The notes under the pieces are model-generated. The model was not told where the DNA came from. It made no database searches and was given only the letters and a program-made list of their open reading frames with translations. A DNA stretch of 64,000 nucleotides, from positions 590,228 through 654,227 of the forward strand of contig NZ_KQ758467.1 in the NCBI RefSeq assembly GCF_001456955.1. Reading direction: 5' to 3'. Shown here piece by piece: positions 1-64,000 of the stretch. Made by a program: the position numbers and the translations under genes. The first letter of the stretch is position 1. Each line of letters begins with the position of its first letter. Source of the DNA: Microbacterium enclense. GTDB taxonomy: Bacteria; Actinomycetota; Actinomycetes; Actinomycetales; Microbacteriaceae.

Positions 1-951
1 CGGCTCGCGCGCGCGGCGACGGGACGGCGGGACGTGATCGCCGTCGACGAGGGCTACCACGGTTGGACGACGGGCGCGGACGCCGTGAGCACGTCGGCCT
101 TCGACAATCCGCACGCGCGGGGGTCGCGGCCCGACTGGGTGCACCTCGTGGACGCTCCCAACGCGTACCGCGGACCGTTCGGCGGCGAGGACGCCGGTGC
201 CCGCTACGCCGCGCAGGTGCGGGAGGTCGCCGCGCGGCTGAGCGCGGAGCGCGAGGGACCGGCGGCGTTCATCTGCGAGCCGGTGCTGGGCAACGCCGGT
301 GGAGTGGTTCCGCCCGCGGGGTTCCTGGCCGCCGCCTACGCGGCCGTCCGCGCCCACGGCGGACTCGCGATCGCCGACGAGGTGCAGGTGGGCTACGGGC
401 GGCTCGGCGCCGCCTTCTGGGGTGCCAGCACACAGGGCGCGGTGCCCGACATCATCACCGTGGCGAAGGCGGCGGGCAACGCCTTCCCCTTCGGTGCCGT
501 GATCACGAGACGCGAGATCGTCGACGCGCTCGCGCGGGAGGGGATGTTCTTCTCCTCCGCCGCCGGGGCGCCGGCCAGTGCCGTGGCGGGGGCGGTCGTG
601 CTCGACGTCATCCGCGACGAAGGGCTGCAGCGCAACGCCGCCCGCGTCGGAGAACACCTGTTCGACCTGCTCGAAGGGTTGCGCCGACGGCATCCGCTCA
701 TCGGGGCCGTCCACGGGATGGGTCTCTACCAGGGGGTCGAACTCGTGCGCGACCGCGACACCAAGGAGCCGGCGACCGAGGAAGCGGCCGAGATCTCGCG
801 GCGCCTGCTCGCGCGCGGGATCATCGTGCAGCCGGCGTCGGAGCGGCAGAACGTGCTCAAGGTGAAGCCGCCGCTCACCTTCTCGAGGGAAGACGCCGAG
901 ACGTTCGTCGAGGCGCTGGACATCGTGCTGAAGGAGTACGCGCGGTCGTAG
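1..951 (+). CDS. class III aminotransferase, 3' part (5' end outside window)
   Basis: The reading frame is open from base 1; codons before the first GTG (34) continue the family sequence (LARAATGRRDVIAVDEGYHG), so the true start lies upstream of the window. This is the C-terminal two thirds of a PLP-dependent fold-type I aminotransferase of class III. It shows the cofactor-binding Asp in the ADEVQVGYGRLG segment and the probable Schiff-base Lys in VAKAAGNAFPFGAV. The substrate cannot be told from this part. Related actinobacterial proteins are sometimes fused to an N-terminal phosphotransferase domain, which would be cut off here. Certain as to family, unknown as to role. Confidence 0.9.
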   Translation, partial: RLARAATGRRDVIAVDEGYHGWTTGADAVSTSAFDNPHARGSRPDWVHLVDAPNAYRGPFGGEDAGARYAAQVREVAARLSAEREGPAAFICEPVLGNAGGVVPPAGFLAAAYAAVRAHGGLAIADEVQVGYGRLGAAFWGASTQGAVPDIITVAKAAGNAFPFGAVITRREIVDALAREGMFFSSAAGAPASAVAGAVVLDVIRDEGLQRNAARVGEHLFDLLEGLRRRHPLIGAVHGMGLYQGVELVRDRDTKEPATEEAAEISRRLLARGIIVQPASERQNVLKVKPPLTFSREDAETFVEALDIVLKEYARS

Positions 952-1092
952 CCGGCGACGTGAGAGCGGCCGACGCACGGCGCAGCCGCGGCTCGAGGCG
1001 GATGATCCTCGAGTCGCGGCCCGTCGTGCGGCCGTCAGCGCCGCGCGCCTCCTGCGCAACCCTCATCCGCGGCCCCGCGAACCGGTCCTACG

Positions 1093-1899
1093 GTGTCCGG
1101 CGTGACGACGCAGCACCACTCCGTGACCAATCTCGCCTTCCGCTCCTTCTCGACCCGGCGGCCGGGGGCTCCGGTGTACGTGCTCGTGCATGGCATCGGC
1201 ATGTCGCACCGCTACTTCCGGCGCCTCCAGGCCGAACTGGCGACGGATGCCGAGGTGCGCGCCGTCGATCTGCCCGGCTTCGGCGGGGTGCCGAAACCCG
1301 GACGGACCCCCGGCATCCGCGAGACCGCCGATGCCCTCGGCCGCGTGCTCGACGAACTGGGAGTGCGTGACGCCGTGATGGTCGGGCAGTCGATGGGTTC
1401 GCAGTGGGTGGTCGAGCTCGCCCGTCTGCGCCCCGACCTGGCGCGGGGCGTCGTCGCGCTCGGGCCGGTGGTCGACAGTGCGCGGCGGGAGGCGGTCACG
1501 CAGGCGCTGCTGCTGGCCCGCGACTCCGCGCTCGAACCCCCGCGGCTGAACGGCATCGTCGTCAGCGACTATCTGCGGTGCGGACCCGTCTGGTACGCGC
1601 GGCAGGCGGTGCACATGCTGCGGTACCCGATAGAGGAGCGAATATCGGGCCTCGGGGTGCCTCTCCTTCTCATGCGCGGTTCGAACGACCCGATCGCCTC
1701 GCAGGAGTGGGTGGAGCGGCTCGCCGCACGGGCGCCGATCGCCGAGGTCGCGGTGATCGAGGGCCACCGGCACCTCGCCCACTTCACCGCACCGCGCGAG
1801 ACGGCGGAGCGGATCCGCGACTTCAGCTCTCGTGCACGACGGCGGTCAGCTCCGGCAGCAGGTCCCGCGCGAGAAAGCCCACACCCACCCGCTCGGTGA
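1093..1899 (+). CDS. alpha/beta hydrolase
   Basis: Alpha/beta-hydrolase fold protein of 268 aa. Visible features are the oxyanion-hole HGIG near residue 34, the nucleophile elbow GQSMGS, the acidic residue in GSNDPI and the His in GHRHLAHF near the C terminus, so the triad is complete. No signal peptide is seen, so it should be cytoplasmic. The substrate is unknown. GTG 1093 is chosen; GTG 1102 is an alternative. The last 77 bases overlap the 3' end of the convergent nnrD gene, and the final ~25 residues are Arg/Pro-rich and outside the hydrolase fold, so the overlap may reflect loss of an earlier stop codon. Confidence 0.85.
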   Translation: MSGVTTQHHSVTNLAFRSFSTRRPGAPVYVLVHGIGMSHRYFRRLQAELATDAEVRAVDLPGFGGVPKPGRTPGIRETADALGRVLDELGVRDAVMVGQSMGSQWVVELARLRPDLARGVVALGPVVDSARREAVTQALLLARDSALEPPRLNGIVVSDYLRCGPVWYARQAVHMLRYPIEERISGLGVPLLLMRGSNDPIASQEWVERLAARAPIAEVAVIEGHRHLAHFTAPRETAERIRDFSSRARRRSAPAAGPARESPHPPAR

Positions 1900-2647
1900 G
1901 CCGGTCGCCGGCGCGGGCGTGCGTCCACCCGCCCCAGACGGCCGCACGCTCCGGCTCCATGCCGAGGGCGGCGAACCCCGTGATGGCGCCCGAGAGCACG
2001 TCGCCGCTGCCGGCGGTGCCGAGACCCGACCCACCCGGCTCGGCCTGCCAACACCGCCCGTCCGGGTGCGCGACCGTGCCGAAGCAATGTACGACGGCGT
2101 CGTACCGTCGTGCGATCTCCACGATGTCGGCCTCGCGATCGGCGCTCAGGTCGCGTTCGAGCAGCAGCTCCGCTTCCTCTTCATTGGCGTTGATGAGCAG
2201 GTCGGAGGGCAGGATGCCGCGATCAAAGGACGGCAGGATGCCGAGCGCGAACGCATCGAGCACGAGGCGGTCGATGTCGGCGCCGGCCACGGTCTGCAGC
2301 GCCGCGCGGGTGGCATCCGGATCATCGAAACCCGGGCCGAGGAGCACGGCATCCGCCGACTCCAGCCCCGAGCGCAGGGCGTCGTCGAGGGGGCCCGACC
2401 CGGTCGGCAGCTCGTACACGCCCGCCTCGGGCATGGCGGGGCCGAGACTGGGGGCGAGTGCCGCGGGAACCGCGAGGCCCACCCGGCCCGCGCCCACGCG
2501 CAGGGTCGCCTCGGCCGACAGCAGCACCGCGCCGGGGGAGCGGGGCGAACCGCCCACGACCACGACCTGTCCGCGCGACTTCTTCGAGCCGCCGGCGTCG
2601 GGCAGGCCCCACTCGCGCAGCAGCTGCAGGGTTACGGGTTCAGACAT
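1823..2647 (-). CDS. nnrD: ADP-dependent NAD(P)H-hydrate dehydratase
   Basis: Metabolite-repair enzyme that dehydrates damaged NADHX/NADPHX back to NAD(P)H using ADP. It is a ribokinase-like fold protein; diagnostic segments are GGSPRSPGAVLLSAEATLRVGAGRV near the N terminus and the nucleotide-site GTAGSGDVLSGAITG motif near the C terminus. The frame is open to 2680, but ATG 2647 (MSEPVT) is preferred: it overlaps the stop of the upstream histidine-phosphatase gene by 8 bases, implying translational coupling. About 274 aa, normal for stand-alone NnrD without the epimerase domain. Its 3' end overlaps the convergent hydrolase gene. Confidence 0.92.
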   Translation of the reverse strand: MSEPVTLQLLREWGLPDAGGSKKSRGQVVVVGGSPRSPGAVLLSAEATLRVGAGRVGLAVPAALAPSLGPAMPEAGVYELPTGSGPLDDALRSGLESADAVLLGPGFDDPDATRAALQTVAGADIDRLVLDAFALGILPSFDRGILPSDLLINANEEEAELLLERDLSADREADIVEIARRYDAVVHCFGTVAHPDGRCWQAEPGGSGLGTAGSGDVLSGAITGFAALGMEPERAAVWGGWTHARAGDRLTERVGVGFLARDLLPELTAVVHES

Positions 2648-3356
2648 CGTCTTCTCCGGAGTGCACGGTGACGTCGGCACCCTGGCTCTCGAGGTGGTCG
2701 ACGGCCGAGAAGGTGACGAGCTTCCACCCCTCGTCGTCGCGGACCAGCTCGGTCACCGAGGCGTTGCGCACGGTGTGGCTGGAGGCGAAGGCGAGCAGTT
2801 TCGCCTCGTCGAGCGGCAGCAGGACGTACAGCATCAGCATGATCACGGCGTCGTGGGCGACGACCACGACGGTCGGCGCGGGTCGCTCGAGCGCGTCGCG
2901 GAAGAACGACCGCAGGCGCAGGGCGACATCGGCCCACGACTCCCCGCCCGGCGGCCGGTGGTAGAACTTGCCGAGGTGGCGCCGGCGTGCGGCCTCTTCG
3001 GGGTGCAATTCCTGCACGCCCTGCCAGGTGAGCAGATCCAGGATGCCGAGCTCCCGGTCGCGCAGCCGCTCATCGACGAGCGCCTGGGATGCCGCGGGCA
3101 CATCGTTCAGCGCGATCGCGAGGGTCTGCCGTGCGCGGCGGTAGGGCGACACCCAGTACTCGTCGACGTCGTCAGCGACGGAGCGGAGCCACGTGCCGAG
3201 GGCTCCGGCCTGCTCCCGGCCGGTCGCCGACAGCTCCACGTCGGCATCGCGGATGTCGAGCGCGATCACGGGGGAACCGGCCCGCTCGGCCTCCGACGCA
3301 GCCACGTTGCCTTCGCTTTCGCCGTGTCGGATGAGCAAGAGTCGCGTCACTGCCAT
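2640..3356 (-). CDS. histidine phosphatase family protein
   Basis: 238-aa cytoplasmic enzyme of the phosphoglycerate-mutase-like histidine phosphatase superfamily. The phospho-accepting RHGESEGN motif lies at residues ~10-17, and the second catalytic His is in VVVAHDAV near residue 166. The substrate is not predictable; family members act on sugar phosphates, nucleotides or phosphoproteins. It is the first gene of a two-gene unit with nnrD (8-base overlap). ATG 3356 is the only early start. Confidence 0.9.
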   Translation of the reverse strand: MAVTRLLLIRHGESEGNVAASEAERAGSPVIALDIRDADVELSATGREQAGALGTWLRSVADDVDEYWVSPYRRARQTLAIALNDVPAASQALVDERLRDRELGILDLLTWQGVQELHPEEAARRRHLGKFYHRPPGGESWADVALRLRSFFRDALERPAPTVVVVAHDAVIMLMLYVLLPLDEAKLLAFASSHTVRNASVTELVRDDEGWKLVTFSAVDHLESQGADVTVHSGEDDV

Positions 3357-3489
3357 GGCGGCACGTTACGTCGCGGAGTGGATGCAGCGCTCGGGCGTTG
3401 ACAGGGTCGGCGGGGCTGACGAAGGGGCGGGGTCGCGGTCCGCCGGAACCGGCGCGCGGGCGGTGACCGCCCGGGCCGCTCGCGGGGAC

Positions 3490-3557
3490 GGGAGGAAATC
3501 GTGGGAAGGGAGGATGCCGCGCGGCCGGAACGTCCTCCCAACGCCGGATCACCTCCC
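3490..3557. repeat. diverged copy of the GGGAGGA double-box repeat
   Basis: Within the ~330-bp spacer 3357-3688, which otherwise shows no gene, two GGGAGGA-type boxes are followed by two inverted CCTCCC boxes. The order and spacing match the larger array at 4365-4832 on the other side of the small exporter gene. It can fold as a nested stem-loop and also lies at the 3' side of that gene, so a terminator role is possible. Confidence 0.55.
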
Positions 3558-3688
3558 CGCGCGCTCCCCGCAACGCCGCGGACGCGCCCCCCGCCCAGGG
3601 CCCTGTGACGCAGCGCCGCGACCGCCGGGGAGGTGGCGGTCGCGACGCGGTGCTCTCCTGGTGCGATGGGCACCCCAGCCGGATGCCG

Positions 3689-4189
3689 TCACGCGGCGAA
3701 CCGGATGACGCCGGCGATGATCAGCGTGATCACGGTCGTCCAGAGCGCGATCGCGGCCGCCTGCCACGCGATCACGCGCGCCGGGGAGACCCCGGTCGAG
3801 GTGAGGGCGGCGGCGGTGAACTGGGTGGGCAGCAGCAGCGGGCCGAGCAGGCTCACGCCGGGGGTGCCGTAGCGGTGGTACGCCCGTTCGAACTTCTGGC
3901 GGCGGGCGGTGACGGGCTTCTCGGGCGCCCCGCGGCGAGTGGTGACGGCGGTGCGCACCCGCGAGGTCGCCAGCACGACGATCGCGACGCAGATGAGGTT
4001 GCCGACCGCGCCGGCGACAGCGGCGACGAGGGGGTTGATGCCGCCGATGATGCCGATGGCCGCGGCGCCCTCGCCCTCGATGAACGGCACCGCGCCGGCG
4101 AGGGCGACGATGAGCGGCTGCACGAGGTCGGGCACGTCGGCGACGAGGCCCTGGAAGCCGAGGACGAGATCGCTGATGGGGTTCGACAT
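3689..4189 (-). CDS. small multidrug export-like membrane protein
   Basis: 166-aa integral membrane protein with about four hydrophobic segments: residues ~22-38, ~42-68, ~105-125 and ~138-160. The N-terminal part (VPFIEGEGAAAIGIIGG...PLVAAVAGAVGNL) resembles the Sm_multidrug_ex (DUF2391/PF06695-like) family, whose transport role is annotated but poorly tested. The cytoplasmic loop at ~75-100 is basic. ATG 4189 (MSNPISDLV) has a GGAG-like ribosome site just upstream. The gene stands alone, flanked on both sides by GGAGGA-type repeats. Confidence 0.75.
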   Translation of the reverse strand: MSNPISDLVLGFQGLVADVPDLVQPLIVALAGAVPFIEGEGAAAIGIIGGINPLVAAVAGAVGNLICVAIVVLATSRVRTAVTTRRGAPEKPVTARRQKFERAYHRYGTPGVSLLGPLLLPTQFTAAALTSTGVSPARVIAWQAAAIALWTTVITLIIAGVIRFAA

Positions 4190-4364
4190 GACTGCTCCTG
4201 GGGGATGGGCCGCGGCGTGTTCCGCGGTGATTCCATCCCACCGATCCGGGCCTGTCGGCGGCAGTGTCGCGGTGTCACGACCGCGCGGGAGGATGCGCCG
4301 GGGCGTGCATGACGAATGTCACGGCGCCGCGGATGCCGTGGCGCCGGTGCTCCGGACGTTCGCG

Positions 4365-4832
4365 GAGGGGAGGACTTTCGGGGAGGGGAGGACGGTGGCG
4401 CGGGGTTTTCTCCTCCGCAGCGCGAATCTCCTCCCGCCGCCGCGGGCGCGGGGTGTGGGGAGGAGTCTGGGCGAGGGGAGGACGGTGTAGCCCGGGATTC
4501 TCCTCCGGCCGCGGGTTCACTCTCGCGGCCGGGGCCGCAGGAGCGGAGGAGTTTCGGGGAGGGGAGGACTCGACCGCGCGGGGTGCTCCTCCGCGACGCG
4601 AATCCCCTCCTGCCGCCGGGGTTGCAGGAGCGGAGGAGTTTGGGCGTGGGGAGGACTTTCGGGGAGGGGAGGACCCCGCCACGCAGTCTTCTCCTCCGCA
4701 GCGCGAATCTCCTCCCGCGGACGCGGACGCGGGCGCGGGCTCTGAAGGAGCTGGGGCGAGGGGAGGACTTTCGGGGAGGGGAGGACCTCGCCGCGCAGGA
4801 TTCTCCTCCGCAGCGCTAATCACCTCCCGTCG
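4365..4832. repeat. array of about five GGGGAGGA / TCCTCCCC repeats
   Basis: The 790-bp gap 4190-4979 holds this array. Each unit (86-112 bp apart) has one or two GGGGAGGAC boxes, a short variable stretch, then TTCTCCTCC and usually a second CTCCTCCC box, so every unit is a dyad able to fold. The word GAGGGGAGGAC recurs near 4384, 4474, 4560, 4672 and 4777. ORFs that run through it are repetitive and change frame between copies, so I do not call a gene. A poly-pyrimidine stretch and the next gene's ribosome site follow. Confidence 0.8.
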
Positions 4833-4979
4833 CGGAGTCGCAGCCGATCGCGAACCGGGCGGGTGGGCCCCCAGGCCTAATCCCTCCTGCAGCCGCCGAA
4901 GGCCGCCGCGCTACCGCACGACGCGCAGACCGGGTAGCGTCGCTCACCCGCAACGGTTGCGGCGGAAGGAGGACACAGC

Positions 4980-5279
4980 ATGCCCCCCGCCTTCGCCTGG
5001 ATCGAGTACGCCTTCTGGGGCGTGCTGGCCGTCGGCATCCTGGTCCGCCTGTCGATCGCGCTGTTCCGCCGCCGCGCGGGCCTCCGGAAGGACGCCGTGC
5101 GTTCCGCCTTCGGGCCCGTCATGAGCGCCGGTGCCGCCCAGTCCGCGGCGTACGGATGGACCCCGCCCCGGTCGATGGATGCCACTCCGATGGACCGTTC
5201 CGCCGAGACCAGCGAGTTCTGGGACCGCGCACCGACGGACCTCCCCGACAATCACCGCGACCGCCCGTTCCCGAGCTGA
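4980..5279 (+). CDS. hypothetical small membrane protein
   Basis: 99-aa protein with one hydrophobic segment at residues ~8-28 (IEYAFWGVLAVGILVRLSIAL), followed by a basic stretch (FRRRAGLRK) that would stay cytoplasmic, then a polar, Pro/Ser-rich tail. A strong GGAAGGAGGA ribosome site lies 6-8 bases before ATG 4980, the best evidence that it is real. Sixteen bases separate it from the GNAT gene downstream, so the two are probably co-transcribed. Function unknown. Confidence 0.65.
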   Translation: MPPAFAWIEYAFWGVLAVGILVRLSIALFRRRAGLRKDAVRSAFGPVMSAGAAQSAAYGWTPPRSMDATPMDRSAETSEFWDRAPTDLPDNHRDRPFPS

Positions 5280-5294
5280 TCCCCGACCCGACCG

Positions 5295-5855
5295 ATGCCG
5301 CCCAGACCCCTCCCACCCTGGCCCACGACGCCGCCCGCGCACGGTGGCATCCGGTTGCGAGAGGTCGACGATCGCGACGTGGCGATGGTGCTCGAACTGT
5401 CGACCGACCCCTACATCGCGCAGACGGGCACGCTGTCGCCCGACGCCACCGAGGCGCACGCGCGCGCCTGGATCGAACGTCAGCGCGGCCGCCACGGCGA
5501 AGGTGTCGGATACTCCTTCGCGATGGTGGATGCCACGACCGGCGACGCCGTCGGCCACTGCGGGCTGTGGCTCGCCGAACTCGGTGAGGGCCGAGCGACC
5601 GCGGGCTACGTCGTCGCCCCCTCCGCCCGCGGGCACGGTCGAGCGGCCGACGCGCTCACCGCCCTGACCGCCTTCGGGGCGACCGTTCCGGGCCTGCACC
5701 GCATCGCGCTGTACATCGAGCCGTGGAACGCCCCGTCGATCCGCACCGCCGAACGCGCGGGCTATGAACGCGAGGGATTGCTTCGCAGCTACCACCGCAT
5801 CGGCGGGCAGCGGCGCGACATGCTGCTGTACGCGACGGTTCTGCACAGCCCCTGA
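5295..5855 (+). CDS. GNAT family N-acetyltransferase (RimJ/RimL-like)
   Basis: 186-aa acetyl-CoA-dependent transferase. The core runs from GIRLREVDDRDVAMVLEL to LRSYHRIGGQRRDMLLYA, with strand 4 and the acetyl-CoA pyrophosphate loop in AGYVVAPSARGHGRAADAL and the C-terminal IEPWNAPSIRTAERAGYEREG typical of RimJ/RimL-type enzymes. The acceptor could be an amino-terminal residue or a small amine. ATG 5295 puts about 15 Pro-rich residues before the fold, so a later start is possible. Confidence 0.85.
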   Translation: MPPRPLPPWPTTPPAHGGIRLREVDDRDVAMVLELSTDPYIAQTGTLSPDATEAHARAWIERQRGRHGEGVGYSFAMVDATTGDAVGHCGLWLAELGEGRATAGYVVAPSARGHGRAADALTALTAFGATVPGLHRIALYIEPWNAPSIRTAERAGYEREGLLRSYHRIGGQRRDMLLYATVLHSP

Positions 5856-5880
5856 CCGTGACGAATGTCACGGCCGTACG

Positions 5881-7050
5881 ATGGCCGGGGTGAGCACTCC
5901 CTCCGCCGCCACCTATGCCCGCGACGTGCGCGTCACGTGGTGGTACACCGTCGCCTCGGTCCTGTCGCTGCAGGTGTTCGGCCTCGCGATCTGGGCCGTG
6001 GCCGTCGTCGTGAACGACGCTCCGCTCGCCGTCGCGCTGTACCTGGTCGGCGCGGTCGGGTCGACGGCATCCGCCGTGCTTCTTCTCCTGCGGTACCGCC
6101 GGGAGCCGCTCGACGACGGCGACGCCCGTCACCCCGTCTGGCCGTCGCTCGTGCTCGGCATCGCGTCCGGATCCCTCGCCGGCGCGGCCGTCGGCTCGCT
6201 GCTGCTCGCGGTGGCCCTCGCCGCGCAGGCGCTGTGTCTGGTGCGGTGGCGGAACGGCATCCGCCTGCGCCTCGTGATGCTGCTGATCGTGGTCATCGTC
6301 GCCACGTGGATCATGGATGCCACCCGCCTGAACCCCGGTGGCTACGTCGCCGCGGTCTTCGGGCTCGCGCTGTTCGTGGCGATGCTTCCGCCGCTGTCGG
6401 CGACGTCGCTGTGGTGGTGGGACATCGTGCGCGAACTCGACCGCGCGCGCCGCGCCGAGGGACGTCTGGCCGCCGCGCAGGAGCGCCTGCGCCTCGCGAG
6501 CGACCTGCACGACCTGCAGGGCCACCACCTGCAGGTGATCGCCCTGCAGCTCGAGCTCGCCGAGAAGATGATGGGGCGCGATCCGGATGCCGCGGTCGAA
6601 CAGGTGCGGGCGGCCCGCGCCAGCGTCGACGAGGCGCGCCGGGGCACGCGCGATCTCGCCGCACGGTTCCGCGGGGTTCCGCTGCCCGACGAACTCGCCA
6701 ACGCCGCCGATCTGCTGCGCGCCGCGGGCCTGACCGTCGACCTGCTCGTCGACGCCGAGGCCGGCCGCGCGCCCGCCGACGTGCTCGGCCCGGTCGTCCG
6801 CGAGTCGACGACGAACGTGCTCAAACACGGCGGTGGGGGCTCGGCATCCCTCTCGCTCGCCCGCCACCGGGGAGCGTGGGTGCTGACGGTCGAGAACGAC
6901 GCGCGCGGCGCGGCCTCGCCCGTGGGCGACGGCGCGGGGCTCTCGGGCATCGCCGAGCGCGTCGGTACCGTCGGAGGAACGATGGATGCCACCCGCCTCG
7001 GCGACCGGTTCCGACTCACCGTCCACGTGCCCGAGGGGGTGACGGCATGA
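5881..7050 (+). CDS. sensor histidine kinase, DesK/NarX type
   Basis: Membrane kinase of 389 aa. Five or six hydrophobic segments (residues ~20-42, 48-70, 88-118, 130-146, 155-172) form a sensor without a clear extracellular domain, as in DesK, suggesting a membrane or lipid-linked cue. A coiled segment then leads to the HisKA_3 dimerisation box with phospho-accepting His210 (SDLHDLQGHHLQ) and a HATPase domain (VVRESTTNVLKHGGG; GDGAGLSGIAERVG). ATG 5881 is chosen, GTG 5890 is possible. The stop overlaps the response-regulator start (ATGA), so the pair is co-translated. Confidence 0.92.
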   Translation: MAGVSTPSAATYARDVRVTWWYTVASVLSLQVFGLAIWAVAVVVNDAPLAVALYLVGAVGSTASAVLLLLRYRREPLDDGDARHPVWPSLVLGIASGSLAGAAVGSLLLAVALAAQALCLVRWRNGIRLRLVMLLIVVIVATWIMDATRLNPGGYVAAVFGLALFVAMLPPLSATSLWWWDIVRELDRARRAEGRLAAAQERLRLASDLHDLQGHHLQVIALQLELAEKMMGRDPDAAVEQVRAARASVDEARRGTRDLAARFRGVPLPDELANAADLLRAAGLTVDLLVDAEAGRAPADVLGPVVRESTTNVLKHGGGGSASLSLARHRGAWVLTVENDARGAASPVGDGAGLSGIAERVGTVGGTMDATRLGDRFRLTVHVPEGVTA

Positions 7051-7649
7051 TCCGCGTGCTCATCGCCGACGACGAAGACATGATCCGTACCGCGCTCGCC
7101 GCCCTGCTGCGGCTCGAAGACGACCTCGACGTCGTCGCCGAGTGCCGCGACGGCGAGAGCGCGCTCGCCGAGGCCGAGCGCCTGCGGCCCGACGTCTGCC
7201 TGCTCGATCTCGAGATGCCCGGCCTCGACGGCGTCGACACGGCCGCGCGGATCCTCCGGCGCGTGCCCTCGCGCTGCGTCATCGTCACGCGCCACGCCCG
7301 ACCCGGCGTGCTGCGGCGCGCGCTCGGTGCGGGCGTCGACGGCTTCCTGCCGAAGTCACGGCCCGCGGATGACGTGGCCGCGGTGATCCGCGAGGTCGCC
7401 GCCGGGCGTCGCTACGTCGACCCCGAGATCGCCGCGGATGCCCTCAGCGATGAACGCAGTCCCCTCACCGACCGCGAGCTCGACGTGCTGCGCGCCGGTG
7501 CGCGCGGGGAGACGGTCGCCGAGATCGCCGCGATGCTGCACCTGTCGGCCGGGACGGTGCGCAACCACGTGTCGTCGGTGCTCGGCAAGCTCGGTCTCGC
7601 GAGCCGGCAGCAGGCGACGATCCACGCGCGCGAGCGGGGGTGGATCTGA
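7047..7649 (+). CDS. LuxR/NarL-family response regulator
   Basis: 200-aa partner of the preceding kinase. The receiver domain has the acidic pair Asp8/Asp9, phospho-acceptor Asp54 (LLDLEMPGLDG), a switch Thr near 81 and Lys103. The C-terminal LuxR-type helix-turn-helix begins LTDRELDVLRAGARGETVAEIAAMLHLSAGTVRNHVSSVLGKL, normal in length and residues. It should bind DNA as a phosphorylated dimer; its targets cannot be seen here, and no transporter or desaturase lies alongside. The start overlaps the kinase stop by four bases. Confidence 0.94.
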   Translation: MIRVLIADDEDMIRTALAALLRLEDDLDVVAECRDGESALAEAERLRPDVCLLDLEMPGLDGVDTAARILRRVPSRCVIVTRHARPGVLRRALGAGVDGFLPKSRPADDVAAVIREVAAGRRYVDPEIAADALSDERSPLTDRELDVLRAGARGETVAEIAAMLHLSAGTVRNHVSSVLGKLGLASRQQATIHARERGWI

Positions 7650-8056
7650 TGGACGGCAACCTCCCTCACATCGAATTCGTGTTCCCCGGCCCGACCAGGG
7701 ACAGGATCGTCGCCGCCGTGCAGGCAGGTGACAAGACGGCGACGAGCTCTCTTCTGCGCGAATACGAGATCGCGGGCGATCCCGTTCCGTCAGTCGGAGA
7801 CACCGGCGCGGTCCTCGACTCGGCCGGTGAGCCCGTCTGCGTGATCCGGACCGTCGACGTCGACATCGTGGCGCTTCGCGACGTCCCCCTCGCCCACGCT
7901 CTTGCCGAGGGCGAGGGGTACGAATCCGTGCGTGATTGGCGTCGCGGTCACCTCCGGTTCTGGACATCCAAGGCGATGCGCAGAGAACTCGGGACCGAAT
8001 TCCCGGTCGACGGCGACACGCTTGTCGTGCTCGAGCGGTTCGTCGTCATCGGCTGA
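7649..8056 (+). CDS. ASCH domain protein
   Basis: 135-aa soluble protein matching the ASCH fold: FVFPGPTRDRIVAAVQAGDKTATSSLL at the N terminus, then the GDPVPSVGDTGAVLDSAGEPVCVIRTVDV strand pair and a C-terminal DTLVVLERFVVI strand. ASCH proteins are RNA-binding or act as amidohydrolases on modified nucleosides; the lysine of DKTATS is the conserved putative catalytic residue. ATG 7649 overlaps the response-regulator stop (TGATG), so it is the third gene of that operon; in-frame GTG 7640 is less likely. Confidence 0.85.
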   Translation: MDGNLPHIEFVFPGPTRDRIVAAVQAGDKTATSSLLREYEIAGDPVPSVGDTGAVLDSAGEPVCVIRTVDVDIVALRDVPLAHALAEGEGYESVRDWRRGHLRFWTSKAMRRELGTEFPVDGDTLVVLERFVVIG

Positions 8057-8073
8057 CACGGAACCGCTGGAGC

Positions 8074-8481
8074 TCAGTCGACGACCGCGGCCACCGCCTC
8101 GATCTCGACCAGCTGGTCGTCGTATCCGAGAACGGTCACGCCGAGCAGGGTGCTCGGCACGTCGTGCGCACCGAATGCGTCGCGCACGACTTCCCACGCC
8201 GCCACGAGGTCGGCCTGTCGTGTGGAGGCGACGAGCACGCGCGTACTGATGACGTCAGTGAGCTCTGCGCCGGCCTCCGTCAGAGCGGTGCGCATGTTCT
8301 CCACGCACATGGCCGCCTGCGCCGCAAAGTCGCCGACGCCGACCGTCGCGCCGTCTGCGTCGAGCGGACAGGACCCCGCGAGGAAGATGAGGCGGGCGTT
8401 CGCCGGTGCGGTGGCGGCGTAGGCGTACTCCGCGCTCGCCGAGAGCGAAGACGACCGGATGAGCGTGACGGCGGTTGGCAT
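8074..8481 (-). CDS. RidA family protein
   Basis: 135-aa member of the YjgF/YER057c/UK114 family, whose RidA branch hydrolyses reactive enamine/imine intermediates. Visible are the FLAGSCPLDADGATVGVGDFAAQAAMCVENMRTALTEAGAELTDVISTRVLV core and a C-terminal LGYDDQLVEIEAVAAV. The catalytic Arg of classical RidA (usually in a C-R-V... context) appears shifted here (STRVLVASTR), so it may belong to another subgroup. ATG 8481 follows an AAAGG ribosome site; the longer upstream frame is not typical of the family. Confidence 0.88.
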   Translation of the reverse strand: MPTAVTLIRSSSLSASAEYAYAATAPANARLIFLAGSCPLDADGATVGVGDFAAQAAMCVENMRTALTEAGAELTDVISTRVLVASTRQADLVAAWEVVRDAFGAHDVPSTLLGVTVLGYDDQLVEIEAVAAVVD

Positions 8482-8628
8482 GCGGAGCCTTTCGTGTGGG
8501 TGGCAGTGGTGATGGTGTCGCGGTTCGGGGGATGGGGCGCAGAGGTCGGGGGACGAAACCGGGGCGGTGGCACAGCCCGCCGGGTGCTTTACCGGTCGAG
8601 CAGTGCTGGCGCTGGGCAACGCTTCACG

Positions 8629-9066
8629 TCACGATGCCCAGCGCACGGCGTGCTGATAGTGCCCCCGCCCGAGGCGGGGGCGCGTGTACGTGACGCCTCT
8701 GACGCGGGCGAGATGGTTGTCTGCGAAGACGCGGAGCAATTTGATCGAAACTCCCAGCTCGTCTGCGATGGCCTCATCATCGAGGCCGATCGACTCGAGC
8801 TCGGCGAAAAGGACCGGATCGACCAGAACCGCGGCGGCGAAGGCGTCGGCCGCGGCCTCTGCATCGGGGTCGTCACGGCCCTGATGGCCGTAGAACGCAT
8901 GCCCCAGTTCGTGCGCCAGCACGCAGGCTCGTTCTATGGGAGTGAGCGAGAAGTCGTAGACGACCCGGCGTCGACCGTGGTCGTAGAAACCTCGGAAGGG
9001 CTCTGGCAGGTGGGCCACGTGAACGGAGACCTCGAGGCGCGCTGCCAGCGCGAGCAACTCCTTCAC
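8629..9066 (-). CDS. ImmA/IrrE family metallopeptidase
   Basis: 145-aa zinc peptidase-like protein: HELGH at residues 52-56 gives two zinc ligands and the catalytic Glu, with the third ligand probably in DPDAEAAADAF. ImmA/IrrE proteins typically inactivate a partner XRE repressor by cleavage, releasing operons in response to a signal. That partner is the gene just upstream (10-base gap), so this is a repressor/anti-repressor unit. GTG 9066 is chosen because AAGGAGAATCC sits right before it; a longer frame to 9117 would overlap the repressor gene. Confidence 0.88.
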   Translation of the reverse strand: MKELLALAARLEVSVHVAHLPEPFRGFYDHGRRRVVYDFSLTPIERACVLAHELGHAFYGHQGRDDPDAEAAADAFAAAVLVDPVLFAELESIGLDDEAIADELGVSIKLLRVFADNHLARVRGVTYTRPRLGRGHYQHAVRWAS

Positions 9067-9076
9067 GGATTCTCCT

Positions 9077-9499
9077 TCAGTCTGACGTCGGCCTTCGTTC
9101 ATCGGTGTTCGCGGCATCGCGCGCCGCGGGGGCGACGTGGCCGATATAGGTCACGTTGTCCGCGTCGTCGATGGTACGAGGGGCATCCGACACCGATGCG
9201 AGGAGCTTCCGCAGGCCGTCTTGAGGACCGCCTGGTCGATCGGGTTCGTGCGAGGCGTAGTCGCTGAGTGCCATGTCGACGATCTCCCGCGCGGGAACTC
9301 GGAGGACCGCAGCGATGCGCTCGAGTTCGGAAACCGTCGTCTCGTTCGCCCCGTCCTCTCGACGCTTGAGATTGGACAGGGCGATCCCCGTCTGGGTCGA
9401 GAGCACCTCGCGACTGACGTCTCTGCGCGCCCGTGCCGCGCGTATTGCTGCGCCGAGATGCCTGTCGAACGGGTGAGGCGTCTTCTTCGCGCGAACCAT
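9077..9499 (-). CDS. XRE-family transcriptional regulator
   Basis: 140-aa DNA-binding protein with an N-terminal Cro/C1-type helix-turn-helix (LGAAIRAARARRDVSREVLSTQTGIALSNLKRREDG...TVSELERIAAVL, residues ~16-68) and a C-terminal arm (residues ~75-140) that may be the site of ImmA cleavage. ATG 9499 is chosen; upstream in-frame codons fall into the promoter region. It is divergent from a small ORF and the polyketide operon, and an inverted repeat (TTGGC...GCCAA, 9543-9560) overlaps the -35 of that promoter, so repression of the rightward genes is a reasonable inference. Confidence 0.88.
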   Translation of the reverse strand: MVRAKKTPHPFDRHLGAAIRAARARRDVSREVLSTQTGIALSNLKRREDGANETTVSELERIAAVLRVPAREIVDMALSDYASHEPDRPGGPQDGLRKLLASVSDAPRTIDDADNVTYIGHVAPAARDAANTDERRPTSD

Positions 9500-9542
9500 G
9501 TGCCCAGCGTAGGTCAGCCCCTCACGGCTTCGACCGGGTGAA

Positions 9543-9577
9543 TTGGCTTTGAAAGGCCAAACATGACTGGTTAGCAT
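9543..9577 (+). promoter_or_regulatory. promoter with overlapping operator-like inverted repeat
   Basis: TTGAAA (9549-9554), a 17-base spacer and TAGCAT (9572-9577) form a good sigma-70-type promoter reading rightward. Arms TTGGC and GCCAA surround the -35 box, as expected for an XRE operator. Six bases separate the -10 from ATG 9584, so transcription would start at or next to that ATG (leaderless mRNA). The stretch is clearly more AT-rich than its surroundings. Confidence 0.6.
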
Positions 9578-9583
9578 CCATTC

Positions 9584-9793
9584 ATGGGCACGTCAGGTCG
9601 CAAGATCACCCGCGTAGACCTCGGCGCGGTCGATCGTGACCAGCGCGAACCGGAGCGTCGAGCGAACGACGTTTCTGTGCGCGAGTTCCTTACGGCTGGG
9701 GCGGAACGGGGGTTGACGACCGGCCAGATGTTTCCGGGTCACGCCGCGAGTGGCGCCCGGCCGCCCGAATCGGGTGCCCCATCGACACCGTGA
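9584..9793 (+). CDS. small hypothetical protein, apparently leaderless
   Basis: 69-codon ORF starting exactly where the 9549-9577 promoter should start transcription. The protein is polar and basic with a possible helix (VSVREFLTAGAERGLTTGQM); no family is recognised. It lies between the XRE/ImmA pair and the ABC/polyketide operon, with a 90-base gap to the latter. It could be a small regulatory protein, a partner of the repressor, or just the transcribed leader of the operon; codon use alone does not settle it. Confidence 0.4.
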   Translation: MGTSGRKITRVDLGAVDRDQREPERRANDVSVREFLTAGAERGLTTGQMFPGHAASGARPPESGAPSTP

Positions 9794-9883
9794 GGCGGCG
9801 GACGCCGACGTCTCGCGACTCCCGGAGAGACTGCTCGGCGGTGTCCCCGGTCCCATTCACCACACAGCAAGCAGGAGTAGTCC

Positions 9884-10783
9884 GTGTCTATCCAGGTGGA
9901 ACACCTCCGAAAGAGCTACGGCTCGCTCGAGGCCGTTCGCGATCTATCTTTCGACGTCCCCACGGGGTCGCTGTTCGCGTTCCTTGGGGCGAATGGTGCG
10001 GGCAAGAGCACGACGATCGGCTGCATCACGACAGTTCTCCGTCCGACTTCCGGTCGGATCCGCGTGCATGACCGTGACGCGGTAGATGACCCATACGGGG
10101 TACGCGGGGTCATCGGCGCCGTCTTTCAACAATCGCTTCTGGATCCATTGCTCTCCGTTCGCGAGAACCTGGCGACCCGGGCAGGCTTCTATGGACTCCG
10201 CAGGCGTGAAGCATCGGCGAGGATCGGCGAGCTGGCCGAATTGATCAACCTGGGAGACTTCCTCGACCGGCGCTACGGCGTGCTCTCCGGCGGCCAGAAG
10301 CGCCGGGCCGACATCGCGCGTGCGATCATCCACCGCCCCCGCGTCGTCTTCCTCGACGAGCCCACCGCGGGCCTCGACCCGCAGTCGCGGGAACAGATCT
10401 GGTCTGCAATCGACCAGCTCCGCGCAAACCATGCGACGACTGTTTTCCTGACTACTCACTACATGGAGGAGACCGAGCGGGCCGATCAGGTCTGCATCAT
10501 CGCGCGGGGCGAGATCGTCGCAGAGGGGAGTCCGGCACGACTCCGTTCCGCTTACAGTCGCAGCGTGCTCACCGTGAGCGCCTCCGACGTGGCATCCGTC
10601 CTCGCCGAGTGCGAAACGCGGGGCCTCGTCGCGGCACGATCCGGTGACCTCGTACGCGTACACGTCGACGACATCGAGCAGGCCCGGTCAGTCCTGGTCT
10701 CGCCGTGGGTCACGGACTTCGAATTCCGACACGGAACGATGGACGACGTCTTCCTCAACGTGACGGGGGGCCAGGCGGCATGA
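9884..10783 (+). CDS. ABC transporter ATP-binding protein (DrrA-like)
   Basis: 299-aa ATPase subunit of an ABC-2 exporter. Walker A GANGAGKST is near residue 37, the signature LSGGQKRRADIARA near 135, Walker B VVFLDEPTAGLD near 155 and the switch His in TTHYMEE near 188; a C-terminal extension with a small ferredoxin-like fold is typical of DrrA/CcmA-type drug or lipid exporters. GTG 9884 has a GGAG site upstream. The stop overlaps the permease start (ATGA). As first gene of the polyketide operon it probably exports the product. Confidence 0.93.
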   Translation: MSIQVEHLRKSYGSLEAVRDLSFDVPTGSLFAFLGANGAGKSTTIGCITTVLRPTSGRIRVHDRDAVDDPYGVRGVIGAVFQQSLLDPLLSVRENLATRAGFYGLRRREASARIGELAELINLGDFLDRRYGVLSGGQKRRADIARAIIHRPRVVFLDEPTAGLDPQSREQIWSAIDQLRANHATTVFLTTHYMEETERADQVCIIARGEIVAEGSPARLRSAYSRSVLTVSASDVASVLAECETRGLVAARSGDLVRVHVDDIEQARSVLVSPWVTDFEFRHGTMDDVFLNVTGGQAA

Positions 10784-11658
10784 GAACGATCGCGATTCTC
10801 ACCGGGCGGAATCTGCGCCTCTTCTTCCGAGACCGCGCAGGGGTGTTCTTCTCTCTCCTGTCGGCCCTCATTCTCATAGCGCTGTACGCGCTGTTCCTGG
10901 GCAACCTGCAGGTCGACAATCTGACCGAGCGCTTTCCGGACGCAGCGAGCAGCGACATCCACTGGTTCGTGAACGCGTGGGTCTTCGCCGGAATCACCAT
11001 GATCACGACACTGACGACGGCATTGGCCGCCTTGACGGTCTTCGTCGACGATCGCGCGAGCGGACGCTTCAGCGACTTCCTGGTCTCACCCATTCGCCGC
11101 GTCGAGCTGATCCTGGGCTACCTCTTGTCGAGCTTTCTCATCTCGCTCAGCATGACAGTGGTCATCCTCGCCGTGGGGCAGGTCTATCTGCTCACGCAGG
11201 GCAGTCCCATGATGACCGCGAGCGAGGCAGCAGAGACGCTCGGCTACGTCGCTCTTTCGAGCGTGGCGTTCGCCGCGCTGTCGAGCTTCGTGGTCACCTT
11301 TCTGCGCACCGCCGGCGCGTTCGCCGCGCTGTCGACCGTGGTGGGAACGGTCATCGGCTTCCTCGCCGGAGCGTACATCCCTGTCGGGACGCTCCCGGAC
11401 GGCATCGTGAATGGGATCAACGCGCTCCCCTTCGCGCAGTCGGCGATGCTGATCCGTACCCCCATGACCGCGCAGGCACTATCCGCGCTGGCTGGCGAAG
11501 AGGGGCAGGCGGCCGACGCGGTGAAGGCGTTTTACGGCATCTCGGCCCACGTCGGTGAATTCGAGGTCACTGCCGGCTTCGCCGTCGCAGTTCTGGTCGC
11601 GGTGTTCGTCGTCTTCGCGTCACTCGGGGCGCGTCAGCTCGCTCGCCGGATCCGCTGA
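10780..11658 (+). CDS. ABC-2 type transporter permease
   Basis: 292-aa integral membrane subunit with about six hydrophobic segments (residues ~20-42, 60-88, 105-135, 145-168, 172-190 and 262-282) and the ABC-2 motif DRASGRFSDFLVSPIRRVELILGYLLSSF before the central helices. It pairs with the preceding ATPase (4-base overlap) to form a DrrAB-like exporter; two copies of each are expected. The long loop between the last two helices (residues ~210-255) may face outward. Its stop shares one base with the downstream malonyltransferase start (TGATG), so translation is coupled to the biosynthetic genes. Confidence 0.9.
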   Translation: MRTIAILTGRNLRLFFRDRAGVFFSLLSALILIALYALFLGNLQVDNLTERFPDAASSDIHWFVNAWVFAGITMITTLTTALAALTVFVDDRASGRFSDFLVSPIRRVELILGYLLSSFLISLSMTVVILAVGQVYLLTQGSPMMTASEAAETLGYVALSSVAFAALSSFVVTFLRTAGAFAALSTVVGTVIGFLAGAYIPVGTLPDGIVNGINALPFAQSAMLIRTPMTAQALSALAGEEGQAADAVKAFYGISAHVGEFEVTAGFAVAVLVAVFVVFASLGARQLARRIR

Positions 11659-12566
11659 TGTCGGGGACTTTTCTCGCCGTGCCAGGGCAGGGTAGCCAGT
11701 CCCTCGGGATGGGAAGGCAGCTGGCCACCCGACATTCCGCCGCGCGGGCGGTTTTCGACGAAGCCGCGGACGCGCTCGGCTTCGATCTGCGCGACGTGAT
11801 GTGGGGTGATTCCGCCAGCCGACTGATGGCGACCGATCATGCTCAACCCGCCATCGTCCTCCTCGCCATCGCCGCCCTGCGAGCGTGGGACGCTTCGACG
11901 TCGTCCGCCCTCGACATCCGGTGGGCCGTGGGTCACAGTGTCGGATCGATCGCCGCGGCGATTGCCGCGGGGGCCCTCGCTTTCGCTGACGGGATGCGGC
12001 TCGCACGCACCCGGGGTCTCGTGATGAGTGCCGCTCCCGGACCGGGGGCGATGCTCGCGGTCGCGGTCACCTCTTCACACGCTCACGGAGACATCGCCCG
12101 CGTCGCCGCCGCGCTGGGGCTGGACATCGCATGCATCAACGGTCCTCGGCAGATCGTGCTCGCGGGACCCCGCGCGGGCATTCTCGAAGCGCGCACGACG
12201 TTCGGGGCGCGATCCCGACTCCTCGATGTGAGCCACGGCTTCCACTCCTCTCTGATGGACCCTGTCGCGCAGCGATGGGCACGGGAAGTGGCGACCACAC
12301 CATTCCGCGACCCTCGGGTGCCCTTGCTATCGGCGATCTCGGGGGAGCTCCTCCACACGGCCGAGCACATCGCCGAGGACGTCCGCCGGGGAGTTCGCGA
12401 GACCGTGAGGTGGGATCTGGTCACCGCGGTCGCACACGACAGCGGATGCTCAGCAGTCATCCTCGGTAATGGCCACACCCTGATTCGCTTCTGGCGGGGG
12501 GATGCCATCGCGGACGGGGCGATCGTCGTCGACGACGCTTTCCGTGGAGGCGTTCGTGCAGCCTGA
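11658..12566 (+). CDS. ACP S-malonyltransferase, pathway-specific
   Basis: 302-aa FabD-type acyltransferase that loads malonyl units from malonyl-CoA onto an acyl carrier protein. Seen: GQGSQ at residues 10-14, the nucleophile Ser94 in GHSVG, Arg119 in TRGLVM (carboxylate binding) and the catalytic His196 in HGFHSSLM. All key residues are present. The arrangement beside an ACP, KR, DH and KS-CLF marks it as part of a type II polyketide system rather than the housekeeping fab cluster, which would have fabH and acpP neighbours. ATG 11658 overlaps the permease stop by one base. Confidence 0.9.
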   Translation: MSGTFLAVPGQGSQSLGMGRQLATRHSAARAVFDEAADALGFDLRDVMWGDSASRLMATDHAQPAIVLLAIAALRAWDASTSSALDIRWAVGHSVGSIAAAIAAGALAFADGMRLARTRGLVMSAAPGPGAMLAVAVTSSHAHGDIARVAAALGLDIACINGPRQIVLAGPRAGILEARTTFGARSRLLDVSHGFHSSLMDPVAQRWAREVATTPFRDPRVPLLSAISGELLHTAEHIAEDVRRGVRETVRWDLVTAVAHDSGCSAVILGNGHTLIRFWRGDAIADGAIVVDDAFRGGVRAA

Positions 12567-13293
12567 CCGGAGCGTCGTCGTCACCGGCGGATCCCGAGGC
12601 ATCGGCCGGGCGTGCGTCGAGACTCTCGCCGACGCGGGATGGCATGTCATCGTGGTCTTTCGCCGAGCCGCCGACGAAGCCGCGGACGTCGTGCGCACCG
12701 TGACGGAGCGAGGGGGGTCCGCGTCGGCGGTGCAAGCCGATGTGGCATCCGAGACGCAGGTCCGCGACGTGTTCCGGGCCATGCGCGCTGAGCACCCCCG
12801 CCTGGCGGGGGTCGTGTCGAACGCCGGGATCACGCGTGACGGGCTGACACCGATGATGTCTCTCGCGACGTGGAACACCGTCGTCGAGACGAATCTCACA
12901 GCCTCGTTCCTCGTCGCCCGAGAGTCACTGAAAGCGATGCGCCGGACCGGGGGATCCCTCGTCTTCATGAGCTCGGTATCCGGCTTGCGCGGTCAGGTGG
13001 GACAGGCGAACTATGCCGCCAGTAAGGGCGCGGTGAACGCGATGACACGTTCACTGGCGCGCGAGGCCGCGGCGGTCGACATCCGCGTCAACGCGGTCGC
13101 ACCCGGGTTCACCGACACCGATATGGTCCGCCGGATGCCGCGCGGGGACCTCGAACGGCTCGTCGATGCCGTCCCGCTTCGACGGATGGCGCGGCCGCAT
13201 GAAGTGGCATCCCTGGTTCGCTTCCTTCTCAGCGATGACGCCTCGTACATCACCGGACAGACCATCTCGATCGACGGCGGATTGACCGCCTGA
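12556..13293 (+). CDS. 3-oxoacyl-ACP reductase (FabG-like ketoreductase)
   Basis: 245-aa short-chain dehydrogenase: NADP-binding TGGSRGIG at residues 10-17, NAG at 89-91, catalytic Ser140, Tyr153 and Lys157 (NYAASKGAV), and the C-terminal GQTISIDGG typical of FabG. It would reduce the beta-keto group after each elongation step. The frame is open further upstream, but GTG 12556 has GGAGG at correct spacing and starts 11 bases before the malonyltransferase stop. All residues for activity are present. No enoylreductase gene is nearby, so the chain should stay unsaturated after dehydration. Confidence 0.92.
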   Translation: MQPDRSVVVTGGSRGIGRACVETLADAGWHVIVVFRRAADEAADVVRTVTERGGSASAVQADVASETQVRDVFRAMRAEHPRLAGVVSNAGITRDGLTPMMSLATWNTVVETNLTASFLVARESLKAMRRTGGSLVFMSSVSGLRGQVGQANYAASKGAVNAMTRSLAREAAAVDIRVNAVAPGFTDTDMVRRMPRGDLERLVDAVPLRRMARPHEVASLVRFLLSDDASYITGQTISIDGGLTA

Positions 13294-13313
13294 GGCCCCT
13301 ACGGAGACGAAAC

Positions 13314-13598
13314 ATGGAATACCGAGAACTGGCGCAGCAGGCTGTCACCCGGCGCGAGTTGAACGACCGCGTCAAGGCGCTGATAGCCGAGGGGCTTGGG
13401 CTGCCCATCGACGCGAGCCTCATCGACGACGATCAGCCCCTCTTCGGGCGTGGACTCGAACTCGACTCGCTCGACACCCTCGAAATCGTGAGCCTGATCG
13501 ACGAGAACTTCGGCGTTTACATCACCGACGACGACAAATTCGTCTTCGGTTCGATCAACACCATCGCAGACTTCATCGAACAGGCGCGAGCGCGGTGA
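13314..13598 (+). CDS. acyl carrier protein
   Basis: 94-aa four-helix carrier. The phosphopantetheine attachment Ser52 lies in ELDSLDTLEIV, followed by acidic helix II and a LIDENFGVYI helix III region. The N-terminal 15 residues are longer than in housekeeping AcpP. It carries the growing chain for the KS-CLF, KR and DH enzymes around it and needs activation by a phosphopantetheinyl transferase such as the one at 19545. The stop overlaps the dehydratase start (GTGA). A clear ribosome site (GGAGACGAAAC) precedes ATG 13314. Confidence 0.92.
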   Translation: MEYRELAQQAVTRRELNDRVKALIAEGLGLPIDASLIDDDQPLFGRGLELDSLDTLEIVSLIDENFGVYITDDDKFVFGSINTIADFIEQARAR

Positions 13599-14041
13599 CC
13601 GGCCGACGAGGTGTCGCGCTCGCGTCTGCCGAGGTCGCGCGGCGACTCCCGCACCGGCACCCGTTCTTACTGCTGGATCGCGTCGATGATCTCGAGGTCG
13701 GTATCTCTGCGGTGGGCACGAAGAACGTATCCATCGCTGATCCGGTGTTCGCGGGCCATTTTCCGGGCAACCCGGTCTACCCCGGCGTTCACATGGTCGA
13801 AGTGGCGGCACAGCTCTGCGGTTTGATCGGTTCCTCCGACGAGCCGGAGCCCGTCCTGGGGTATCTGGCATCGATCAAGCGGTTCAAGTTCGTCGCGGTA
13901 GTCGTCCCGGGTGATCAGATGAGAATCTCGGCGCGAGCCGGAGCGTCCATCGGCGCGCTGACCGAGTTCGCCGTCGAGATCACTGTCGCCGGCCGAGTCG
14001 TGGCGAGCGGCGTTCTCGCCATCGCCCGCGCCCGAAGGTGA
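13595..14041 (+). CDS. 3-hydroxyacyl-ACP dehydratase (FabZ-like)
   Basis: 148-aa hot-dog fold dehydratase. The FabZ signature is intact: LPHRHPFLLLDRV at residues 18-30 and GHFPGNPVYPGVHMVE at 54-69 with catalytic His55 and Glu69. It removes water from 3-hydroxyacyl-ACP, giving a trans double bond. Together with the adjacent ketoreductase and no enoylreductase, repeated cycles would build a conjugated polyene. GTG 13595 overlaps the acp stop by four bases. Confidence 0.93.
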   Translation: MTGRRGVALASAEVARRLPHRHPFLLLDRVDDLEVGISAVGTKNVSIADPVFAGHFPGNPVYPGVHMVEVAAQLCGLIGSSDEPEPVLGYLASIKRFKFVAVVVPGDQMRISARAGASIGALTEFAVEITVAGRVVASGVLAIARARR

Positions 14042-14050
14042 GAGCGTCGT

Positions 14051-16096
14051 ATGTCCGCAGAGATCCGTGAACTCACCGGCGAAGACGACCTCGGGCGAGT
14101 TGCTGACTTCTTCATCCGGAATCACTACGGCCCTACGGGCGTGGTCCTGTCAGGACACGCGCTCGAACGCGTGTTTCGCGAGCGTGGTGTTCGCCTCTTC
14201 CTCGTCGCAGAGGAACGGGGCGAAATCGTCGCAACCATCGGATACGCGACCATGTCGGGCCGCCGGGTGGCCCCACCGGGTCAACTCTTCGCCGGGATGT
14301 TCGTGATCGCGCCGAGCCACCGCACGGGGATGCTGGCGGGGCGTCTCTTCTCCGATTCCTTCGAACGACTGGTCGCCCGCGGGATTCGCGGTCTTCGCGT
14401 CGAGGTCGACCCGGCGAACTCTCGGGCTTTCCCGCTCTACGTCAGGGTGGGATTCAGAGCCCTCGAGGGAATGACCCCGGACGAGGACGGCTATGTCGAG
14501 CTCGTCAGTGTCCTTCCGGGGGTGACGACCGATCTGTCGAACAACGCCGTCGCCTGGACCGGTCGGTCCCTCAGCGGCGACAGGCGCAACTGGCGATCGA
14601 TCCGCCGCTCACGGACGCAATCCGTCGACAGCGGGATCGTCCGGCTCCCTGGGTGCGGTGATGCGATCCGATATGACTTCGAGCTCCCCGGCCTCCTCGT
14701 CTCGGCGGTCGGACGTGTCGACGATGCCGCGCTCGTGACGCTCTCCGTGAACGGCTCCGCCGCGCCGGGATTCCCGCCGCCCGGCGACTGCGAGCAAGCG
14801 CATCCAGCCCGAATCGTAGTGTCGAGGGCGCTCGGGCTCTTCACGGTGACGCTCGACGAACGTGGCACGCTCGTCGTTTCGCACCCCGGGCACCTCGGCT
14901 CTGTCGTCGTCGATCCACATCCGGTCGCATCGGGCGGAACCGCGGGCCCGCGACGACCCTCCTCCCGTCCTCTTCACGTGGATGCCGCCGACGAGATGTG
15001 GCGAATCGACGACGGAGACGTGGAGCGCGTGGTGGAATTCCTCCCCGCGGGAGTGCGAGTGACGGCGATGAGTCGGAGCGCGAGCGAAGTCGTCTGCTTC
15101 CCCTGGATGGGACTACGCGTCGCACGTCTCGCGCTGTCGCTCGAGGGCGTCGAGGCGCGCGCCGCACACGCTGTGCGCGGACGCTGGCCTGTCGATCTGG
15201 TCGACTTCGAGGCATCCGCCGACGGGGAGAGTTCGTGGCCGGCAGCGGGGACCGAGGTCGTCTGGAGTGACGGTGCATCCGGCGTCACGATCGCCGCCAC
15301 GCGGCTTCGTGCGGAGAAGGCGCGCCTCGAGGGATGGCACTTCGTGCGCCTCTCGGGCGAGACGAGCGTGGGATACGACCTCTCGGTGTCGTCATCCGGG
15401 TGTTCATCGCGGGTCCGCAACGGACGCGGTGGGCGAGTGATCGACACGTGGTGGCGCTCGCGACGAGCGCTGGCCGATGTCCTCCAGACGACAACGGATG
15501 CCGGAACACTCATCGTCGCGCCAGAGGCGGGTCTCGTGGAATGGCGTCGTGACGGTCGCCCGGTAGTGTGCTCGTCCTTCCCTTCCCGGCGGGCGATCGG
15601 CCCGCTCACGACGGTGTCAACAGCGCTCTGGGCGTGCGCAGAGCCGGATCGTACGGACCTCGACCTGGGCGCTGCATGGCCGACCGACGACGCCCGGCTC
15701 CCGTTCCAGCCGAGTGGCGACACCCAGGGTGCGGGGTGGTCGTTGACCTCGTTCGACTCGCCGAGCGAGCTCGGCGTGCGGGTGATCGCGATCGCCGAGG
15801 AGCGCAGACTGGAGGCGGTCGTCTTTCTGGCGCTCGCCAGGGCCACTCGCGTCAGAATCGCGGATTCCGACGGCGGGGTGCTCGAACTCGACGTCTCGCC
15901 GGACCCGTGGCGCACATGGACGCGCGCAGCCAGCTTCTTCATGGACGGCGGCTGGCTCCACTTGACGTCCGTCCGCGGCATACACCCCGAGATCTTGATT
16001 CGTTCTACCGCGCAGGGCCTGATGGTCGCCGCCTACTCGCGACTCGCCTCAGAGCCCACGACGACGGTCTGGAGCGTCCGATGGGACGCCCTCTGA
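14051..16096 (+). CDS. two-part protein: GNAT domain plus ~500-aa unknown region
   Basis: 681 aa. Residues ~1-165 form a GNAT acyltransferase (IRELTGEDDLGRVADFFIRN; GMFVIAPSHRTGMLAGRLF is the acyl-CoA loop; VDPANSRAFPLYVRVGF closes the fold). The rest matches no family I know: it is rich in predicted beta strands, Val, Arg and Asp, with no transmembrane helix, and has Trp-containing repeats of SDG-type turns (VVWSDGASGVTIAATRL; RIADSDGGVLELDV). In place it may transfer the polyketide acyl chain from ACP to an amine or sugar, with the beta-rich part binding the acceptor. ATG 14051 lies 9 bases after the dehydratase stop. The function is inferred from context only. Confidence 0.75.
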   Translation: MSAEIRELTGEDDLGRVADFFIRNHYGPTGVVLSGHALERVFRERGVRLFLVAEERGEIVATIGYATMSGRRVAPPGQLFAGMFVIAPSHRTGMLAGRLFSDSFERLVARGIRGLRVEVDPANSRAFPLYVRVGFRALEGMTPDEDGYVELVSVLPGVTTDLSNNAVAWTGRSLSGDRRNWRSIRRSRTQSVDSGIVRLPGCGDAIRYDFELPGLLVSAVGRVDDAALVTLSVNGSAAPGFPPPGDCEQAHPARIVVSRALGLFTVTLDERGTLVVSHPGHLGSVVVDPHPVASGGTAGPRRPSSRPLHVDAADEMWRIDDGDVERVVEFLPAGVRVTAMSRSASEVVCFPWMGLRVARLALSLEGVEARAAHAVRGRWPVDLVDFEASADGESSWPAAGTEVVWSDGASGVTIAATRLRAEKARLEGWHFVRLSGETSVGYDLSVSSSGCSSRVRNGRGGRVIDTWWRSRRALADVLQTTTDAGTLIVAPEAGLVEWRRDGRPVVCSSFPSRRAIGPLTTVSTALWACAEPDRTDLDLGAAWPTDDARLPFQPSGDTQGAGWSLTSFDSPSELGVRVIAIAEERRLEAVVFLALARATRVRIADSDGGVLELDVSPDPWRTWTRAASFFMDGGWLHLTSVRGIHPEILIRSTAQGLMVAAYSRLASEPTTTVWSVRWDAL

Positions 16097-16154
16097 CGCC
16101 GTCGTCCCCTTCCACGACCCACGCAACCCGACCGATGATCATCTAAGGAGACCG

Positions 16155-17135
16155 ATGTCCACGAACTCGGAGTATCACGCACTTCGTCGATCCGCCGGCG
16201 TCTACGCGCGCGGCACGAGCATTCATTCGATCGGCGGCGCAGGTCGTGAGGCCCTCCTGTCTCACGTCATCGCCCGGCCCACAGAATTCGCGCAGCCAGG
16301 ATCGGTCGTCGATTCGCTCGTGCTCGACGACGCCGGCCGTGTCATGGACTTCGTGCTCGCCGTCGTCGACGAAGACCGCACTCTCGTGATCTCGGAGAAC
16401 AGCAAGAGTGCCACCTCCGACATGAAGGCGGTTGCGATCGCACTCGGCATGCGCGACGTGACCATCGACGCCCTTCCAGGATGGGGAGCAATTGCCGTCG
16501 AGGGTCCCCGCGCGTGGGAGGTCGTGCGCGGTCTGATCGCGGACGACATCGCGAGCCTGCTATTAAACGAATGGCAGTCCGTGGAGATCCCCGGGGCTTC
16601 GTTCGCGCTCCTCGCGCGCACCGGCACCACGGCCGAGTACGGGTACGTCGTGGTCGCAGACGTCGCCTCGGACGTTCTCATCGACAGCCTCCGGTCACCC
16701 CTCGAAGACGTGGATGGTGCCCTCGTCGGTCCGCCGGCCCTTCAGCGCGCGCGGATCGAAGTCAACCACCCGGTGGTACCCGACCAGTTCACCGGCGTCA
16801 CCGCGCTCGAGGCGGGGGCCGGGTGGGCCGCGGGTATCGGTCGAGAAGACTCATACCGGGGGGCCGGTCACGCTGAGCGGACGCATCGTCGCCTGGTCGC
16901 CATTCGATCAACGCGTCCCCTCGAGAGCGGACGCACCGTCGAGGCGGGCGGGGTGACGGTCGGTCGCGTCCACCTCTGCGCGGCCGAGATCGACGGCGAG
17001 ACCAGCTATGCGCTGGCGTTGCTCGACGCACCCTTCGACGTGCCGGGACTCGAGCTCGCCGTCGATGGCGAGACGGTGAGAACCGTCTCGCGACCGGCGG
17101 TCCAGCCCGTGTCCTGGACCGAGCCGATCGGATGA
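16155..17135 (+). CDS. GcvT/YgfZ-like folate-binding protein
   Basis: 326-aa protein with the two-part fold of aminomethyltransferases (GcvT) and YgfZ: start YHALRRSAGVYARGTSIHSIGGAGREALLSHVIA, central LPGWGAIAVEGPRAWEVV, and LEAGAGWAAG plus a C-terminal barrel (VGRVHLCAAEIDGETSYALALL). It lacks the KGCYxGQE motif of YgfZ, and no glycine-cleavage genes are nearby, so a tetrahydrofolate-dependent one-carbon step or a purely structural role in the polyketide pathway is more likely than glycine cleavage. ATG 16155 has an AAGGAG site. Its stop overlaps the ketosynthase start (ATGA). Confidence 0.8.
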   Translation: MSTNSEYHALRRSAGVYARGTSIHSIGGAGREALLSHVIARPTEFAQPGSVVDSLVLDDAGRVMDFVLAVVDEDRTLVISENSKSATSDMKAVAIALGMRDVTIDALPGWGAIAVEGPRAWEVVRGLIADDIASLLLNEWQSVEIPGASFALLARTGTTAEYGYVVVADVASDVLIDSLRSPLEDVDGALVGPPALQRARIEVNHPVVPDQFTGVTALEAGAGWAAGIGREDSYRGAGHAERTHRRLVAIRSTRPLESGRTVEAGGVTVGRVHLCAAEIDGETSYALALLDAPFDVPGLELAVDGETVRTVSRPAVQPVSWTEPIG

Positions 17136-19534
17136 CCCGCTCCGATGTCGCTGTGACCGGCGTCGGGTTACTGGCGGCGGTCGGTCTCGACGCGCGAGAC
17201 AGCTGGAACGCCATCAGACGGGGCTCCTCGGGCATCTCCCGGGTGACGTCGGTCGATGCCAGCGGGTTCATCTCGCAACTCGCGGGGGAACTGCCGGGCG
17301 GAGCCGACTGGAAGGGTGCGGCGCCCCGTCGAGAGGGGAAGGGGATGGTCGACCGATGCCACGCCATGGCCTTGGATGCCACCACCGAGGCGATGGCAAG
17401 CGCCCGGCTCGGGGCGGAGGAGTACTCACTGGACCGTGTCGGCATCTCATTCGGGACATCGTTGGGCGGCGCGCGCTCCGGCGAATCCTTCCATCGCCAG
17501 TGGCTCGAGCAGGGGTTGCGCCGCGCGGATGCGAGCCTTCTCCGCCAGTACCCCCTGCACTCGGTCGCGGATGACATCGCCGAGCAATTCGGCTTCACCG
17601 GGCCGCGCACCGTGCAGTCGAATGCGTGCGCCGCGGGTGCCGTCGCCATCGCCTACGGCGTGGAACTCATCGAGAGCGGGCATGCCGACGTCGTCATCGC
17701 GGGAGGAGTCGATCCCCTCGCGTACTTCTCCTTCGGTGGGTTCTCGTGCCTGGAGGCGCTGGACCCCCTGCATTGCGCCCCCTACACGCGCAGCAGCGGA
17801 CTCAACCTCGGCGAGGGCGCGGGTGTCGTCGTGCTCGAGAAGCGGGCCGCAGCCCACGCTCGCGGCATCCCCGTTCTCGCTGTCGTCCGTGGGTACGGCC
17901 TCAGCGCGGACGCGCATCACCCCACGGCGCCGGATCCGACCGGACGGGGGGCGTTGCGCGCGATGAAGGCCGCGCTCGACATGGGCGGGCTGGCGCCCGA
18001 CGATGTGGACTACGTGAACGGGCACGGCACCGGAACCCCGGCGAACGACAGCACGGAAACGCGGGCCGTCGCTCAGCTCTGTCCGGCAGCCCCGCCTCCC
18101 CTCAGTTCGACCAAGTCGATGATCGGGCACACGCTCGGTGCGGCCGGAGCGGTGGAAGCCGTCACAACGGTGCTCGCGCTTCGCGACGGCGTGCTCCCGC
18201 CGACGGTCGTTCCGCCGGATGCGATGGATGCGCCGCACGGCCTCGATATCGTCCCCGCCGCCGGGAGAACGGGCACCGTGGAGGTGGCCCTGTCGAACTC
18301 TTTCGCCTTCGGGGGCAACAACGCGTCCCTTCTGCTCACCCGTGACGCCTCCACGGCACAGCGGGAGCGGTCCGATCCGACGGGGCGGGCCGTGCTGATC
18401 ACCGGCGCCGCGGCCATCGCGGCCGACGCGAAGGACTCCGACGACGTGCGGGCTGCTCTTCGGGCCTGGACACCGGCGTACGGCGCGCGACACGTCACGC
18501 TGGACGGATACGGTGACTTTCCTGTCGCCGAGATTCCCGAGAAGCACCTCACCCGCGGCGTGAATCCACAGATGCTGCGCCGAATCGACAACCTCGGACG
18601 CCGTGCCGCCGTGGTCGCTGCGGACCTGCTGCGCGAGCGCAAGCTGAGCCGAGAGGAAGCCTCTCGAACGGGTCTCATCTTCGCCACGGGGACCGGCCCG
18701 CTGTCGACGGTGGAGGCTTTTCAGCGCGAACTCGTCCGAACGGGTTCCGGCAACACGAGACTCTTCCCCAACACCGTCATGAATGCGGCCGGCGGTCACG
18801 TCGCACTGCTCAACCGGCTACAGGGGCCCACAGCGACGATCTGCGCGGGTGGGACCTCCGGCATCACAGCCCTGCACTTCGCGACCCGACTGATTCAGCG
18901 CGGCGCTGCCGACCGAGTCGTCGTGCTGTCGGCTGACGAGGCGCCCGTGGCGATGCTGGCCGCGCACGCTCGCATTCCCGGCTTCCTCTCGCGCGAGCGC
19001 TGTCTGCCGTTCCAGGATTCGGGCAAGGTCTTCGGTGGAGCCGGCGTCGCTCTGCTTCTGGAGGCAGCCGAGGCGGCCCCGCCAGGGAGGACGATGGGAC
19101 GCATCGAGGGATTCGGCATGACCGGCGACACGAGCGGCCCCGGGCGCCTCGACCCCTCGAGCGACGGCTGGTTACGAGCGTTCCAGGAAGCCCTGATCAA
19201 CGCCGAGGTCACCCCGCGCGGCGTGGACCTCGTCGTGTCCGCTGCGTGCGGTCGCGCGGCGATCGACAACATTGAGGCGGCGGCCCTGCGGGACGCGGGT
19301 CTGGGCGCGGCCGTCGTGTCAGCCCCGAAAGAGATCTTCGGCGACGCGGGATCGTCGTCGGCGCTGCTGGGCGTCGTGCAGGCGCTCTGGATGGGCCGAG
19401 AGGCGGATGCCGACACCTTCGGTCGCACAGTGTCGGAGCGCCGGATCCGTCCGACCTTCCGGAGTGCGCTCGTGTCTTCGTACGAAGTGGGGGGCAGCTA
19501 TCAGTCCGTCGTGGTTCGAGCTCACGACGCCTGA
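17132..19534 (+). CDS. fused ketosynthase / chain-length factor (type II PKS)
   Basis: 800 aa with two thiolase-fold halves. The N-terminal half (about 1-405) is an active ketosynthase: Cys166 in SNACAAGA, His298 in NGHGTGTPANDS, Lys328 and His333 in KSMIGHTLGAAGAVEA, GGNNASL near 396. The C-terminal half (about 418-797) keeps the fold (GPTATICAGGTSG; FGGAGVALLLE), but the two catalytic His positions read ACGRAA and KEIFGDAGSS, so it is a chain-length-factor-like, non-condensing partner. In type II systems KS and CLF are normally separate proteins that heterodimerise; here one chain carries both. It should elongate malonyl units on the ACP at 13314. Confidence 0.9.
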   Translation: MTRSDVAVTGVGLLAAVGLDARDSWNAIRRGSSGISRVTSVDASGFISQLAGELPGGADWKGAAPRREGKGMVDRCHAMALDATTEAMASARLGAEEYSLDRVGISFGTSLGGARSGESFHRQWLEQGLRRADASLLRQYPLHSVADDIAEQFGFTGPRTVQSNACAAGAVAIAYGVELIESGHADVVIAGGVDPLAYFSFGGFSCLEALDPLHCAPYTRSSGLNLGEGAGVVVLEKRAAAHARGIPVLAVVRGYGLSADAHHPTAPDPTGRGALRAMKAALDMGGLAPDDVDYVNGHGTGTPANDSTETRAVAQLCPAAPPPLSSTKSMIGHTLGAAGAVEAVTTVLALRDGVLPPTVVPPDAMDAPHGLDIVPAAGRTGTVEVALSNSFAFGGNNASLLLTRDASTAQRERSDPTGRAVLITGAAAIAADAKDSDDVRAALRAWTPAYGARHVTLDGYGDFPVAEIPEKHLTRGVNPQMLRRIDNLGRRAAVVAADLLRERKLSREEASRTGLIFATGTGPLSTVEAFQRELVRTGSGNTRLFPNTVMNAAGGHVALLNRLQGPTATICAGGTSGITALHFATRLIQRGAADRVVVLSADEAPVAMLAAHARIPGFLSRERCLPFQDSGKVFGGAGVALLLEAAEAAPPGRTMGRIEGFGMTGDTSGPGRLDPSSDGWLRAFQEALINAEVTPRGVDLVVSAACGRAAIDNIEAAALRDAGLGAAVVSAPKEIFGDAGSSSALLGVVQALWMGREADADTFGRTVSERRIRPTFRSALVSSYEVGGSYQSVVVRAHDA

Positions 19535-19544
19535 AGGCCTGGCG

Positions 19545-20096
19545 GTGGCGGTGTGGTCCGTGACGATTTCGTCGTCTGCGACCGACACGCTCGGAAGAGC
19601 TCTCGACCCGTCCGCGACGCAGGTCCTGCGGCGCATCGTCGAGGCGACTTCGTGCGCTCGCGGAGGTCACTGCCGGCCATCGGGGACGAGCACCGGACGC
19701 TGGGTGTGTCCCGGGTGCGCCGCTCACTGGAGCACGGCGGCGACTCCCGGGCGGGCCATGGTGAGCCGATCGGACATCCCGTGCGGCATCGACGTCGAGT
19801 GGGCGTCCCGTCATCGACCCGCCGCGTTCCGAGCTGCAGGCAGGTGGTGTGGAACACCGGTTCGGAGTGCGCGCCAGTGGACTCAGGCCGAGGCGATCTG
19901 GAAGGCGGCACGTCCCGCCCCGCGGCTCGGATCGGATCTCATCCCGATACCGACGTCGACCGGCGAGGGGTGGCAGTTGAGCGCCGACTCATCGTGGTGG
20001 GTCTACTCGCCAGCAGTGGACGGCGATTTCGTCTGGACGGTGGCTGTCGCGCGACAGACCCCTCGACGCGCGTCCGGCGGTCGGCCCTCGTGCTGA
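19545..20096 (+). CDS. 4'-phosphopantetheinyl transferase (Sfp type)
   Basis: About 183 aa. The Sfp-family metal/CoA motif GIDVEW and the second motif RQWTQAEAIWKA (W-T-x-x-E-A-x-x-K-A) are intact, and a Cys/His-rich region (RCARGGHCRPSG-like) resembles actinobacterial members. It would attach the phosphopantetheine arm to Ser52 of the pathway ACP. The spacing between the two motifs is short for the family, so a compact form is possible. GTG 19545 is preferred (GAAGG upstream, 10 bases after the KS-CLF stop); GTG 19551 is equally allowed. Confidence 0.8.
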   Translation: MAVWSVTISSSATDTLGRALDPSATQVLRRIVEATSCARGGHCRPSGTSTGRWVCPGCAAHWSTAATPGRAMVSRSDIPCGIDVEWASRHRPAAFRAAGRWCGTPVRSARQWTQAEAIWKAARPAPRLGSDLIPIPTSTGEGWQLSADSSWWVYSPAVDGDFVWTVAVARQTPRRASGGRPSC

Positions 20097-20195
20097 CCCT
20101 CGTGTCGGTCGTGATGACGTGCCGCGCGCGAAGGCATGAAGGCGGCGACCCGAGCGAGGAACCCGCGCCGGCCCGTCGAGCACTGGCCGAGGCCG

Positions 20196-20540
20196 ATGCC
20201 GGCTCCCAAGCGTCACCGCATGGGCGAGACGGCGACAGAAGACGCAGGACTCACGCGCTCCCTCATCATCGGTGTCGTCGTCGGCACGATCGCCGGCCCC
20301 GTCCTCGGCCTGCTCGTGCCCTCGATCGGCGTCGGCTGCGGCATCTCGATCGGGTTGATGGTCGGCATCCTGGGCGCCGTCACCACGTGGTTCGTGGTGC
20401 GTCCAAAGAAGGAGCGTCCGGCACGAGCACCAGGCGCCCGACGAAACGGCCAGCGGTGCGCGGCAGGTCGCCCGCTTCCATGCGGCGATGGGCCTCGGCG
20501 GCATCCGCGAATCCGCGCACCTGACCGACGTGAGCGGTGA
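20196..20540 (+). CDS. small hypothetical membrane protein, 3' end overlapping next gene
   Basis: 114-aa ORF with a clear hydrophobic stretch at residues ~20-62 (LTRSLIIGVVVGTIAGPVLGLLVPSIGVGCGISIGLM...), rich in Gly and probably two membrane helices, followed by RPKKERPAR. The C-terminal ~48 residues are Arg/Pro-rich and lie opposite the end of the convergent oxidoreductase gene (161-base overlap), so the real protein may end near 20430 and the present stop may result from a frameshift. ATG 20196 or ATG 20220. It could be the last gene of the polyketide operon. Confidence 0.5.
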   Translation: MPAPKRHRMGETATEDAGLTRSLIIGVVVGTIAGPVLGLLVPSIGVGCGISIGLMVGILGAVTTWFVVRPKKERPARAPGARRNGQRCAAGRPLPCGDGPRRHPRIRAPDRRER

Positions 20541-21420
20541 GGGGTCGTCCCTCCGCCCAGCGTGCGTTCACCTGGTCCGCGACCTCCCGCAGTTCTGAGG
20601 CGTCGAGCGCGCTGAGAATGAACCCCTCCACCCGCAGTTCGCGCACCTGCAGTGTCCACAGGTCGAGCTCGGCCGAGGTGCGTCCGGCCAGCACGATCGC
20701 CCGTCCGCGCGGGGCGAGGCGTCTGACGGCGGAGGCCGTGTCCGCACGACCCGTGGTGTCGATGAAGACGTGGATGCCACCCGGCCGGCGGTCTGCAATG
20801 GCATCGGCCGCCGACCCCGCCTCGGCGACGACCACCTCGGCGCCCCACTCCTCGAGCGTGGCGACGCAACGGGCATCGCGGACGACCGCGATGACGTCGG
20901 CCCCGGATGCCACGCCCTCCTGCACGAGCGCCGCGCCCACCGCGCCGTTGGCTCCGACCACGACGAGCGTCTCGCCCGGCTGCAGGTGTGCGCGCAGGTG
21001 GAGCGCGGCGACGGCCGTGGTCGCCGGGTGCAGCGACGCGACGAAGGCGACGGGATCGGCGGCATCCGGAACCGCGTACACACGGTCGCGCTCGACGGCG
21101 ACCAGCTCCGCCGTCGCTCCAGGGCGCCCGGCGTAGCCGGCCGAGCTCGTCCAGACGCGGTCGCCTTCGCGCAGTCCGGTCACGCCCGGCCCGATCGCGT
21201 CGACGACCCCGACCAGATCGCGGCCCACCGCGACGGGAAACGTCAGCGGGGTGCTCCAGCGACCGGAGCGCACCAGCGCGTCGACGGCATCCACCGCCAC
21301 CGCCAGCGTGCGCACCCGCACCTGGCCGGGACCGGGCGCGGGATCGGGGAGCTCACCCCACTGGATGACGGACGGATCGCCGGTGCGCGAAAAGAAGGCA
21401 GCGTGCACGGTGGCTCCCAT
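20380..21420 (-). CDS. quinone oxidoreductase-like MDR family enzyme
   Basis: 346-aa medium-chain dehydrogenase/reductase without zinc ligands, like NADPH:quinone reductase (QOR). Seen: the GroES-like N-terminal part with PAPGPGQVRVRTLAVAVDAVD and GRDLVGVVDAIGPGV, then the Rossmann loop VVGANGAVGAALVQ and GGIHVFIDTTGR. It should reduce quinones or enals with NADPH. ATG 21420. The last ~15 residues (after GRFVGRLVLVP) look like an added tail, which fits the overlap with the convergent small ORF. Confidence 0.9.
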   Translation of the reverse strand: MGATVHAAFFSRTGDPSVIQWGELPDPAPGPGQVRVRTLAVAVDAVDALVRSGRWSTPLTFPVAVGRDLVGVVDAIGPGVTGLREGDRVWTSSAGYAGRPGATAELVAVERDRVYAVPDAADPVAFVASLHPATTAVAALHLRAHLQPGETLVVVGANGAVGAALVQEGVASGADVIAVVRDARCVATLEEWGAEVVVAEAGSAADAIADRRPGGIHVFIDTTGRADTASAVRRLAPRGRAIVLAGRTSAELDLWTLQVRELRVEGFILSALDASELREVADQVNARWAEGRPLTAHVGQVRGFADAAEAHRRMEAGDLPRTAGRFVGRLVLVPDAPSLDAPRTTW

Positions 21421-21562
21421 CGTCGGTGGGGGAGAGGCTAGTCCCGGGCGGTCCGCGGCGCACCGTTTTCCAGTGCGCGAGGTGCTTGCATCCCTCCGTT
21501 CGAAGGGGCAAGGGGCGGGGGGTTTCAGCCCCGTCGGGTAGGGTGGACGATTGGCGCAGATC

Positions 21563-21576
21563 TCTTGATATCGAGA
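21563..21576. promoter_or_regulatory. palindromic site upstream of sucC (TCTTGATATCGAGA)
   Basis: A near-perfect 14-base palindrome 46 bases before the sucC start, followed by GACTTT. The same motif in reverse orientation (TCTCGACATCAAGA, also followed by GACTTT) occurs at 49404-49417 before the isocitrate dehydrogenase gene. Consensus TCTTGATRTCGAGA. Two TCA-cycle genes sharing it indicates a common regulator; the protein is not identified. Confidence 0.65.
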
Positions 21577-21622
21577 GACTTTCGCCTCCTCCCACCACCG
21601 ATCGCCCAGCGAAGGATTGTCC

Positions 21623-23706
<2,084 letters not shown>

Positions 23707-23719
23707 CGTTTCGCATCGA

Positions 23720-23751
23720 AAGGGCCCGGATGCCATGGCATCCGGGCCCTT
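23720..23751. terminator. perfect 32-base palindrome after sucCD
   Basis: Self-complementary over its full length, with AAGGGCCCGGATGCC as the left arm and GGCATCCGGGCCCTT as the right, centred on AT. It lies 13 bases after the sucD stop, so it is a likely intrinsic-type terminator. No long T run follows. Confidence 0.8.
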
Positions 23752-23801
23752 CCGCGTTCGTTGGGGACGGCGGGTGGCGCGTGCGGGTCGCGCGCACGCG
23801 C

Positions 23802-24055
23802 CGCGAAACCGCACGCGATCGCCGAGAACGCAGGGGATCCGCGACAAACGCATGCGGCCTGGGCAAACGCGTGCGATTTCGGCGCTTTCTGTTGCGCGCT
23901 GGCCACCGAGCAGCGAGGAAGAAGGGCCTGGATGCCATGGCATCCAGGCCCGTTCTGCGTTCGGTCGCGGGCTGGCGCTGAGATGACCGGTGATTCGCGA
24001 ACTGACGCGCGTTTCGCGGTGATCACGCGTCATCTCGGCGAACGGCGGTCATCTC
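23802..24055. repeat. 85-bp repeat element, second palindrome and nested stem-loop
   Basis: The gap 23707-24077 has no gene. 23802-23886 is an 85-bp element made of related ~20-base blocks (AAACCGCACGCGAT, GAACGCAGGG, AAACGCATGCGG, AAACGCGTGCGA); a second copy lies at 25869-25953. 23924-23951 is a 28-base perfect palindrome (GGGCCTGGATGCC arms). 23980-24055 is a nested stem-loop: outer arms GAGATGACCG/CGGTCATCTC, inner arms TGACGCG/CGCGTCA (24003-24009, 24026-24032). Confidence 0.75.
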
Positions 24056-24077
24056 GGCAGCGGGCGCGCTCGAACTC

Positions 24078-24677
24078 CTACATGCCGTCGGCGACCATCG
24101 CCTCGACGAGGTCGACGTGGCGGTCGGCGTTGAGCTCCGACCACTCGTTGTCGTAGTTCAGGCCGTACGGCCAGAAGTGTCCGCCGCCGCACGAGATGGT
24201 GGCATCCGGACCGTCCCAGCTCTTGATGAGGGCGTTGGCCTGGGGGCCGGTCCAGGTGCCGGAGCCGCACAGGTTGAAGAACCCGCCGCTCTGACCGACG
24301 CCGATCGTGTGCGAGATCTCGTGCAGCGCCGTGCGCTCGGTCATGTACGACCGGTTCTCGCCGAAGCGCAGGTCGCCGTTGATGTTGGCCTCGGCGGTGG
24401 GGACGCCCGGGGCGTAGTACACGTTGATCTGCTTGGTGAGGTCGGACAGGTTGTTGTACCGGCCGACGGCGGCGTTCATCGCCGCGGTGATGCGGCCGTA
24501 GGCGTCCTGCTCGTCGGCCGACGGCGTGCTGTTCTGATGCAGCGTGTAAGTGATCTCTCCCTCGGCGGCGATCGCGGGTGGGGCGGCGAGTGCTCCCGTT
24601 CCGAGGATCCCCGCCACCGCGAGCGCGGCGGCCAGGGAGGTGCGACGACGACGGGGGGACATGTTCGTCTTCTGCAT
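24078..24677 (-). CDS. secreted HExxH protein, putative metallopeptidase
   Basis: 199 aa with a signal peptide: basic MSPRRRRT, hydrophobic SLAAALAVAGILGTGALAA and an AIAAE-type cleavage region near residue 39. The mature part has HEISHTIGVG near residue 118, a zinc-binding HExxH with a following Gly as in metzincin-like peptidases, and Cys pairs (LCGSGTW; ISCGGGHFW). The end (ELNADRHVDLVEAMVADGM) is close to the stop. The third zinc ligand cannot be assigned. A strong GAAGGAGAAG ribosome site precedes ATG 24677. Substrate unknown. Confidence 0.75.
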   Translation of the reverse strand: MQKTNMSPRRRRTSLAAALAVAGILGTGALAAPPAIAAEGEITYTLHQNSTPSADEQDAYGRITAAMNAAVGRYNNLSDLTKQINVYYAPGVPTAEANINGDLRFGENRSYMTERTALHEISHTIGVGQSGGFFNLCGSGTWTGPQANALIKSWDGPDATISCGGGHFWPYGLNYDNEWSELNADRHVDLVEAMVADGM

Positions 24678-25134
24678 GGGTCTTCTCCTTCGAAGCGGCG
24701 GACGCGGTCATCGCGTCCGTGCGACGACGCTAGATCCGGATGGCCGCGTTAGCGCAAACATGAGAGACGTTTCACGCACTTCTCATGAACCGCGAGCATG
24801 TTTGAGGCGGGCGGCCGGATCCATCGCCTGCGCGCCCAGCCGCTCGCCGCTGCGGGATACGGTTGCAGCGGCGAGCGGGGGAGCGGGCGGCGCGGCCCCC
24901 GCCCGATTCTCACTTTCGCGGCGCGCGCAGCGTGGTGTGGTGGGCCCCGTCGCCGCGAGCGGACGCTGGCGACCGTAGTAAGCGGGGCGCTCGGCGAGCG
25001 CTGCCTGCGTCTGGACGGGTGAGCCGGTCCCCTCTTCCACGGCCTGAGGGGGTGAGAACGCCCTGCCTGCAGCGGAACGGGAACCGGTTCGGTTCCTTCA
25101 GCGTCATAGCATCGGCGAGAGTCACATCGGAAGG
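24678..25134. other. gene-free stretch with an operator-like inverted repeat
   Basis: No convincing gene. About 80 bases upstream of the secreted HExxH gene, arms CATGAGA (24759-24765) and TCTCATG (24781-24787) flank a 15-base loop in a locally AT-richer stretch, a possible operator or promoter element. The rest shows no repeat or promoter I can defend. Confidence 0.4.
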
Positions 25135-25599
25135 GTGTTCGCGCGCATGTTCAGAAGCGCCTGGCAGCTGTTGAGCCCGGGACGACGGGCTTTGATCGCC
25201 CTCCCCGCGTGCGCGTGTTCGGTGACCGATTCGGTGTCGACGCTCCTCGGGCAGCCCGCTAGCTACTGGTCTGATCCTGCGACCGGTTACGAAAACAATC
25301 CGATGTTCGCTTGGCTTCTGCACGCGGGGCCGGGGTGGTTCATCTTGGGAGAGCTCGTCTAACGCGCCGTCATCATCGGCGTGGTGACGATGCTGCCAGG
25401 CGTCCTGAGTCTTCTCGTCGCGGTGGCCGTCTCGATCGGGCACACCTACGGAGCGCTGACCTGGATCATCACGGTGGTGCCGATCCTCGGGTTGTATCCC
25501 GTATTCGGCTTGTTCGGGTTGGCGCCGATTGTACAGACGGCGATCTATCTCCGACGGCACCGCCGAGACGCGCACGGAGTCCCCGCGACGCGCACCTAG
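25135..25599 (+). pseudogene. membrane protein ORF interrupted by one in-frame TAA
   Basis: Two ORFs (25135-25362 and 25381-25599) are in the same frame and joined only by TAA at 25360-25362. Read through, they give one ~154-aa protein. It has two or more hydrophobic segments and a conserved-looking GQPASYWSDPATGYENNPMF block, as in small membrane proteins of unknown function with a TD...GQP..YW...E.NP pattern, followed by RAVIIGVVTMLPGVLSLLVAV and LTWIITVVPILGLYPVFGLFGLAPIV. A Tyr codon TAC changed by one base to TAA would explain it. The start (ATG 25135 or ATG 25147) is uncertain. Confidence 0.65.
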
Positions 25600-25681
25600 C
25601 GGCATGCTCGAGCCCGGCCTCGCCCGGATCACGTGCTCTGGTCGTGTTGCCGCCGCGGCGCGTCTGCGCGCCTGTCATCGC

Positions 25682-25746
25682 CGTCGAATGTCCAGAACAC
25701 GCCGTTTATGCGACGCGGCTTTGCGGCGTGTTCTGGTCACTCGACG
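25682..25746. repeat. 23-bp inverted repeat, nested stem-loop
   Basis: Arms 25682-25704 and 25724-25746 match at nearly all positions (inner halves AGAACACGCCG / CGGCGTGTTCT perfect), with a 19-base loop. It sits after the broken membrane ORF and has the same box1-box2-loop-box2'-box1' layout as other intergenic elements of the window. Confidence 0.7.
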
Positions 25747-25802
25747 GCGTTGCAGCGGAGCCGCGGTGGGAGGCGGGACGACATGCTCGCGGAACGGGGA
25801 AG

Positions 25803-25953
25803 GGGCCCGGATGCCATGGCATCCGGGCCCTCCGCTTTCCTGAAAACGTGCGGACGGCACGGGCGGGCCGCGAAACCGCACGCGATTGCCGGGAACGCAC
25901 GCGATTGGCGGCAAACGCTTGCGGTCTCGGCAAACGGGTGCGGCCTCGGCGCT
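25803..25953. repeat. 28-bp palindrome plus second copy of the 85-bp element
   Basis: 25803-25830 is a perfect palindrome with arms GGGCCCGGATGCC/GGCATCCGGGCCC, the same core as the sucD terminator. 25869-25953 is the second copy of the 85-bp element at 23802-23886, again with four AAACxGxxxGCG-type blocks. The palindrome-plus-element order is the same in both places. It lies at the 3' side of the NCS2 permease gene and could terminate it. Confidence 0.75.
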
Positions 25954-25987
25954 CGTCGCGGCCGGCGCCCGCCCGCGTACCGCGCGC

Positions 25988-27439
25988 TCAGCCGAGCAGC
26001 GCCTCCACCGGACCGCGGGCGAAGAAGACGACGAAGCCGATGGCGACGATCCACAGCAGCGGGCTGACGCGGCGCGCGCGGCCGGAGAGGGCCTGGATGA
26101 GCACCCAGCTGACGAAGCCCGCACCGATGCCGTTGGCGATCGAGTAGGTCAGGGGCATGACGGTGACGGTCAGGAACACCGGGATCAGCACCGACAGGTC
26201 GCTGAGGTCGACGTGACGGATCTGCGCCATCATCAGCGCGCCGACGATCACCAGGGCCGCGGCGGCGATCTCGGTGGGGACGACGCTGGTCAGCGGGGTG
26301 AAGAACATCGCCAGAAGGAACAGGCCGCCGGTCACCACGTTCGCGAGGCCCGTGCGGGCGCCCTCGCCGATGCCGGAGCCCGACTCGATGAAGACGGTGT
26401 TCGACGATGCCGAGGTGGCGCCGCCGGCGACGGCGCCGATGCCCTCGATCACCAGCGCGGAGCGCAGGCGCGGGAAGGTGCCGTCGGGGGCGGCGAGGCC
26501 GGCCTCGCGGGAGAGGCCGGTCATGGTGCCCATCGCGTCGAAGAAGTTCGTGAACACGAGCGTGAAGACGAGCATGAGGGCCGCGAGCACGCCGATGCGG
26601 CCGAACGAGCCGACCAGGTCGACCTGTCCGACGAGCGAGAGGTCGGGCAGGCTGACCAGCTGCGCGGGCAGCGTCGGGACGCTGAGTCCCCAGCCTCCCG
26701 CGTTGCCGTCGGCGCGCGAGCCGAGGTGCGCGACGGCCTCGACGATGACCGCGCTGATCGTGCCCGACAGCAGGCCGATGAGCAGGGCGGCCTTGACCTT
26801 GCGCACGAGCAGCACGGCGGTGATGACGAGGGTCAGCACGAACAGGGCGGTCGGGACGGTGGCGATCGACCCACCGACGCCGAGGCCGACCGGCGGAGAG
26901 TTCAGGCCGGTCGAGGTGACCAGGCCGCTGTCGACGAAGCCGATGAAGGCGATGAACAGACCGATGCCGACGGTGATCGCCGTCTTGAGGGCGAGCGGCA
27001 CCGCCTCGAAGATCATGCGGCGAAGGCCGGTGACGGCCAGCAGCACGATGATGAGGCCGTTGATGACGACGAGTCCCATCGCCTCGGGCCACGTGACGCC
27101 GCCGACGATGCCGACCGCGAGGAACGAGTTGATGCCCAGGCCCGCGGCGAACGCGAACGGCATCCGGGTGACGAGACCGAACAGCATCGTCATGACGCCG
27201 GCGGTGAGGGCGGTGACGGCCGCGACCTGCGGGAAGCCCAGGGCGTTGCCGGCGACGTCGGGGGTGCCCGACAGGATGATCGGGTTAAGGATGACGATGT
27301 ACGCCATCGTCACGAACGTGACCACGCCACCGCGGATCTCGGCGCCGACGGTCGAGCCGCGGGCGGTGATCTCGAAGAAGCGGTCGAGTGCGTTCTTCGG
27401 TGCGGGGGCGGCGGTGGTCTCGGGAGCGGAAGCGCTCAT
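25988..27439 (-). CDS. NCS2-family nucleobase permease (AzgA-like)
   Basis: 483-aa membrane transporter with 12-14 hydrophobic segments. The N-terminal [35 protein letters not shown] and the [18 protein letters not shown] motif in the middle mark the AzgA-like (adenine/guanine/hypoxanthine:proton) branch of NCS2. It imports purine bases for salvage. ATG 27439 (MSASAPETT) is preferred to the longer frame, which would run through the divergent promoter region. It is divergent from the F420-type enzyme gene at 27507. Confidence 0.93.
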
Positions 27440-27506
27440 GAAGGCTCCAGAAAAAAGGGGGAGGGGGCTAGACCGGAGGGAAACACGCCGACGTATCGTG
27501 GGAGAC

Positions 27507-27944
27507 ATGTCGCTCTCAGGAGAGTATCTGCCCAGCACCAGCGAGTGGGCCCGTCAGCAGGCCGAGACGTTCGAGGCCTCGGGAGGCCAGGAGTCCGCCG
27601 AGCTGCGGGGCGTACCCATCATCGTCCTCACCACCGTCGGCGCCAAAACGGGCGGCCTGCGCAAGACCGCTCTCATGCGCGTCGAGCACGACGGGAAGTA
27701 CGCGGTCGTGGCATCCATAGGCGGTGCTCCCGAGCACCCCGCGTGGTTCTACAACCTCGTGAAGAACCCGCGCGTCGCCTTGCAGGACGGCGACACGAAG
27801 AAGGAGTACGACGCGCACCAGGCCGAAGGCGCCGAGCGCGACGAATGGTGGGCGCGTGCCGCCGCCGTGTGGCCCGACTACGACGAGTACCAGAAGAAGA
27901 CCGAGCGCCGCATCGAGCTGTTCGTGCTGGAGCCGGTCGACTGA
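27507..27944 (+). CDS. deazaflavin (F420)-dependent nitroreductase family protein
   Basis: 145-aa split beta-barrel protein of the Ddn/FDOR-A family: [31 protein letters not shown] and [24 protein letters not shown] are its hallmarks. Family members use reduced F420 to reduce nitro-imidazoles, quinones or enones and are found only in organisms that make F420. ATG 27507 follows a GGGAGAC site, and the gene is divergent from the permease with a 67-base gap. Cytoplasmic or membrane-associated; substrate unknown. Confidence 0.92.
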
Positions 27945-27960
27945 CCCATCCCCATCTCGC

Positions 27961-28024
27961 GCGTGAGTCGCCAGATTGTGTCGCTTCGATGGGTGCCGGA
28001 GCGACGTTTTCTGGCGACTCACGC
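27961..28024. repeat. nested stem-loop after the Ddn-like gene
   Basis: Outer arms GCGTGAGTCGCCAGA (27961-27975) and TCTGGCGACTCACGC (28010-28024) are perfectly complementary over 15 bases; inner boxes TGTCGCT and GAGCGACG add a second, weaker pairing. It sits 16 bases after a stop codon and could act as a terminator. Confidence 0.75.
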
Positions 28025-28082
28025 CCGGAGGGGGAGGGATGCCACGGCGCAAACCTCACACGAACCCCGCCGCCGCGTGAGA

Positions 28083-28126
28083 GAAACGTTCGCGGGGAGT
28101 AACGCCGGGGCGACGGCGGGGGAAAC
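28083..28126. promoter_or_regulatory. GlnR-like boxes upstream of nirB
   Basis: GAAAC (28083), GTAAC (28099), GCGAC (28110) and GAAAC (28122) occur with spacers of 11, 6 and 7 bases, close to the gTnAC-n6-GaAAC pattern bound by actinobacterial GlnR on nitrite-reductase promoters. The match is partial, and this organism's regulator is not seen in the window. Confidence 0.35.
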
Positions 28127-28148
28127 CTCGGCTGCTTAGCGTCGGGGC

Positions 28149-30806
28149 ATGGCCCGATCACACACCGCAACCGGCACGAAACGTGCTGCTGACGCCGACG
28201 CAAAGTCCGCCGCGTACCGTGACGGAATGCTCCACCCCGCGTCATCCGGCTCCGTCGTCGTCGTCGGCGCCGGCATGGTGGCGCACCGCTTCGTCGAGAG
28301 CCTGACCAGCCGCGACACCGACGGCCGCTGGTCGATCACGGTGCTCGGCGACGAGTCGCGCGGCCCCTACGATCGCGTCGGGCTCACCGGCATCTTCAGC
28401 GGCAAGACGCCCGATGACCTCGCCCTCGACCCGGCCGTGCTCGAGCACGAGCGGGTGACGGTGCGCACCGACGCGCGCGTCACCAAGATCGACCGCGCGA
28501 AGCGCACCGTCACCACGGCGGCGGGTTCCACCTACGACTACGACCGTCTCGTACTCGCCACCGGCTCGTACGCCGCGCGTCTCGCGCTCGACGGCTTCGA
28601 CCACCGCGGATGCTTCGTCTACCGCACGCTCGACGACGTCGCCGGCATGCGCGAATGGGTCGCGAAGCGCTCGGCTCAGCTCGGCCGGCCCCTGCGCGGC
28701 GCCGTGGTCGGCGGCGGGCTGCTCGGCCTCGAGGCCGCGGGAGCGCTGCAGGCCGAGGGCGTCTCGCCCTTCGTGCTGCAGTCCAACGAGCGGCTCATGT
28801 CGGCGCAGCTCGACCTGGGCGGCGCGAAGGCGCTGCAGCGGCTCATCGAGGCGCGCGGCATCGAGGTGCGCACGCAGTCGGTGACGACCCGAGTGGATGC
28901 CGACAAGTCCGGCGCCGTGTGCGGCCTGGAGCTGCGCGACGGCACGTGGGAGGCCGTCGACATCGTCGTCTTCACCGTCGGTGTGCGCCCTCGCGACGAG
29001 CTCGCCCGTACCGCCGACCTCGCCGTCGACGCCCGCGGCGGTGTCGTCATCGACGCCGGCTGCGACACGTCGGACCCCGCGATTCTGGCGATCGGCGAGG
29101 TCGCCAGCTTCGACGGGCAGTGCATCGGTCTGGTCGCCCCCGGCTACGCGATGGCCGAGGTCGCCGCGACGCGTCTGCTGGGCGGCGAGGCGGCGTTCGA
29201 CGGCTTCGACACCTCGGCCAAGCTCAAGCTCTCGGGCGTCGAGGTCGCCAGCTTCGGCGACGCGTTCGCCGAGACCCCGAACGCCCTCGACGTCACCTAC
29301 GCCGACCCGGTGTCGGGCGTGTACAAGAAGCTCGTGTTGAGCGATGACGCGCAGACGCTGCTCGGTGGCATCCTCGTCGGCGATGCCTCGGCGTACACCT
29401 CGCTCCGCCCGCTCGTCGGCCGCGCGCTCGGCGGCGACCCGGCCGCCTACCTCATGCCCAGCGACCTCGCGCCGGCCCCGCAGGGCGACCTTCCCGCCGA
29501 TGCCATCGTCTGCTCGTGCAACGGCGTGACGGCGGGGACGGTTCGCGATGCCGTGACAGAGCACGACTGCGCGGATGCCGCCGAGGTCAAGGCGTGCACC
29601 AAGGCGGGAGCGGCGTGCGGTTCGTGCTTCACGCTCGTGAAGAAGCTCGTGGCGACCGAGCTCGCGGCATCCGGAAAGGAAGTCTCGAACGGCCTGTGCG
29701 AGCACTTCTCGTTCACCCGTGCGCAGCTCTTCGACGCCGTGCGCGTGTCGGGCCTGAAGACCTTCACCGCGATCGTCGAGCGCTTCGGCACCGGTCGCGG
29801 CTGCGACATCTGCAAGCCGGCGCTCGCGAGCATCCTGGCGAGCCTGTACTCCGAGCACGTGCTCGCGGGCGAGCTCGCGACGATGCAGGACACCAACGAC
29901 CACGTGATGGCGAACATCCAGCGCGACGGCAGCTACAGCGTCGTGCCGCGCATCCCGGGAGGCGAGATCACCCCCGAGGGACTCGTCGTCATCGGCGAGG
30001 TCGCGCGCGACTTCGGGCTGTACACGAAGATCACCGGCGGTCAGCGCATCGACCTGTTCGGTGCCCGCCTCGACCAGCTGCCCGACATCTGGAAGCGCCT
30101 CGTCGACGCCGGCTTCGAGTCGGGCCACGCCTACGGCAAGTCGCTGCGCACGGTGAAGTCGTGCGTCGGGTCGACCTGGTGCCGGTACGGCGTGCAGGAC
30201 TCCGTCGGCATGGCCGTGCAGCTCGAGCTGCGCTACCGCGGCCTGCGCTCGCCGCACAAGCTGAAGTTCGGCGTCTCGGGCTGCGCGCGCGAGTGCGCCG
30301 AGGCCCGCGGAAAGGACATCGGCGTCATCGCCACCGAGGCCGGCTGGAACCTCTACGTCGGCGGCAACGGCGGCTTCACCCCGCGCCACGCGGAGCTCTT
30401 CGCCGAGGGGCTCGACGACGACGCCCTGCTGCGGGCGATCGACCGCTTCCTGATGTTCTACATCCGCACCGCCGACCGGTTGCAGCGCACCGCGCCCTGG
30501 GCCGCGGAGTACGAGGGCGGTCTCGAGGCGCTCAAGGCCGTGGTGTTCGACGACTCTCTCGGCATCGCCGAGGATCTCGACCGGGCCATGGCATCCCACA
30601 TCGACGCCTACGAAGACGAGTGGGCCGCCACCCTCGCCGACCCCGAGAAGCTGAAGCGCTTCCAGAGCTTCGTCAACGCCCCCGAGGCCGCCGACCCCTC
30701 GCTCGCCTACGTCGCCGAGCGCGGCCAGGCCCGCCCCGCCACCGACGAGGAGCGCACCTCGGGCGCGGTCTTCATCGGCGGTACGACGCTGGCGGTGCGC
30801 TCATGA
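28149..30806 (+). CDS. nirB: assimilatory nitrite reductase (NADH) large subunit
   Basis: 885-aa cytoplasmic enzyme reducing nitrite to ammonium. In order: FAD/NAD-binding oxidoreductase (VVVVGAGMVAHRF to about residue 440), a BFD-like [2Fe-2S] domain (VCSCNGVTAG...CGSC near 455-495), a second cysteine module (GRGCDICKPA near 555), and the nitrite/sulfite reductase half with siroheme/4Fe-4S cysteines in SCVGSTWCRYG (~671) and SGCARECAEARG (~711). ATG 28149 gives 26 extra residues; ATG 28227 is an alternative start at the usual N terminus. The stop overlaps nirD. Confidence 0.96.
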   Translation: MARSHTATGTKRAADADAKSAAYRDGMLHPASSGSVVVVGAGMVAHRFVESLTSRDTDGRWSITVLGDESRGPYDRVGLTGIFSGKTPDDLALDPAVLEHERVTVRTDARVTKIDRAKRTVTTAAGSTYDYDRLVLATGSYAARLALDGFDHRGCFVYRTLDDVAGMREWVAKRSAQLGRPLRGAVVGGGLLGLEAAGALQAEGVSPFVLQSNERLMSAQLDLGGAKALQRLIEARGIEVRTQSVTTRVDADKSGAVCGLELRDGTWEAVDIVVFTVGVRPRDELARTADLAVDARGGVVIDAGCDTSDPAILAIGEVASFDGQCIGLVAPGYAMAEVAATRLLGGEAAFDGFDTSAKLKLSGVEVASFGDAFAETPNALDVTYADPVSGVYKKLVLSDDAQTLLGGILVGDASAYTSLRPLVGRALGGDPAAYLMPSDLAPAPQGDLPADAIVCSCNGVTAGTVRDAVTEHDCADAAEVKACTKAGAACGSCFTLVKKLVATELAASGKEVSNGLCEHFSFTRAQLFDAVRVSGLKTFTAIVERFGTGRGCDICKPALASILASLYSEHVLAGELATMQDTNDHVMANIQRDGSYSVVPRIPGGEITPEGLVVIGEVARDFGLYTKITGGQRIDLFGARLDQLPDIWKRLVDAGFESGHAYGKSLRTVKSCVGSTWCRYGVQDSVGMAVQLELRYRGLRSPHKLKFGVSGCARECAEARGKDIGVIATEAGWNLYVGGNGGFTPRHAELFAEGLDDDALLRAIDRFLMFYIRTADRLQRTAPWAAEYEGGLEALKAVVFDDSLGIAEDLDRAMASHIDAYEDEWAATLADPEKLKRFQSFVNAPEAADPSLAYVAERGQARPATDEERTSGAVFIGGTTLAVRS

Positions 30807-31369
30807 CGATCGTGGATGCCACGAGGACGGATGCCATGACACCCGACGCCATCACCCTGTCGACGCCGTCGGCCGCGACCGACTCGGCGCCCGCCGCTGC
30901 GGCTGAGGCGGCAGACGCGGTTGCTCCCGCGCCCGCCCAGGCTGCGCCCGCCGCTTCGGCGCCCGCCGAGGTCCGGCCCGCGCCGGCCGGGGCCGCGGCT
31001 CCCGCATCCGGCCAGGCCCCCGCCTCCGGATGGGTCCGAGTCTGCCGCGTCGACGATCTCCTCGTCGAGCGGGGAGCGGCCGCCCTCATCGGCGACCGGC
31101 AGATCGCGCTGTTCCGCACCTACGACGGACGCCTCTACGCCACCGACCAGATCGACCCCTTCAGCGGCGCGGCGATCATGTCGCGCGGCATCGTCGGCGA
31201 TCGCGCGGGGGCCCCTACCGTGGCATCCCCCATGTACAAGCAGGTCTTCGACCTGCGCACCGGGGCCTGCCTCGACACGCAGGGCAAGGACCCCCGGTCG
31301 CTCCGCGTGCACCCGGTCGCCGTCGACGGCGACGTCGTGCTCGTCAAGCTGCAAGGAGACCCCCGGTGA
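30803..31369 (+). CDS. nirD: nitrite reductase small subunit (Rieske-like) with long linker
   Basis: 188 aa. The C-terminal ~110 residues are NirD: WVRVCRVDDLLVERGAAALIGDRQIALFRTYDGRLYATDQIDPFSGAAIMSRGIVGDR...SPMYKQVFDLRTG. As in other NirD proteins the Rieske iron ligands are absent. The first ~75 residues are Ala/Pro-rich low complexity, an unusual extension that could be a flexible tether. ATG 30803 overlaps the nirB stop (ATGA), and the stop overlaps the next gene (GTGA). Confidence 0.93.
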   Translation: MTIVDATRTDAMTPDAITLSTPSAATDSAPAAAAEAADAVAPAPAQAAPAASAPAEVRPAPAGAAAPASGQAPASGWVRVCRVDDLLVERGAAALIGDRQIALFRTYDGRLYATDQIDPFSGAAIMSRGIVGDRAGAPTVASPMYKQVFDLRTGACLDTQGKDPRSLRVHPVAVDGDVVLVKLQGDPR

Positions 31370-32598
31370 TCGCTCTCGCCGGCCTCGACCTCACCGACCG
31401 TCTCGTCGTCTGCGTCGGCGGCGGCTCCGTCGCCGAGCGCCGCATCGCGCGGCTGCGGGCGGCCGGCGCACGGGTGCGCGTCGTCGCCCCCGAAGCCACC
31501 GACGGCCTCTGCGCGCTGGCCGCGTCGGGCGACATCGAGTGGCTCGCGCGCCCGTTCGAGGCGTCCGACCTCGACGACGCCTGGTTCTGCCACACCGCGA
31601 CCGGTTCGGCATCCGTCGACGCCCTCGTGGTCGACGCCGCCGAGGCGCGCCGCGTGTGGTGCGTCAACGCCGGACACGGGGGCAAGGGCACCGCGCGCCT
31701 GGCCGCCGAGACCACCAGCGGCGATGTCATGGTCGGGGTCGTCTCGACCGCCGGCGCCGACCCGCGTCGCAGCGTCGCCGTGCGCGACGCCATCGCCCAG
31801 CGCCTCGCCGAAGGCGCCCTTCCGCTCCGCCGCCGACGTCGCACACCCGTGGGGGGTGTCGCGCTCGTCGGCGGCGGCCCTGGCCCGATCGACCTGCTGA
31901 CCGTGCGAGCTCGCGCGCTGCTGGCCGAGGCCGACGTCGTCGTGCACGACCGGCTCGGACCCACCGGCATCCTCGCCGAGCTCGGCGACGACGTCGAACT
32001 CATCGACGTGGGCAAGCGCCCCCAGCACCACCCCGTGCCGCAGCACGAGATCAACGAGATCATCGTCGACCGTGCCGCCAAGGGCATGCGGGTCGTGCGG
32101 CTCAAGGGCGGCGACCCGTTCGTCTACGGCCGCGGCGGCGAAGAGGTCATCGCGTGCCGGGCCGCCGGCATCCCCGTCGAGGTCGTTCCGGGCATCTCCA
32201 GCGCCATCGCGGTGCCCTCGGCGGCGGGTGTGCCCGTCACGCACCGCGGCGTGGCCGGTACTCTGCACGTTGTGAACGGTCAGGACGCGCCCACCGAGGC
32301 CACCCTCGCCGCCCTCCGCGACGACACCGCCACGGTGGTCGCACTGATGGGCGTGAGTGCGCTGCCGCGCTTCGTCGCCGCGGCCCGCGCCGCGGGTGCA
32401 CCCGACACGCGTCCCGTCGCCTTCGTCGAGAACGGCCACACGCCCGCGCAGCGCACGATCCGCACGACCCTCGGTACGGCGATCCAGGATGCCGAGACCC
32501 ACCGACTCGCCAACCCCGCGGTGCTCGTGTTCGGCGAGGTCGCCCGCGCCGACCTGCTGCTGCCGGTGGCGGCGCTCCAGGGCGAGGGGATCGGGTGA
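31366..32598 (+). CDS. cobA: siroheme synthase: uroporphyrinogen-III C-methyltransferase with CysG-N domain
   Basis: 410 aa making siroheme, the cofactor of NirB. Residues 1-~150 are a precorrin-2 dehydrogenase/ferrochelatase-like domain (VVCVGGGSVAERRIARLRAAGARVRVVAP). Residues ~165-400 are the SAM-dependent methyltransferase: VALVGGGPGPIDLLTVRARALLAEADVVVHDRL, VRLKGGDPFVYGRGGEE and GISSAIAVPSAAGVPVTHR. It thus resembles CysG but lacks an obvious intact chelatase C-terminal part in the first domain, consistent with the separate chelatase gene at 33731. GTG 31366 has AAGGAG upstream and overlaps nirD. Confidence 0.93.
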   Translation: MIALAGLDLTDRLVVCVGGGSVAERRIARLRAAGARVRVVAPEATDGLCALAASGDIEWLARPFEASDLDDAWFCHTATGSASVDALVVDAAEARRVWCVNAGHGGKGTARLAAETTSGDVMVGVVSTAGADPRRSVAVRDAIAQRLAEGALPLRRRRRTPVGGVALVGGGPGPIDLLTVRARALLAEADVVVHDRLGPTGILAELGDDVELIDVGKRPQHHPVPQHEINEIIVDRAAKGMRVVRLKGGDPFVYGRGGEEVIACRAAGIPVEVVPGISSAIAVPSAAGVPVTHRGVAGTLHVVNGQDAPTEATLAALRDDTATVVALMGVSALPRFVAAARAAGAPDTRPVAFVENGHTPAQRTIRTTLGTAIQDAETHRLANPAVLVFGEVARADLLLPVAALQGEGIG

Positions 32599-33731
32599 CG
32601 ACACCCCCGCGGACGATCAGCACGGTGCTCCAGGGGTGCACCGTGCTGCTTCCCGTCGACCGGCGGTCGGGGGAGTTGTCGGCGGCGCTCGAACGGCATG
32701 GCGCACGCGTCCGGGTCGCGCCGGCGCTGACGATCATCCCGCACGTCGACGACGAGGAGCTCATCGCCCAGACGCGTCGCCTCGTCGGTGATCCGCCCGA
32801 TGTCGTCGTCGCCACGACGGGCGTGGGCTTCCGCGCGTGGATGGAGACCGCCGACGAGGCGGGGCTGCACGACGACCTCAGCGCCGTGCTGGAGCGGGCG
32901 CGGATCGTCGCCCGCGGTCCCAAGGCGCGCGGCGCGATCCAGCAGGCCGGGTTCGAGGCCGACTGGGTCGCCGAGAGCGAGACGGCGGCCGAGCTGCGCG
33001 ACTTCCTCGTCGCGGAGGGCATCGAGGGGCTCCACGTCGCCGTCCAGCATCACGGCTCCGGCGCCGACGGCCTCGACGAGGCGTTCGAGGCGGCCGGTGC
33101 CCGCGTGACGAGTCTCACCATCTACCGGTGGGGTCCGCCGCCCGACCCCGAGGTCGTCGCCGCCTCCACCCGGCAGGTCGCCCGCGGCGAGGTCGATGCC
33201 GTTCTGTTCACTTCGGCTCCCGCGGCCCGAGAGTGGATCGTCGCCGCCGAACGCGCCGACGCGCTCGAGGGCGTGGCATCCCGTGCTCGCGACGGACGGG
33301 TGCTCGTCGCCGCCGTCGGTCCCATCACCGCCGGCCCCCTGCTGGATGCCGGCATGGTGCCGCTCGTGCCCGATCGCGGACGCCTGGGCGCACTGGTGCG
33401 CGCCGTGGTCACGCATTACGGCGGACCGGATGCGCCCGTGATCCGCACGACCGTCGGGCGTCTCGGCATCCGCTCGTCCGGCATCGTGCTCGACGGGGCG
33501 TTCACGGCCCTGCCGCGGACGGGCGTCGAGATCCTGCGGGCGCTCGCGCGCAATCCCGGGGCGGTCGTCTCGCGCGCCGACCTGGTGACGGCGCTCTCGA
33601 ATGCCGAGGCCAGCGGACACGCGGTCGAGGTGGCGGTCGCGCGCACCCGTGAGGCGCTCGGCGGAATCGACCTGATCCGCACGGTCTACAAGCGCGGCTA
33701 CCGGCTCGACGTCGTCGACGAGGAGGACTGA
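32595..33731 (+). CDS. nnaR: HemD-like domain fused to winged-helix regulator (NnaR type)
   Basis: 378 aa. Residues ~1-260 resemble uroporphyrinogen-III synthase (LLPVDRRSGELSAALERHGARVRVAPALTIIP; VVVATTGVGFRAW; FTSAPAARE), and residues ~285-375 are an OmpR/PhoB-type winged helix (LDGAFTALPRTGVEILRALARNPGAVVSRADLVTALSNAEASGHAVEVAVARTREAL...IRTVYKRGYRL). Proteins of this design are known as NnaR in mycobacteria and Streptomyces, where they work with GlnR on nirB; the name is given by resemblance. The HemD half may be catalytic, sensory or both. GTG 32595 overlaps the previous stop (GTGA). Confidence 0.88.
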   Translation: MTTPPRTISTVLQGCTVLLPVDRRSGELSAALERHGARVRVAPALTIIPHVDDEELIAQTRRLVGDPPDVVVATTGVGFRAWMETADEAGLHDDLSAVLERARIVARGPKARGAIQQAGFEADWVAESETAAELRDFLVAEGIEGLHVAVQHHGSGADGLDEAFEAAGARVTSLTIYRWGPPPDPEVVAASTRQVARGEVDAVLFTSAPAAREWIVAAERADALEGVASRARDGRVLVAAVGPITAGPLLDAGMVPLVPDRGRLGALVRAVVTHYGGPDAPVIRTTVGRLGIRSSGIVLDGAFTALPRTGVEILRALARNPGAVVSRADLVTALSNAEASGHAVEVAVARTREALGGIDLIRTVYKRGYRLDVVDEED

Positions 33732-34708
33732 TGACCGCCGTACTCATCGCCTGCGCCCATGGCACGCGCTACGAAGAGGGGCGCGTCGTCGTGCGCGCCC
33801 TGCTCGACGTGCTGCGCGAGACGGCGCCCGAGGGCGTCGAGGTGCTCGAGGCGTACGTCGACGTGCACGGGCCGTACGTCACAGACGTGGTCGCCGCGGC
33901 GCGCGAGCGCACGGACGACATCGTCATCGTGCCCCTGCTGCTGTCGACCGGTTATCACACCGAGGTCGACCTCGTGGAGGCCGCCGGCGGTCTGCCGATC
34001 GCCCGGGCGCTCGGACCGCACCCCGTGCTCGCCGAGATCCTCGCCGACCGGGTGCGCGCCACCGGCGCGGACGCGACCGACACGGTCGTGCTCGCCGCGG
34101 CCGGGTCGACGCGTCCCGGCGCCGTCGTCGACGTCGAGCGCATGGCCGCGCTGATGACGGACGCAGGCGTGACAGCGCCCATCGTGACGGCGTACGCCGC
34201 GGCATCCGAGCCCACGATCCCGGATGCCGTCGAGGCCGCGCGCTCCGCCGGGCGGCGCACCGTGGCCGCGAGCTACGTGCTGGCGCCCGGACACTTCTCG
34301 CGAGTGATCGAGAGGGCCGAGGCCGACCTCACGTCGGCACCGATCGGCGCCGACCCGCGGTTGGCCGCGGTCGTGTGGGAGCGCTGGCGCTGCGCCCGCG
34401 GGGCGGGCGCGCGGTGCGCCGGGTGCGATTCGAGCTGCCCCTTCGGCGCTCCCGGACGTGCGGTGGCTGAGCCTGTCGAAGCCACCGCGCATGCGGCGTC
34501 GGAGAAGGCCGAGCCTGTGGATGTCGCCGGGGGTGCGGGGTCGGAGGTGGCTGAGCCTGTGGATGTCGCCGGGGGTGCGGGGTCGGAGGTGGCTGAGCCT
34601 GTCGAAGCCACCGGTCGCACGGCGGGCCCCGACCCTTCAGCGGGCTCGAGGTCGTCAGCGCGGAGGCTGCTCGCGAAGATCGGCGCGTTGCTGCCGAGCC
34701 GACGATGA
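33731..34708 (+). CDS. sirB: sirohydrochlorin chelatase (CbiX/SirB) with repeat-bearing C-terminal tail
   Basis: 325 aa. Residues 1-~235 are a two-domain SirB-like chelatase (LIACAHGTRYEEGRVVV with a metal-binding His; VIVPLLLSTGYHTEVDL; ATYVLAPGHFS-type second motif) that inserts Fe into sirohydrochlorin for siroheme. A Cys cluster (CARGAGARCAGCDSSC) follows at ~230-245 and could bind iron. The last ~75 residues are low complexity with tandem AEPVDVAGGAGSEV units encoded by an expanded palindromic repeat. ATG 33731 shares one base with the upstream stop. Confidence 0.9.
   Translation: MTAVLIACAHGTRYEEGRVVVRALLDVLRETAPEGVEVLEAYVDVHGPYVTDVVAAARERTDDIVIVPLLLSTGYHTEVDLVEAAGGLPIARALGPHPVLAEILADRVRATGADATDTVVLAAAGSTRPGAVVDVERMAALMTDAGVTAPIVTAYAAASEPTIPDAVEAARSAGRRTVAASYVLAPGHFSRVIERAEADLTSAPIGADPRLAAVVWERWRCARGAGARCAGCDSSCPFGAPGRAVAEPVEATAHAASEKAEPVDVAGGAGSEVAEPVDVAGGAGSEVAEPVEATGRTAGPDPSAGSRSSARRLLAKIGALLPSRR
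34462..34612. repeat. palindromic repeat and 42-bp tandem units inside sirB
   Basis: A 25-base element with arms GGTGGCT/AGCCACC-like ends (34462-34486) recurs at 34588-34612. Between them are 42-base direct repeats (34508-34549 and 34550-34591). The 42-base length keeps frame, so the array is translated as AEPVDVAGGAGSEV units. The element resembles interspersed palindromic repeats of actinobacterial intergenic DNA; if so it has invaded coding sequence. Confidence 0.8.
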
Positions 34709-34962
34709 CCGCCGCGGATGCACTCTTCGCACGACGCTCCCTCACCGTGATGATCGGGTCCGTGCTCTCGGTGGGCGGTGCCGTCGTGGCGGCCACGTTC
34801 TTCCTCCAGCCCTGGCGTTCGTGCGAGGGCGAGGACACCTCGGTGGGGTGCGCCATGCTCCCCGGCGACGCCGCCGTGATGCAGGTGGCGGGCCTGGTGT
34901 TCCTGACCGGCGTGATCGTCGTCGCGGCGGGCCTGCTCGCCCCTCGCCCCGAACGGCGGTGA
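34705..34962 (+). CDS. hypothetical two-helix membrane protein
   Basis: 85 aa. Hydrophobic segments at residues ~12-34 (LTVMIGSVLSVGGAVVAATFFL) and ~58-78 (MQVAGLVFLTGVIVVAAGLLA) flank an outward loop with two Cys (SCEGEDTSVGCAM). ATG 34705 overlaps the sirB stop (ATGA), so it is probably the last gene of the nitrite/siroheme operon. Function unknown. Confidence 0.7.
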   Translation: MTAADALFARRSLTVMIGSVLSVGGAVVAATFFLQPWRSCEGEDTSVGCAMLPGDAAVMQVAGLVFLTGVIVVAAGLLAPRPERR

Positions 34963-35017
34963 CCCCGCCGCGCCTGAGAGGCGGGCTGGGGCGGCGCGGG
35001 TAGGGTTCCTCTCGCCC

Positions 35018-36661
35018 ATGCATCGCCTTCTCGTCGCCCTCCTCGCCGCCCTCGACGCCGTGCTGGCCGCCGCGGGCGGCATCGCGGTGATCCTCGCGCC
35101 CCTCGCCCTGCTGTGGGTGTTCGGCGTGGGAGATCCCGACTGGGGCGCCCTGTGGCCCGCATCGGCCGCCGTGTGGCACCTGGGTCACCTCGTGCCGATC
35201 ACGGTCACGCTCCCCGACACCTACCTCGCCGCGACGGGCATCGACCCGAGCCTCTCGACCTTCACGCTGTCGCTCGCGCCGCTGGCTCTCGCGGCCTTCA
35301 CCGCCCTGTTCGCCGCGCGCTCGGGAGCCCGCGCGGCCGAGGCGGGAGCCGCCGTCACCGGCTGGCTGTCGGGCTCGGTCGTCTTCGCCGGGCTCGCCGC
35401 CCTCGTGGGGGTGAGCGCCAACGCCGAGCTGGTGGCATCCGAGGTGTGGCTGGCCATCCTGCTGCCCTCTCTGCTCTTCTTCGTGCCGTCGTTCATCGGC
35501 GCCTTCGTCGGCTCGTGGCGGGTGGGCGACGACGGACCGGTCGACGTCCTGCGCGAGCGCATCGAACGCCTTCCGCACGCCTGGGCGGAGGTTCCCGCCC
35601 TCATCGCGCGGGGTCTCGCGCTCACCACGCTCGGCCTGATCGCCGTCGGCGCGGTCGTGGTGGTCGCCGGGCTCATCGCCGGTTCCGGGCAGGTGATCGG
35701 GCTCTACCAGGCGAGCAACGCCGACGCCATCGGTGCGATCGTCATCGCCCTCGGACAGCTCATGTACCTGCCGACGCTGGTGCTGTGGGCCGTGGCCTTC
35801 ACCGCCGGCCCCGGCTTCGCGCTGGGCACCGACACCGCCGTCACCCCGGCGGCGACGCAGGTCGGCGCGCTCCCCGGCATCCCGGTGCTCGGCGCCGTGC
35901 CCGACACGACGTCGTCGTGGCTGCTGCTGCTCGCGCTGCTGCCCGTCGGCATCGGCGCGACGACGGGGTGGATGCTGCGATCCCGGATGCCGCGCACCAC
36001 CGGCCCCGAACCCTTCGGCCCGCGACTGGTGGTGGCGGTCGCCGTGTCGGTGCTCACCGGCGGCGTCGGCGCGCTCTTCGCGCTCGCGTCCACCGGGTCG
36101 ATCGGCCCCGGACGCCTCGCCGACACGGGCCCCGAGCCCGGCCCGCTCGCCCTCGCCTTGGGCCTTGAGGTGCTCGTGGGTCTCGCGATCCTGTTGCTGA
36201 GTCCGCGGCTCGGCGGTGACACCGACGAGCCGTCGCAGAGCGCCTTGGTTTCCGGCGTCGAGTCGGCGGGTTCTGACCTGTTGCCTTCGGCGCCCAGGGC
36301 CGATCGTGGAGTGCCGGCTCGGCTCGCCGCGCCGGGGGGTTCTGACCTTTGGCCTTCCGCGCCGAGGGCAGACCGTGACGTGCCGGCTCGGTTCGCTGGG
36401 CCGGGGGCCGGTCGCGAGATGCCGGGATGGTCGTCCGCCGCGGCGTCTCAGCATGACTCGGATGCCCGTCCCGCCACGGACGAGCGGCCTGACTCCGCCC
36501 GCCCCGTGCCCGGGGCGGGCGCGGCATCCACCGACGCCGCGGGCGAGGAGCTCGGCGAGTCGGCATCCGTGTCCGATGACGACGACGTCCACGCGCGCAT
36601 CCGTGCCGCGTGGGCCCGCGAGCCGGACCGGGGTATCGACGACGGCCCCCTCGCACCCTGA
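35018..36661 (+). CDS. PerM/DUF6350-like integral membrane protein
   Basis: 547 aa with about nine hydrophobic segments over residues 1-405, then a ~140-aa cytoplasmic low-complexity tail. The sequence (LGHLVPITVTLPDTYLAATGIDPSLSTFTLSLAPLALAAFTALFAARSGARA) and the position just before purN fit the DUF6350/PerM family, which in mycobacteria supports cell division and envelope stability. The tail has two in-frame 23-residue repeats (SDLLPSAPRADRGVPARL..., period 69 bases) and ends in a short conserved-looking ARIRAAWAREPDRGIDDG. ATG 35018 is the first in-frame start. Confidence 0.85.
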   Translation: MHRLLVALLAALDAVLAAAGGIAVILAPLALLWVFGVGDPDWGALWPASAAVWHLGHLVPITVTLPDTYLAATGIDPSLSTFTLSLAPLALAAFTALFAARSGARAAEAGAAVTGWLSGSVVFAGLAALVGVSANAELVASEVWLAILLPSLLFFVPSFIGAFVGSWRVGDDGPVDVLRERIERLPHAWAEVPALIARGLALTTLGLIAVGAVVVVAGLIAGSGQVIGLYQASNADAIGAIVIALGQLMYLPTLVLWAVAFTAGPGFALGTDTAVTPAATQVGALPGIPVLGAVPDTTSSWLLLLALLPVGIGATTGWMLRSRMPRTTGPEPFGPRLVVAVAVSVLTGGVGALFALASTGSIGPGRLADTGPEPGPLALALGLEVLVGLAILLLSPRLGGDTDEPSQSALVSGVESAGSDLLPSAPRADRGVPARLAAPGGSDLWPSAPRADRDVPARFAGPGAGREMPGWSSAAASQHDSDARPATDERPDSARPVPGAGAASTDAAGEELGESASVSDDDDVHARIRAAWAREPDRGIDDGPLAP

Positions 36662-36663
36662 CC

Positions 36664-36815
36664 GGCGTCAGCGGGTCTCCTTCCCCGCTGACTCGCCGGC
36701 CCCCGCGCGCCCTGACCGGCGTCCGTTTGTCCCCTTCCCCGCTGACTTGCGCCTCGTGTACGCCGCGAAGCGTTCTTCGCGTGCACAAGGCGCAAGTCAG
36801 CGGTGGGGTAGGGGC
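36664..36815. repeat. GCTGAC stem-loops between perM-like gene and purN
   Basis: The 258-bp spacer contains a hairpin GTCAGCGG...CCGCTGAC near 36666-36692, then arms CGCTGACTTGCGCCT (36740-36754) and AGGCGCAAGTCAGCG (36788-36802), perfect over 15 bases with a 33-base loop that itself can pair. GGCG-rich repeats follow. Probably a terminator plus a member of the nested stem-loop class. Confidence 0.7.
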
Positions 36816-36919
36816 GGCGTCGGGCGCCGGGGCGGCGTCGGGCGTCAGGGCGGGCAGGGGCGCGAGGGCTCGGGGCTGGGGCGCTCGGGCCGAGCACGCC
36901 CCCGGCTAGACTGACCTCC

Positions 36920-37519
36920 GTGCTCACGGTCGCCGTTCTCATCTCCGGCACCGGCTCCAACCTCCGCGCCCTGCTCGAGGCGGCTTCCGCCCCCGACTTC
37001 CCGGCGCGCGTGGTCGCGGTCGGTGCGGATCGCGAGGCCGACGGCTTCGCCCACGCCGAGCACTTCGGCATCCCGACCTTCCTCGTGCCGTTCAGCGCCT
37101 TCGCGTCTCGCGAGGAGTGGGGCGCCGAGCTGGGTGCGCAGCTGTCGGTGTGGAACCCCGATCTCGTCGTGCTCAGCGGCATGATGCGCCTGCTGCCCGC
37201 CGATCTCGTCGCCGCGTGGGAACCGCGCATCATCAACACCCACCCGGCGTACCTGCCCGAATTCCCGGGAGCGCACGGGGTGCGCGACGCCCTCGCCGCG
37301 GGCGTCGAGCAGACCGGCGCGAGTGTCATCGTCGTCGATTCCGGCGTCGACACGGGGCCGATCCTCGCGCAGGAGCGCATCCCCGTGCTGCCCGGTGACG
37401 ACGAGCACGCCCTGCACGAGCGCATCAAGCCCGTCGAGCGACGTCTGCTGATCGACGTCGTGCGGCGCATCGCCGAGGGCGAGCTCGACCTCGCCGCCGC
37501 GGCATCCCGAACCGCCTGA
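36920..37519 (+). CDS. purN: phosphoribosylglycinamide formyltransferase
   Basis: 199-aa folate-dependent enzyme of purine synthesis that formylates GAR. Characteristic segments: [17 protein letters not shown], the catalytic [11 protein letters not shown]...[21 protein letters not shown] with the Asn/His pair, and [23 protein letters not shown] with catalytic Asp. Full length. GTG 36920 is the family's usual start. It precedes purH by 65 bases, the standard actinobacterial order. Confidence 0.97.
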
Positions 37520-37584
37520 CCCGCGAGGCGGGCGCCGGCCCGTCTCGTACCCGAACCCGACTCGAGACACAGGAGCCGTACGCC

Positions 37585-39195
37585 ATGGCCGGACCCCGCC
37601 ACGACCCCGCCGACTATCGTCCCCGCGACATCGTCCCGATCCGCCGCGCGCTGGTGTCGGTGAGCGACAAGACCGGCCTGCTCGAGCTCGGCCAGGCCCT
37701 CGCCGCGGCCGGTGTCGAGATCGTCTCGACCGGCGGCTCGGCCACGCTGCTGCGCGACGCCGGCTACGAGGTCACCGACGTCTCCGCCGTCACCGGCTTC
37801 CCCGAGTCGCTCGACGGCCGCGTGAAGACGCTGCACCCGAACGTGCACGCGGGACTCCTCGCCGATCTCCGCCTCGCCTCGCACGAGTCGCAGCTCGACG
37901 AACTCGGCATCCGCCCCTTCGAGCTCGTCGTCGTGAACCTGTACCCGTTCGTCGAGACCGTGGCATCCGGTGCCGAGGGCGACGACGTCGTGGAGCAGAT
38001 CGACATCGGCGGCCCCGCCATGGTGCGCGCGTCGGCGAAGAACCACGCCAACGTCGCCATCGTCGTCTCGCCCGAGTCGTACCCGGCGATCATCGACGCC
38101 CTCGGCACGCAGGGCGGCACCTCGCTCGTGCAGCGCCGCGAGCTCGCCGCACGCGCCTTCTCGCACACCGCCGCGTACGACACCGCCGTGTCGACGTGGT
38201 TCGCGGAGGGCACCCTCGGCGATGACATCGACCTGCCCGCCCACCTGACGATCCAGGCGGAGCGCCTGTCGACGCTGCGTTACGGCGAGAACTCGCACCA
38301 GCGTGCCGCGATCTACTCGCGCGTCGGCGGCCACGGCATCGCCCAGGCCACGCAGCTGCAGGGCAAGGAGATGTCGTACAACAACTACGTCGACGCCGAC
38401 GCGGCTCTTCGCGCCGCTTTCGACATGGTCAAGCCCGCGGTGGCGATCATCAAGCACGCGAACCCCTGTGGCATCGCCGTCGCCGCCCCCAACGCACTCG
38501 ACCCCATCGCCTCGGCGCACCTGCGCGCGCACGAGTGCGACCCCGTGTCGGCGTTCGGTGGCGTGATCGCGGCCAACCGCACGGTGACGCTGAAGATGGC
38601 GGAGAACCTGCGCGACATCTTCACCGAGGTCATCATCGCCCCCGACTTCGAGCCCGAGGCGCTCGAGGTGTTCAAGCTGAAGAAGAACCTGCGCGTGCTG
38701 CAGCTGCCCACCGATTGGCAGCAGGAGCGCATGGACGTGCGCCTTGTCTCGGGGGGGCTGCTGCTGCAGGACGCCGACCGCTTCCCCGACGACATCGAGT
38801 CGGTCGCGAAGAACTGGGAGCTCGTCTCGGGCGAGCGTCCGGCCGACGCCGACATGGAGAGCCTGATCTTCGCGTGGAAGTCGTGCCGCGCGGTCAAGTC
38901 GAACGCCATCGTGCTCGCCCAGGGCTCGGCCACCGTCGGCATCGGCATGGGCCAGGTCAACCGCGTCGACTCGTGCCGCCTCGCCGTCGAGCGCGCCGGT
39001 GACCGTGCGCGCGGCTCGATCGCGGCATCCGACGCGTTCTTCCCCTTCGCCGACGGCCCGCAGGTGCTGATCGACGCCGGGATCTCGGCGATCATCCAGC
39101 CCGGCGGTTCGGTGCGGGATGCCGAGGTCATCGACGCCGCGCGCGCCGCGGGCGTCACGATGTTCTTCACGGGGGAGCGCCACTTCTTCCACTGA
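37585..39195 (+). CDS. purH: bifunctional AICAR transformylase / IMP cyclohydrolase
   Basis: 536 aa carrying the last two steps to IMP. The N-terminal MGS-like cyclohydrolase domain ([41 protein letters not shown]) is followed by the transformylase with [14 protein letters not shown], the KHANPCG active-site motif and the C-terminal [34 protein letters not shown] 37585 lies after an AGGAG site. A GTCTCG...CGAGAC hairpin lies in the purN-purH gap. The 3' flank is the 127-bp repeat region. Confidence 0.97.
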
Positions 39196-39350
39196 CACCC
39201 GCTGCCCCGCGTCGCGGGGCCGGTCACGTGAGGCGCCGCCGCGACTTCGGTCGTGGCGGCGTCGTCGCGCGTGCGGGGTGTGCGGGGTGTGCGGGGTCGG
39301 GCGGGGCGGGGCCGTCGTCTGGTCGCTGTGCTGCGTGTGGTTCTCGGGGC

Positions 39351-39690
39351 GAGAAACGCTTTCCGCGTCGAGAAACGGCATACGGGCGCGTTTCTCTGTG
39401 CGGATGCCGTTTGTCGCGGGGGTTGCGGCCGGGTGGGCGTCGTCGTCTTGTCGCGGTCCTGCGTGTGGTTTTCGCGCGAGAAACGCTTTCCGCGTCGAGA
39501 AACGGCATACGGGCGCGTTTCTCTGTGCGGATGCCGTTTGTCGCGGGGGTTGCGGCCGGGTGGGCGTCGTCGTCTTGTCGCGGTCCTGCGTGTGGTTTTC
39601 GCGCGAGAAACGCTTTCCGCGTCGAGAAACGGTGTGTGAGGGCGTTTCTCTGTGCGGATGCCGTTTCTCGCGGAGCGATCCAGTCGCGCG
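39351..39690. repeat. 127-bp tandem repeat, about 2.7 copies
   Basis: The 645-bp gap 39196-39840 has no gene. Units start at 39351, 39478 and 39605, exactly 127 bases apart, and copies 1 and 2 are almost identical. Each contains two direct GAGAAACG boxes, then CGTTTCTC, and the pair AAACGGCAT/ATGCCGTTT, so each folds into a nested hairpin. Because 127 is not a multiple of three, ORFs through it change frame at every unit; they are not genes. Flanks hold GTGCGGG repeats (39270-39300). Confidence 0.85.
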
Positions 39691-39840
39691 GGCCCCCGGC
39701 CGGGCGAAACTGGCGCTCCGGGGAAACGCTCTCCCGGCACACGGTGGGCGATCCCGTGGTCACCGCCTGCGCGGCGATGCCAGAGACGATCGCTCAGCGT
39801 GCGACGTCCGTCCCTCTCGTCGCGCCGGAAGCCGCTGCGC

Positions 39841-40362
39841 TCACCGGCTCATTTCGACGAGCTTGGCGACCGTGTTCGCGTTGCGGGCCGTGCCGGTGAC
39901 ACCGAGTCGCTTCTCGAACCATCCGGCTTGCAGCTTCGAGCCGCCGATGCCTTCGGGGTAGCGCACGAAGATCTCGCGACCGTCGAGCACGGCGTCTTCG
40001 GGGGAGTCGGCCGGGATGACCACCGTCGTCCCCGCGGGCGGAGTCTCGGAGAGGAACACCGTCTGCACCCACCGACCCTCGGCGGCATCGGCGAACGGGT
40101 TGCACGCGTGGGCATCGGCGAGCTCGGCGTGCGTCCGCACGATCACGGGCAGGTCGAACCCGAAGGCCCCGCGCACCGCTTCTCGCACGGCGCCGGCGAT
40201 CTGATCGGGGGACCGCCCCCCGTCATCGAGCACGACGTTCCCCGCGACCTGCAACGTCTCGACCTCGCCAAGACCCGCGGATGCCAGGACCTCGCGCAAC
40301 GCGGCCATCTTCAACGCCGTGGGTCCTCCGACTCCACGGATCAGGGCGATCGAGCGTGACAT
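39841..40362 (-). CDS. DUF1697 family protein
   Basis: 173-aa soluble protein with the DUF1697 pattern: IALIRGVGGPTALKMAALREVLASAGLGEVETLQVAGNVVL at the N terminus and GGSKLQAGWFEKRLGVTGTARNANTVAKLVEM at the C terminus. No enzyme activity is established for the family. ATG 40362. Single gene, same strand as the flavoprotein gene upstream but separated by 65 bases. Confidence 0.88.
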   Translation of the reverse strand: MSRSIALIRGVGGPTALKMAALREVLASAGLGEVETLQVAGNVVLDDGGRSPDQIAGAVREAVRGAFGFDLPVIVRTHAELADAHACNPFADAAEGRWVQTVFLSETPPAGTTVVIPADSPEDAVLDGREIFVRYPEGIGGSKLQAGWFEKRLGVTGTARNANTVAKLVEMSR

Positions 40363-40426
40363 GGTGCGACCCTATGCCCTCGGCCGACCGGGCCGACGGC
40401 TCCGCGGTGCAAGACGCCGTTGGGGT

Positions 40427-41854
40427 TCAGGCGGAGTCGCGCCCCAGCGTCTCGAGCAGACGCAGCCACACCTCGCTGACGGTCGGGTACGACGGGACGG
40501 CGTGCCAGAGACGCTTCACCGGCACCTCGCCCACCACCGCGATCGTCGCCGAGTGCAGCAGCTCGGCGATGTCGGGACCGACGAACGTCGCGCCGACCAA
40601 CACGCCCCGGTCGAGATCGACGATCGCCCGGGCCTTGCCGACGTAGGCGTCGGACTGCTCGCTGGAACCGGCGATGCTCGCGAGGTCGTAATCGAGTACC
40701 TTCACGTTCAGGCCCTTCTCCTCGGCCTTCTTCGCGGTCATGCCGACGGATGCGACCTCGGGGTCGGTGAAGGTGACCTGCGGCACCGCGTCGTGGTCGG
40801 CGGTGGCGACGTGCGCGCCCCACGGGGCGTCATCGATCTCGTCGCCCTTCGCCCGGGCGGCGATGACGTCTCCGGCGGCGCGGGCCTGGTATTTGCCCTG
40901 GTGCGTGAGGAGCGCGCGGTGATTGACGTCGCCGACGGCGTAGAGCCAGTCGGAGCCCCGCACGAGCAGGGTGTCGTCGACGTCGAGCCAGGCGCCGGCC
41001 TCGAGCCCCACGGCATCCAGCCCCAGGTCATCGGTGCGCGGCGTGCGACCGATCGCGACGAGCACCTCGTCGGCCGTCACGGTGGTGCCGTCGGAGAGTT
41101 CGAGCACGACCCGGCCGTCGTCGTCACGGCGCGCGGACGTGGCATCCGCGCCCGTCTTCACCGTCACGCCGCGGTCGCGGAGCGAGGACGCGACGAGCTC
41201 ACCCGCGAACGGCTCGTTGCCGCCGAGCAGACCCGAGCGCGCGATGATCGTGACCTCGCTGCCGAGACTCACGAACGCCGTGGCCATCTCGGAGCCGACG
41301 ACTCCGCCGCCGATGATGGCGATCGAGCCGGGGATCTGCTGCACGGCGGTGGCCTCGCGACTGGTCCAGGGCGACACCTCGGCCAGGCCGGGGATGTCGG
41401 GCAGGAGCGCGGCCGACCCGGTGCAGACCGCCACCGCGTGACGGGCGACCAGGTCGGTCGTGGCGCCGTCGTCTGCGGTGACCCGCACGGTCTTCTGCCC
41501 CGTGAGGCGCCCGTGTCCGCGCACGAGATCGATGCCCGCGCCCTGGAGCCACTCGACCTGGCCGGAGTCGTTGTAATCGCTCGTCATGGCGTCGCGACGA
41601 CGCAGGACCGCTTCGACGTCGAGACCGCCGGTGACGGCCTGCTTCGCGCCATCGACGTCGCGGGCGGCGCGCAAGGCCGCGGCACTGCGCAGTAACGCCT
41701 TCGACGGCATGCAGGCCCAGTACGAGCACTCGCCGCCGACTAGTTCGGACTCGACGATGACGGCGGTGAGACCGGCCTGCACGGCGCGGTCGGCGACGTT
41801 CTCGCCGACGGGGCCGGCGCCGATGACGATGAGGTCGTATTCGCGTTCGCTCAT
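40427..41854 (-). CDS. FAD-dependent pyridine nucleotide-disulfide oxidoreductase
   Basis: 475-aa dimeric flavoprotein of the dihydrolipoamide/mercuric reductase family. Seen: FAD loop [15 protein letters not shown], the redox-active pair Cys-x4-Cys in [19 protein letters not shown] loop [15 protein letters not shown], the second FAD motif [21 protein letters not shown], and the C-terminal acid/base His-Glu in [14 protein letters not shown]. All catalytic residues are present. No partner dehydrogenase complex or mer operon lies nearby, so the substrate is open. ATG 41854. Confidence 0.92.
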
Positions 41855-42065
41855 GCCGCCACGCTACCCACGGCCTCCGACATCGCGCGGGGGTTGCGCG
41901 ACGACTGTGCGGGGGCGACCTTCGGGAGGGTCGAGGTTCTCACGCTGGCCCGGCGTCGCGGGTACAGCGTGGTCTCTCCGTCGACGGGAGGCCCGGCGCG
42001 CGTCCCCCACGGTCGTGTCCGATTTCCGCCAGCCGATGTCGGAGGTCGGTGGCAGGGTGGATGCC

Positions 42066-43982
42066 ATGACCCCCACGACCGTCGACTCCCCGGCCTTCGC
42101 CGAGCGATACCGCGTCATCCAGTCGCGCGATCGCCGCTTCGACGGGCAGTTCGTGACGGCGGTGCGTTCGACCGGCATCTACTGCCGTCCGAGTTGCCCG
42201 GCGCGCACGCCGAACGAGGCGAACGTCGCGTTCTACGCCACATCGGCCGCGGCGCACGAGGCGGGTTTCCGCGCGTGCAAGCGGTGCCTGCCCGAGGCCG
42301 CGCCCGGGTCGCCACTGTGGGACGTGCGCGGAGACGTCGCGGCGCGAGCGATGCGACTCATCGCCGACGGCGTCGTCGACCGCGAGGGCGTGCCGGGCCT
42401 CGCCCGCCGGCTGGGCTACTCCTCGCGGCACCTGACCCGGCTGCTGCACGCCGAGCTCGGCGCAGGACCCCTCGCTCTCGCCCGGGCGCACCGCGCGCAC
42501 ACGGCGCGAGCCCTGCTCGTCGGCACCGATCTGTCGTCGGCCGACGTCGCCTTCTCATCGGGGTTCTCCAGCATCCGCCAGTTCACCGAGACCATCGGCG
42601 AGGTGTTCGGGATGCCGCCGCGCGAGCTGCGGGCGCGCCGCTCGCGGTCGGCGGGGGCGGAGGTGTCCGCCGGCGAGATCGATCTCGCTCTTCCCATCCG
42701 GGGGCCCATCGACACCGTCGGACTCTTCGGATGGATGCGTGCGCACGCGATCCCCGGGGTCGAAGTCGGTGACGACCGATCGTTCGCGAGGGTCGTGCGA
42801 CTGCCCGGCGGGCCCGCGTGGTTCGAGGTGCGCCGTGCCGACGACGGCCGCCTGCGCCTCCGTGCCCGGTTGGCGGCCCTCGCCGACCTCGGCACGCTCA
42901 TCGCACGCGTCCGACGGCTGTTCGACCTCGACGCCGACCCGCAGGCTGTCGACGAGGAGTTGTCCCGACACCCCGAGCTCGCCCCGGCCGTCGCGGCCAT
43001 CCCGGGCGTCCGCGTGCCGGGAGCCATCGACGCGCACGAGATGCTGCTGCGCGCGATGATCGGGCAGCAGATCAGCGTCGCGTCCGCGCGCACCATGCAG
43101 GGGCGGCTGGCGGCCGAGCTGGGGCAGACGGTCGAGGTCGGACCCGAGGCGATGACCCTCTTCCCCGAGCCCGCCGTGATCGCCGAGCGGGGACTCGAGG
43201 TTCTTCGCGGTCCCGCCGCGCGCATGCGGGCGATCGTCGAGGCCGCGGCGGCGCTCGCCGACGGGTCACTCGACCTGGGCCCGGGCGACGACGGCGCTGC
43301 GCAGCGGGAGCGGCTCCTCGCGATGCGGGGGATAGGGCCGTGGACCGCCGATTACGTGCGCATGAGGGTCCTCGGCGACCCCGACGTGCTGCTGCCCGGA
43401 GACGTCGCCGCACGCGCGGGGGCGGCCGCCCTCGGCCTGCCGTCCGACCCGACCGGCTTCACCGCCTGGTCGGAGCGACTGGCGCCGTGGCGCAGCTACG
43501 CCATGGCGCACTACTGGTACGCCGCGCCGGTGACCCAGGCGTGGCGTTCCCCGGCCGAGACCGCGGCGGCTGCGACCGTTCCCCGACGGCGACGACGATC
43601 GGATGCGACGCCCGTCGACGTCGTCGCGAGCGCGGTGACGGTCGAACGGCACGCTGCCGGGGCCGTGGTCCCCGGTGACGCGACCGCCGCCGTTCCCGGT
43701 GCGGTGCCTGCGGTCGACGGATCGCGCGGGGACCCCGCGGCCGGCGTCGCCGTTCCCGCCGGTTCTCCCACCGCCGCCGCTTCCCGCGGCTCACGCGCCG
43801 CCGCCGATGCGGTCGGTTCTCCTGCCGCCGCCGCTTCCCGCGGCTCCCGCACCGCGGCCGTTCCGGCCGGTGCCGGCGCTGCCACCGCTTCCCGCGGCTT
43901 CCGCACCGCCGTTCCCCGCGACTCGCGCGCCGCCGCCGCGCCATCCCCCGATCCCGAAAGAGAGAGCGAGACCCCCGCATGA
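42066..43982 (+). CDS. Ada-AlkA fusion: alkylation regulator and 3-methyladenine glycosylase
   Basis: 638 aa. Residues ~10-80: Ada metal-binding domain with Cys40, Cys44, Cys71, Cys74 (Cys40 is the methyl-phosphotriester acceptor by homology). ~85-185: AraC-type helix-turn-helix ([34 protein letters not shown]). ~205-320: AlkA N domain. ~325-480: HhH-GPD glycosylase with [15 protein letters not shown] and catalytic Asp in [11 protein letters not shown]. It senses and repairs alkylated DNA. The last ~140 residues are repetitive Ala/Pro/Arg ([13 protein letters not shown]) and may be disordered. ATG 42066 starts at the usual N terminus. Overlaps ogt. Confidence 0.93.
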
Positions 43983-44476
43983 CCCGCGCGACCCTGCAGT
44001 TCGTCGACACCCCCGACGGTCCGTTCGCCATCCTCGTCGACGCCGCCGATCGCGTCATCGTGTCGGGCTGGACCGCCGACGCCGACGCGGTGCTGGCGCG
44101 TCTGCGTCCCGACCGGCGGCCTGCCGAGGTGACGGCGGGGGAGACGTCCGCCGCCGATGCCGTCCGTGCCTATTACGCCGGAGACGTCGCCGCGATCGAC
44201 GCCGTCGCCGTCGCCCAGAGCGGCACGACGCTCCAGCTCGCCGGCTGGAACGCGCTGCGCGGCATCGTCCCGGGTTCACCGCTGACCTACACCGGCTTCG
44301 CGGCCGCCCTGGGGTCGCCGACCGCCGTTCGTGCCGCGGCATCCGTCTGTGCACGCAATGCGGTCGCGCTGTTCGTTCCATGTCATCGCGTGCTGCGCGG
44401 CGACGGGACGATGGGCGGGTTCGCATGGGGAACGGGGGTGAAACGGAGTCTGCTGGCGCGCGAATCCGCCGTCTGA
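43979..44476 (+). CDS. ogt: methylated-DNA-[protein]-cysteine S-methyltransferase
   Basis: 165-aa suicide enzyme removing O6-alkyl groups from guanine. The active-site motif [19 protein letters not shown] contains acceptor Cys135; [19 protein letters not shown] supplies the DNA-binding helix. It overlaps the Ada-AlkA stop by four bases (ATGA), so both alkylation-repair functions are made together, presumably under Ada autoregulation. Full length. Confidence 0.95.
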
Positions 44477-44580
44477 TCTGGGCGAGAAGCAGAGCGACTC
44501 TTGCCGCGGGCGTTCGGTCGAGGATACGCTGGAGGGCTGCCGTCCCCCCGGCGGAAGCCCCATCGATGAAGGAGGATGCC

Positions 44581-44655
44581 ATGCACCGAATCGACGCCCT
44601 CGTCGCTCTGGTCGCCGCGTCCTCCCACGCGACGCGCCCCGTCCGACGCTCGTAG
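44581..44655 (+). CDS. 24-aa leader peptide upstream of ABC exporter
   Basis: ATG 44581 is preceded at ideal spacing by AAGGAGG, the strongest ribosome site of the region. The ORF encodes MHRIDALVALVAASSHATRP followed by VRRS and stops at 44653-44655. It lies 114 bases before the exporter start in an otherwise gene-free 293-bp gap. Short Arg-ending leaders of this kind often regulate downstream transporters by ribosome stalling; this is an inference. The gap downstream (44656-44769) is GC-rich and may pair. Confidence 0.6.
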   Translation: MHRIDALVALVAASSHATRPVRRS

Positions 44656-44769
44656 GGCCCCGCGTCGCGCTCCGGCGCAGCCGCATCGCCCCGACCGACG
44701 AGCTTCGCCGCGCCTCCGGCATCCCTCTCCGCGCCTCATCCCGGCGTCCGCTTCGACCCCACGAGGATC

Positions 44770-46671
44770 ATGACCACCGCTTCGCCGCCACCCCGCCTCT
44801 CGACCCCGCGCGCGCTCGCGCGTCTGCTGCCCATCGCGCGTCCGGTGCTGCCGCGCCTGATCGCCGGCGCCGCCACCGCGCTCGTCGCGAGCCTGCTGGC
44901 GCTCGCCATCCCGCTCGTGCTCGAGCAGATCGTCGCCGGCCCCATCGCCTCCCTCGACCCCGCAGCGCTGGTCTGGGGTTCTCTCGCCGTCCTCGGTCTC
45001 GGTCTCGCCGAAGCCGCGATGGTGTGGCTGCGGCGCTGGTTCGTGCTCGCCCCCGCGACCAAGGTCGAGTACGACCTGCGCCAGTCGTTCTACTCGCGCC
45101 TTCAGCGCCTGCCCGTCGCGTTCCACGACCGTTGGCAGTCGGGGCAGCTGCTGTCGCGCATGATGCAAGACATCAGCATGCTGCGCCGCTGGCTCGCGTT
45201 CGGCGTCATCCTGCTCGTGGTCAACCTGCTCACGATCGTGATCGGCGCCGTGCTGCTCTTCCGCTGGCACTGGCTGCTCGGGGCGCTGTTCCTGGTCACC
45301 TCGGCGCCCGTCATCTACGTGGGCTTCCGGTTCGAGAAGCGCTACGGGGCGTTGACACGTCAGAGCCAGGACCAGGCGGGCGACCTCGCCACCTCGGTGG
45401 AAGAGAGCGTCCACGGCATCCGCGTTCTCAAAGCCTTCGGGCGCGGAAAGCACGCGTTGCAGAAGTTCACGCGCCAGGCCGAGTCGCTGCGCGAGACCGA
45501 GATCGACAAGGCGCGCGCCATCGGGTGGATCTGGTTCTGGCTGGTCCTGCTCCCCGACATCGCGTTCGCCGTGTGCCTGGGTGCGGGCATCGTGCTCACG
45601 CAGCTCGAGCAGTTGCAGGTCGCCGAGCTCGTGGCCTTCTTCGCGATGGCCACCGTGCTGCGCTGGCCGATGGAGTCGATCGGGTTCCTCTTCTCGTTCC
45701 TCCTCGACGCCCGTACCGCGACCGACCGCATCTTCGAGGTGTTCGACGAAGAGAACACGATCGTCGACCCCGAGCACCCGCGCACGATCGCCGTGCCCCG
45801 CGGCGAGCTCGCGTTCGAGAACGCGCATTTCCGGTATCAGGATGCCGCTGACACCGAGCCCGACCTGCTCGACGGGGTCGACCTCGTGCTGCGGCCGGGC
45901 GAGACGATGGCGCTCGTCGGGCTCACCGGTTCGGGCAAGACGACGCTCACCACCCTGCCCGGACGCCTCTACGACGTCACGGGCGGACGCGTGCTTCTCG
46001 ACGGCGTCGACGTGCGCGACCTCACGCTCGCCGAGCTGCGTCGACACGTCGGCATGGCCTTCGAAGACGCCACGCTCTTCTCTCAGACGGTGCGCGACAA
46101 CGTGCTGCTCGGGCGCGAAGACCTCGCGCCGGGCTCGCCCGAGTCCGAGGAGCTCCTCCGCGAGGCGCTCCAGGTGGCGCAGGCGCACTTCGTCTACGAC
46201 CTGCCCGACGGGCTCGACACGGTCATCGGCGAGGAGGGCCTCAGTCTCTCCGGCGGTCAGCGTCAACGCCTCGCCCTCGCTCGCGCGGTCGCCGCGCGAC
46301 CGGCTGTGCTCGTGCTCGACGACCCGTTGTCGGCCCTCGACGTCGACACCGAGGCCCTGGTCGAAGACGCTCTGCGCGAGGTGCTGAGCGAGACCACCGC
46401 CCTCGTCGTCGCGCACCGCCCCTCGACCGTGACTCTCGCCGACCGCGTCGCCCTGCTCGAGAACGGTCGGGTGACGGCCGTCGGTACGCATTCCGACCTC
46501 CTGCGTGAGAGCGAGCACTACCGCTATGTCATCTCGAGCCTCGAAGAGGCCGAGCGCGAAGCGCGCACCGGCGCCATCCCCATCATCCGTTCGACTGACG
46601 ACGGCACCCCGGATGCCGTCGCGCCCGACGACCGCCCCGACGCTCGCACCCAGAAGGAGGCGACCCGATGA
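44770..46671 (+). CDS. ABC exporter half-transporter A (degenerate catalytic Glu)
   Basis: 633 aa: six membrane helices (residues ~30-315), then an ATPase domain with Walker [10 protein letters not shown], signature [14 protein letters not shown], Walker [13 protein letters not shown] and switch His in VVAHRPST. The residue after the Walker B Asp is Asp instead of Glu, so this site is probably weak; it should pair with the next gene's product as a heterodimer, as in BmrCD/TM287-288. The C-terminal tail (~40 residues) is acidic. Substrate unknown; multidrug or peptide export is usual. ATG 44770. Confidence 0.92.
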
Positions 46672-48485
46672 CCACCGCGACCGTCTCCGGAACGAGCGGC
46701 GAAGACCGCTCCGACTACACGCGTGAGGAGAGCCGCGCGATCCGTCAGCGCTCGTTGCGTCTGCTCGGTTCGCTCGTGTCGCCCCTGCGCTGGCAGCTCG
46801 TGCTCGCGGCATCCGTGCTCGTGGTGTCGACGGCGCTTCGCGTCGCCGGACCCGCCCTCATCGCCTACGGCATCGACAACGCGCTGCCCGCCGTGATCGA
46901 GCGCAGCGACTGGATGCCGACCATCGGCGTCGTCGGCATCTATCTGCTCGCGGGCATCGGCGGTGCCGTCCTCATCGGCTGGTACGTCGTCGTCGCCGCG
47001 CGCCTGACGCAGGCGGTCATGCTCGACCTGCGCAAGCGCATCTTCCTGCACACGCAGCGGCTCAGCCTCGAGTTCCACGAGTCGTACACCTCGGGCCGCA
47101 TCATCTCGCGTCAGACCAGCGACCTCGACACCATCCGCGAACTGCTCGACGGGGGGCTCAACGAGCTCGTCTCGGGCGTGCTGTACGGGCTGTTCACCCT
47201 GATCGCGCTGTTCCTCATCGACTGGCAGTCGGGCCTGATCCTCACCGTCATGGGAATCCCGATGTACCTGCTCATGCGGTGGTTCTACATGCGCTCGCAG
47301 GTGATCTACCGCGAGTCGCGTGTCATCAGCGCCCAGGTCATCGTGAAGTTCGTCGAGACGATGACGGGTATCCGCGCCGTCAAGGCGTTCCGTAAGGAAC
47401 CTCGCAACGACGACGAGTTCGGCTCGCTCGCCGCCAGCTACCGCGACGTCAACATGCGTTCGATCAAGCTGTTCGGAACCTTCGAGCCCGGCATCATGGC
47501 CGTCGCCGCCGTCTCGGTGGCGGTCGTTCTGCTGTGGGGCGGAGGGCGCGTCATCGCCGGACCGCTCGAGATCGGTGTGCTCACAGCGGCGGTGCTGTAC
47601 GTGCGCAACTTCTTCTCGCCGCTGCAGGAGGTCGCGTTCTTCCTGAACTCCTACCAGTCGGCGACGGCAGCCCTCGAGAAGGTGTCGGGCGTCCTCGAAG
47701 AGGAACCCACGGTGCCCGACCCCACCGACCCGATCGACCTGTGGACGGCGAAGGGCCACGTGCGCTTCGACGACGTCACGTTCGGATACTCCGACGATCG
47801 CGTCATCCTGCCGCACTTCTCCCTCGACATCCCCGCCGGACAGACGATCGCCCTCGTGGGCACGACCGGCGCCGGCAAGTCAACGCTCGCCAAACTCGTG
47901 TCGCGCTTCTACGACCCCACGCGGGGAGCGGTGACCCTCGACGACGTCGATCTGCGCCGCCTGCACCCGAAGGATCTCCGCCGGGCGATCGTCATGGTGA
48001 CGCAGGAGGCGTACTTGTTCAGCGGGACGGTCGCCGACAACATCGCGCTCGGAAAGCCGGATGCCACGATGGACGAGATCCGCGCGGCCGCTCGCGCCGT
48101 GGGTGCCGACGGCTTCATCTCGAAGCTGCCGGACGGCTACGACACCGACGTGAACAAGCGCGGCGGTCGCGTCTCGGCGGGCCAGCGCCAGCTGATCTCG
48201 TTCGCCCGCGCGTTCCTCGCCGATCCGTCGGTGCTGATCCTCGACGAGGCGACCGCGTCGCTCGACATCCCGAGCGAGCGCCTCATCCAGGACGCTCTGC
48301 AGACCCTGCTCGCCGACCGCACGGCCATCATCATCGCCCACCGTCTCTCGACGGTGGCGATCGCCGACCGGGTCCTCGTGATGGAGCACGGCCGCATCAT
48401 CGAGGACGACACCCCCGCCGCGCTCATCGCGGGCACCGGCAAGTTCGCGCAGCTGCACGCCGCCTGGCGGGAGTCGCTCGTCTGA
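46668..48485 (+). CDS. ABC exporter half-transporter B
   Basis: 605 aa: N-terminal cytoplasmic tail, six membrane helices (~40-345), ATPase domain with Walker [10 protein letters not shown], Walker [13 protein letters not shown] (normal Glu) and switch His in IIAHRLST. The signature reads VSAGQRQ rather than LSGGQ, so it complements the previous subunit: the heterodimer has one consensus and one altered ATP site. Starts within the stop of the partner gene (ATGA). A strong hairpin terminator follows its stop. Confidence 0.93.
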
Positions 48486-48491
48486 TCATTT

Positions 48492-48528
48492 GGATGCCAC
48501 GCCCCTGCCGTGACGGGGCGTGGCATCC
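48492..48528. terminator. hairpin terminator after the ABC exporter genes
   Basis: Arms GGATGCCACGCCCC (48492-48505) and GGGGCGTGGCATCC (48515-48528) are perfect over 14 bases with a 9-base loop; an outer TGATCAT/ATGATCA pairing extends the stem. It lies 6 bases after the stop and also serves the convergent small gene. Confidence 0.85.
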
Positions 48529-48537
48529 GGATGATCA

Positions 48538-48729
48538 CTACCGGCCGTGGGTTCTGCGTCGGCGGGCCGCCCACATATCGAGCACGCCACGAGAGATCGA
48601 TATGGTCGCCGCGGCGCCGAGCATGATCGTGGTGGTGATGCTCCACCATTGCGGGTTCGGTCCGAGCTGGATGACGGCGAAGACCGCGAGGGCGATCCCG
48701 AACGGGAGGGAGAACCAGGGCCCTGTCAT
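48538..48729 (-). CDS. small hypothetical membrane protein
   Basis: 63 aa with two hydrophobic segments (residues ~5-22 [18 protein letters not shown] and ~28-50 [22 protein letters not shown]) and a basic C terminus (RRRRTHGR). ATG 48729 is chosen over an upstream frame start that enters the spacer. It converges on the exporter operon across a shared terminator. Family not recognised. Confidence 0.65.
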
Positions 48730-48807
48730 GCGGCAACCGTAGGCACGCGAGCGTTCCACCGACAGCGGGATCGACGACATTCACCCGCCGTCAGGGAGCT
48801 TTTCGCG

Positions 48808-49260
48808 TCAGACGCCGATGCGCGCGATGACCTCGCCGTACTCGGTCTCGCCGACGGCCGTGAAGCCGACGCGCTCGAAGAAGGCCTCGGGGCCGCCGAC
48901 GCCGGGTTCGTAGATGACGTCGACGTGGTCCATGCCGCGGTTGCGGGCCTCGTCGAGCACGGCGGCGAGAGCGAAGCTGCCGACGCCGCGGCCCTGCTCG
49001 TCGGCGTCGACGTTGATGCGCCACAGCACGGAGCGGAAGTGCTCCTCGTGCGCGTCGGGGTCGAAGTTCGCGCTGACGAAGCCCACGACCTCGTCGCCAT
49101 CGAGGACGACCCGCTGCCACGAGGTCTGCGGATTGCTGACGGTCGCGGCGATGCCGTAGCTGACAGGAGCGAGGAACTGCTCTTGCCCGGGCTTGAGCGA
49201 CAGGGTGTTCACCGCCACGATCGTGGCGGCGGACAGTTCGACGAGACGCAGGTCAGCCAT
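48808..49260 (-). CDS. GNAT family N-acetyltransferase
   Basis: 150 aa with the GNAT core: strand ahead of the loop [31 protein letters not shown] (acetyl-CoA pyrophosphate binding Q/RGxGxG/A) and the C-terminal [32 protein letters not shown]. Acceptor unknown. ATG 49260 is the usual start. It is divergent from the isocitrate dehydrogenase gene. Confidence 0.88.
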
Positions 49261-49403
49261 GCGCCCAGGCTAGCGGCACGCCCCCTCAGTCCCAAGATCG
49301 CATGCCCGAGCATGCGTTCGGCGTCACCTGCGCGTCGCCAACGCGCCGCCCCGCGTTCACCCGCAGCCCGCCGTGAGCACACGGCGGGAAGGCCCCCGAA
49401 TTA

Positions 49404-49417
49404 TCTCGACATCAAGA
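49404..49417. promoter_or_regulatory. palindromic site upstream of icd (TCTCGACATCAAGA)
   Basis: Reverse complement of the sucC-upstream motif at 21563-21576, at 63 bases before the icd GTG and again followed by GACTTT. It is the only pair of such sites I found in the window, and both precede TCA-cycle genes. Confidence 0.65.
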
Positions 49418-49479
49418 GACTTTGCCGCGGTGCGATAGGCTGGGGAGCAACCCTGGCCGCCTCTACGGAGAGATCTGAC

Positions 49480-51699
<2,220 letters not shown>

Positions 51700-51716
51700 C
51701 ACGCGACTCCCGAGAA

Positions 51717-51742
51717 GGGCGGATGCCACACGGCATCCGCCC
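51717..51742. terminator. hairpin terminator after icd
   Basis: Arms GGGCGGATGCC (51717-51727) and GGCATCCGCCC (51732-51742) are perfect over 11 bases with loop ACAC, 18 bases after the stop, followed by TTCG. The same GGATGCC core as the other terminators of the window. Confidence 0.85.
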
Positions 51743-51934
51743 TTCGTCGTCGTCGGCCCGAGGGAGCCGCGGCTTGCTCCCGAGCGCTCGGCGACGCGGT
51801 GCGGACATCCCGCACGGTCCACGGGGTGAACGTGCGGGCGAACGTGACGCGGCCACGGCGCGTGGGCGGGGGAGTGTCGTCGACGGGCGCGCGCGGGCTT
51901 GCTGCACTGGTCCTTCCACCGGAAAGGATCGCCC

Positions 51935-53011
51935 GTGTCTCCGCTTCTCCCTCGCCGCCGTCGCTCGCTCCTCGTCGTCGCTTCGGTGTTCGCCATCGTC
52001 CTCGCGCTGCTCGGGGTCTACCAGTTCGGGGTGAAGCGTCTGCCGCCGACGGATCCCGCGGCGCTGGACGAGCTCGACACGCGCATGTTCGTCGCCCTGC
52101 AGACGCAGTACGACGCCTTCGCGCGCACGCCCGAGGCGCTGTGGGATGCCGATTACCGGTACGACCGTGAGCCGCTGCTGCTGGTGCGAAAGGACGCCGA
52201 CGGTGCCCTGGCCTGGCCCTACGTCTACCTCGTCAACATGTCGTCGCTCATCGACACATCGCGCTTCGCCCGCATGGAGTTCGCCGAAGACAGCACACTG
52301 TCGGACGTGCGCGTCGCGACCGACGTCGACCTCCAGATGCTGACGGCGTGGACGCCCGGCACGTTCGACACACTCGAGTACGCCGGCAGGGGCGTGCTCG
52401 CCTTCACGTACTCCCCGGCTCAGTTCGACGACGACAGCGATCCGCTGCTGCAGTTCGCGACCTTCTCGATGCACGAAGCCTTCCACGTCAACGTGCAGCC
52501 GACGTGGCGGCAGGACATCGACGGGGGAGCGCGTGTGTGGGACCCGCCGACGGGCGCGCAGCTGCGAGCGCTGTTCGGGCAGGAGTTCGCGGCGCTGGAT
52601 GCCGTGACCACGGCGACCGACGACGCGCAGCGTCGGGACATCGCGGCGCGCATCGTCGAGGAGCGACGAGCCCAGGTCGAGAGCGTGCCGGCTCTGAGCG
52701 CCCGCGCTGCCCTCGAGACGATCGAGGGCAGCGCGCGCTACCTCGAGCGGCGGTACTCCGATGTGTCGGGAGGGCGGATCGGCGTTCTGACGAACAAGCG
52801 AGGCGAGACGAGCTCGTTCGGAGCGGTCCTCGACTGGGCGACGTCGGCGGACGGCGACCCCGGGATCTTCGAGCACACGATCTGGTATGAGACCGGCGCC
52901 CAGCTCGCCTTCCTGCTCGACCACCTCGCCCCTGACTGGAAAGCCCGGGTCGCCGACGGTCGAACTACTATGTTCGACGTTCTCGTCGACGCCGTGGATG
53001 CGCACGGCTGA
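51935..53011 (+). CDS. membrane-anchored HExxH protein of unknown family
   Basis: 358 aa. A basic start (PLLPRRRRS) and one hydrophobic helix at residues ~11-32 (LLVVASVFAIVLALLGVYQFGV) anchor a large extracytoplasmic domain, which contains SMHEAFHVNVQPTWR (HExxH) near residue 182 and, about 90 residues on, the Glu-containing EGSARYLERRY, a plausible third zinc ligand, so a gluzincin-like peptidase is possible. I recognise no named family. GTG 51935 is preferred (GGAAAGG site); an upstream ATG 51899 is in frame. Terminator hairpins lie before and after the gene. Confidence 0.65.
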   Translation: MSPLLPRRRRSLLVVASVFAIVLALLGVYQFGVKRLPPTDPAALDELDTRMFVALQTQYDAFARTPEALWDADYRYDREPLLLVRKDADGALAWPYVYLVNMSSLIDTSRFARMEFAEDSTLSDVRVATDVDLQMLTAWTPGTFDTLEYAGRGVLAFTYSPAQFDDDSDPLLQFATFSMHEAFHVNVQPTWRQDIDGGARVWDPPTGAQLRALFGQEFAALDAVTTATDDAQRRDIAARIVEERRAQVESVPALSARAALETIEGSARYLERRYSDVSGGRIGVLTNKRGETSSFGAVLDWATSADGDPGIFEHTIWYETGAQLAFLLDHLAPDWKARVADGRTTMFDVLVDAVDAHG

Positions 53012-53044
53012 CGACGCCGCTCAACTGCGGCGGTGAGAACGACG

Positions 53045-53074
53045 GAGGGGAGGATGCCATGGCATCCGCCCCTC
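53045..53074. terminator. bidirectional hairpin terminator
   Basis: A 30-base near-palindrome with arms GAGGGG/CCCCTC, one mismatch, then GGATGCC/GGCATCC around AT. It lies between the convergent HExxH gene (stop 53011) and the L,D-transpeptidase gene (stop 53089) and can serve both. Confidence 0.85.
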
Positions 53075-53088
53075 TGTCAGAACCGGCC

Positions 53089-54480
53089 TCAGTAGTGGAC
53101 CGAGACCTCGGTGCCCTTGTAGGCCCAGTCGTAGAGCTCCTTGGCGTTGTTGACCGTGAGGTTGACGCAGCCGTGGCTCATCGGCGTCCCGAAGTTGTTG
53201 TGCCAGTAGGTGCCGTGGAACGCCTCGTCGCCGTTGAAGTAGGCGACCCAGGGCACGTCTTTGGTGCACCAGTCGTAGCCGTCGACGCAGCCCATGTCTT
53301 GCATCGACGTCTTCCAGCCGATGCGGTAGTTGCCGGTGTGGGTCTCCCACCCGCTCTTGCCCGACGACATCGACCAGTTGCGGTAGACCTGGCCGTTCTC
53401 GTAGAGGGTGACCGTCTGCGCGCTGAGGTTCACGTCGATGCGACGCTCGGTCTTCTTCGTGTCGAAGGGCGTCTCGGTGACCGTCAGGGCGTAGCGCGCG
53501 TCGCCGTCGGCGAGCTGCGCCGCGAAGGCGGCGGCGATGCCGCTGGTGTCGCCGAGGGTGCGGCCGGTCTGCCCCTCGGTCAGGGCCTTGATGACCTCGC
53601 CGCCACTGTCGACGATGACGTCGGCGTTGACGGCGGTGCGGTCGACGCTGCCCGCGAGGCCCGCGACCGCGTTCTGGATGGCGGCCTCGTCGGCGGAGAT
53701 GGCGAACTCGCCCGTGCCGTCGGGCGTCACGGTGATCCACGATGCCGCGGTGGCGCGGTCGACGGGCACGGTGCGCTCGTCGCCGATGTAGAACCCGGCG
53801 GAGTCGAGGATGCCGTTGAGCTTCGCGACGGCGACGTCGGCCTCTTCGGTGCTGACGGGCGCGTCGACGGGGACGAGACCCGCCTGCACGGTGGTCGACG
53901 GTATGCCGGCGTCGAACGCGGACTGCAGCGCGGCCGTGACCGCGGCGACGTCGATGCCCTCGCCGGCCTCGGCGGGGGTGGTCACGTAGGACTCAGCCCC
54001 GGCGTCGTAGGCCAGTGAGGCGTCGACGGGAGCGCGGAACGCGCCGGGGGAGCGCTCGCTCAGGGCCGCGGCCGCCTCGGCGGCGTCGACCTCGATCGAC
54101 ACGCCGGTGCCCTGGGGGAACCACGAGGCGGGCTTCCACATCGGGTTGTCGGCGAAGGCCTTGTCGGCGAGGGCTGCGGCGTCGACCGTGGCGCCGAGGT
54201 CGGCACCGGTGACGGTGACTTCACCGGCGGGGCTCTCGACGGTGACGGCGGTCTCGGCGAGACGGGTCTCGATCGCCTGTGCCGCCGCTCCCGCGGTCAG
54301 GCCGCCGATCTGCACGCCGGCGACCGATGCGCCGGGGGCGATGAGCACGAGCGAGGCGGCGATCAGCGCGACGGCCGTCGCGCCGGCGGGAATGCCGATC
54401 CACAGGCCGGAGCGGTTCTTGCGCGTCTTGGGCTCGGCCGGAGCCCAGGCGTACGTCGCGCCGTCGGTGCCGTCGGTCAT
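53089..54480 (-). CDS. L,D-transpeptidase (YkuD) with peptidoglycan-binding region
   Basis: 463 aa. After a cytoplasmic start (APAEPKTRKNRS) there is a membrane segment at ~27-50, then a ~270-aa extracytoplasmic part with two alternating PG_binding_4-like repeats (VAGVQIGGLTAGAAAQAIETRL; LVPVDAPVSTEEADVAVAKL) and the C-terminal YkuD domain ending in MSHGCVNL with catalytic Cys438 and its His/Gly neighbours. It crosslinks peptidoglycan 3-3, in the periplasm-like space. ATG 54480; the upstream region to 54610 is AT-rich and probably holds the promoter. Confidence 0.92.
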   Translation of the reverse strand: MTDGTDGATYAWAPAEPKTRKNRSGLWIGIPAGATAVALIAASLVLIAPGASVAGVQIGGLTAGAAAQAIETRLAETAVTVESPAGEVTVTGADLGATVDAAALADKAFADNPMWKPASWFPQGTGVSIEVDAAEAAAALSERSPGAFRAPVDASLAYDAGAESYVTTPAEAGEGIDVAAVTAALQSAFDAGIPSTTVQAGLVPVDAPVSTEEADVAVAKLNGILDSAGFYIGDERTVPVDRATAASWITVTPDGTGEFAISADEAAIQNAVAGLAGSVDRTAVNADVIVDSGGEVIKALTEGQTGRTLGDTSGIAAAFAAQLADGDARYALTVTETPFDTKKTERRIDVNLSAQTVTLYENGQVYRNWSMSSGKSGWETHTGNYRIGWKTSMQDMGCVDGYDWCTKDVPWVAYFNGDEAFHGTYWHNNFGTPMSHGCVNLTVNNAKELYDWAYKGTEVSVHY

Positions 54481-54623
54481 GAGTGAAACCCCCCGGTAGT
54501 CAGTCTTCTCATGTTATTAGACCGTGCTGCGCATTCACCCGGAGGCATGTCACGGTCTCATCACGCCCACGGGGCAAGTGCGCGGCGGCTGCGTGGGCGC
54601 GGCGACGTCGCATCCCGCGGCCG

Positions 54624-55988
54624 TCAGGGGGCGAAGACCTTGCCGGGGTTCAGGATGCCGAGGGGGTCGAACACCCGGGCGATGTCGCGCTGCAGCTGCC
54701 ACTGGTCGTCGCCGAGTTCGTCGGCCAACCACCGGCGCTTGAGCACGCCGATGCCGTGTTCGCCGGTCAGGGTGCCGCCCAGGGCGAGGGCGGCACGGAA
54801 CAGCTCCTCCGCGGCATCCCAGACCACCGCCGGCACGTCGGGTCCGTCGAAGACGAAGTTCGGATGCAGGTTGCCGTCGCCGGCGTGGGCGACGGCGGGG
54901 ATGACGAGACCGAACTCGCGCTCGATGCGCGCGATCTCGTCGAACATGTCGGGCAGGGCGCTGCGGGGCACCGAGACGTCCTCGATGAGCGTCGTGCCGA
55001 GGGTCTCCATGGCGGGATGCATCGCTCGCCGCACGGCCAGGAGGGCCTCTCCCTCGACCGCGTCCGCGGCGACCGACACATGGCCGCCCGCCGCCGTCAA
55101 CACGTCGGCGATGACGCGCGCCTCGTCCGCCGCGACGGGGCCGTCTGTCTGGATGGTCAGCTGCGCGGCGCCGACGGGCGGTGCGGGCAACGACAGCAGG
55201 CGGTGCACGGCTGCGAGGCTCGTGGCATCCATCAGCTCCATGATCGCGGGCTGCACACCGGATGCCGTGACCGCCGCCGACGCCACGGCCGCCGCCCGGA
55301 CGCCCTCGAAGAGCGCGGTCAGCGTCACGCGCTCGCCCTCCACGAGGCGGCGGAGCTTCAGGGTCGCCCCCACCACGACGCCGAGGGTGCCTTCGGAACC
55401 GATGACGAGCGAGGTGAGGTCGAGTCCGGTCACGCCCTTCACGCTGCGATGGCCCAGGTGCAGCAGGCGTCCGTCGGCCAGGACGAGGTCGACGCCGAGC
55501 ACCGCGTCGCGGACGACGCCGTACTTCGCGCACAGCAGGCCGCCCGCACCGGTGGCGATGTTGCCGCCGACGGTCGATATGGCACGGCTCGCGGGGTCGG
55601 GCGCCCACCACACGCCGTGCGGTTCGAGAAGCGCATTGAGGTCGGCATTGAGGATGCCGGGTTCGACGACGGCCAGCAGATCGTCGGGCCGCACCTCGAT
55701 GACGCGGTCCATGGCGCGCACCGAGAGGCTGATCTCGCCGCCGCCGGTGTTTGCGCCGCCGGCGAGTCCCGTGCCGGCGCCGCGCGGCACGACCGGGGTG
55801 CGGGTGGCCGAGGCGATGCGCAGCGCGGCCTGCACGTCGGCGACGGATGCCGCATTGACGATGGCGAGCGGAAGACCGGTGGCGGCGTGGCCCGACTTGT
55901 CGGCGCGGGCGGCCTCGAGGGATGCGGGGCGGGTGTCGACCCGCTCGCCGAGCTCGGCGCGCAGCAGGGCGACGACGTCGGCGCTCAC
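54624..55988 (-). CDS. FAD-linked oxidase (glycolate/lactate oxidase GlcD-like)
   Basis: 454-aa cytoplasmic flavoprotein. The FAD_binding_4 segment (PVVPRGAGTGLAGGANTGGGEISLSV; STVGGNIATGAGGLLCAKYGVVRDAVLGVDLVLADG) and the FAD-oxidase C-terminal domain with HAGDGNLHPNFVFD and GEHGIGVLKRRWL are complete; it oxidises a 2-hydroxy acid (glycolate, D-lactate or similar) with a quinone or other acceptor. GTG 55988 is chosen because it overlaps the YrdB-family stop (GTGA) and starts at the family N terminus. Confidence 0.93.
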   Translation of the reverse strand: MSADVVALLRAELGERVDTRPASLEAARADKSGHAATGLPLAIVNAASVADVQAALRIASATRTPVVPRGAGTGLAGGANTGGGEISLSVRAMDRVIEVRPDDLLAVVEPGILNADLNALLEPHGVWWAPDPASRAISTVGGNIATGAGGLLCAKYGVVRDAVLGVDLVLADGRLLHLGHRSVKGVTGLDLTSLVIGSEGTLGVVVGATLKLRRLVEGERVTLTALFEGVRAAAVASAAVTASGVQPAIMELMDATSLAAVHRLLSLPAPPVGAAQLTIQTDGPVAADEARVIADVLTAAGGHVSVAADAVEGEALLAVRRAMHPAMETLGTTLIEDVSVPRSALPDMFDEIARIEREFGLVIPAVAHAGDGNLHPNFVFDGPDVPAVVWDAAEELFRAALALGGTLTGEHGIGVLKRRWLADELGDDQWQLQRDIARVFDPLGILNPGKVFAP

Positions 55989-56371
55989 CCCAGGCGCCGG
56001 CGGCCGTTCACGGCGCCCACGGTGACCGCGACGATCGCGAATCCGAGGCCGATCCACGCCTGGCCCATGCTCCACCAGGCGATGGTCGCGGCGGCGTAGA
56101 CGAACAGCTCCACGATCGCGCGCACGAACGGGTGCACGGCCAACACGGCGCGCGGCGAGACGAACAGCGCCCACACGACGATCGCGAGCGCCGGGGCGCC
56201 GATGCCGGCGACGATGTTCCACGGCAGCGGCCAGGCGGTGAAGCCCCAGATGGCCAGGGTCACGAAGGCGACGAGCCCGCAGGCGACGCTGACGATCTCG
56301 ATCGCGGTCGGCCGGGGGCGCATGCCCGGGTCGAGGGGTGCTGCGGCGCGGACGCGGGGGGTTTCGGACAC
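55985..56371 (-). CDS. YrdB (DUF2568) family membrane protein
   Basis: 128 aa with four hydrophobic segments (residues ~24-45, 47-70, 80-100 and 102-122). The arrangement RPTAIEIVSVACGLVAFVTLAIWGF ... PRAVLAVHPFVRAIVELFVYAAATIAWWSMG matches the YrdB/DUF2568 family of unknown function. It precedes the FAD oxidase with a GTGA overlap, so the two are co-translated. ATG 56371. Confidence 0.85.
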   Translation of the reverse strand: MSETPRVRAAAPLDPGMRPRPTAIEIVSVACGLVAFVTLAIWGFTAWPLPWNIVAGIGAPALAIVVWALFVSPRAVLAVHPFVRAIVELFVYAAATIAWWSMGQAWIGLGFAIVAVTVGAVNGRRRLG

Positions 56372-56456
56372 GCCTTCGATGGTACGTCGTCTCCGCGTGG
56401 CGTGCCCGGGCGGTGTTCGGCTCGACGTTGGAGGAGTACTCGTTCCCCAACGGCTT

Positions 56457-57248
56457 CTACGGGGTGGGTGCGTCGTCGTCGGCGTCGGTCGTCGGAGAGG
56501 TCGTATCGAGTCGGTGAGCCTTGGCGGAATCCTCGACCGCGAGCAGGTGAAGGTGCATCCGCATCCGCGCGCGGTCGGGGTCTCGCCGCCCGATCTCTTC
56601 GAGGATCGCCCGGTGTTCGGCCTGCGTCGCGGCGATGACTTCGCGCTCTTCGAGTGCGCGCCAGACGCGCGTGCGGTAGGTGCGGCCGGCGAGTGAATCG
56701 ATGAGGGCGGCGAGCAACGGGTTGCCGCCGGCTTGCGCGATGCGGCGGTGGAACTCGGTGTCGACGTCGATGATGGCGCCGATGTCGCTCTGCTCTGTGC
56801 CGGCCTCGAGCAGCGCGTCGACGCGATCGAGGAGGGCGCTCATCGCGGCGATCTGCTCGTCGGTGACCAGGCGCGCGGCCAGGGCGGCGCTCTCGGCCTC
56901 GAGCACGCGGCGCACGTGCAGCAGCTGCGCCGGTTCGGCGTTCATCTGCCGGTCGGCGAACAGCGTCAGCGGTCCCAGCAGTGTGGTCGCATCGAGGGCG
57001 GTGACGTACGTGCCGTCGCCCTGGCGTGCTTCGACCACCCCGAGTACGGCGAGCGCGCGGACGCCCTCGCGCAGCGAACCGCGCGAGACGCCGAGCTGTT
57101 CAGCCAGGTGCTTCTCGATCGGCAGGCGGTCGCCCGCGCTCAACTGACCCGACTCGACCATCGACAGGATCGATGCGACCACGATGTCGGTCTGCGACCG
57201 ACGCGGCGGCGTGGCCGTCGTACCCGATGGAGGATCGAGCGGGATCAT
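56457..57248 (-). CDS. FadR-subfamily GntR transcriptional regulator
   Basis: 263 aa. N-terminal winged helix (ILSMVESGQLSAGDRLPIEKHLAEQLGVSRGSLREGVRALAVLGVVEARQGDGTYV, residues ~22-76) and C-terminal FCD ligand domain with metal-binding pattern (DVDTEFHRRIAQAGGNPLL; AEHRAILEEI). Ligands of the family are organic acids. It is divergent from an amidohydrolase remnant, its likely original target, and next to the GlcD-like oxidase, which may be its present target. ATG 57248 is chosen; in-frame GTG 57269 overlaps the divergent start region. Confidence 0.9.
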   Translation of the reverse strand: MIPLDPPSGTTATPPRRSQTDIVVASILSMVESGQLSAGDRLPIEKHLAEQLGVSRGSLREGVRALAVLGVVEARQGDGTYVTALDATTLLGPLTLFADRQMNAEPAQLLHVRRVLEAESAALAARLVTDEQIAAMSALLDRVDALLEAGTEQSDIGAIIDVDTEFHRRIAQAGGNPLLAALIDSLAGRTYRTRVWRALEEREVIAATQAEHRAILEEIGRRDPDRARMRMHLHLLAVEDSAKAHRLDTTSPTTDADDDAPTP

Positions 57249-57271
57249 TCCGTCATGGTAAAGGAGCACCC

Positions 57272-57340
57272 TTGATCACCGACGCTCATCTGCACGTGCG
57301 GGACCGATCCCGCGTGCGCCTCGCGTCGGCGTCTTCCTGA
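57272..57340 (+). pseudogene. N-terminal remnant of an amidohydrolase
   Basis: TTG 57272 follows AAAGGAGCACCC, and the 22 codons read MITDAHLHVRDRSRVRLASA..., matching the ITDAHLHVWD opening (metal-binding His-x-His) of amidohydrolase-2 family proteins such as L-fuconolactonases. The frame then stops at 57340 and no continuation is visible in any frame down to 57600. It keeps a ribosome site but not the barrel, so it is a deletion remnant rather than a gene. Confidence 0.55.
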
Positions 57341-57624
57341 GCGATGACCGGAACATCGCTGTTCCGCTCCCGCGACGCTGCGACAACCCCGCTGAGTATG
57401 ACGCCGACTCCTGCCGAGTGAGGGTGGATCATGAAAGACGACGACGTCCGTCGACCGGAAGCGAGCCCCGCCGCGGCCCGACCGCCCCCGTGCTTACGCC
57501 TGCTTCGGCGCCGAGCGCGTCATCCGACGAGCGAGATCGCCGGCCTGTCCTGGTGAGGTCGATCCGCGGGTCTTTCCGAGGTGGCCCCTCGGCGTGCCGC
57601 GGCGGAAACCGGTAGGCTGACACG
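57341..57624. other. gene-free stretch before the ZTP riboswitch
   Basis: No ORF with a ribosome site or recognised protein. The glyA promoter should lie at the right end just before 57625, but I see no clear -35/-10 pair. The stretch may contain worn-down remains of the amidohydrolase gene. Confidence 0.4.
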
Positions 57625-57703
57625 GTCGCGACTGGCGTTGAGGTGGGTAACCACCGGGGAGCGACCGCTTGACGGTATTCGACCGCACGCCTGGGTCGAT
57701 GCG
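57625..57703 (+). ncRNA. ZTP (pfl) riboswitch controlling glyA
   Basis: The sequence shows the conserved core of the class: GTCGCGACTGGCG, a GAGGTGGGTAACCACC hairpin, GGGGAGCGAC closing the first helix, a variable linker, and CCGCACGCCTGGGTCG, the distal pseudoknot strand. ZTP (the purine-pathway alarmone) binding raises expression of one-carbon genes; glyA and folD downstream fit. It ends about 58 bases before the glyA start. Confidence 0.9.
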
Positions 57704-57760
57704 GTATCTCTGCGGACTCGCCGAGTCCGTGGCATCCGGAACCATCGTCAAGGAGATCGC

Positions 57761-59035
57761 ATGACCGATCCGTACTTCAACGCCCCTCTCTCCGAGGTCG
57801 ATCCCGAGATCGCCGAGGTTCTCGAGCGCGAGCTGAACCGTCAACGCGGCTTCCTCGAGATGATCGCCTCCGAGAACTTCGTCCCCGTCTCGGTGCTGCA
57901 GTCGCAGGGTTCGGTGCTGACCAACAAGTACGCCGAGGGCTACCCGGGTCGCCGCTACTACGGCGGCTGCGAAGAGGTCGACGTCGCCGAGTCGCTCGCG
58001 ATCGAGCGGGCCAAGGCCCTCTTCGGCGCCGAGTACGCCAACGTCCAGCCGCACTCGGGCGCGTCGGCCAACGCCGCCGTGCTGCACGCGATCGCCCGCC
58101 CCGGCGACACGTTGCTCGGCCTTGCGCTCGACCAGGGCGGTCACCTCACCCATGGCATGAAGATCAACTTCTCGGGCCGCCTCTACGACATCGTCGCCTA
58201 CGGCGTCGACCCCGAGACCAGCATCATCGACATGGACGAGGTGCGCCGCCTCGCCGTCGAGCACAAGCCGAAGGTCATCATCGCCGGCTGGTCGGCCTAC
58301 CCGCGCCAGCTCGATTTCGCCGCCTTCCGCGCCATCGCCGACGAGGTCGGTGCGCTGCTGTGGGTCGACATGGCGCACTTCGCCGGCCTCGTCGCCGCGG
58401 GCGTGCACCCCTCGCCCATCCCGCACGCGCACGTCGTCTCGACCACCGTGCACAAGACGATCGGCGGCCCCCGTTCGGGTCTGATCCTCACCAACGACGA
58501 GGCGCTCGCCAAGAAGATCAACACCGCGGTCTTCCCCGGTCAGCAGGGCGGCCCGCTCATGCACGTCATCGCCGCGAAGGCGACGGCTTTCAAGCTCGCC
58601 ATGAAGCCCGAGTTCAAGGAGCGCCAGGAGCGCACCCTGCGCGGTGCGGCGATCCTCGCCGACCGCCTCACCCAGGACGACGTCAAGAACGCGGGCATCG
58701 CCGTGCGCTCGGGCGGCACCGACGTGCACCTCGTGCTCGTCGACCTGCGCGAGGCCGAGATCGACGGCAAGCAGGCCGAAGACCTGCTGCACGAGATCCA
58801 CATCACGGTCAACCGCAACGCCGTGCCCAATGACCCGCGTCCGCCGATGGTGACCTCTGGCCTGCGCATCGGCACGCCCGCGCTCGCGACCCGCGGCTTC
58901 GGCGACGCGGAGTTCACCGAGGTGGCCGACATCATCGCCCTGGCCCTGCAGCCCGGCGCCGACGTCGAGGCGCTGCGCGCGCGTGTCGCGACGCTCGCCG
59001 ACGCGTTCCCGCTGTACCCCGACCTGCAGCAGTGA
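57761..59035 (+). CDS. glyA: serine hydroxymethyltransferase
   Basis: 424-aa PLP enzyme moving a one-carbon unit from serine to tetrahydrofolate. Intact signature: [58 protein letters not shown], and [19 protein letters not shown] with the Schiff-base Lys. ATG 57761 follows AAGGAG. It is controlled by the ZTP riboswitch upstream. folD lies about 490 bases downstream on the same strand and joins the same pathway. Confidence 0.98.
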
Positions 59036-59112
59036 TCGCCGCCGGGGCGGGGTCGCTTCGCGGCGGTTCCGTCCCGGCGTCGGGGTCGCCTCGCGCCGTC
59101 CCACCCTCTCGG

Positions 59113-59480
59113 TGAACGCGACTCCCGGGGAGAAACGCCTTCGCGGGACGTTTCTCTCGGGCGGTCACGTTTCTTGCGGGGGGAGACCGGCTCCGGCCCG
59201 GGCCCCGGCGCCGGCGCCGGTTTCGGCCGCGGGCCCGGCGCCGGTTTCGGCCGCGGCCCCGGTTTCGGCGGCGGCCCCGCCCCCGGCGCCGCTTTCGGCC
59301 CCGCCCCCGGCGACGGCTTCGGCCGCGGGGCCCGCCCCCGGCGCCGCGGCTTCGCCGGAGCGACGGATCGTGACGCGGCGACGCGGCATCCGGAATCCCA
59401 CCGCCCATCACCTCGATAAACGGGATCGGCGGGAAGAAACGTCTTGTCGGGGCGTTTGCTCCACGAGATCGCGTTTATCG
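59113..59480. repeat. two nested stem-loops and GC low-complexity tract between glyA and folD
   Basis: The spacer 59036-59523 holds no gene. 59130-59156 has GAGAAACG/CGTTTCTC with a further CGTTTCTTGCG box at 59168. 59175-59345 is a (GGCCCCGGCGCCGG, TTTCGGC) low-complexity tract. 59414-59480 has outer arms CGATAAACG/CGTTTATCG and inner GAAGAAACG/CGTTTGCTC boxes. These match the double-box layout seen elsewhere. Proteins read from it are pure Gly/Ala/Pro/Arg and are not genes. Confidence 0.75.
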
Positions 59481-59523
59481 ACGAACACCCCCACGACCGG
59501 TACGACACAGAACGAGGGATGCC

Positions 59524-60408
59524 ATGACGGCGACGATTCTCGACGGTAAGGCCGCGTCTGCGGCGATCAAAGCGGAGCTCGCCGAGCGCGTCGCGGCCCT
59601 GCGCGAGCGGGGCATCGTGCCCGGCATCGCCACGGTGCTCGTGGGCGCCGATCCGGCCTCGCAGCTGTACGTGGGCATGAAGCACAAGCAGTCCGAGGCG
59701 ATCGGCATGAACTCGATCCAGGTCGAGCTGCCGGCCGAAGCCACGCAGGAAGACGTGGAGGCCGTCATCGACCGCCTCAACGCCGACCCCGCGTGCCACG
59801 GCTACATCGTGCAGCTGCCCCTGCCGAAGCACATCGACACCGACGCGATCCTGGAGCGGATTGATCCGGCCAAGGATGCCGACGGCCTGCACCCCACCAA
59901 CCTCGGGCGTCTGGTGCTCAACGTGAACGCGCCCATTCTCACGCCGCTGCCGTGCACGCCGCGCGGGGTCATCGAGCTGCTGCTCCGCAACGACTACGAC
60001 CTGAAGGGCAAAGAGGTCGTCGTCGTCGGCCGCGGCGTCACCATCGGCCGCTCGATCGGGCTGCTGCTGACCCGCCGCGAGATCAACGCCACCGTGACGC
60101 TGACGCACACCGGCACCGCCGATCTCGCCACGCACCTGCGCCAGGCCGACGTCATCGTCGCCGCGGCCGGTGTGAAGCACATCGTGCGGGCCGAAGACGT
60201 CAAGCCGGGCGCGGCGGTGCTCGACGTGGGCGTGACACGCGAGACCGACCCCGAAACCGGCAAATCGCGCGTCTACGGCGACGTGCACCCCGATGTGGTC
60301 GATGTCGCAGGCTTCGTCTCGCCCAACCCCGGGGGAGTGGGGCCGATGACCGTCGCGCTGCTCATGACGAACGTCGTCGAGGCGGCCGAGCGAGCAGCCG
60401 CGGTCTGA
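59524..60408 (+). CDS. folD: methylene-THF dehydrogenase / methenyl-THF cyclohydrolase
   Basis: 294-aa bifunctional folate enzyme. Motifs: [23 protein letters not shown] with the catalytic Lys, [21 protein letters not shown], and the NADP site [14 protein letters not shown]. Full length, ATG 59524. Products feed purine and methionine synthesis along with glyA and purN. Confidence 0.97.
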
Positions 60409-60441
60409 CACCGCGCCGCTGTACGCGCGCTCCTTTCCGGC

Positions 60442-60660
60442 GCCGGGCGTCGAGCGCGGGGCGGCCCGACGCACGCCTGCGGGGCTGGGGCGTCTCAGCG
60501 CGGACGAGACATCCCGGGCCCGTCGTACGCCTGCGGGTTTGGGGCCGTCTCGGCGCGGACGAGACATCCCGGGCCCGTCGTACGCCTGCGGGTTTGGGGC
60601 CGTCTCGGCGCGGACCAGGCGTCCCGGGCCGTCGCACGCCTGCAGGCCTCGGTCGGTCTT
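60442..60660. repeat. 55-bp tandem repeats, about four copies
   Basis: The gap 60409-60892 has no gene. Units start near 60442, 60498, 60553 and 60608 (55 bases apart for the last three), each carrying GCGCGGACGAGACATCCCGG then CGTCGTACGCCTGCGGG. Copies 2 and 3 are nearly identical; the outer ones diverge. The CCGGG/CCCGG parts can pair between copies. Confidence 0.8.
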
Positions 60661-60892
60661 GGTGCCGGCGCGGCGTTCGGGGCTCCGGAGATGTGCGCCG
60701 GATCGCCGGGGTTCCGGCCGGCTGTCGCGTGCGGCGGAACGGGTTCTCCGGAGCGCGGCACGCCGGGCGTCATGCCCCGACCCCACGCATCGGTCGACGA
60801 GCGGTGAATCGCACGATGCCGCCGGTTGAACGGACGGGGCATCCGACGCAATGGGGGAGGCGGCGACCCGGCCGACGTGGCAGAGTTTTCTC

Positions 60893-61375
60893 ATGACTGA
60901 GTCCGTGCTGAACGACCTCCTCCGCCGCGTCACCGAGAGCGGTCTGCTCGACGACGCGCAGATCGACGAAGACAGCGTCATCGGCGCCGGACACCTCGAC
61001 GCCGCAGGCGTCGAAGTCGAGGTCGACCTCGACCCCGAGCTCGACGAGGACGACGAGCCCGACCTCGACGCGATCATGACGGGGCTGAAAGACATCCTGT
61101 CGGTGAGCGAGGACCGCTGGCGCGCGATCGTCGAAGAGGTCGCGAGCGACATCGAAGACGCCCTCGACGACGACGAGCTCGATGCCGACGTCGACCTGCG
61201 CACCGACCTCGAGGCGATCGGCGTCGGGGTCTTCGCCGACGCCATCATCGTCGTCTTCGCCGGGGAGACCTCGTTCCCCGATGCTCTCGTGCACGTGCAG
61301 CTCACGCCCGAGCTCGAGGTCGAAGACATCGAGATCATCGGTGACGACGACGAGGACGACGACGACGAGGACTGA
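60893..61375 (+). CDS. acidic hypothetical protein
   Basis: 160 aa, strongly acidic, ending in a run of Asp/Glu (DDDEDDDDED). The core (ESVLNDLLRRVTESGLLDDAQ...DLDAIMTGLKDILSVSEDRWRAIVEEVASDIEDALDDDEL...ADAIIVVFAGETSFPDALVHVQLTPELEVEDIEI) has a helical first half and a beta-rich second half; no family is recognised. ATG 60893 is chosen because homologous-looking sequence begins there; the frame is open further. It ends just before a strong terminator. Confidence 0.7.
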   Translation: MTESVLNDLLRRVTESGLLDDAQIDEDSVIGAGHLDAAGVEVEVDLDPELDEDDEPDLDAIMTGLKDILSVSEDRWRAIVEEVASDIEDALDDDELDADVDLRTDLEAIGVGVFADAIIVVFAGETSFPDALVHVQLTPELEVEDIEIIGDDDEDDDDED

Positions 61376-61387
61376 CCGCTCGACGCC

Positions 61388-61423
61388 GAAGGCCGCGGAC
61401 GTGCGATGACGTCCGCGGCCTTC
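61388..61423. terminator. hairpin terminator
   Basis: Arms GAAGGCCGCGGACGT (61388-61402) and ACGTCCGCGGCCTTC (61409-61423), perfect over 15 bases with a 6-base loop, 12 bases after the acidic protein gene. Confidence 0.88.
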
Positions 61424-61463
61424 GCCGTTCGTGTGCGCGAGCTGCCGGCATCCGGTGCCGTCT

Positions 61464-61743
61464 GAGAAACGCCGTCCCTAGCGAGACACGCCCCTACGCG
61501 GCGTTTCCGACTCGGGACGGCGTTTCTCGCTCCGGGGCTGGGCCCGCGCCCCGGCGGCGTTTCTCGCTCCGGGGCTGGGCTCGCGCCCCGACGGCGTTTC
61601 TCGCGCCGCGGCTGGGCTCGCGCCCCGGCGGCGTTTCTCGCTTCGGGGCTGGGCTCGCGCCCCGCCGGCGTTTCTCGCTCCGGGGCTGGGCCCGCGCCCC
61701 GACGGCGTTTCTCGCGCCGCGGCAGGTCGGCGCCCCGACGGCG
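61464..61743. repeat. nested stem-loop plus 37-bp tandem array abutting hxlA
   Basis: 61464-61528: outer arms GAGAAACGCCGTCCC/GGGACGGCGTTTCTC perfect over 15 bases, inner GACACGCC/GGCGTTTC. From the right arm, CGTTTCTCGC recurs at 61521, 61558, 61595, 61632, 61669 and 61706, exactly every 37 bases, each followed by a GGGGCTGGG...CGCCCCG hairpin. The last unit runs into the hxlA stop codon at 61744-61746. No gene is present here. Confidence 0.85.
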
Positions 61744-62367
61744 TTACGCGATCGCGGCGCGCAGCGCTGCCGCGGCGGCGCCCACGTCGGGCGCGCTGTA
61801 GATCGCGCTGCCCGCGACGGCGACCTGAGCGCCCGACTTCTGCACGTCGGCGATGCTCGAGGCGTTCACGCCACCGGCCACCGAGAACGGCACGCCCGAC
61901 GCCTCGCCGTCGCGCAGCAGCGTGCCGAACGTGAAGCCCTCTTCGGCCTGCTCGTCGAGCCCGGCGTGCATCTCCACGAACTCGGCTCCGAGGGCGACGA
62001 CCTCCTTGGCGCGGGCGGGCTTGTCGGCGACACCGATGAGGTCGACGACGACACCCTTGCCGTGCTTCTTGGCGGCCTTCACGGCGCCGGCAATCGTGCT
62101 GTCGCCCGCCGAGCCGAGGACGGTGATGAGGTCGGCGCCCGCGGTGAAGGCGATGTCGGCCTCGAGCTCGCCGGCATCCATCGTCTTGAGGTCGGCGAAG
62201 ACGACCTTGTCGGGGTGGGCCTGCTTGATGGCGGTGATCGCCGAGAGGCCCTCGCTCTTGATGAGCGGGGTGCCGAGCTCGAGGATGTCGACGTGCGGCG
62301 CCGCAGCGGCGGCGAGGTCGAGGGCGGCTTCGGTGGACAGGGTGTCCATGGCGAACTGCAGCTTCAT
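61744..62367 (-). CDS. hxlA: 3-hexulose-6-phosphate synthase
   Basis: 207-aa TIM-barrel aldolase of the ribulose monophosphate pathway joining formaldehyde to ribulose 5-phosphate. Seen: MKLQFAMDTLSTEAALDLA, VDILELGTPLIKSEG, VFADLKTMDAGELEADIAFTAGADLITVLG, VVVDLIGV, and FSVAGGVNASSIADVQKSGAQVAVAGSAIY. All are typical of KGPDC/HPS family members. ATG 62367 with an AAGGA site. It follows hxlB by 28 bases and ends in the 37-bp repeat array. Confidence 0.95.
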   Translation of the reverse strand: MKLQFAMDTLSTEAALDLAAAAAPHVDILELGTPLIKSEGLSAITAIKQAHPDKVVFADLKTMDAGELEADIAFTAGADLITVLGSAGDSTIAGAVKAAKKHGKGVVVDLIGVADKPARAKEVVALGAEFVEMHAGLDEQAEEGFTFGTLLRDGEASGVPFSVAGGVNASSIADVQKSGAQVAVAGSAIYSAPDVGAAAAALRAAIA

Positions 62368-62395
62368 GCGAGGGTCCTTACTCTCTGCGGGTGGG

Positions 62396-62995
62396 TTATT
62401 CGAGGTTGGCGTGGCGCGGCCACAGGTCGTCGGCGTCGAGGCCCGAGCGCTGCCAGAGAGCGTCGAAGATCGCATCGCCCACGAGCACGACGGCCTGCTC
62501 GAAGAGGCTGCCGGCGTACTGGGCCGAGGCGGCGCCCGAGCGATCGAGCTTCGCCGCGGCGGGAACGACGACGAGGGCCTCTGCGGCGCGCCCGAGGGGG
62601 GAGTCGGATGCCGTGGTGATCGCCGCGATCTTCGCTCCGACGGCCGTCGCCGTCTCGGCGGCCCGCACGATCCCGGTGGTGGTGCCCGAGCCGCTGGCGG
62701 TGAGCAGCGCGTCGGTGGCGCGGATGGCCGGCGTCGTCGTGTCGCCCACCACGTGCACGTCGAGCCCCAGGTGCATGAGGCGCATCGCGGTCATGCGCAG
62801 GGCCAGTCCCGAGCGCCCGGCTCCGAGGACGAAGACGCGGTCGGCGCCGGTGAGCACGTCGAGTACGCGGTCGAGATCGTCCGGTTGCGCCGCGAGGCGA
62901 TCGACGACGGATGCCACTTCAGCGGCGATCCGGACGAGGGAGGCCTGCACCGCATCGGCGTGGGCGGCGGTCTTCACGGGAGCGGGCGAGGGCAT
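62396..62995 (-). CDS. hxlB: 6-phospho-3-hexuloisomerase
   Basis: 199-aa SIS-domain isomerase converting hexulose 6-phosphate to fructose 6-phosphate. SIS motifs: RVFVLGAGRSGLALRMTAMRLMHLGLDVHVVGDTTTPAI and LLTASGSGTTTGIVRAAETA. It is first gene of the hxlBA operon. ATG 62995 lies 100 bases from the divergent LuxR regulator start, with a palindromic operator between. The pair lets the cell fix or detoxify formaldehyde; glyA and folD nearby handle related one-carbon units, though no methanol dehydrogenase is in view. Confidence 0.95.
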   Translation of the reverse strand: MPSPAPVKTAAHADAVQASLVRIAAEVASVVDRLAAQPDDLDRVLDVLTGADRVFVLGAGRSGLALRMTAMRLMHLGLDVHVVGDTTTPAIRATDALLTASGSGTTTGIVRAAETATAVGAKIAAITTASDSPLGRAAEALVVVPAAAKLDRSGAASAQYAGSLFEQAVVLVGDAIFDALWQRSGLDADDLWPRHANLE

Positions 62996-63050
62996 GGCCC
63001 CATGCTGCGCTGCAGGCGCCGTCGCCGAGGCCGGTCGCCGGCAGGGGTGG

Positions 63051-63070
63051 ACCTACCCGAAGGGGTAGGT
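63051..63070. promoter_or_regulatory. palindromic operator between hxlBA and the LuxR regulator
   Basis: Arms ACCTACCC (63051-63058) and GGGTAGGT (63063-63070) with a 4-base spacer. A related half-site (CTAGGTTGGG) lies near 63082. It sits in the 100-base gap between hxlB and the divergent regulator, the natural place for its binding site; LuxR/NarL proteins commonly bind such arms. Confidence 0.65.
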
Positions 63071-63095
63071 GCGCAGGATGGGCTAGGTTGGGCCC

Positions 63096-63935
63096 GTGAC
63101 CGACGCCCCCGCCCTGCCCTCGCCGGCCTCGCGCGCACTCGTGATCGAGCACGAGCGCATCGTCGCGGAGCAGGCCGACCGCCACGCCGTGACCCTCGAG
63201 TCCGTGCTGGCGATCCTGCGATCGCCGCGCCTCGACGACCGGGCGGCGCGCACCCTCGCGATCGAGGCCGCCGCGGCAGCCCTCGTCGTGCTGCGTACGG
63301 CGACCGACAGCCAGCGCAGCGCGCTGCTCGAACCCGTCACGGGCGCCTTCGCCCGGTTGCGCAGCGATCTGCGGCCCCTCGTGCGTCACGGCGATCTCGA
63401 CGTGCAGTTCGTCGAGCCGCCGACCACGGGCCGGGCGCTCCCGGGCGAGGTGGCGCACGAGGCGCGCGCGATCGTGCGCAGCGCCGTGCTGGCCCTGCTC
63501 GACCGCGGGGCACCGCACCGGGTGCGCATCCAGTGGGACTGCGACGGGTTGAACCTGTTGATCGGCATCCGCGACGACGGGGAGGGACGCCTGACCGCGC
63601 ACGACGATTCCCTGCGGCCGATCGTCGAACGGGTCAGCGCGCTCAACGGCGCGTTTGAGGTCGCTTCGACTCCGGGGTGGGGCTCCGAGCTGTCGGTGCG
63701 GCTCCCTCTCGACCCGCCGGCGCGGCCCGAGTTCCTCGACGACGCGGTCGACCTCAGTCCGCGCGAGCGCGAGGTGCTGACCCTCGTCGTCGCCGGCTCC
63801 CGCAACCGGGCGATCGCTGCGCAGCTGGGGATCAGCGAGAACACCGCGAAGTTCCACGTATCGAACCTGCTGCGCAAGGCCGGCGTCACCACGCGGGCCG
63901 AGCTCGTGGCGCTCGGCGCGTCGCGGATGCCCTGA
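63096..63935 (+). CDS. LuxR-type regulator with degenerate HATPase domain
   Basis: 279 aa. Residues ~110-205 resemble a histidine-kinase ATPase fold without a clear N-box (EVAHEARAIVRSAVLALLDRGAPHRVRIQWDCDGLNLLIGIRDDGEGRL...LRPIVERVSALNGAFEVASTPGWGSELSVRLPL); residues ~215-278 are a LuxR-type helix-turn-helix (LSPREREVLTLVVAGSRNRAIAAQLGISENTAKFHVSNLLRKAGV). No receiver domain or phospho-His is seen, so it is a one-component fusion that may bind a nucleotide or related ligand. GTG 63096. Divergent from hxlBA, its probable target. Confidence 0.85.
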   Translation: MTDAPALPSPASRALVIEHERIVAEQADRHAVTLESVLAILRSPRLDDRAARTLAIEAAAAALVVLRTATDSQRSALLEPVTGAFARLRSDLRPLVRHGDLDVQFVEPPTTGRALPGEVAHEARAIVRSAVLALLDRGAPHRVRIQWDCDGLNLLIGIRDDGEGRLTAHDDSLRPIVERVSALNGAFEVASTPGWGSELSVRLPLDPPARPEFLDDAVDLSPREREVLTLVVAGSRNRAIAAQLGISENTAKFHVSNLLRKAGVTTRAELVALGASRMP

Positions 63936-64000
63936 TCGCGGCGCGGCCCCGGAACGCCGCGGCCCCGGCGCGGAGCGCCGCGGCCCCGGCGAGAAACGCC
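63936..64000. repeat. 21-bp GCGGCCCCGG repeats at the window end
   Basis: GCGGCCCCGGxxCGCC units recur about every 21 bases, ending in GAGAAACGCC, so the next intergenic hairpin element starts here and is cut by the window edge. Confidence 0.55.

What the first reader, a model, noticed from the sequence alone, without database searches (positions are those of the whole stretch)
9584..20096. Compact highly reducing type II polyketide operon with its own exporter
Seen: a nearly gapless operon coding for DrrAB-like exporter, malonyltransferase, ketoreductase, ACP, FabZ-type dehydratase, a 681-aa GNAT protein, a GcvT-like protein, a fused KS-CLF and a phosphopantetheinyl transferase. Known: KS-CLF plus KR plus DH with no enoylreductase is how aryl polyenes and related conjugated chains are made. 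Inference: this makes an exported polyene acyl conjugate, joined by the GNAT protein to an amine. There is no fatty acid or aryl starter ligase, no thioesterase and no cyclase, and the gene set does not match a cluster I know.
Basis: partly seen in the sequence, partly recalled or inferred. Interest (0 to 1): 0.85.

Follow-up and report, generated by a model that had tools for sequence, protein, structure and literature searches.

The report
Sugarless granadaene-type polyene operon, exporter hotspot
This likely Microbacterium genome carries a ten-gene relative of the operon behind granadaene, the red, blood-cell-bursting pigment of group B Streptococcus, without the likely sugar-adding gene that some relatives have; it is predicted to make and pump out a polyene joined to an amino acid, and three genomes of the same genus carry only the pump genes at the same spot.

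Summary
The genes are as described, but the set is known: it is a cyl-type operon, the family that makes the ornithine-rhamno-polyene granadaene in group B Streptococcus and Acidipropionibacterium. Order: cylA-cylB-AT-KR-ACP-DH-cylE-cylF-KS/CLF-PPTase. Five relatives carry DUF6365, a likely glycosyltransferase, between cylE and cylF; this operon and five others do not. The KS active site is intact and the CLF half has Gly at the Cys position. Best reading: iterative KS/KR/DH synthesis of a conjugated polyene, transfer to an amino acid by CylE, export by CylAB, no operon-encoded sugar step. New points: (1) the operon sits in a variable slot before sucCD, and 3 of 83 searched genomes of the genus hold only cylA-cylB there, inside the operon's exporter clade, perhaps a retained immunity pump; (2) CylF lacks the T-protein Asp96 equivalent in 13 of 13 sequences and accompanies KS/CLF in three clusters without CylE, against its published role in ornithine supply. 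Verdict: new variant of a known kind, moderately interesting. Product, amino acid and activity are untested.

The parts
9532..9591 (+). conserved intergenic block, possible promoter/operator shared with the divergent XRE gene
   Evidence: 49 of 61 columns identical to the same place in L015; holds the only promoter-like match of 9400-20400, TTGAAA-17-TAGCAT at 9549-9577 (1 found, 0.5 expected by shuffling, so weak)
9884..10783 (+). cylA-type ABC exporter ATPase (DrrA-like)
   Evidence: Walker A, signature and Walker B motifs kept
10780..11658 (+). cylB-type ABC-2 permease
   Evidence: 4-nt overlap with cylA; orthologues
11658..12566 (+). FabD-type malonyl transferase (CylD counterpart)
   Evidence: PF00698 over cut-off, TIGR00128 below cut-off; GHSVG motif
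12556..13293 (+). FabG-type ketoreductase (CylG); start inferred from where relatives' matches begin (ORF opens at 12502)
   Evidence: TGGSRGIG and YAASK kept
13314..13598 (+). acyl carrier protein (AcpC)
   Evidence: PF00550; DSL serine motif
13595..14041 (+). FabZ-type dehydratase (CylZ)
   Evidence: PF07977, NF000582 over cut-off
14051..16096 (+). CylE-type N-acyltransferase, 681 aa: GNAT domain (about 1-157) plus predicted all-beta C-terminal part
16155..17135 (+). CylF-type GcvT-fold protein without the T-protein Asp96 equivalent
   Evidence: PF01571
17132..19534 (+). fused ketosynthase - chain length factor (CylI/H counterpart)
19545..20096 (+). likely CylK-type phosphopantetheinyl transferase with four invariant Cys; start codon inferred
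   Evidence: GIDVE and WTQAEAIWKA motifs, four Cys invariant in the 7 aligned sequences; no family hit

Best explanation
The locus is a ten-gene cyl-type (granadaene-family) operon that lacks the DUF6365 gene, a likely glycosyltransferase, found between cylE and cylF in five of its relatives, and it is predicted to build a conjugated polyene acid, likely join it to an amino acid and would then export it. Inferred working order: the PPTase-like protein arms the ACP, the FabD-like enzyme loads malonate, the KS-CLF elongates, and KR and FabZ turn each new unit into a double bond because no enoylreductase is present. CylE then transfers the chain from the ACP to an amine, ornithine by analogy with granadaene, and CylAB pumps the product to the cell surface. 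With no sugar step in the operon, the far end of the chain would stay a free hydroxyl or plain end. CylF probably serves the synthase complex rather than ornithine supply. Shown here: gene content, order, conservation, active-site residues, distribution and tree position. Inferred: every chemical step, the product, its amino acid and its activity.
For: Families and motifs of the genes. Identical ten-gene order in L015, L017 and L028, and the same order with a DUF6365 gene between cylE and cylF in L019, L021 and L022; L029 and L030 show the same from AT or cylB to KS-CLF, without a PPTase match. Published gene set and pathway of the cyl operon (PMC6985545 sections 7-8) and of granadaene-making Acidipropionibacterium (PMC6920887 section 3.2). 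KS-CLF is 46% identical to those of A. jensenii and A. virtanenii and lies with them in a 19-row group, SH-aLRT 100. KS residues intact, and no Cys at the active-site position of the CLF half in 121 sequences, the query and the 120 best of 2151 hits. No DUF6365 match over cut-off in the window's genome. CylE model: confident GNAT domain.
Against: No product is known to me for any close relative. Granadaene itself carries rhamnose, and a sugar could be added by an enzyme encoded elsewhere in the genome; only DUF6365 was looked for. The absence of a gene between cylE and cylF is not unique: among 11 operons with CylE, CylF and KS-CLF, 5 have DUF6365 and 6 do not, so loss and never-having-had-it are both open. 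The DUF6365 model is poor (pLDDT 58), so its GT-B matches are only suggestive. The PPTase-like protein has Ala where Agreia and L028 have the His of the first motif and has no family hit. No direct comparison with streptococcal CylE was made.
Confidence: 0.78

Rival explanations
1. It makes fully glycosylated granadaene, the sugar being added by a glycosyltransferase encoded elsewhere in the genome.
For: Granadaene makers in the same KS-CLF group; published cyl operons use several unrelated glycosyltransferases.
Against: Nothing lies between cylE and cylF, where five relatives place DUF6365; no DUF6365 over cut-off in the genome. Other glycosyltransferase families were not scanned.
Confidence: 0.12
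2. It makes a different conjugate: another amino acid or polyamine, or a shorter chain, because CylE and CLF have diverged.
For: CylE is only 32-37% identical to those of the Agreia operons and KS-CLF 46% to granadaene makers, and chain length and amine cannot be read from sequence here.
Against: The gene order and active sites are conserved across the compared operons.
Confidence: 0.35
3. An aryl polyene or an ishigamide-type highly reducing type II polyketide.
For: Same KS-CLF/KR/DH logic; 6kxd (ishigamide KS-CLF, name recalled) is among the PDB matches.
Against: No aryl starter genes and no second KS in the operon, KS and CLF fused; CylE and CylF are present.
Confidence: 0.03
4. A silent or decaying operon without a product.
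For: It is rare: CylE in 4 of 366 genomes of the genus, and three genomes of the genus have only the exporter.
Against: All ten frames are open and catalytic residues kept, and L015 holds a copy with all ten genes at 67-88% protein identity.
Confidence: 0.05

Closest known systems
cyl operon of Streptococcus agalactiae (granadaene)
   Same: Same functional set: CylA/B exporter, malonyl transferase, CylG, AcpC, CylZ, CylE, CylF, CylI/H, CylK (PMC6985545, sections 7-8 read)
   Different: FabD-type transferase instead of CylD; exporter genes first (streptococcal order recalled); no CylJ or other glycosyltransferase gene in the operon
cyl-like cluster of Acidipropionibacterium jensenii / A. virtanenii (granadaene, haemolytic)
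   Same: Nearest producers of known product in my comparison; KS-CLF 46% identical, one supported group
   Different: Separate subgroup of the tree; the full gene order of that cluster was not compared here
   Same: Same order and homologous genes
   Different: They carry DUF6365 between cylE and cylF
Priestia megaterium plasmid cluster (L077)
   Same: AT-KR-ACP-DH-GcvT-KS/CLF in the same order
   Different: No CylE match in the 22-kb stretch, though a 132-aa GNAT gene is annotated upstream; no exporter pair annotated there, but a thioesterase and MFS transporters
Aryl polyene clusters
   Same: KS-CLF, KR, DH and ACP make a polyene
   Different: Aryl starter genes and a second KS (features recalled), neither present in this operon

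Membership tests
cyl operon family (seven-gene core of PMC6985545) | CylE: GNAT-type N-acyltransferase, universal in cyl operons | tested here: met
   681 aa, GNAT domain at the N terminus, conserved in syntenic operons. Not compared with streptococcal CylE itself
cyl operon family (seven-gene core of PMC6985545) | CylF: GcvT-like protein | tested here: met
   PF01571; T-protein structures matched
cyl operon family (seven-gene core of PMC6985545) | CylH/I ketosynthase, grouping with known producers | tested here: met
cyl operon family (seven-gene core of PMC6985545) | CylG ketoreductase, AcpC, CylZ dehydratase | tested here: met
   (family level)
cyl operon family (seven-gene core of PMC6985545) | CylA exporter ATPase (with one of several permeases) | tested here: met
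   groups with exporters of CylE-bearing operons, 100/100
cyl operon family | PPTase (CylK) or ACP synthase (replaceable) | tested here: inconclusive
   motifs only; no family hit
Granadaene producer (ornithine rhamno-polyene) | glycosyltransferase (CylJ or a replacement) in the operon | tested here: not met
   no gene between cylE and cylF, and the ten genes of 9884-20096 are otherwise accounted for; the operon is therefore not filed as a granadaene producer
Granadaene producer (ornithine rhamno-polyene) | product is a C28 dodecaene joined to ornithine | not testable with these tools
   needs MS/NMR
Aryl polyene clusters | aryl starter genes and a second ketosynthase (recalled) | tested here: not met
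   none in the operon
Ishigamide-type HR type II PKS | separate KS and CLF genes (recalled) | tested here: not met
   one fused 800-aa protein

The most novel reading that the evidence does not exclude
The operon is a toxin-and-immunity cassette: its polyene is an antibacterial weapon and CylAB is the self-protection pump. In three non-producing species of the genus the ten-gene operon has shrunk to cylA-cylB at the very same chromosomal slot, kept as immunity against producing neighbours, as orphan bacteriocin immunity genes are.
Probability: 0.28. Interest if true: 0.75.

Novelty: new variant of a known kind. Interest (0 to 1): 0.52.

Why it matters
It places a family known for a virulence lipid in an environmental genus in a form without an operon-encoded sugar step, so what the sugar contributes can be studied with natural molecules. 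The orphan exporters give a ready test of what such lipids are for in non-pathogens (weapon, photoprotection or membrane lipid). The CylF data bear on an open question, the role of the conserved CylF: absence of the T-protein Asp96 equivalent and presence in clusters without CylE argue for a place in the polyene synthase rather than in making ornithine.

Tried and rejected
Aryl polyene, ishigamide-type and cispentacin-type readings: considered because NCBIfam gave cispentacin hits (AmcB, AmcE, AmcF, all below cut-off); rejected because CylE and CylF are present, the KS-CLF is fused and it groups with cyl operons. The 69-aa ORF at 9584 as a CylX counterpart: rejected because its conserved peptide also sits next to an XRE/ImmA pair in L047, which has no cyl operon. 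Remnants of biosynthetic genes beside the orphan exporters: the stretches around cylAB in L046 and L056 (E up to 10) and in L074 (E up to 1) gave only chance-level matches, best E 0.045; over the whole of these three loci only cylA and cylB of the ten proteins match at E 1e-3. Plasmid carriage: all 45 plasmid records with a KS-CLF relative are under 60% identical, the 20 listed at 32-39%. DUF6365 as a glycosyltransferase: a sequence profile against the PDB found nothing useful; only Foldseek on a low-confidence model points to GT-B, and UDP-GlcNAc 2-epimerases match about as well. DUF6365 was not listed for Acidipropionibacterium among the 24 hits, so the known producers may use another enzyme. 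PPTase profile against the PDB: no PPTase match, only weak matches (E 0.07 and worse), most of them zinc-ribbon ribosomal proteins around the four Cys. No search was made for other glycosyltransferase families in the genome, nor for ornithine or rhamnose supply genes.

Full report
WHAT IS THERE. The window lies in a 3.67-Mb genome of 15 contigs. Ten + strand genes run from 9884 to 20096 with overlaps or short gaps. Pfam and NCBIfam name the ABC ATPase, permease, FabD-type transferase, FabG, ACP, FabZ, GNAT, GcvT and FabF-type ketosynthase. GC is 0.677 in the operon against 0.713 in the rest of the window, and GC3 is 0.77-0.84 against 0.92-0.96 in sucC and sucD, which fits a laterally acquired block.

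WHICH FAMILY. The set matches the cyl operon. PMC6985545 (abstract, sections 7 and 8 and passages read; [quoted passage not shown] PMC6920887 (abstract, section 3.2 and passages) ties the cluster to granadaene and haemolysis in Acidipropionibacterium. The window's KS-CLF is 46% identical to those of A. jensenii and A. virtanenii and lies with them in a 19-row group with SH-aLRT 100 (quick tree of 31 rows, no bootstrap, two long rows L043 and L044). Its nearest row is P0038, a protein named Microbacterium testaceum, 92% identical. The main text of PMC6985545 does not mention Microbacterium, Leifsonia or Arthrobacter, and a full-text search for granadaene, cylE and Microbacterium together found 0 papers. 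The other listings (40 of 61 papers, 16 of 16, 20 of 38, 10 of 135) showed no paper that by title and abstract describes it in this genus; PMC6787268 holds 'Microbacterium testaceum', polyketide and hemolytic but not granadaene, and was not read. Supplements and figures could not be read.

THE MISSING GENE. Eleven operons with CylE, CylF and KS-CLF were compared: window, L015, L017, L019, L021, L022, L028, L029, L030, L031, L042 (L032, L033 and L076 are second copies of L021, L015 and L019 and were not counted). Five (L019, L021, L022, L029, L030) carry a DUF6365 gene between cylE and cylF (four scanned, all five matched); six do not. In a database search, 10 of 24 DUF6365 proteins have a longest contig of exactly the same length as one of the 120 listed KS-CLF proteins, including P0180 with P0052, a KS-CLF 62% identical to the window's; so DUF6365 is a cyl-linked gene and probably also present close to the window's group. 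Its poor model (pLDDT 58) matches GT-B glycosyltransferases and the GT-B-fold UDP-GlcNAc 2-epimerases. The window genome has no DUF6365 above cut-off (best E 0.138). I read the window type as sugarless; whether by loss or by descent is open, since the two outer operons L031 and L042 also lack it. Glycosyltransferases of other families near those operons were not scanned.

RARITY AND SITE. CylE is found in 4 of 366 genomes of the genus: the window and G426 with the full operon, and G638 and G614 with a different arrangement. KS-CLF was found in 8 of 299 genomes of the family at E 1e-60, two of them matching only the KS half, in 2 of 396 of the order and in 5 of 394 of the class at E 1e-100, the window's own genome counted each time. 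The operon sits between a LuxR/response-regulator gene (5865-7649) and sucC (21617). I fetched 12 of the 57 other sucC neighbourhoods found and added L015, L016 and L020. Between that regulator gene and sucC lie: the full operon (L015); cylA-cylB alone (L046, L056); another island of about 8 kb (L047); 2.4 kb (L048); about 110 bp (L049). In L016 and L020 a different polyene cluster ending in cylA-cylB-cylE lies upstream of ASCH-RidA-sucC, the regulator gene not being in the stretch. In L050-L055 and L057 the regulator gene was not found in the fetched stretch (L051 is only 2.8 kb).

ORPHAN EXPORTERS. A CylB search of 83 genomes of the genus gave 16 matches: the window; three at 72-84% identity (G616, G575, G643) without any CylE match; G614 at 66% with the other cluster; and 11 at 46-51%. 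All three orphans have cylA next to cylB upstream of sucC and downstream of the regulator gene, with no N runs, and no other operon gene in the locus at E 1e-3. G616 is 86% complete, but both flanks are on the contig. In the CylA+CylB tree of 18 loci the orphans fall with the window and L015 (100/99), inside the exporter clade (100/100) whose outer members all lie in loci with CylE. Branching within the five is not resolved (84/85 at best), and one origin of the orphan state is not ruled out. Loss of the biosynthetic genes with retention of the pump is the simpler history; repeated gain is not excluded. No remnants were seen. Why a pump should be kept alone is open; immunity is my proposal.

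CYLF. PMC6985545 proposes that CylF makes ammonia for ornithine. Against it: the position of Asp96 of T. maritima T-protein (1woo; species and catalytic role recalled) is D in 0 of 13 CylF sequences, Phe in the window, although the Asp before it is kept in 5 of 13; and three clusters have CylF beside KS-CLF without CylE: L043 and L044 (no CylE match in 20 kb) and the Priestia megaterium plasmid cluster L077 (annotation; no CylE match at E 1 in 22 kb). L043 and L044 are long branches, so they are distant kin. CylF more likely serves the synthase; how is unknown.

MECHANISM. By the published pathway and passages on granadaene structure (PMC7083881; PMC6498181): malonyl-ACP extension with KR and DH each round, then amide formation by CylE, then export. 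The sugar step has no gene here. Whether such an aglycone is haemolytic cannot be told from these data.

Noticed in passing
L016 273-12031 and L020 (M. testaceum NBRC 12675 and an uncultured Microbacterium): Upstream of the same sucC a different cluster: FAD oxidoreductase, a KS scoring barely over cut-off, KR, FabA/Z, ABC genes, FMN reductase and an RPE65-type carotenoid-cleaving oxygenase (PF03055, E 8e-106; L016 scanned) next to cylA-cylB-cylE. A polyene-cleaving enzyme beside a polyene acyltransferase would be a new tailoring idea.
   Followed up: partly
window 8629-9577 (-) and 9584-9793 (+): XRE regulator and ImmA-like peptidase pair with a divergent 69-aa protein; the peptide VREFLxxGAxRGxTTxxMFP recurs in L015 and in L047, beside the same XRE/ImmA pair. 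It looks like a separate three-gene module with a possible ImmA target.
   Followed up: partly
window 19545-20096: PPTase-like protein with four invariant Cys resembling a zinc ribbon, without a hit in Pfam or NCBIfam.
   Followed up: partly
window 14636-16093 (CylE residues 196-681): Confident all-beta C-terminal region of CylE without any assigned family; its fold was not searched on its own.
   Followed up: no
L074 5359-5430: A second copy of the last 24 residues of RidA lies at the 3' end of the orphan cylA-cylB in G643, perhaps a trace of rearrangement in the slot.
   Followed up: no
   Followed up: no
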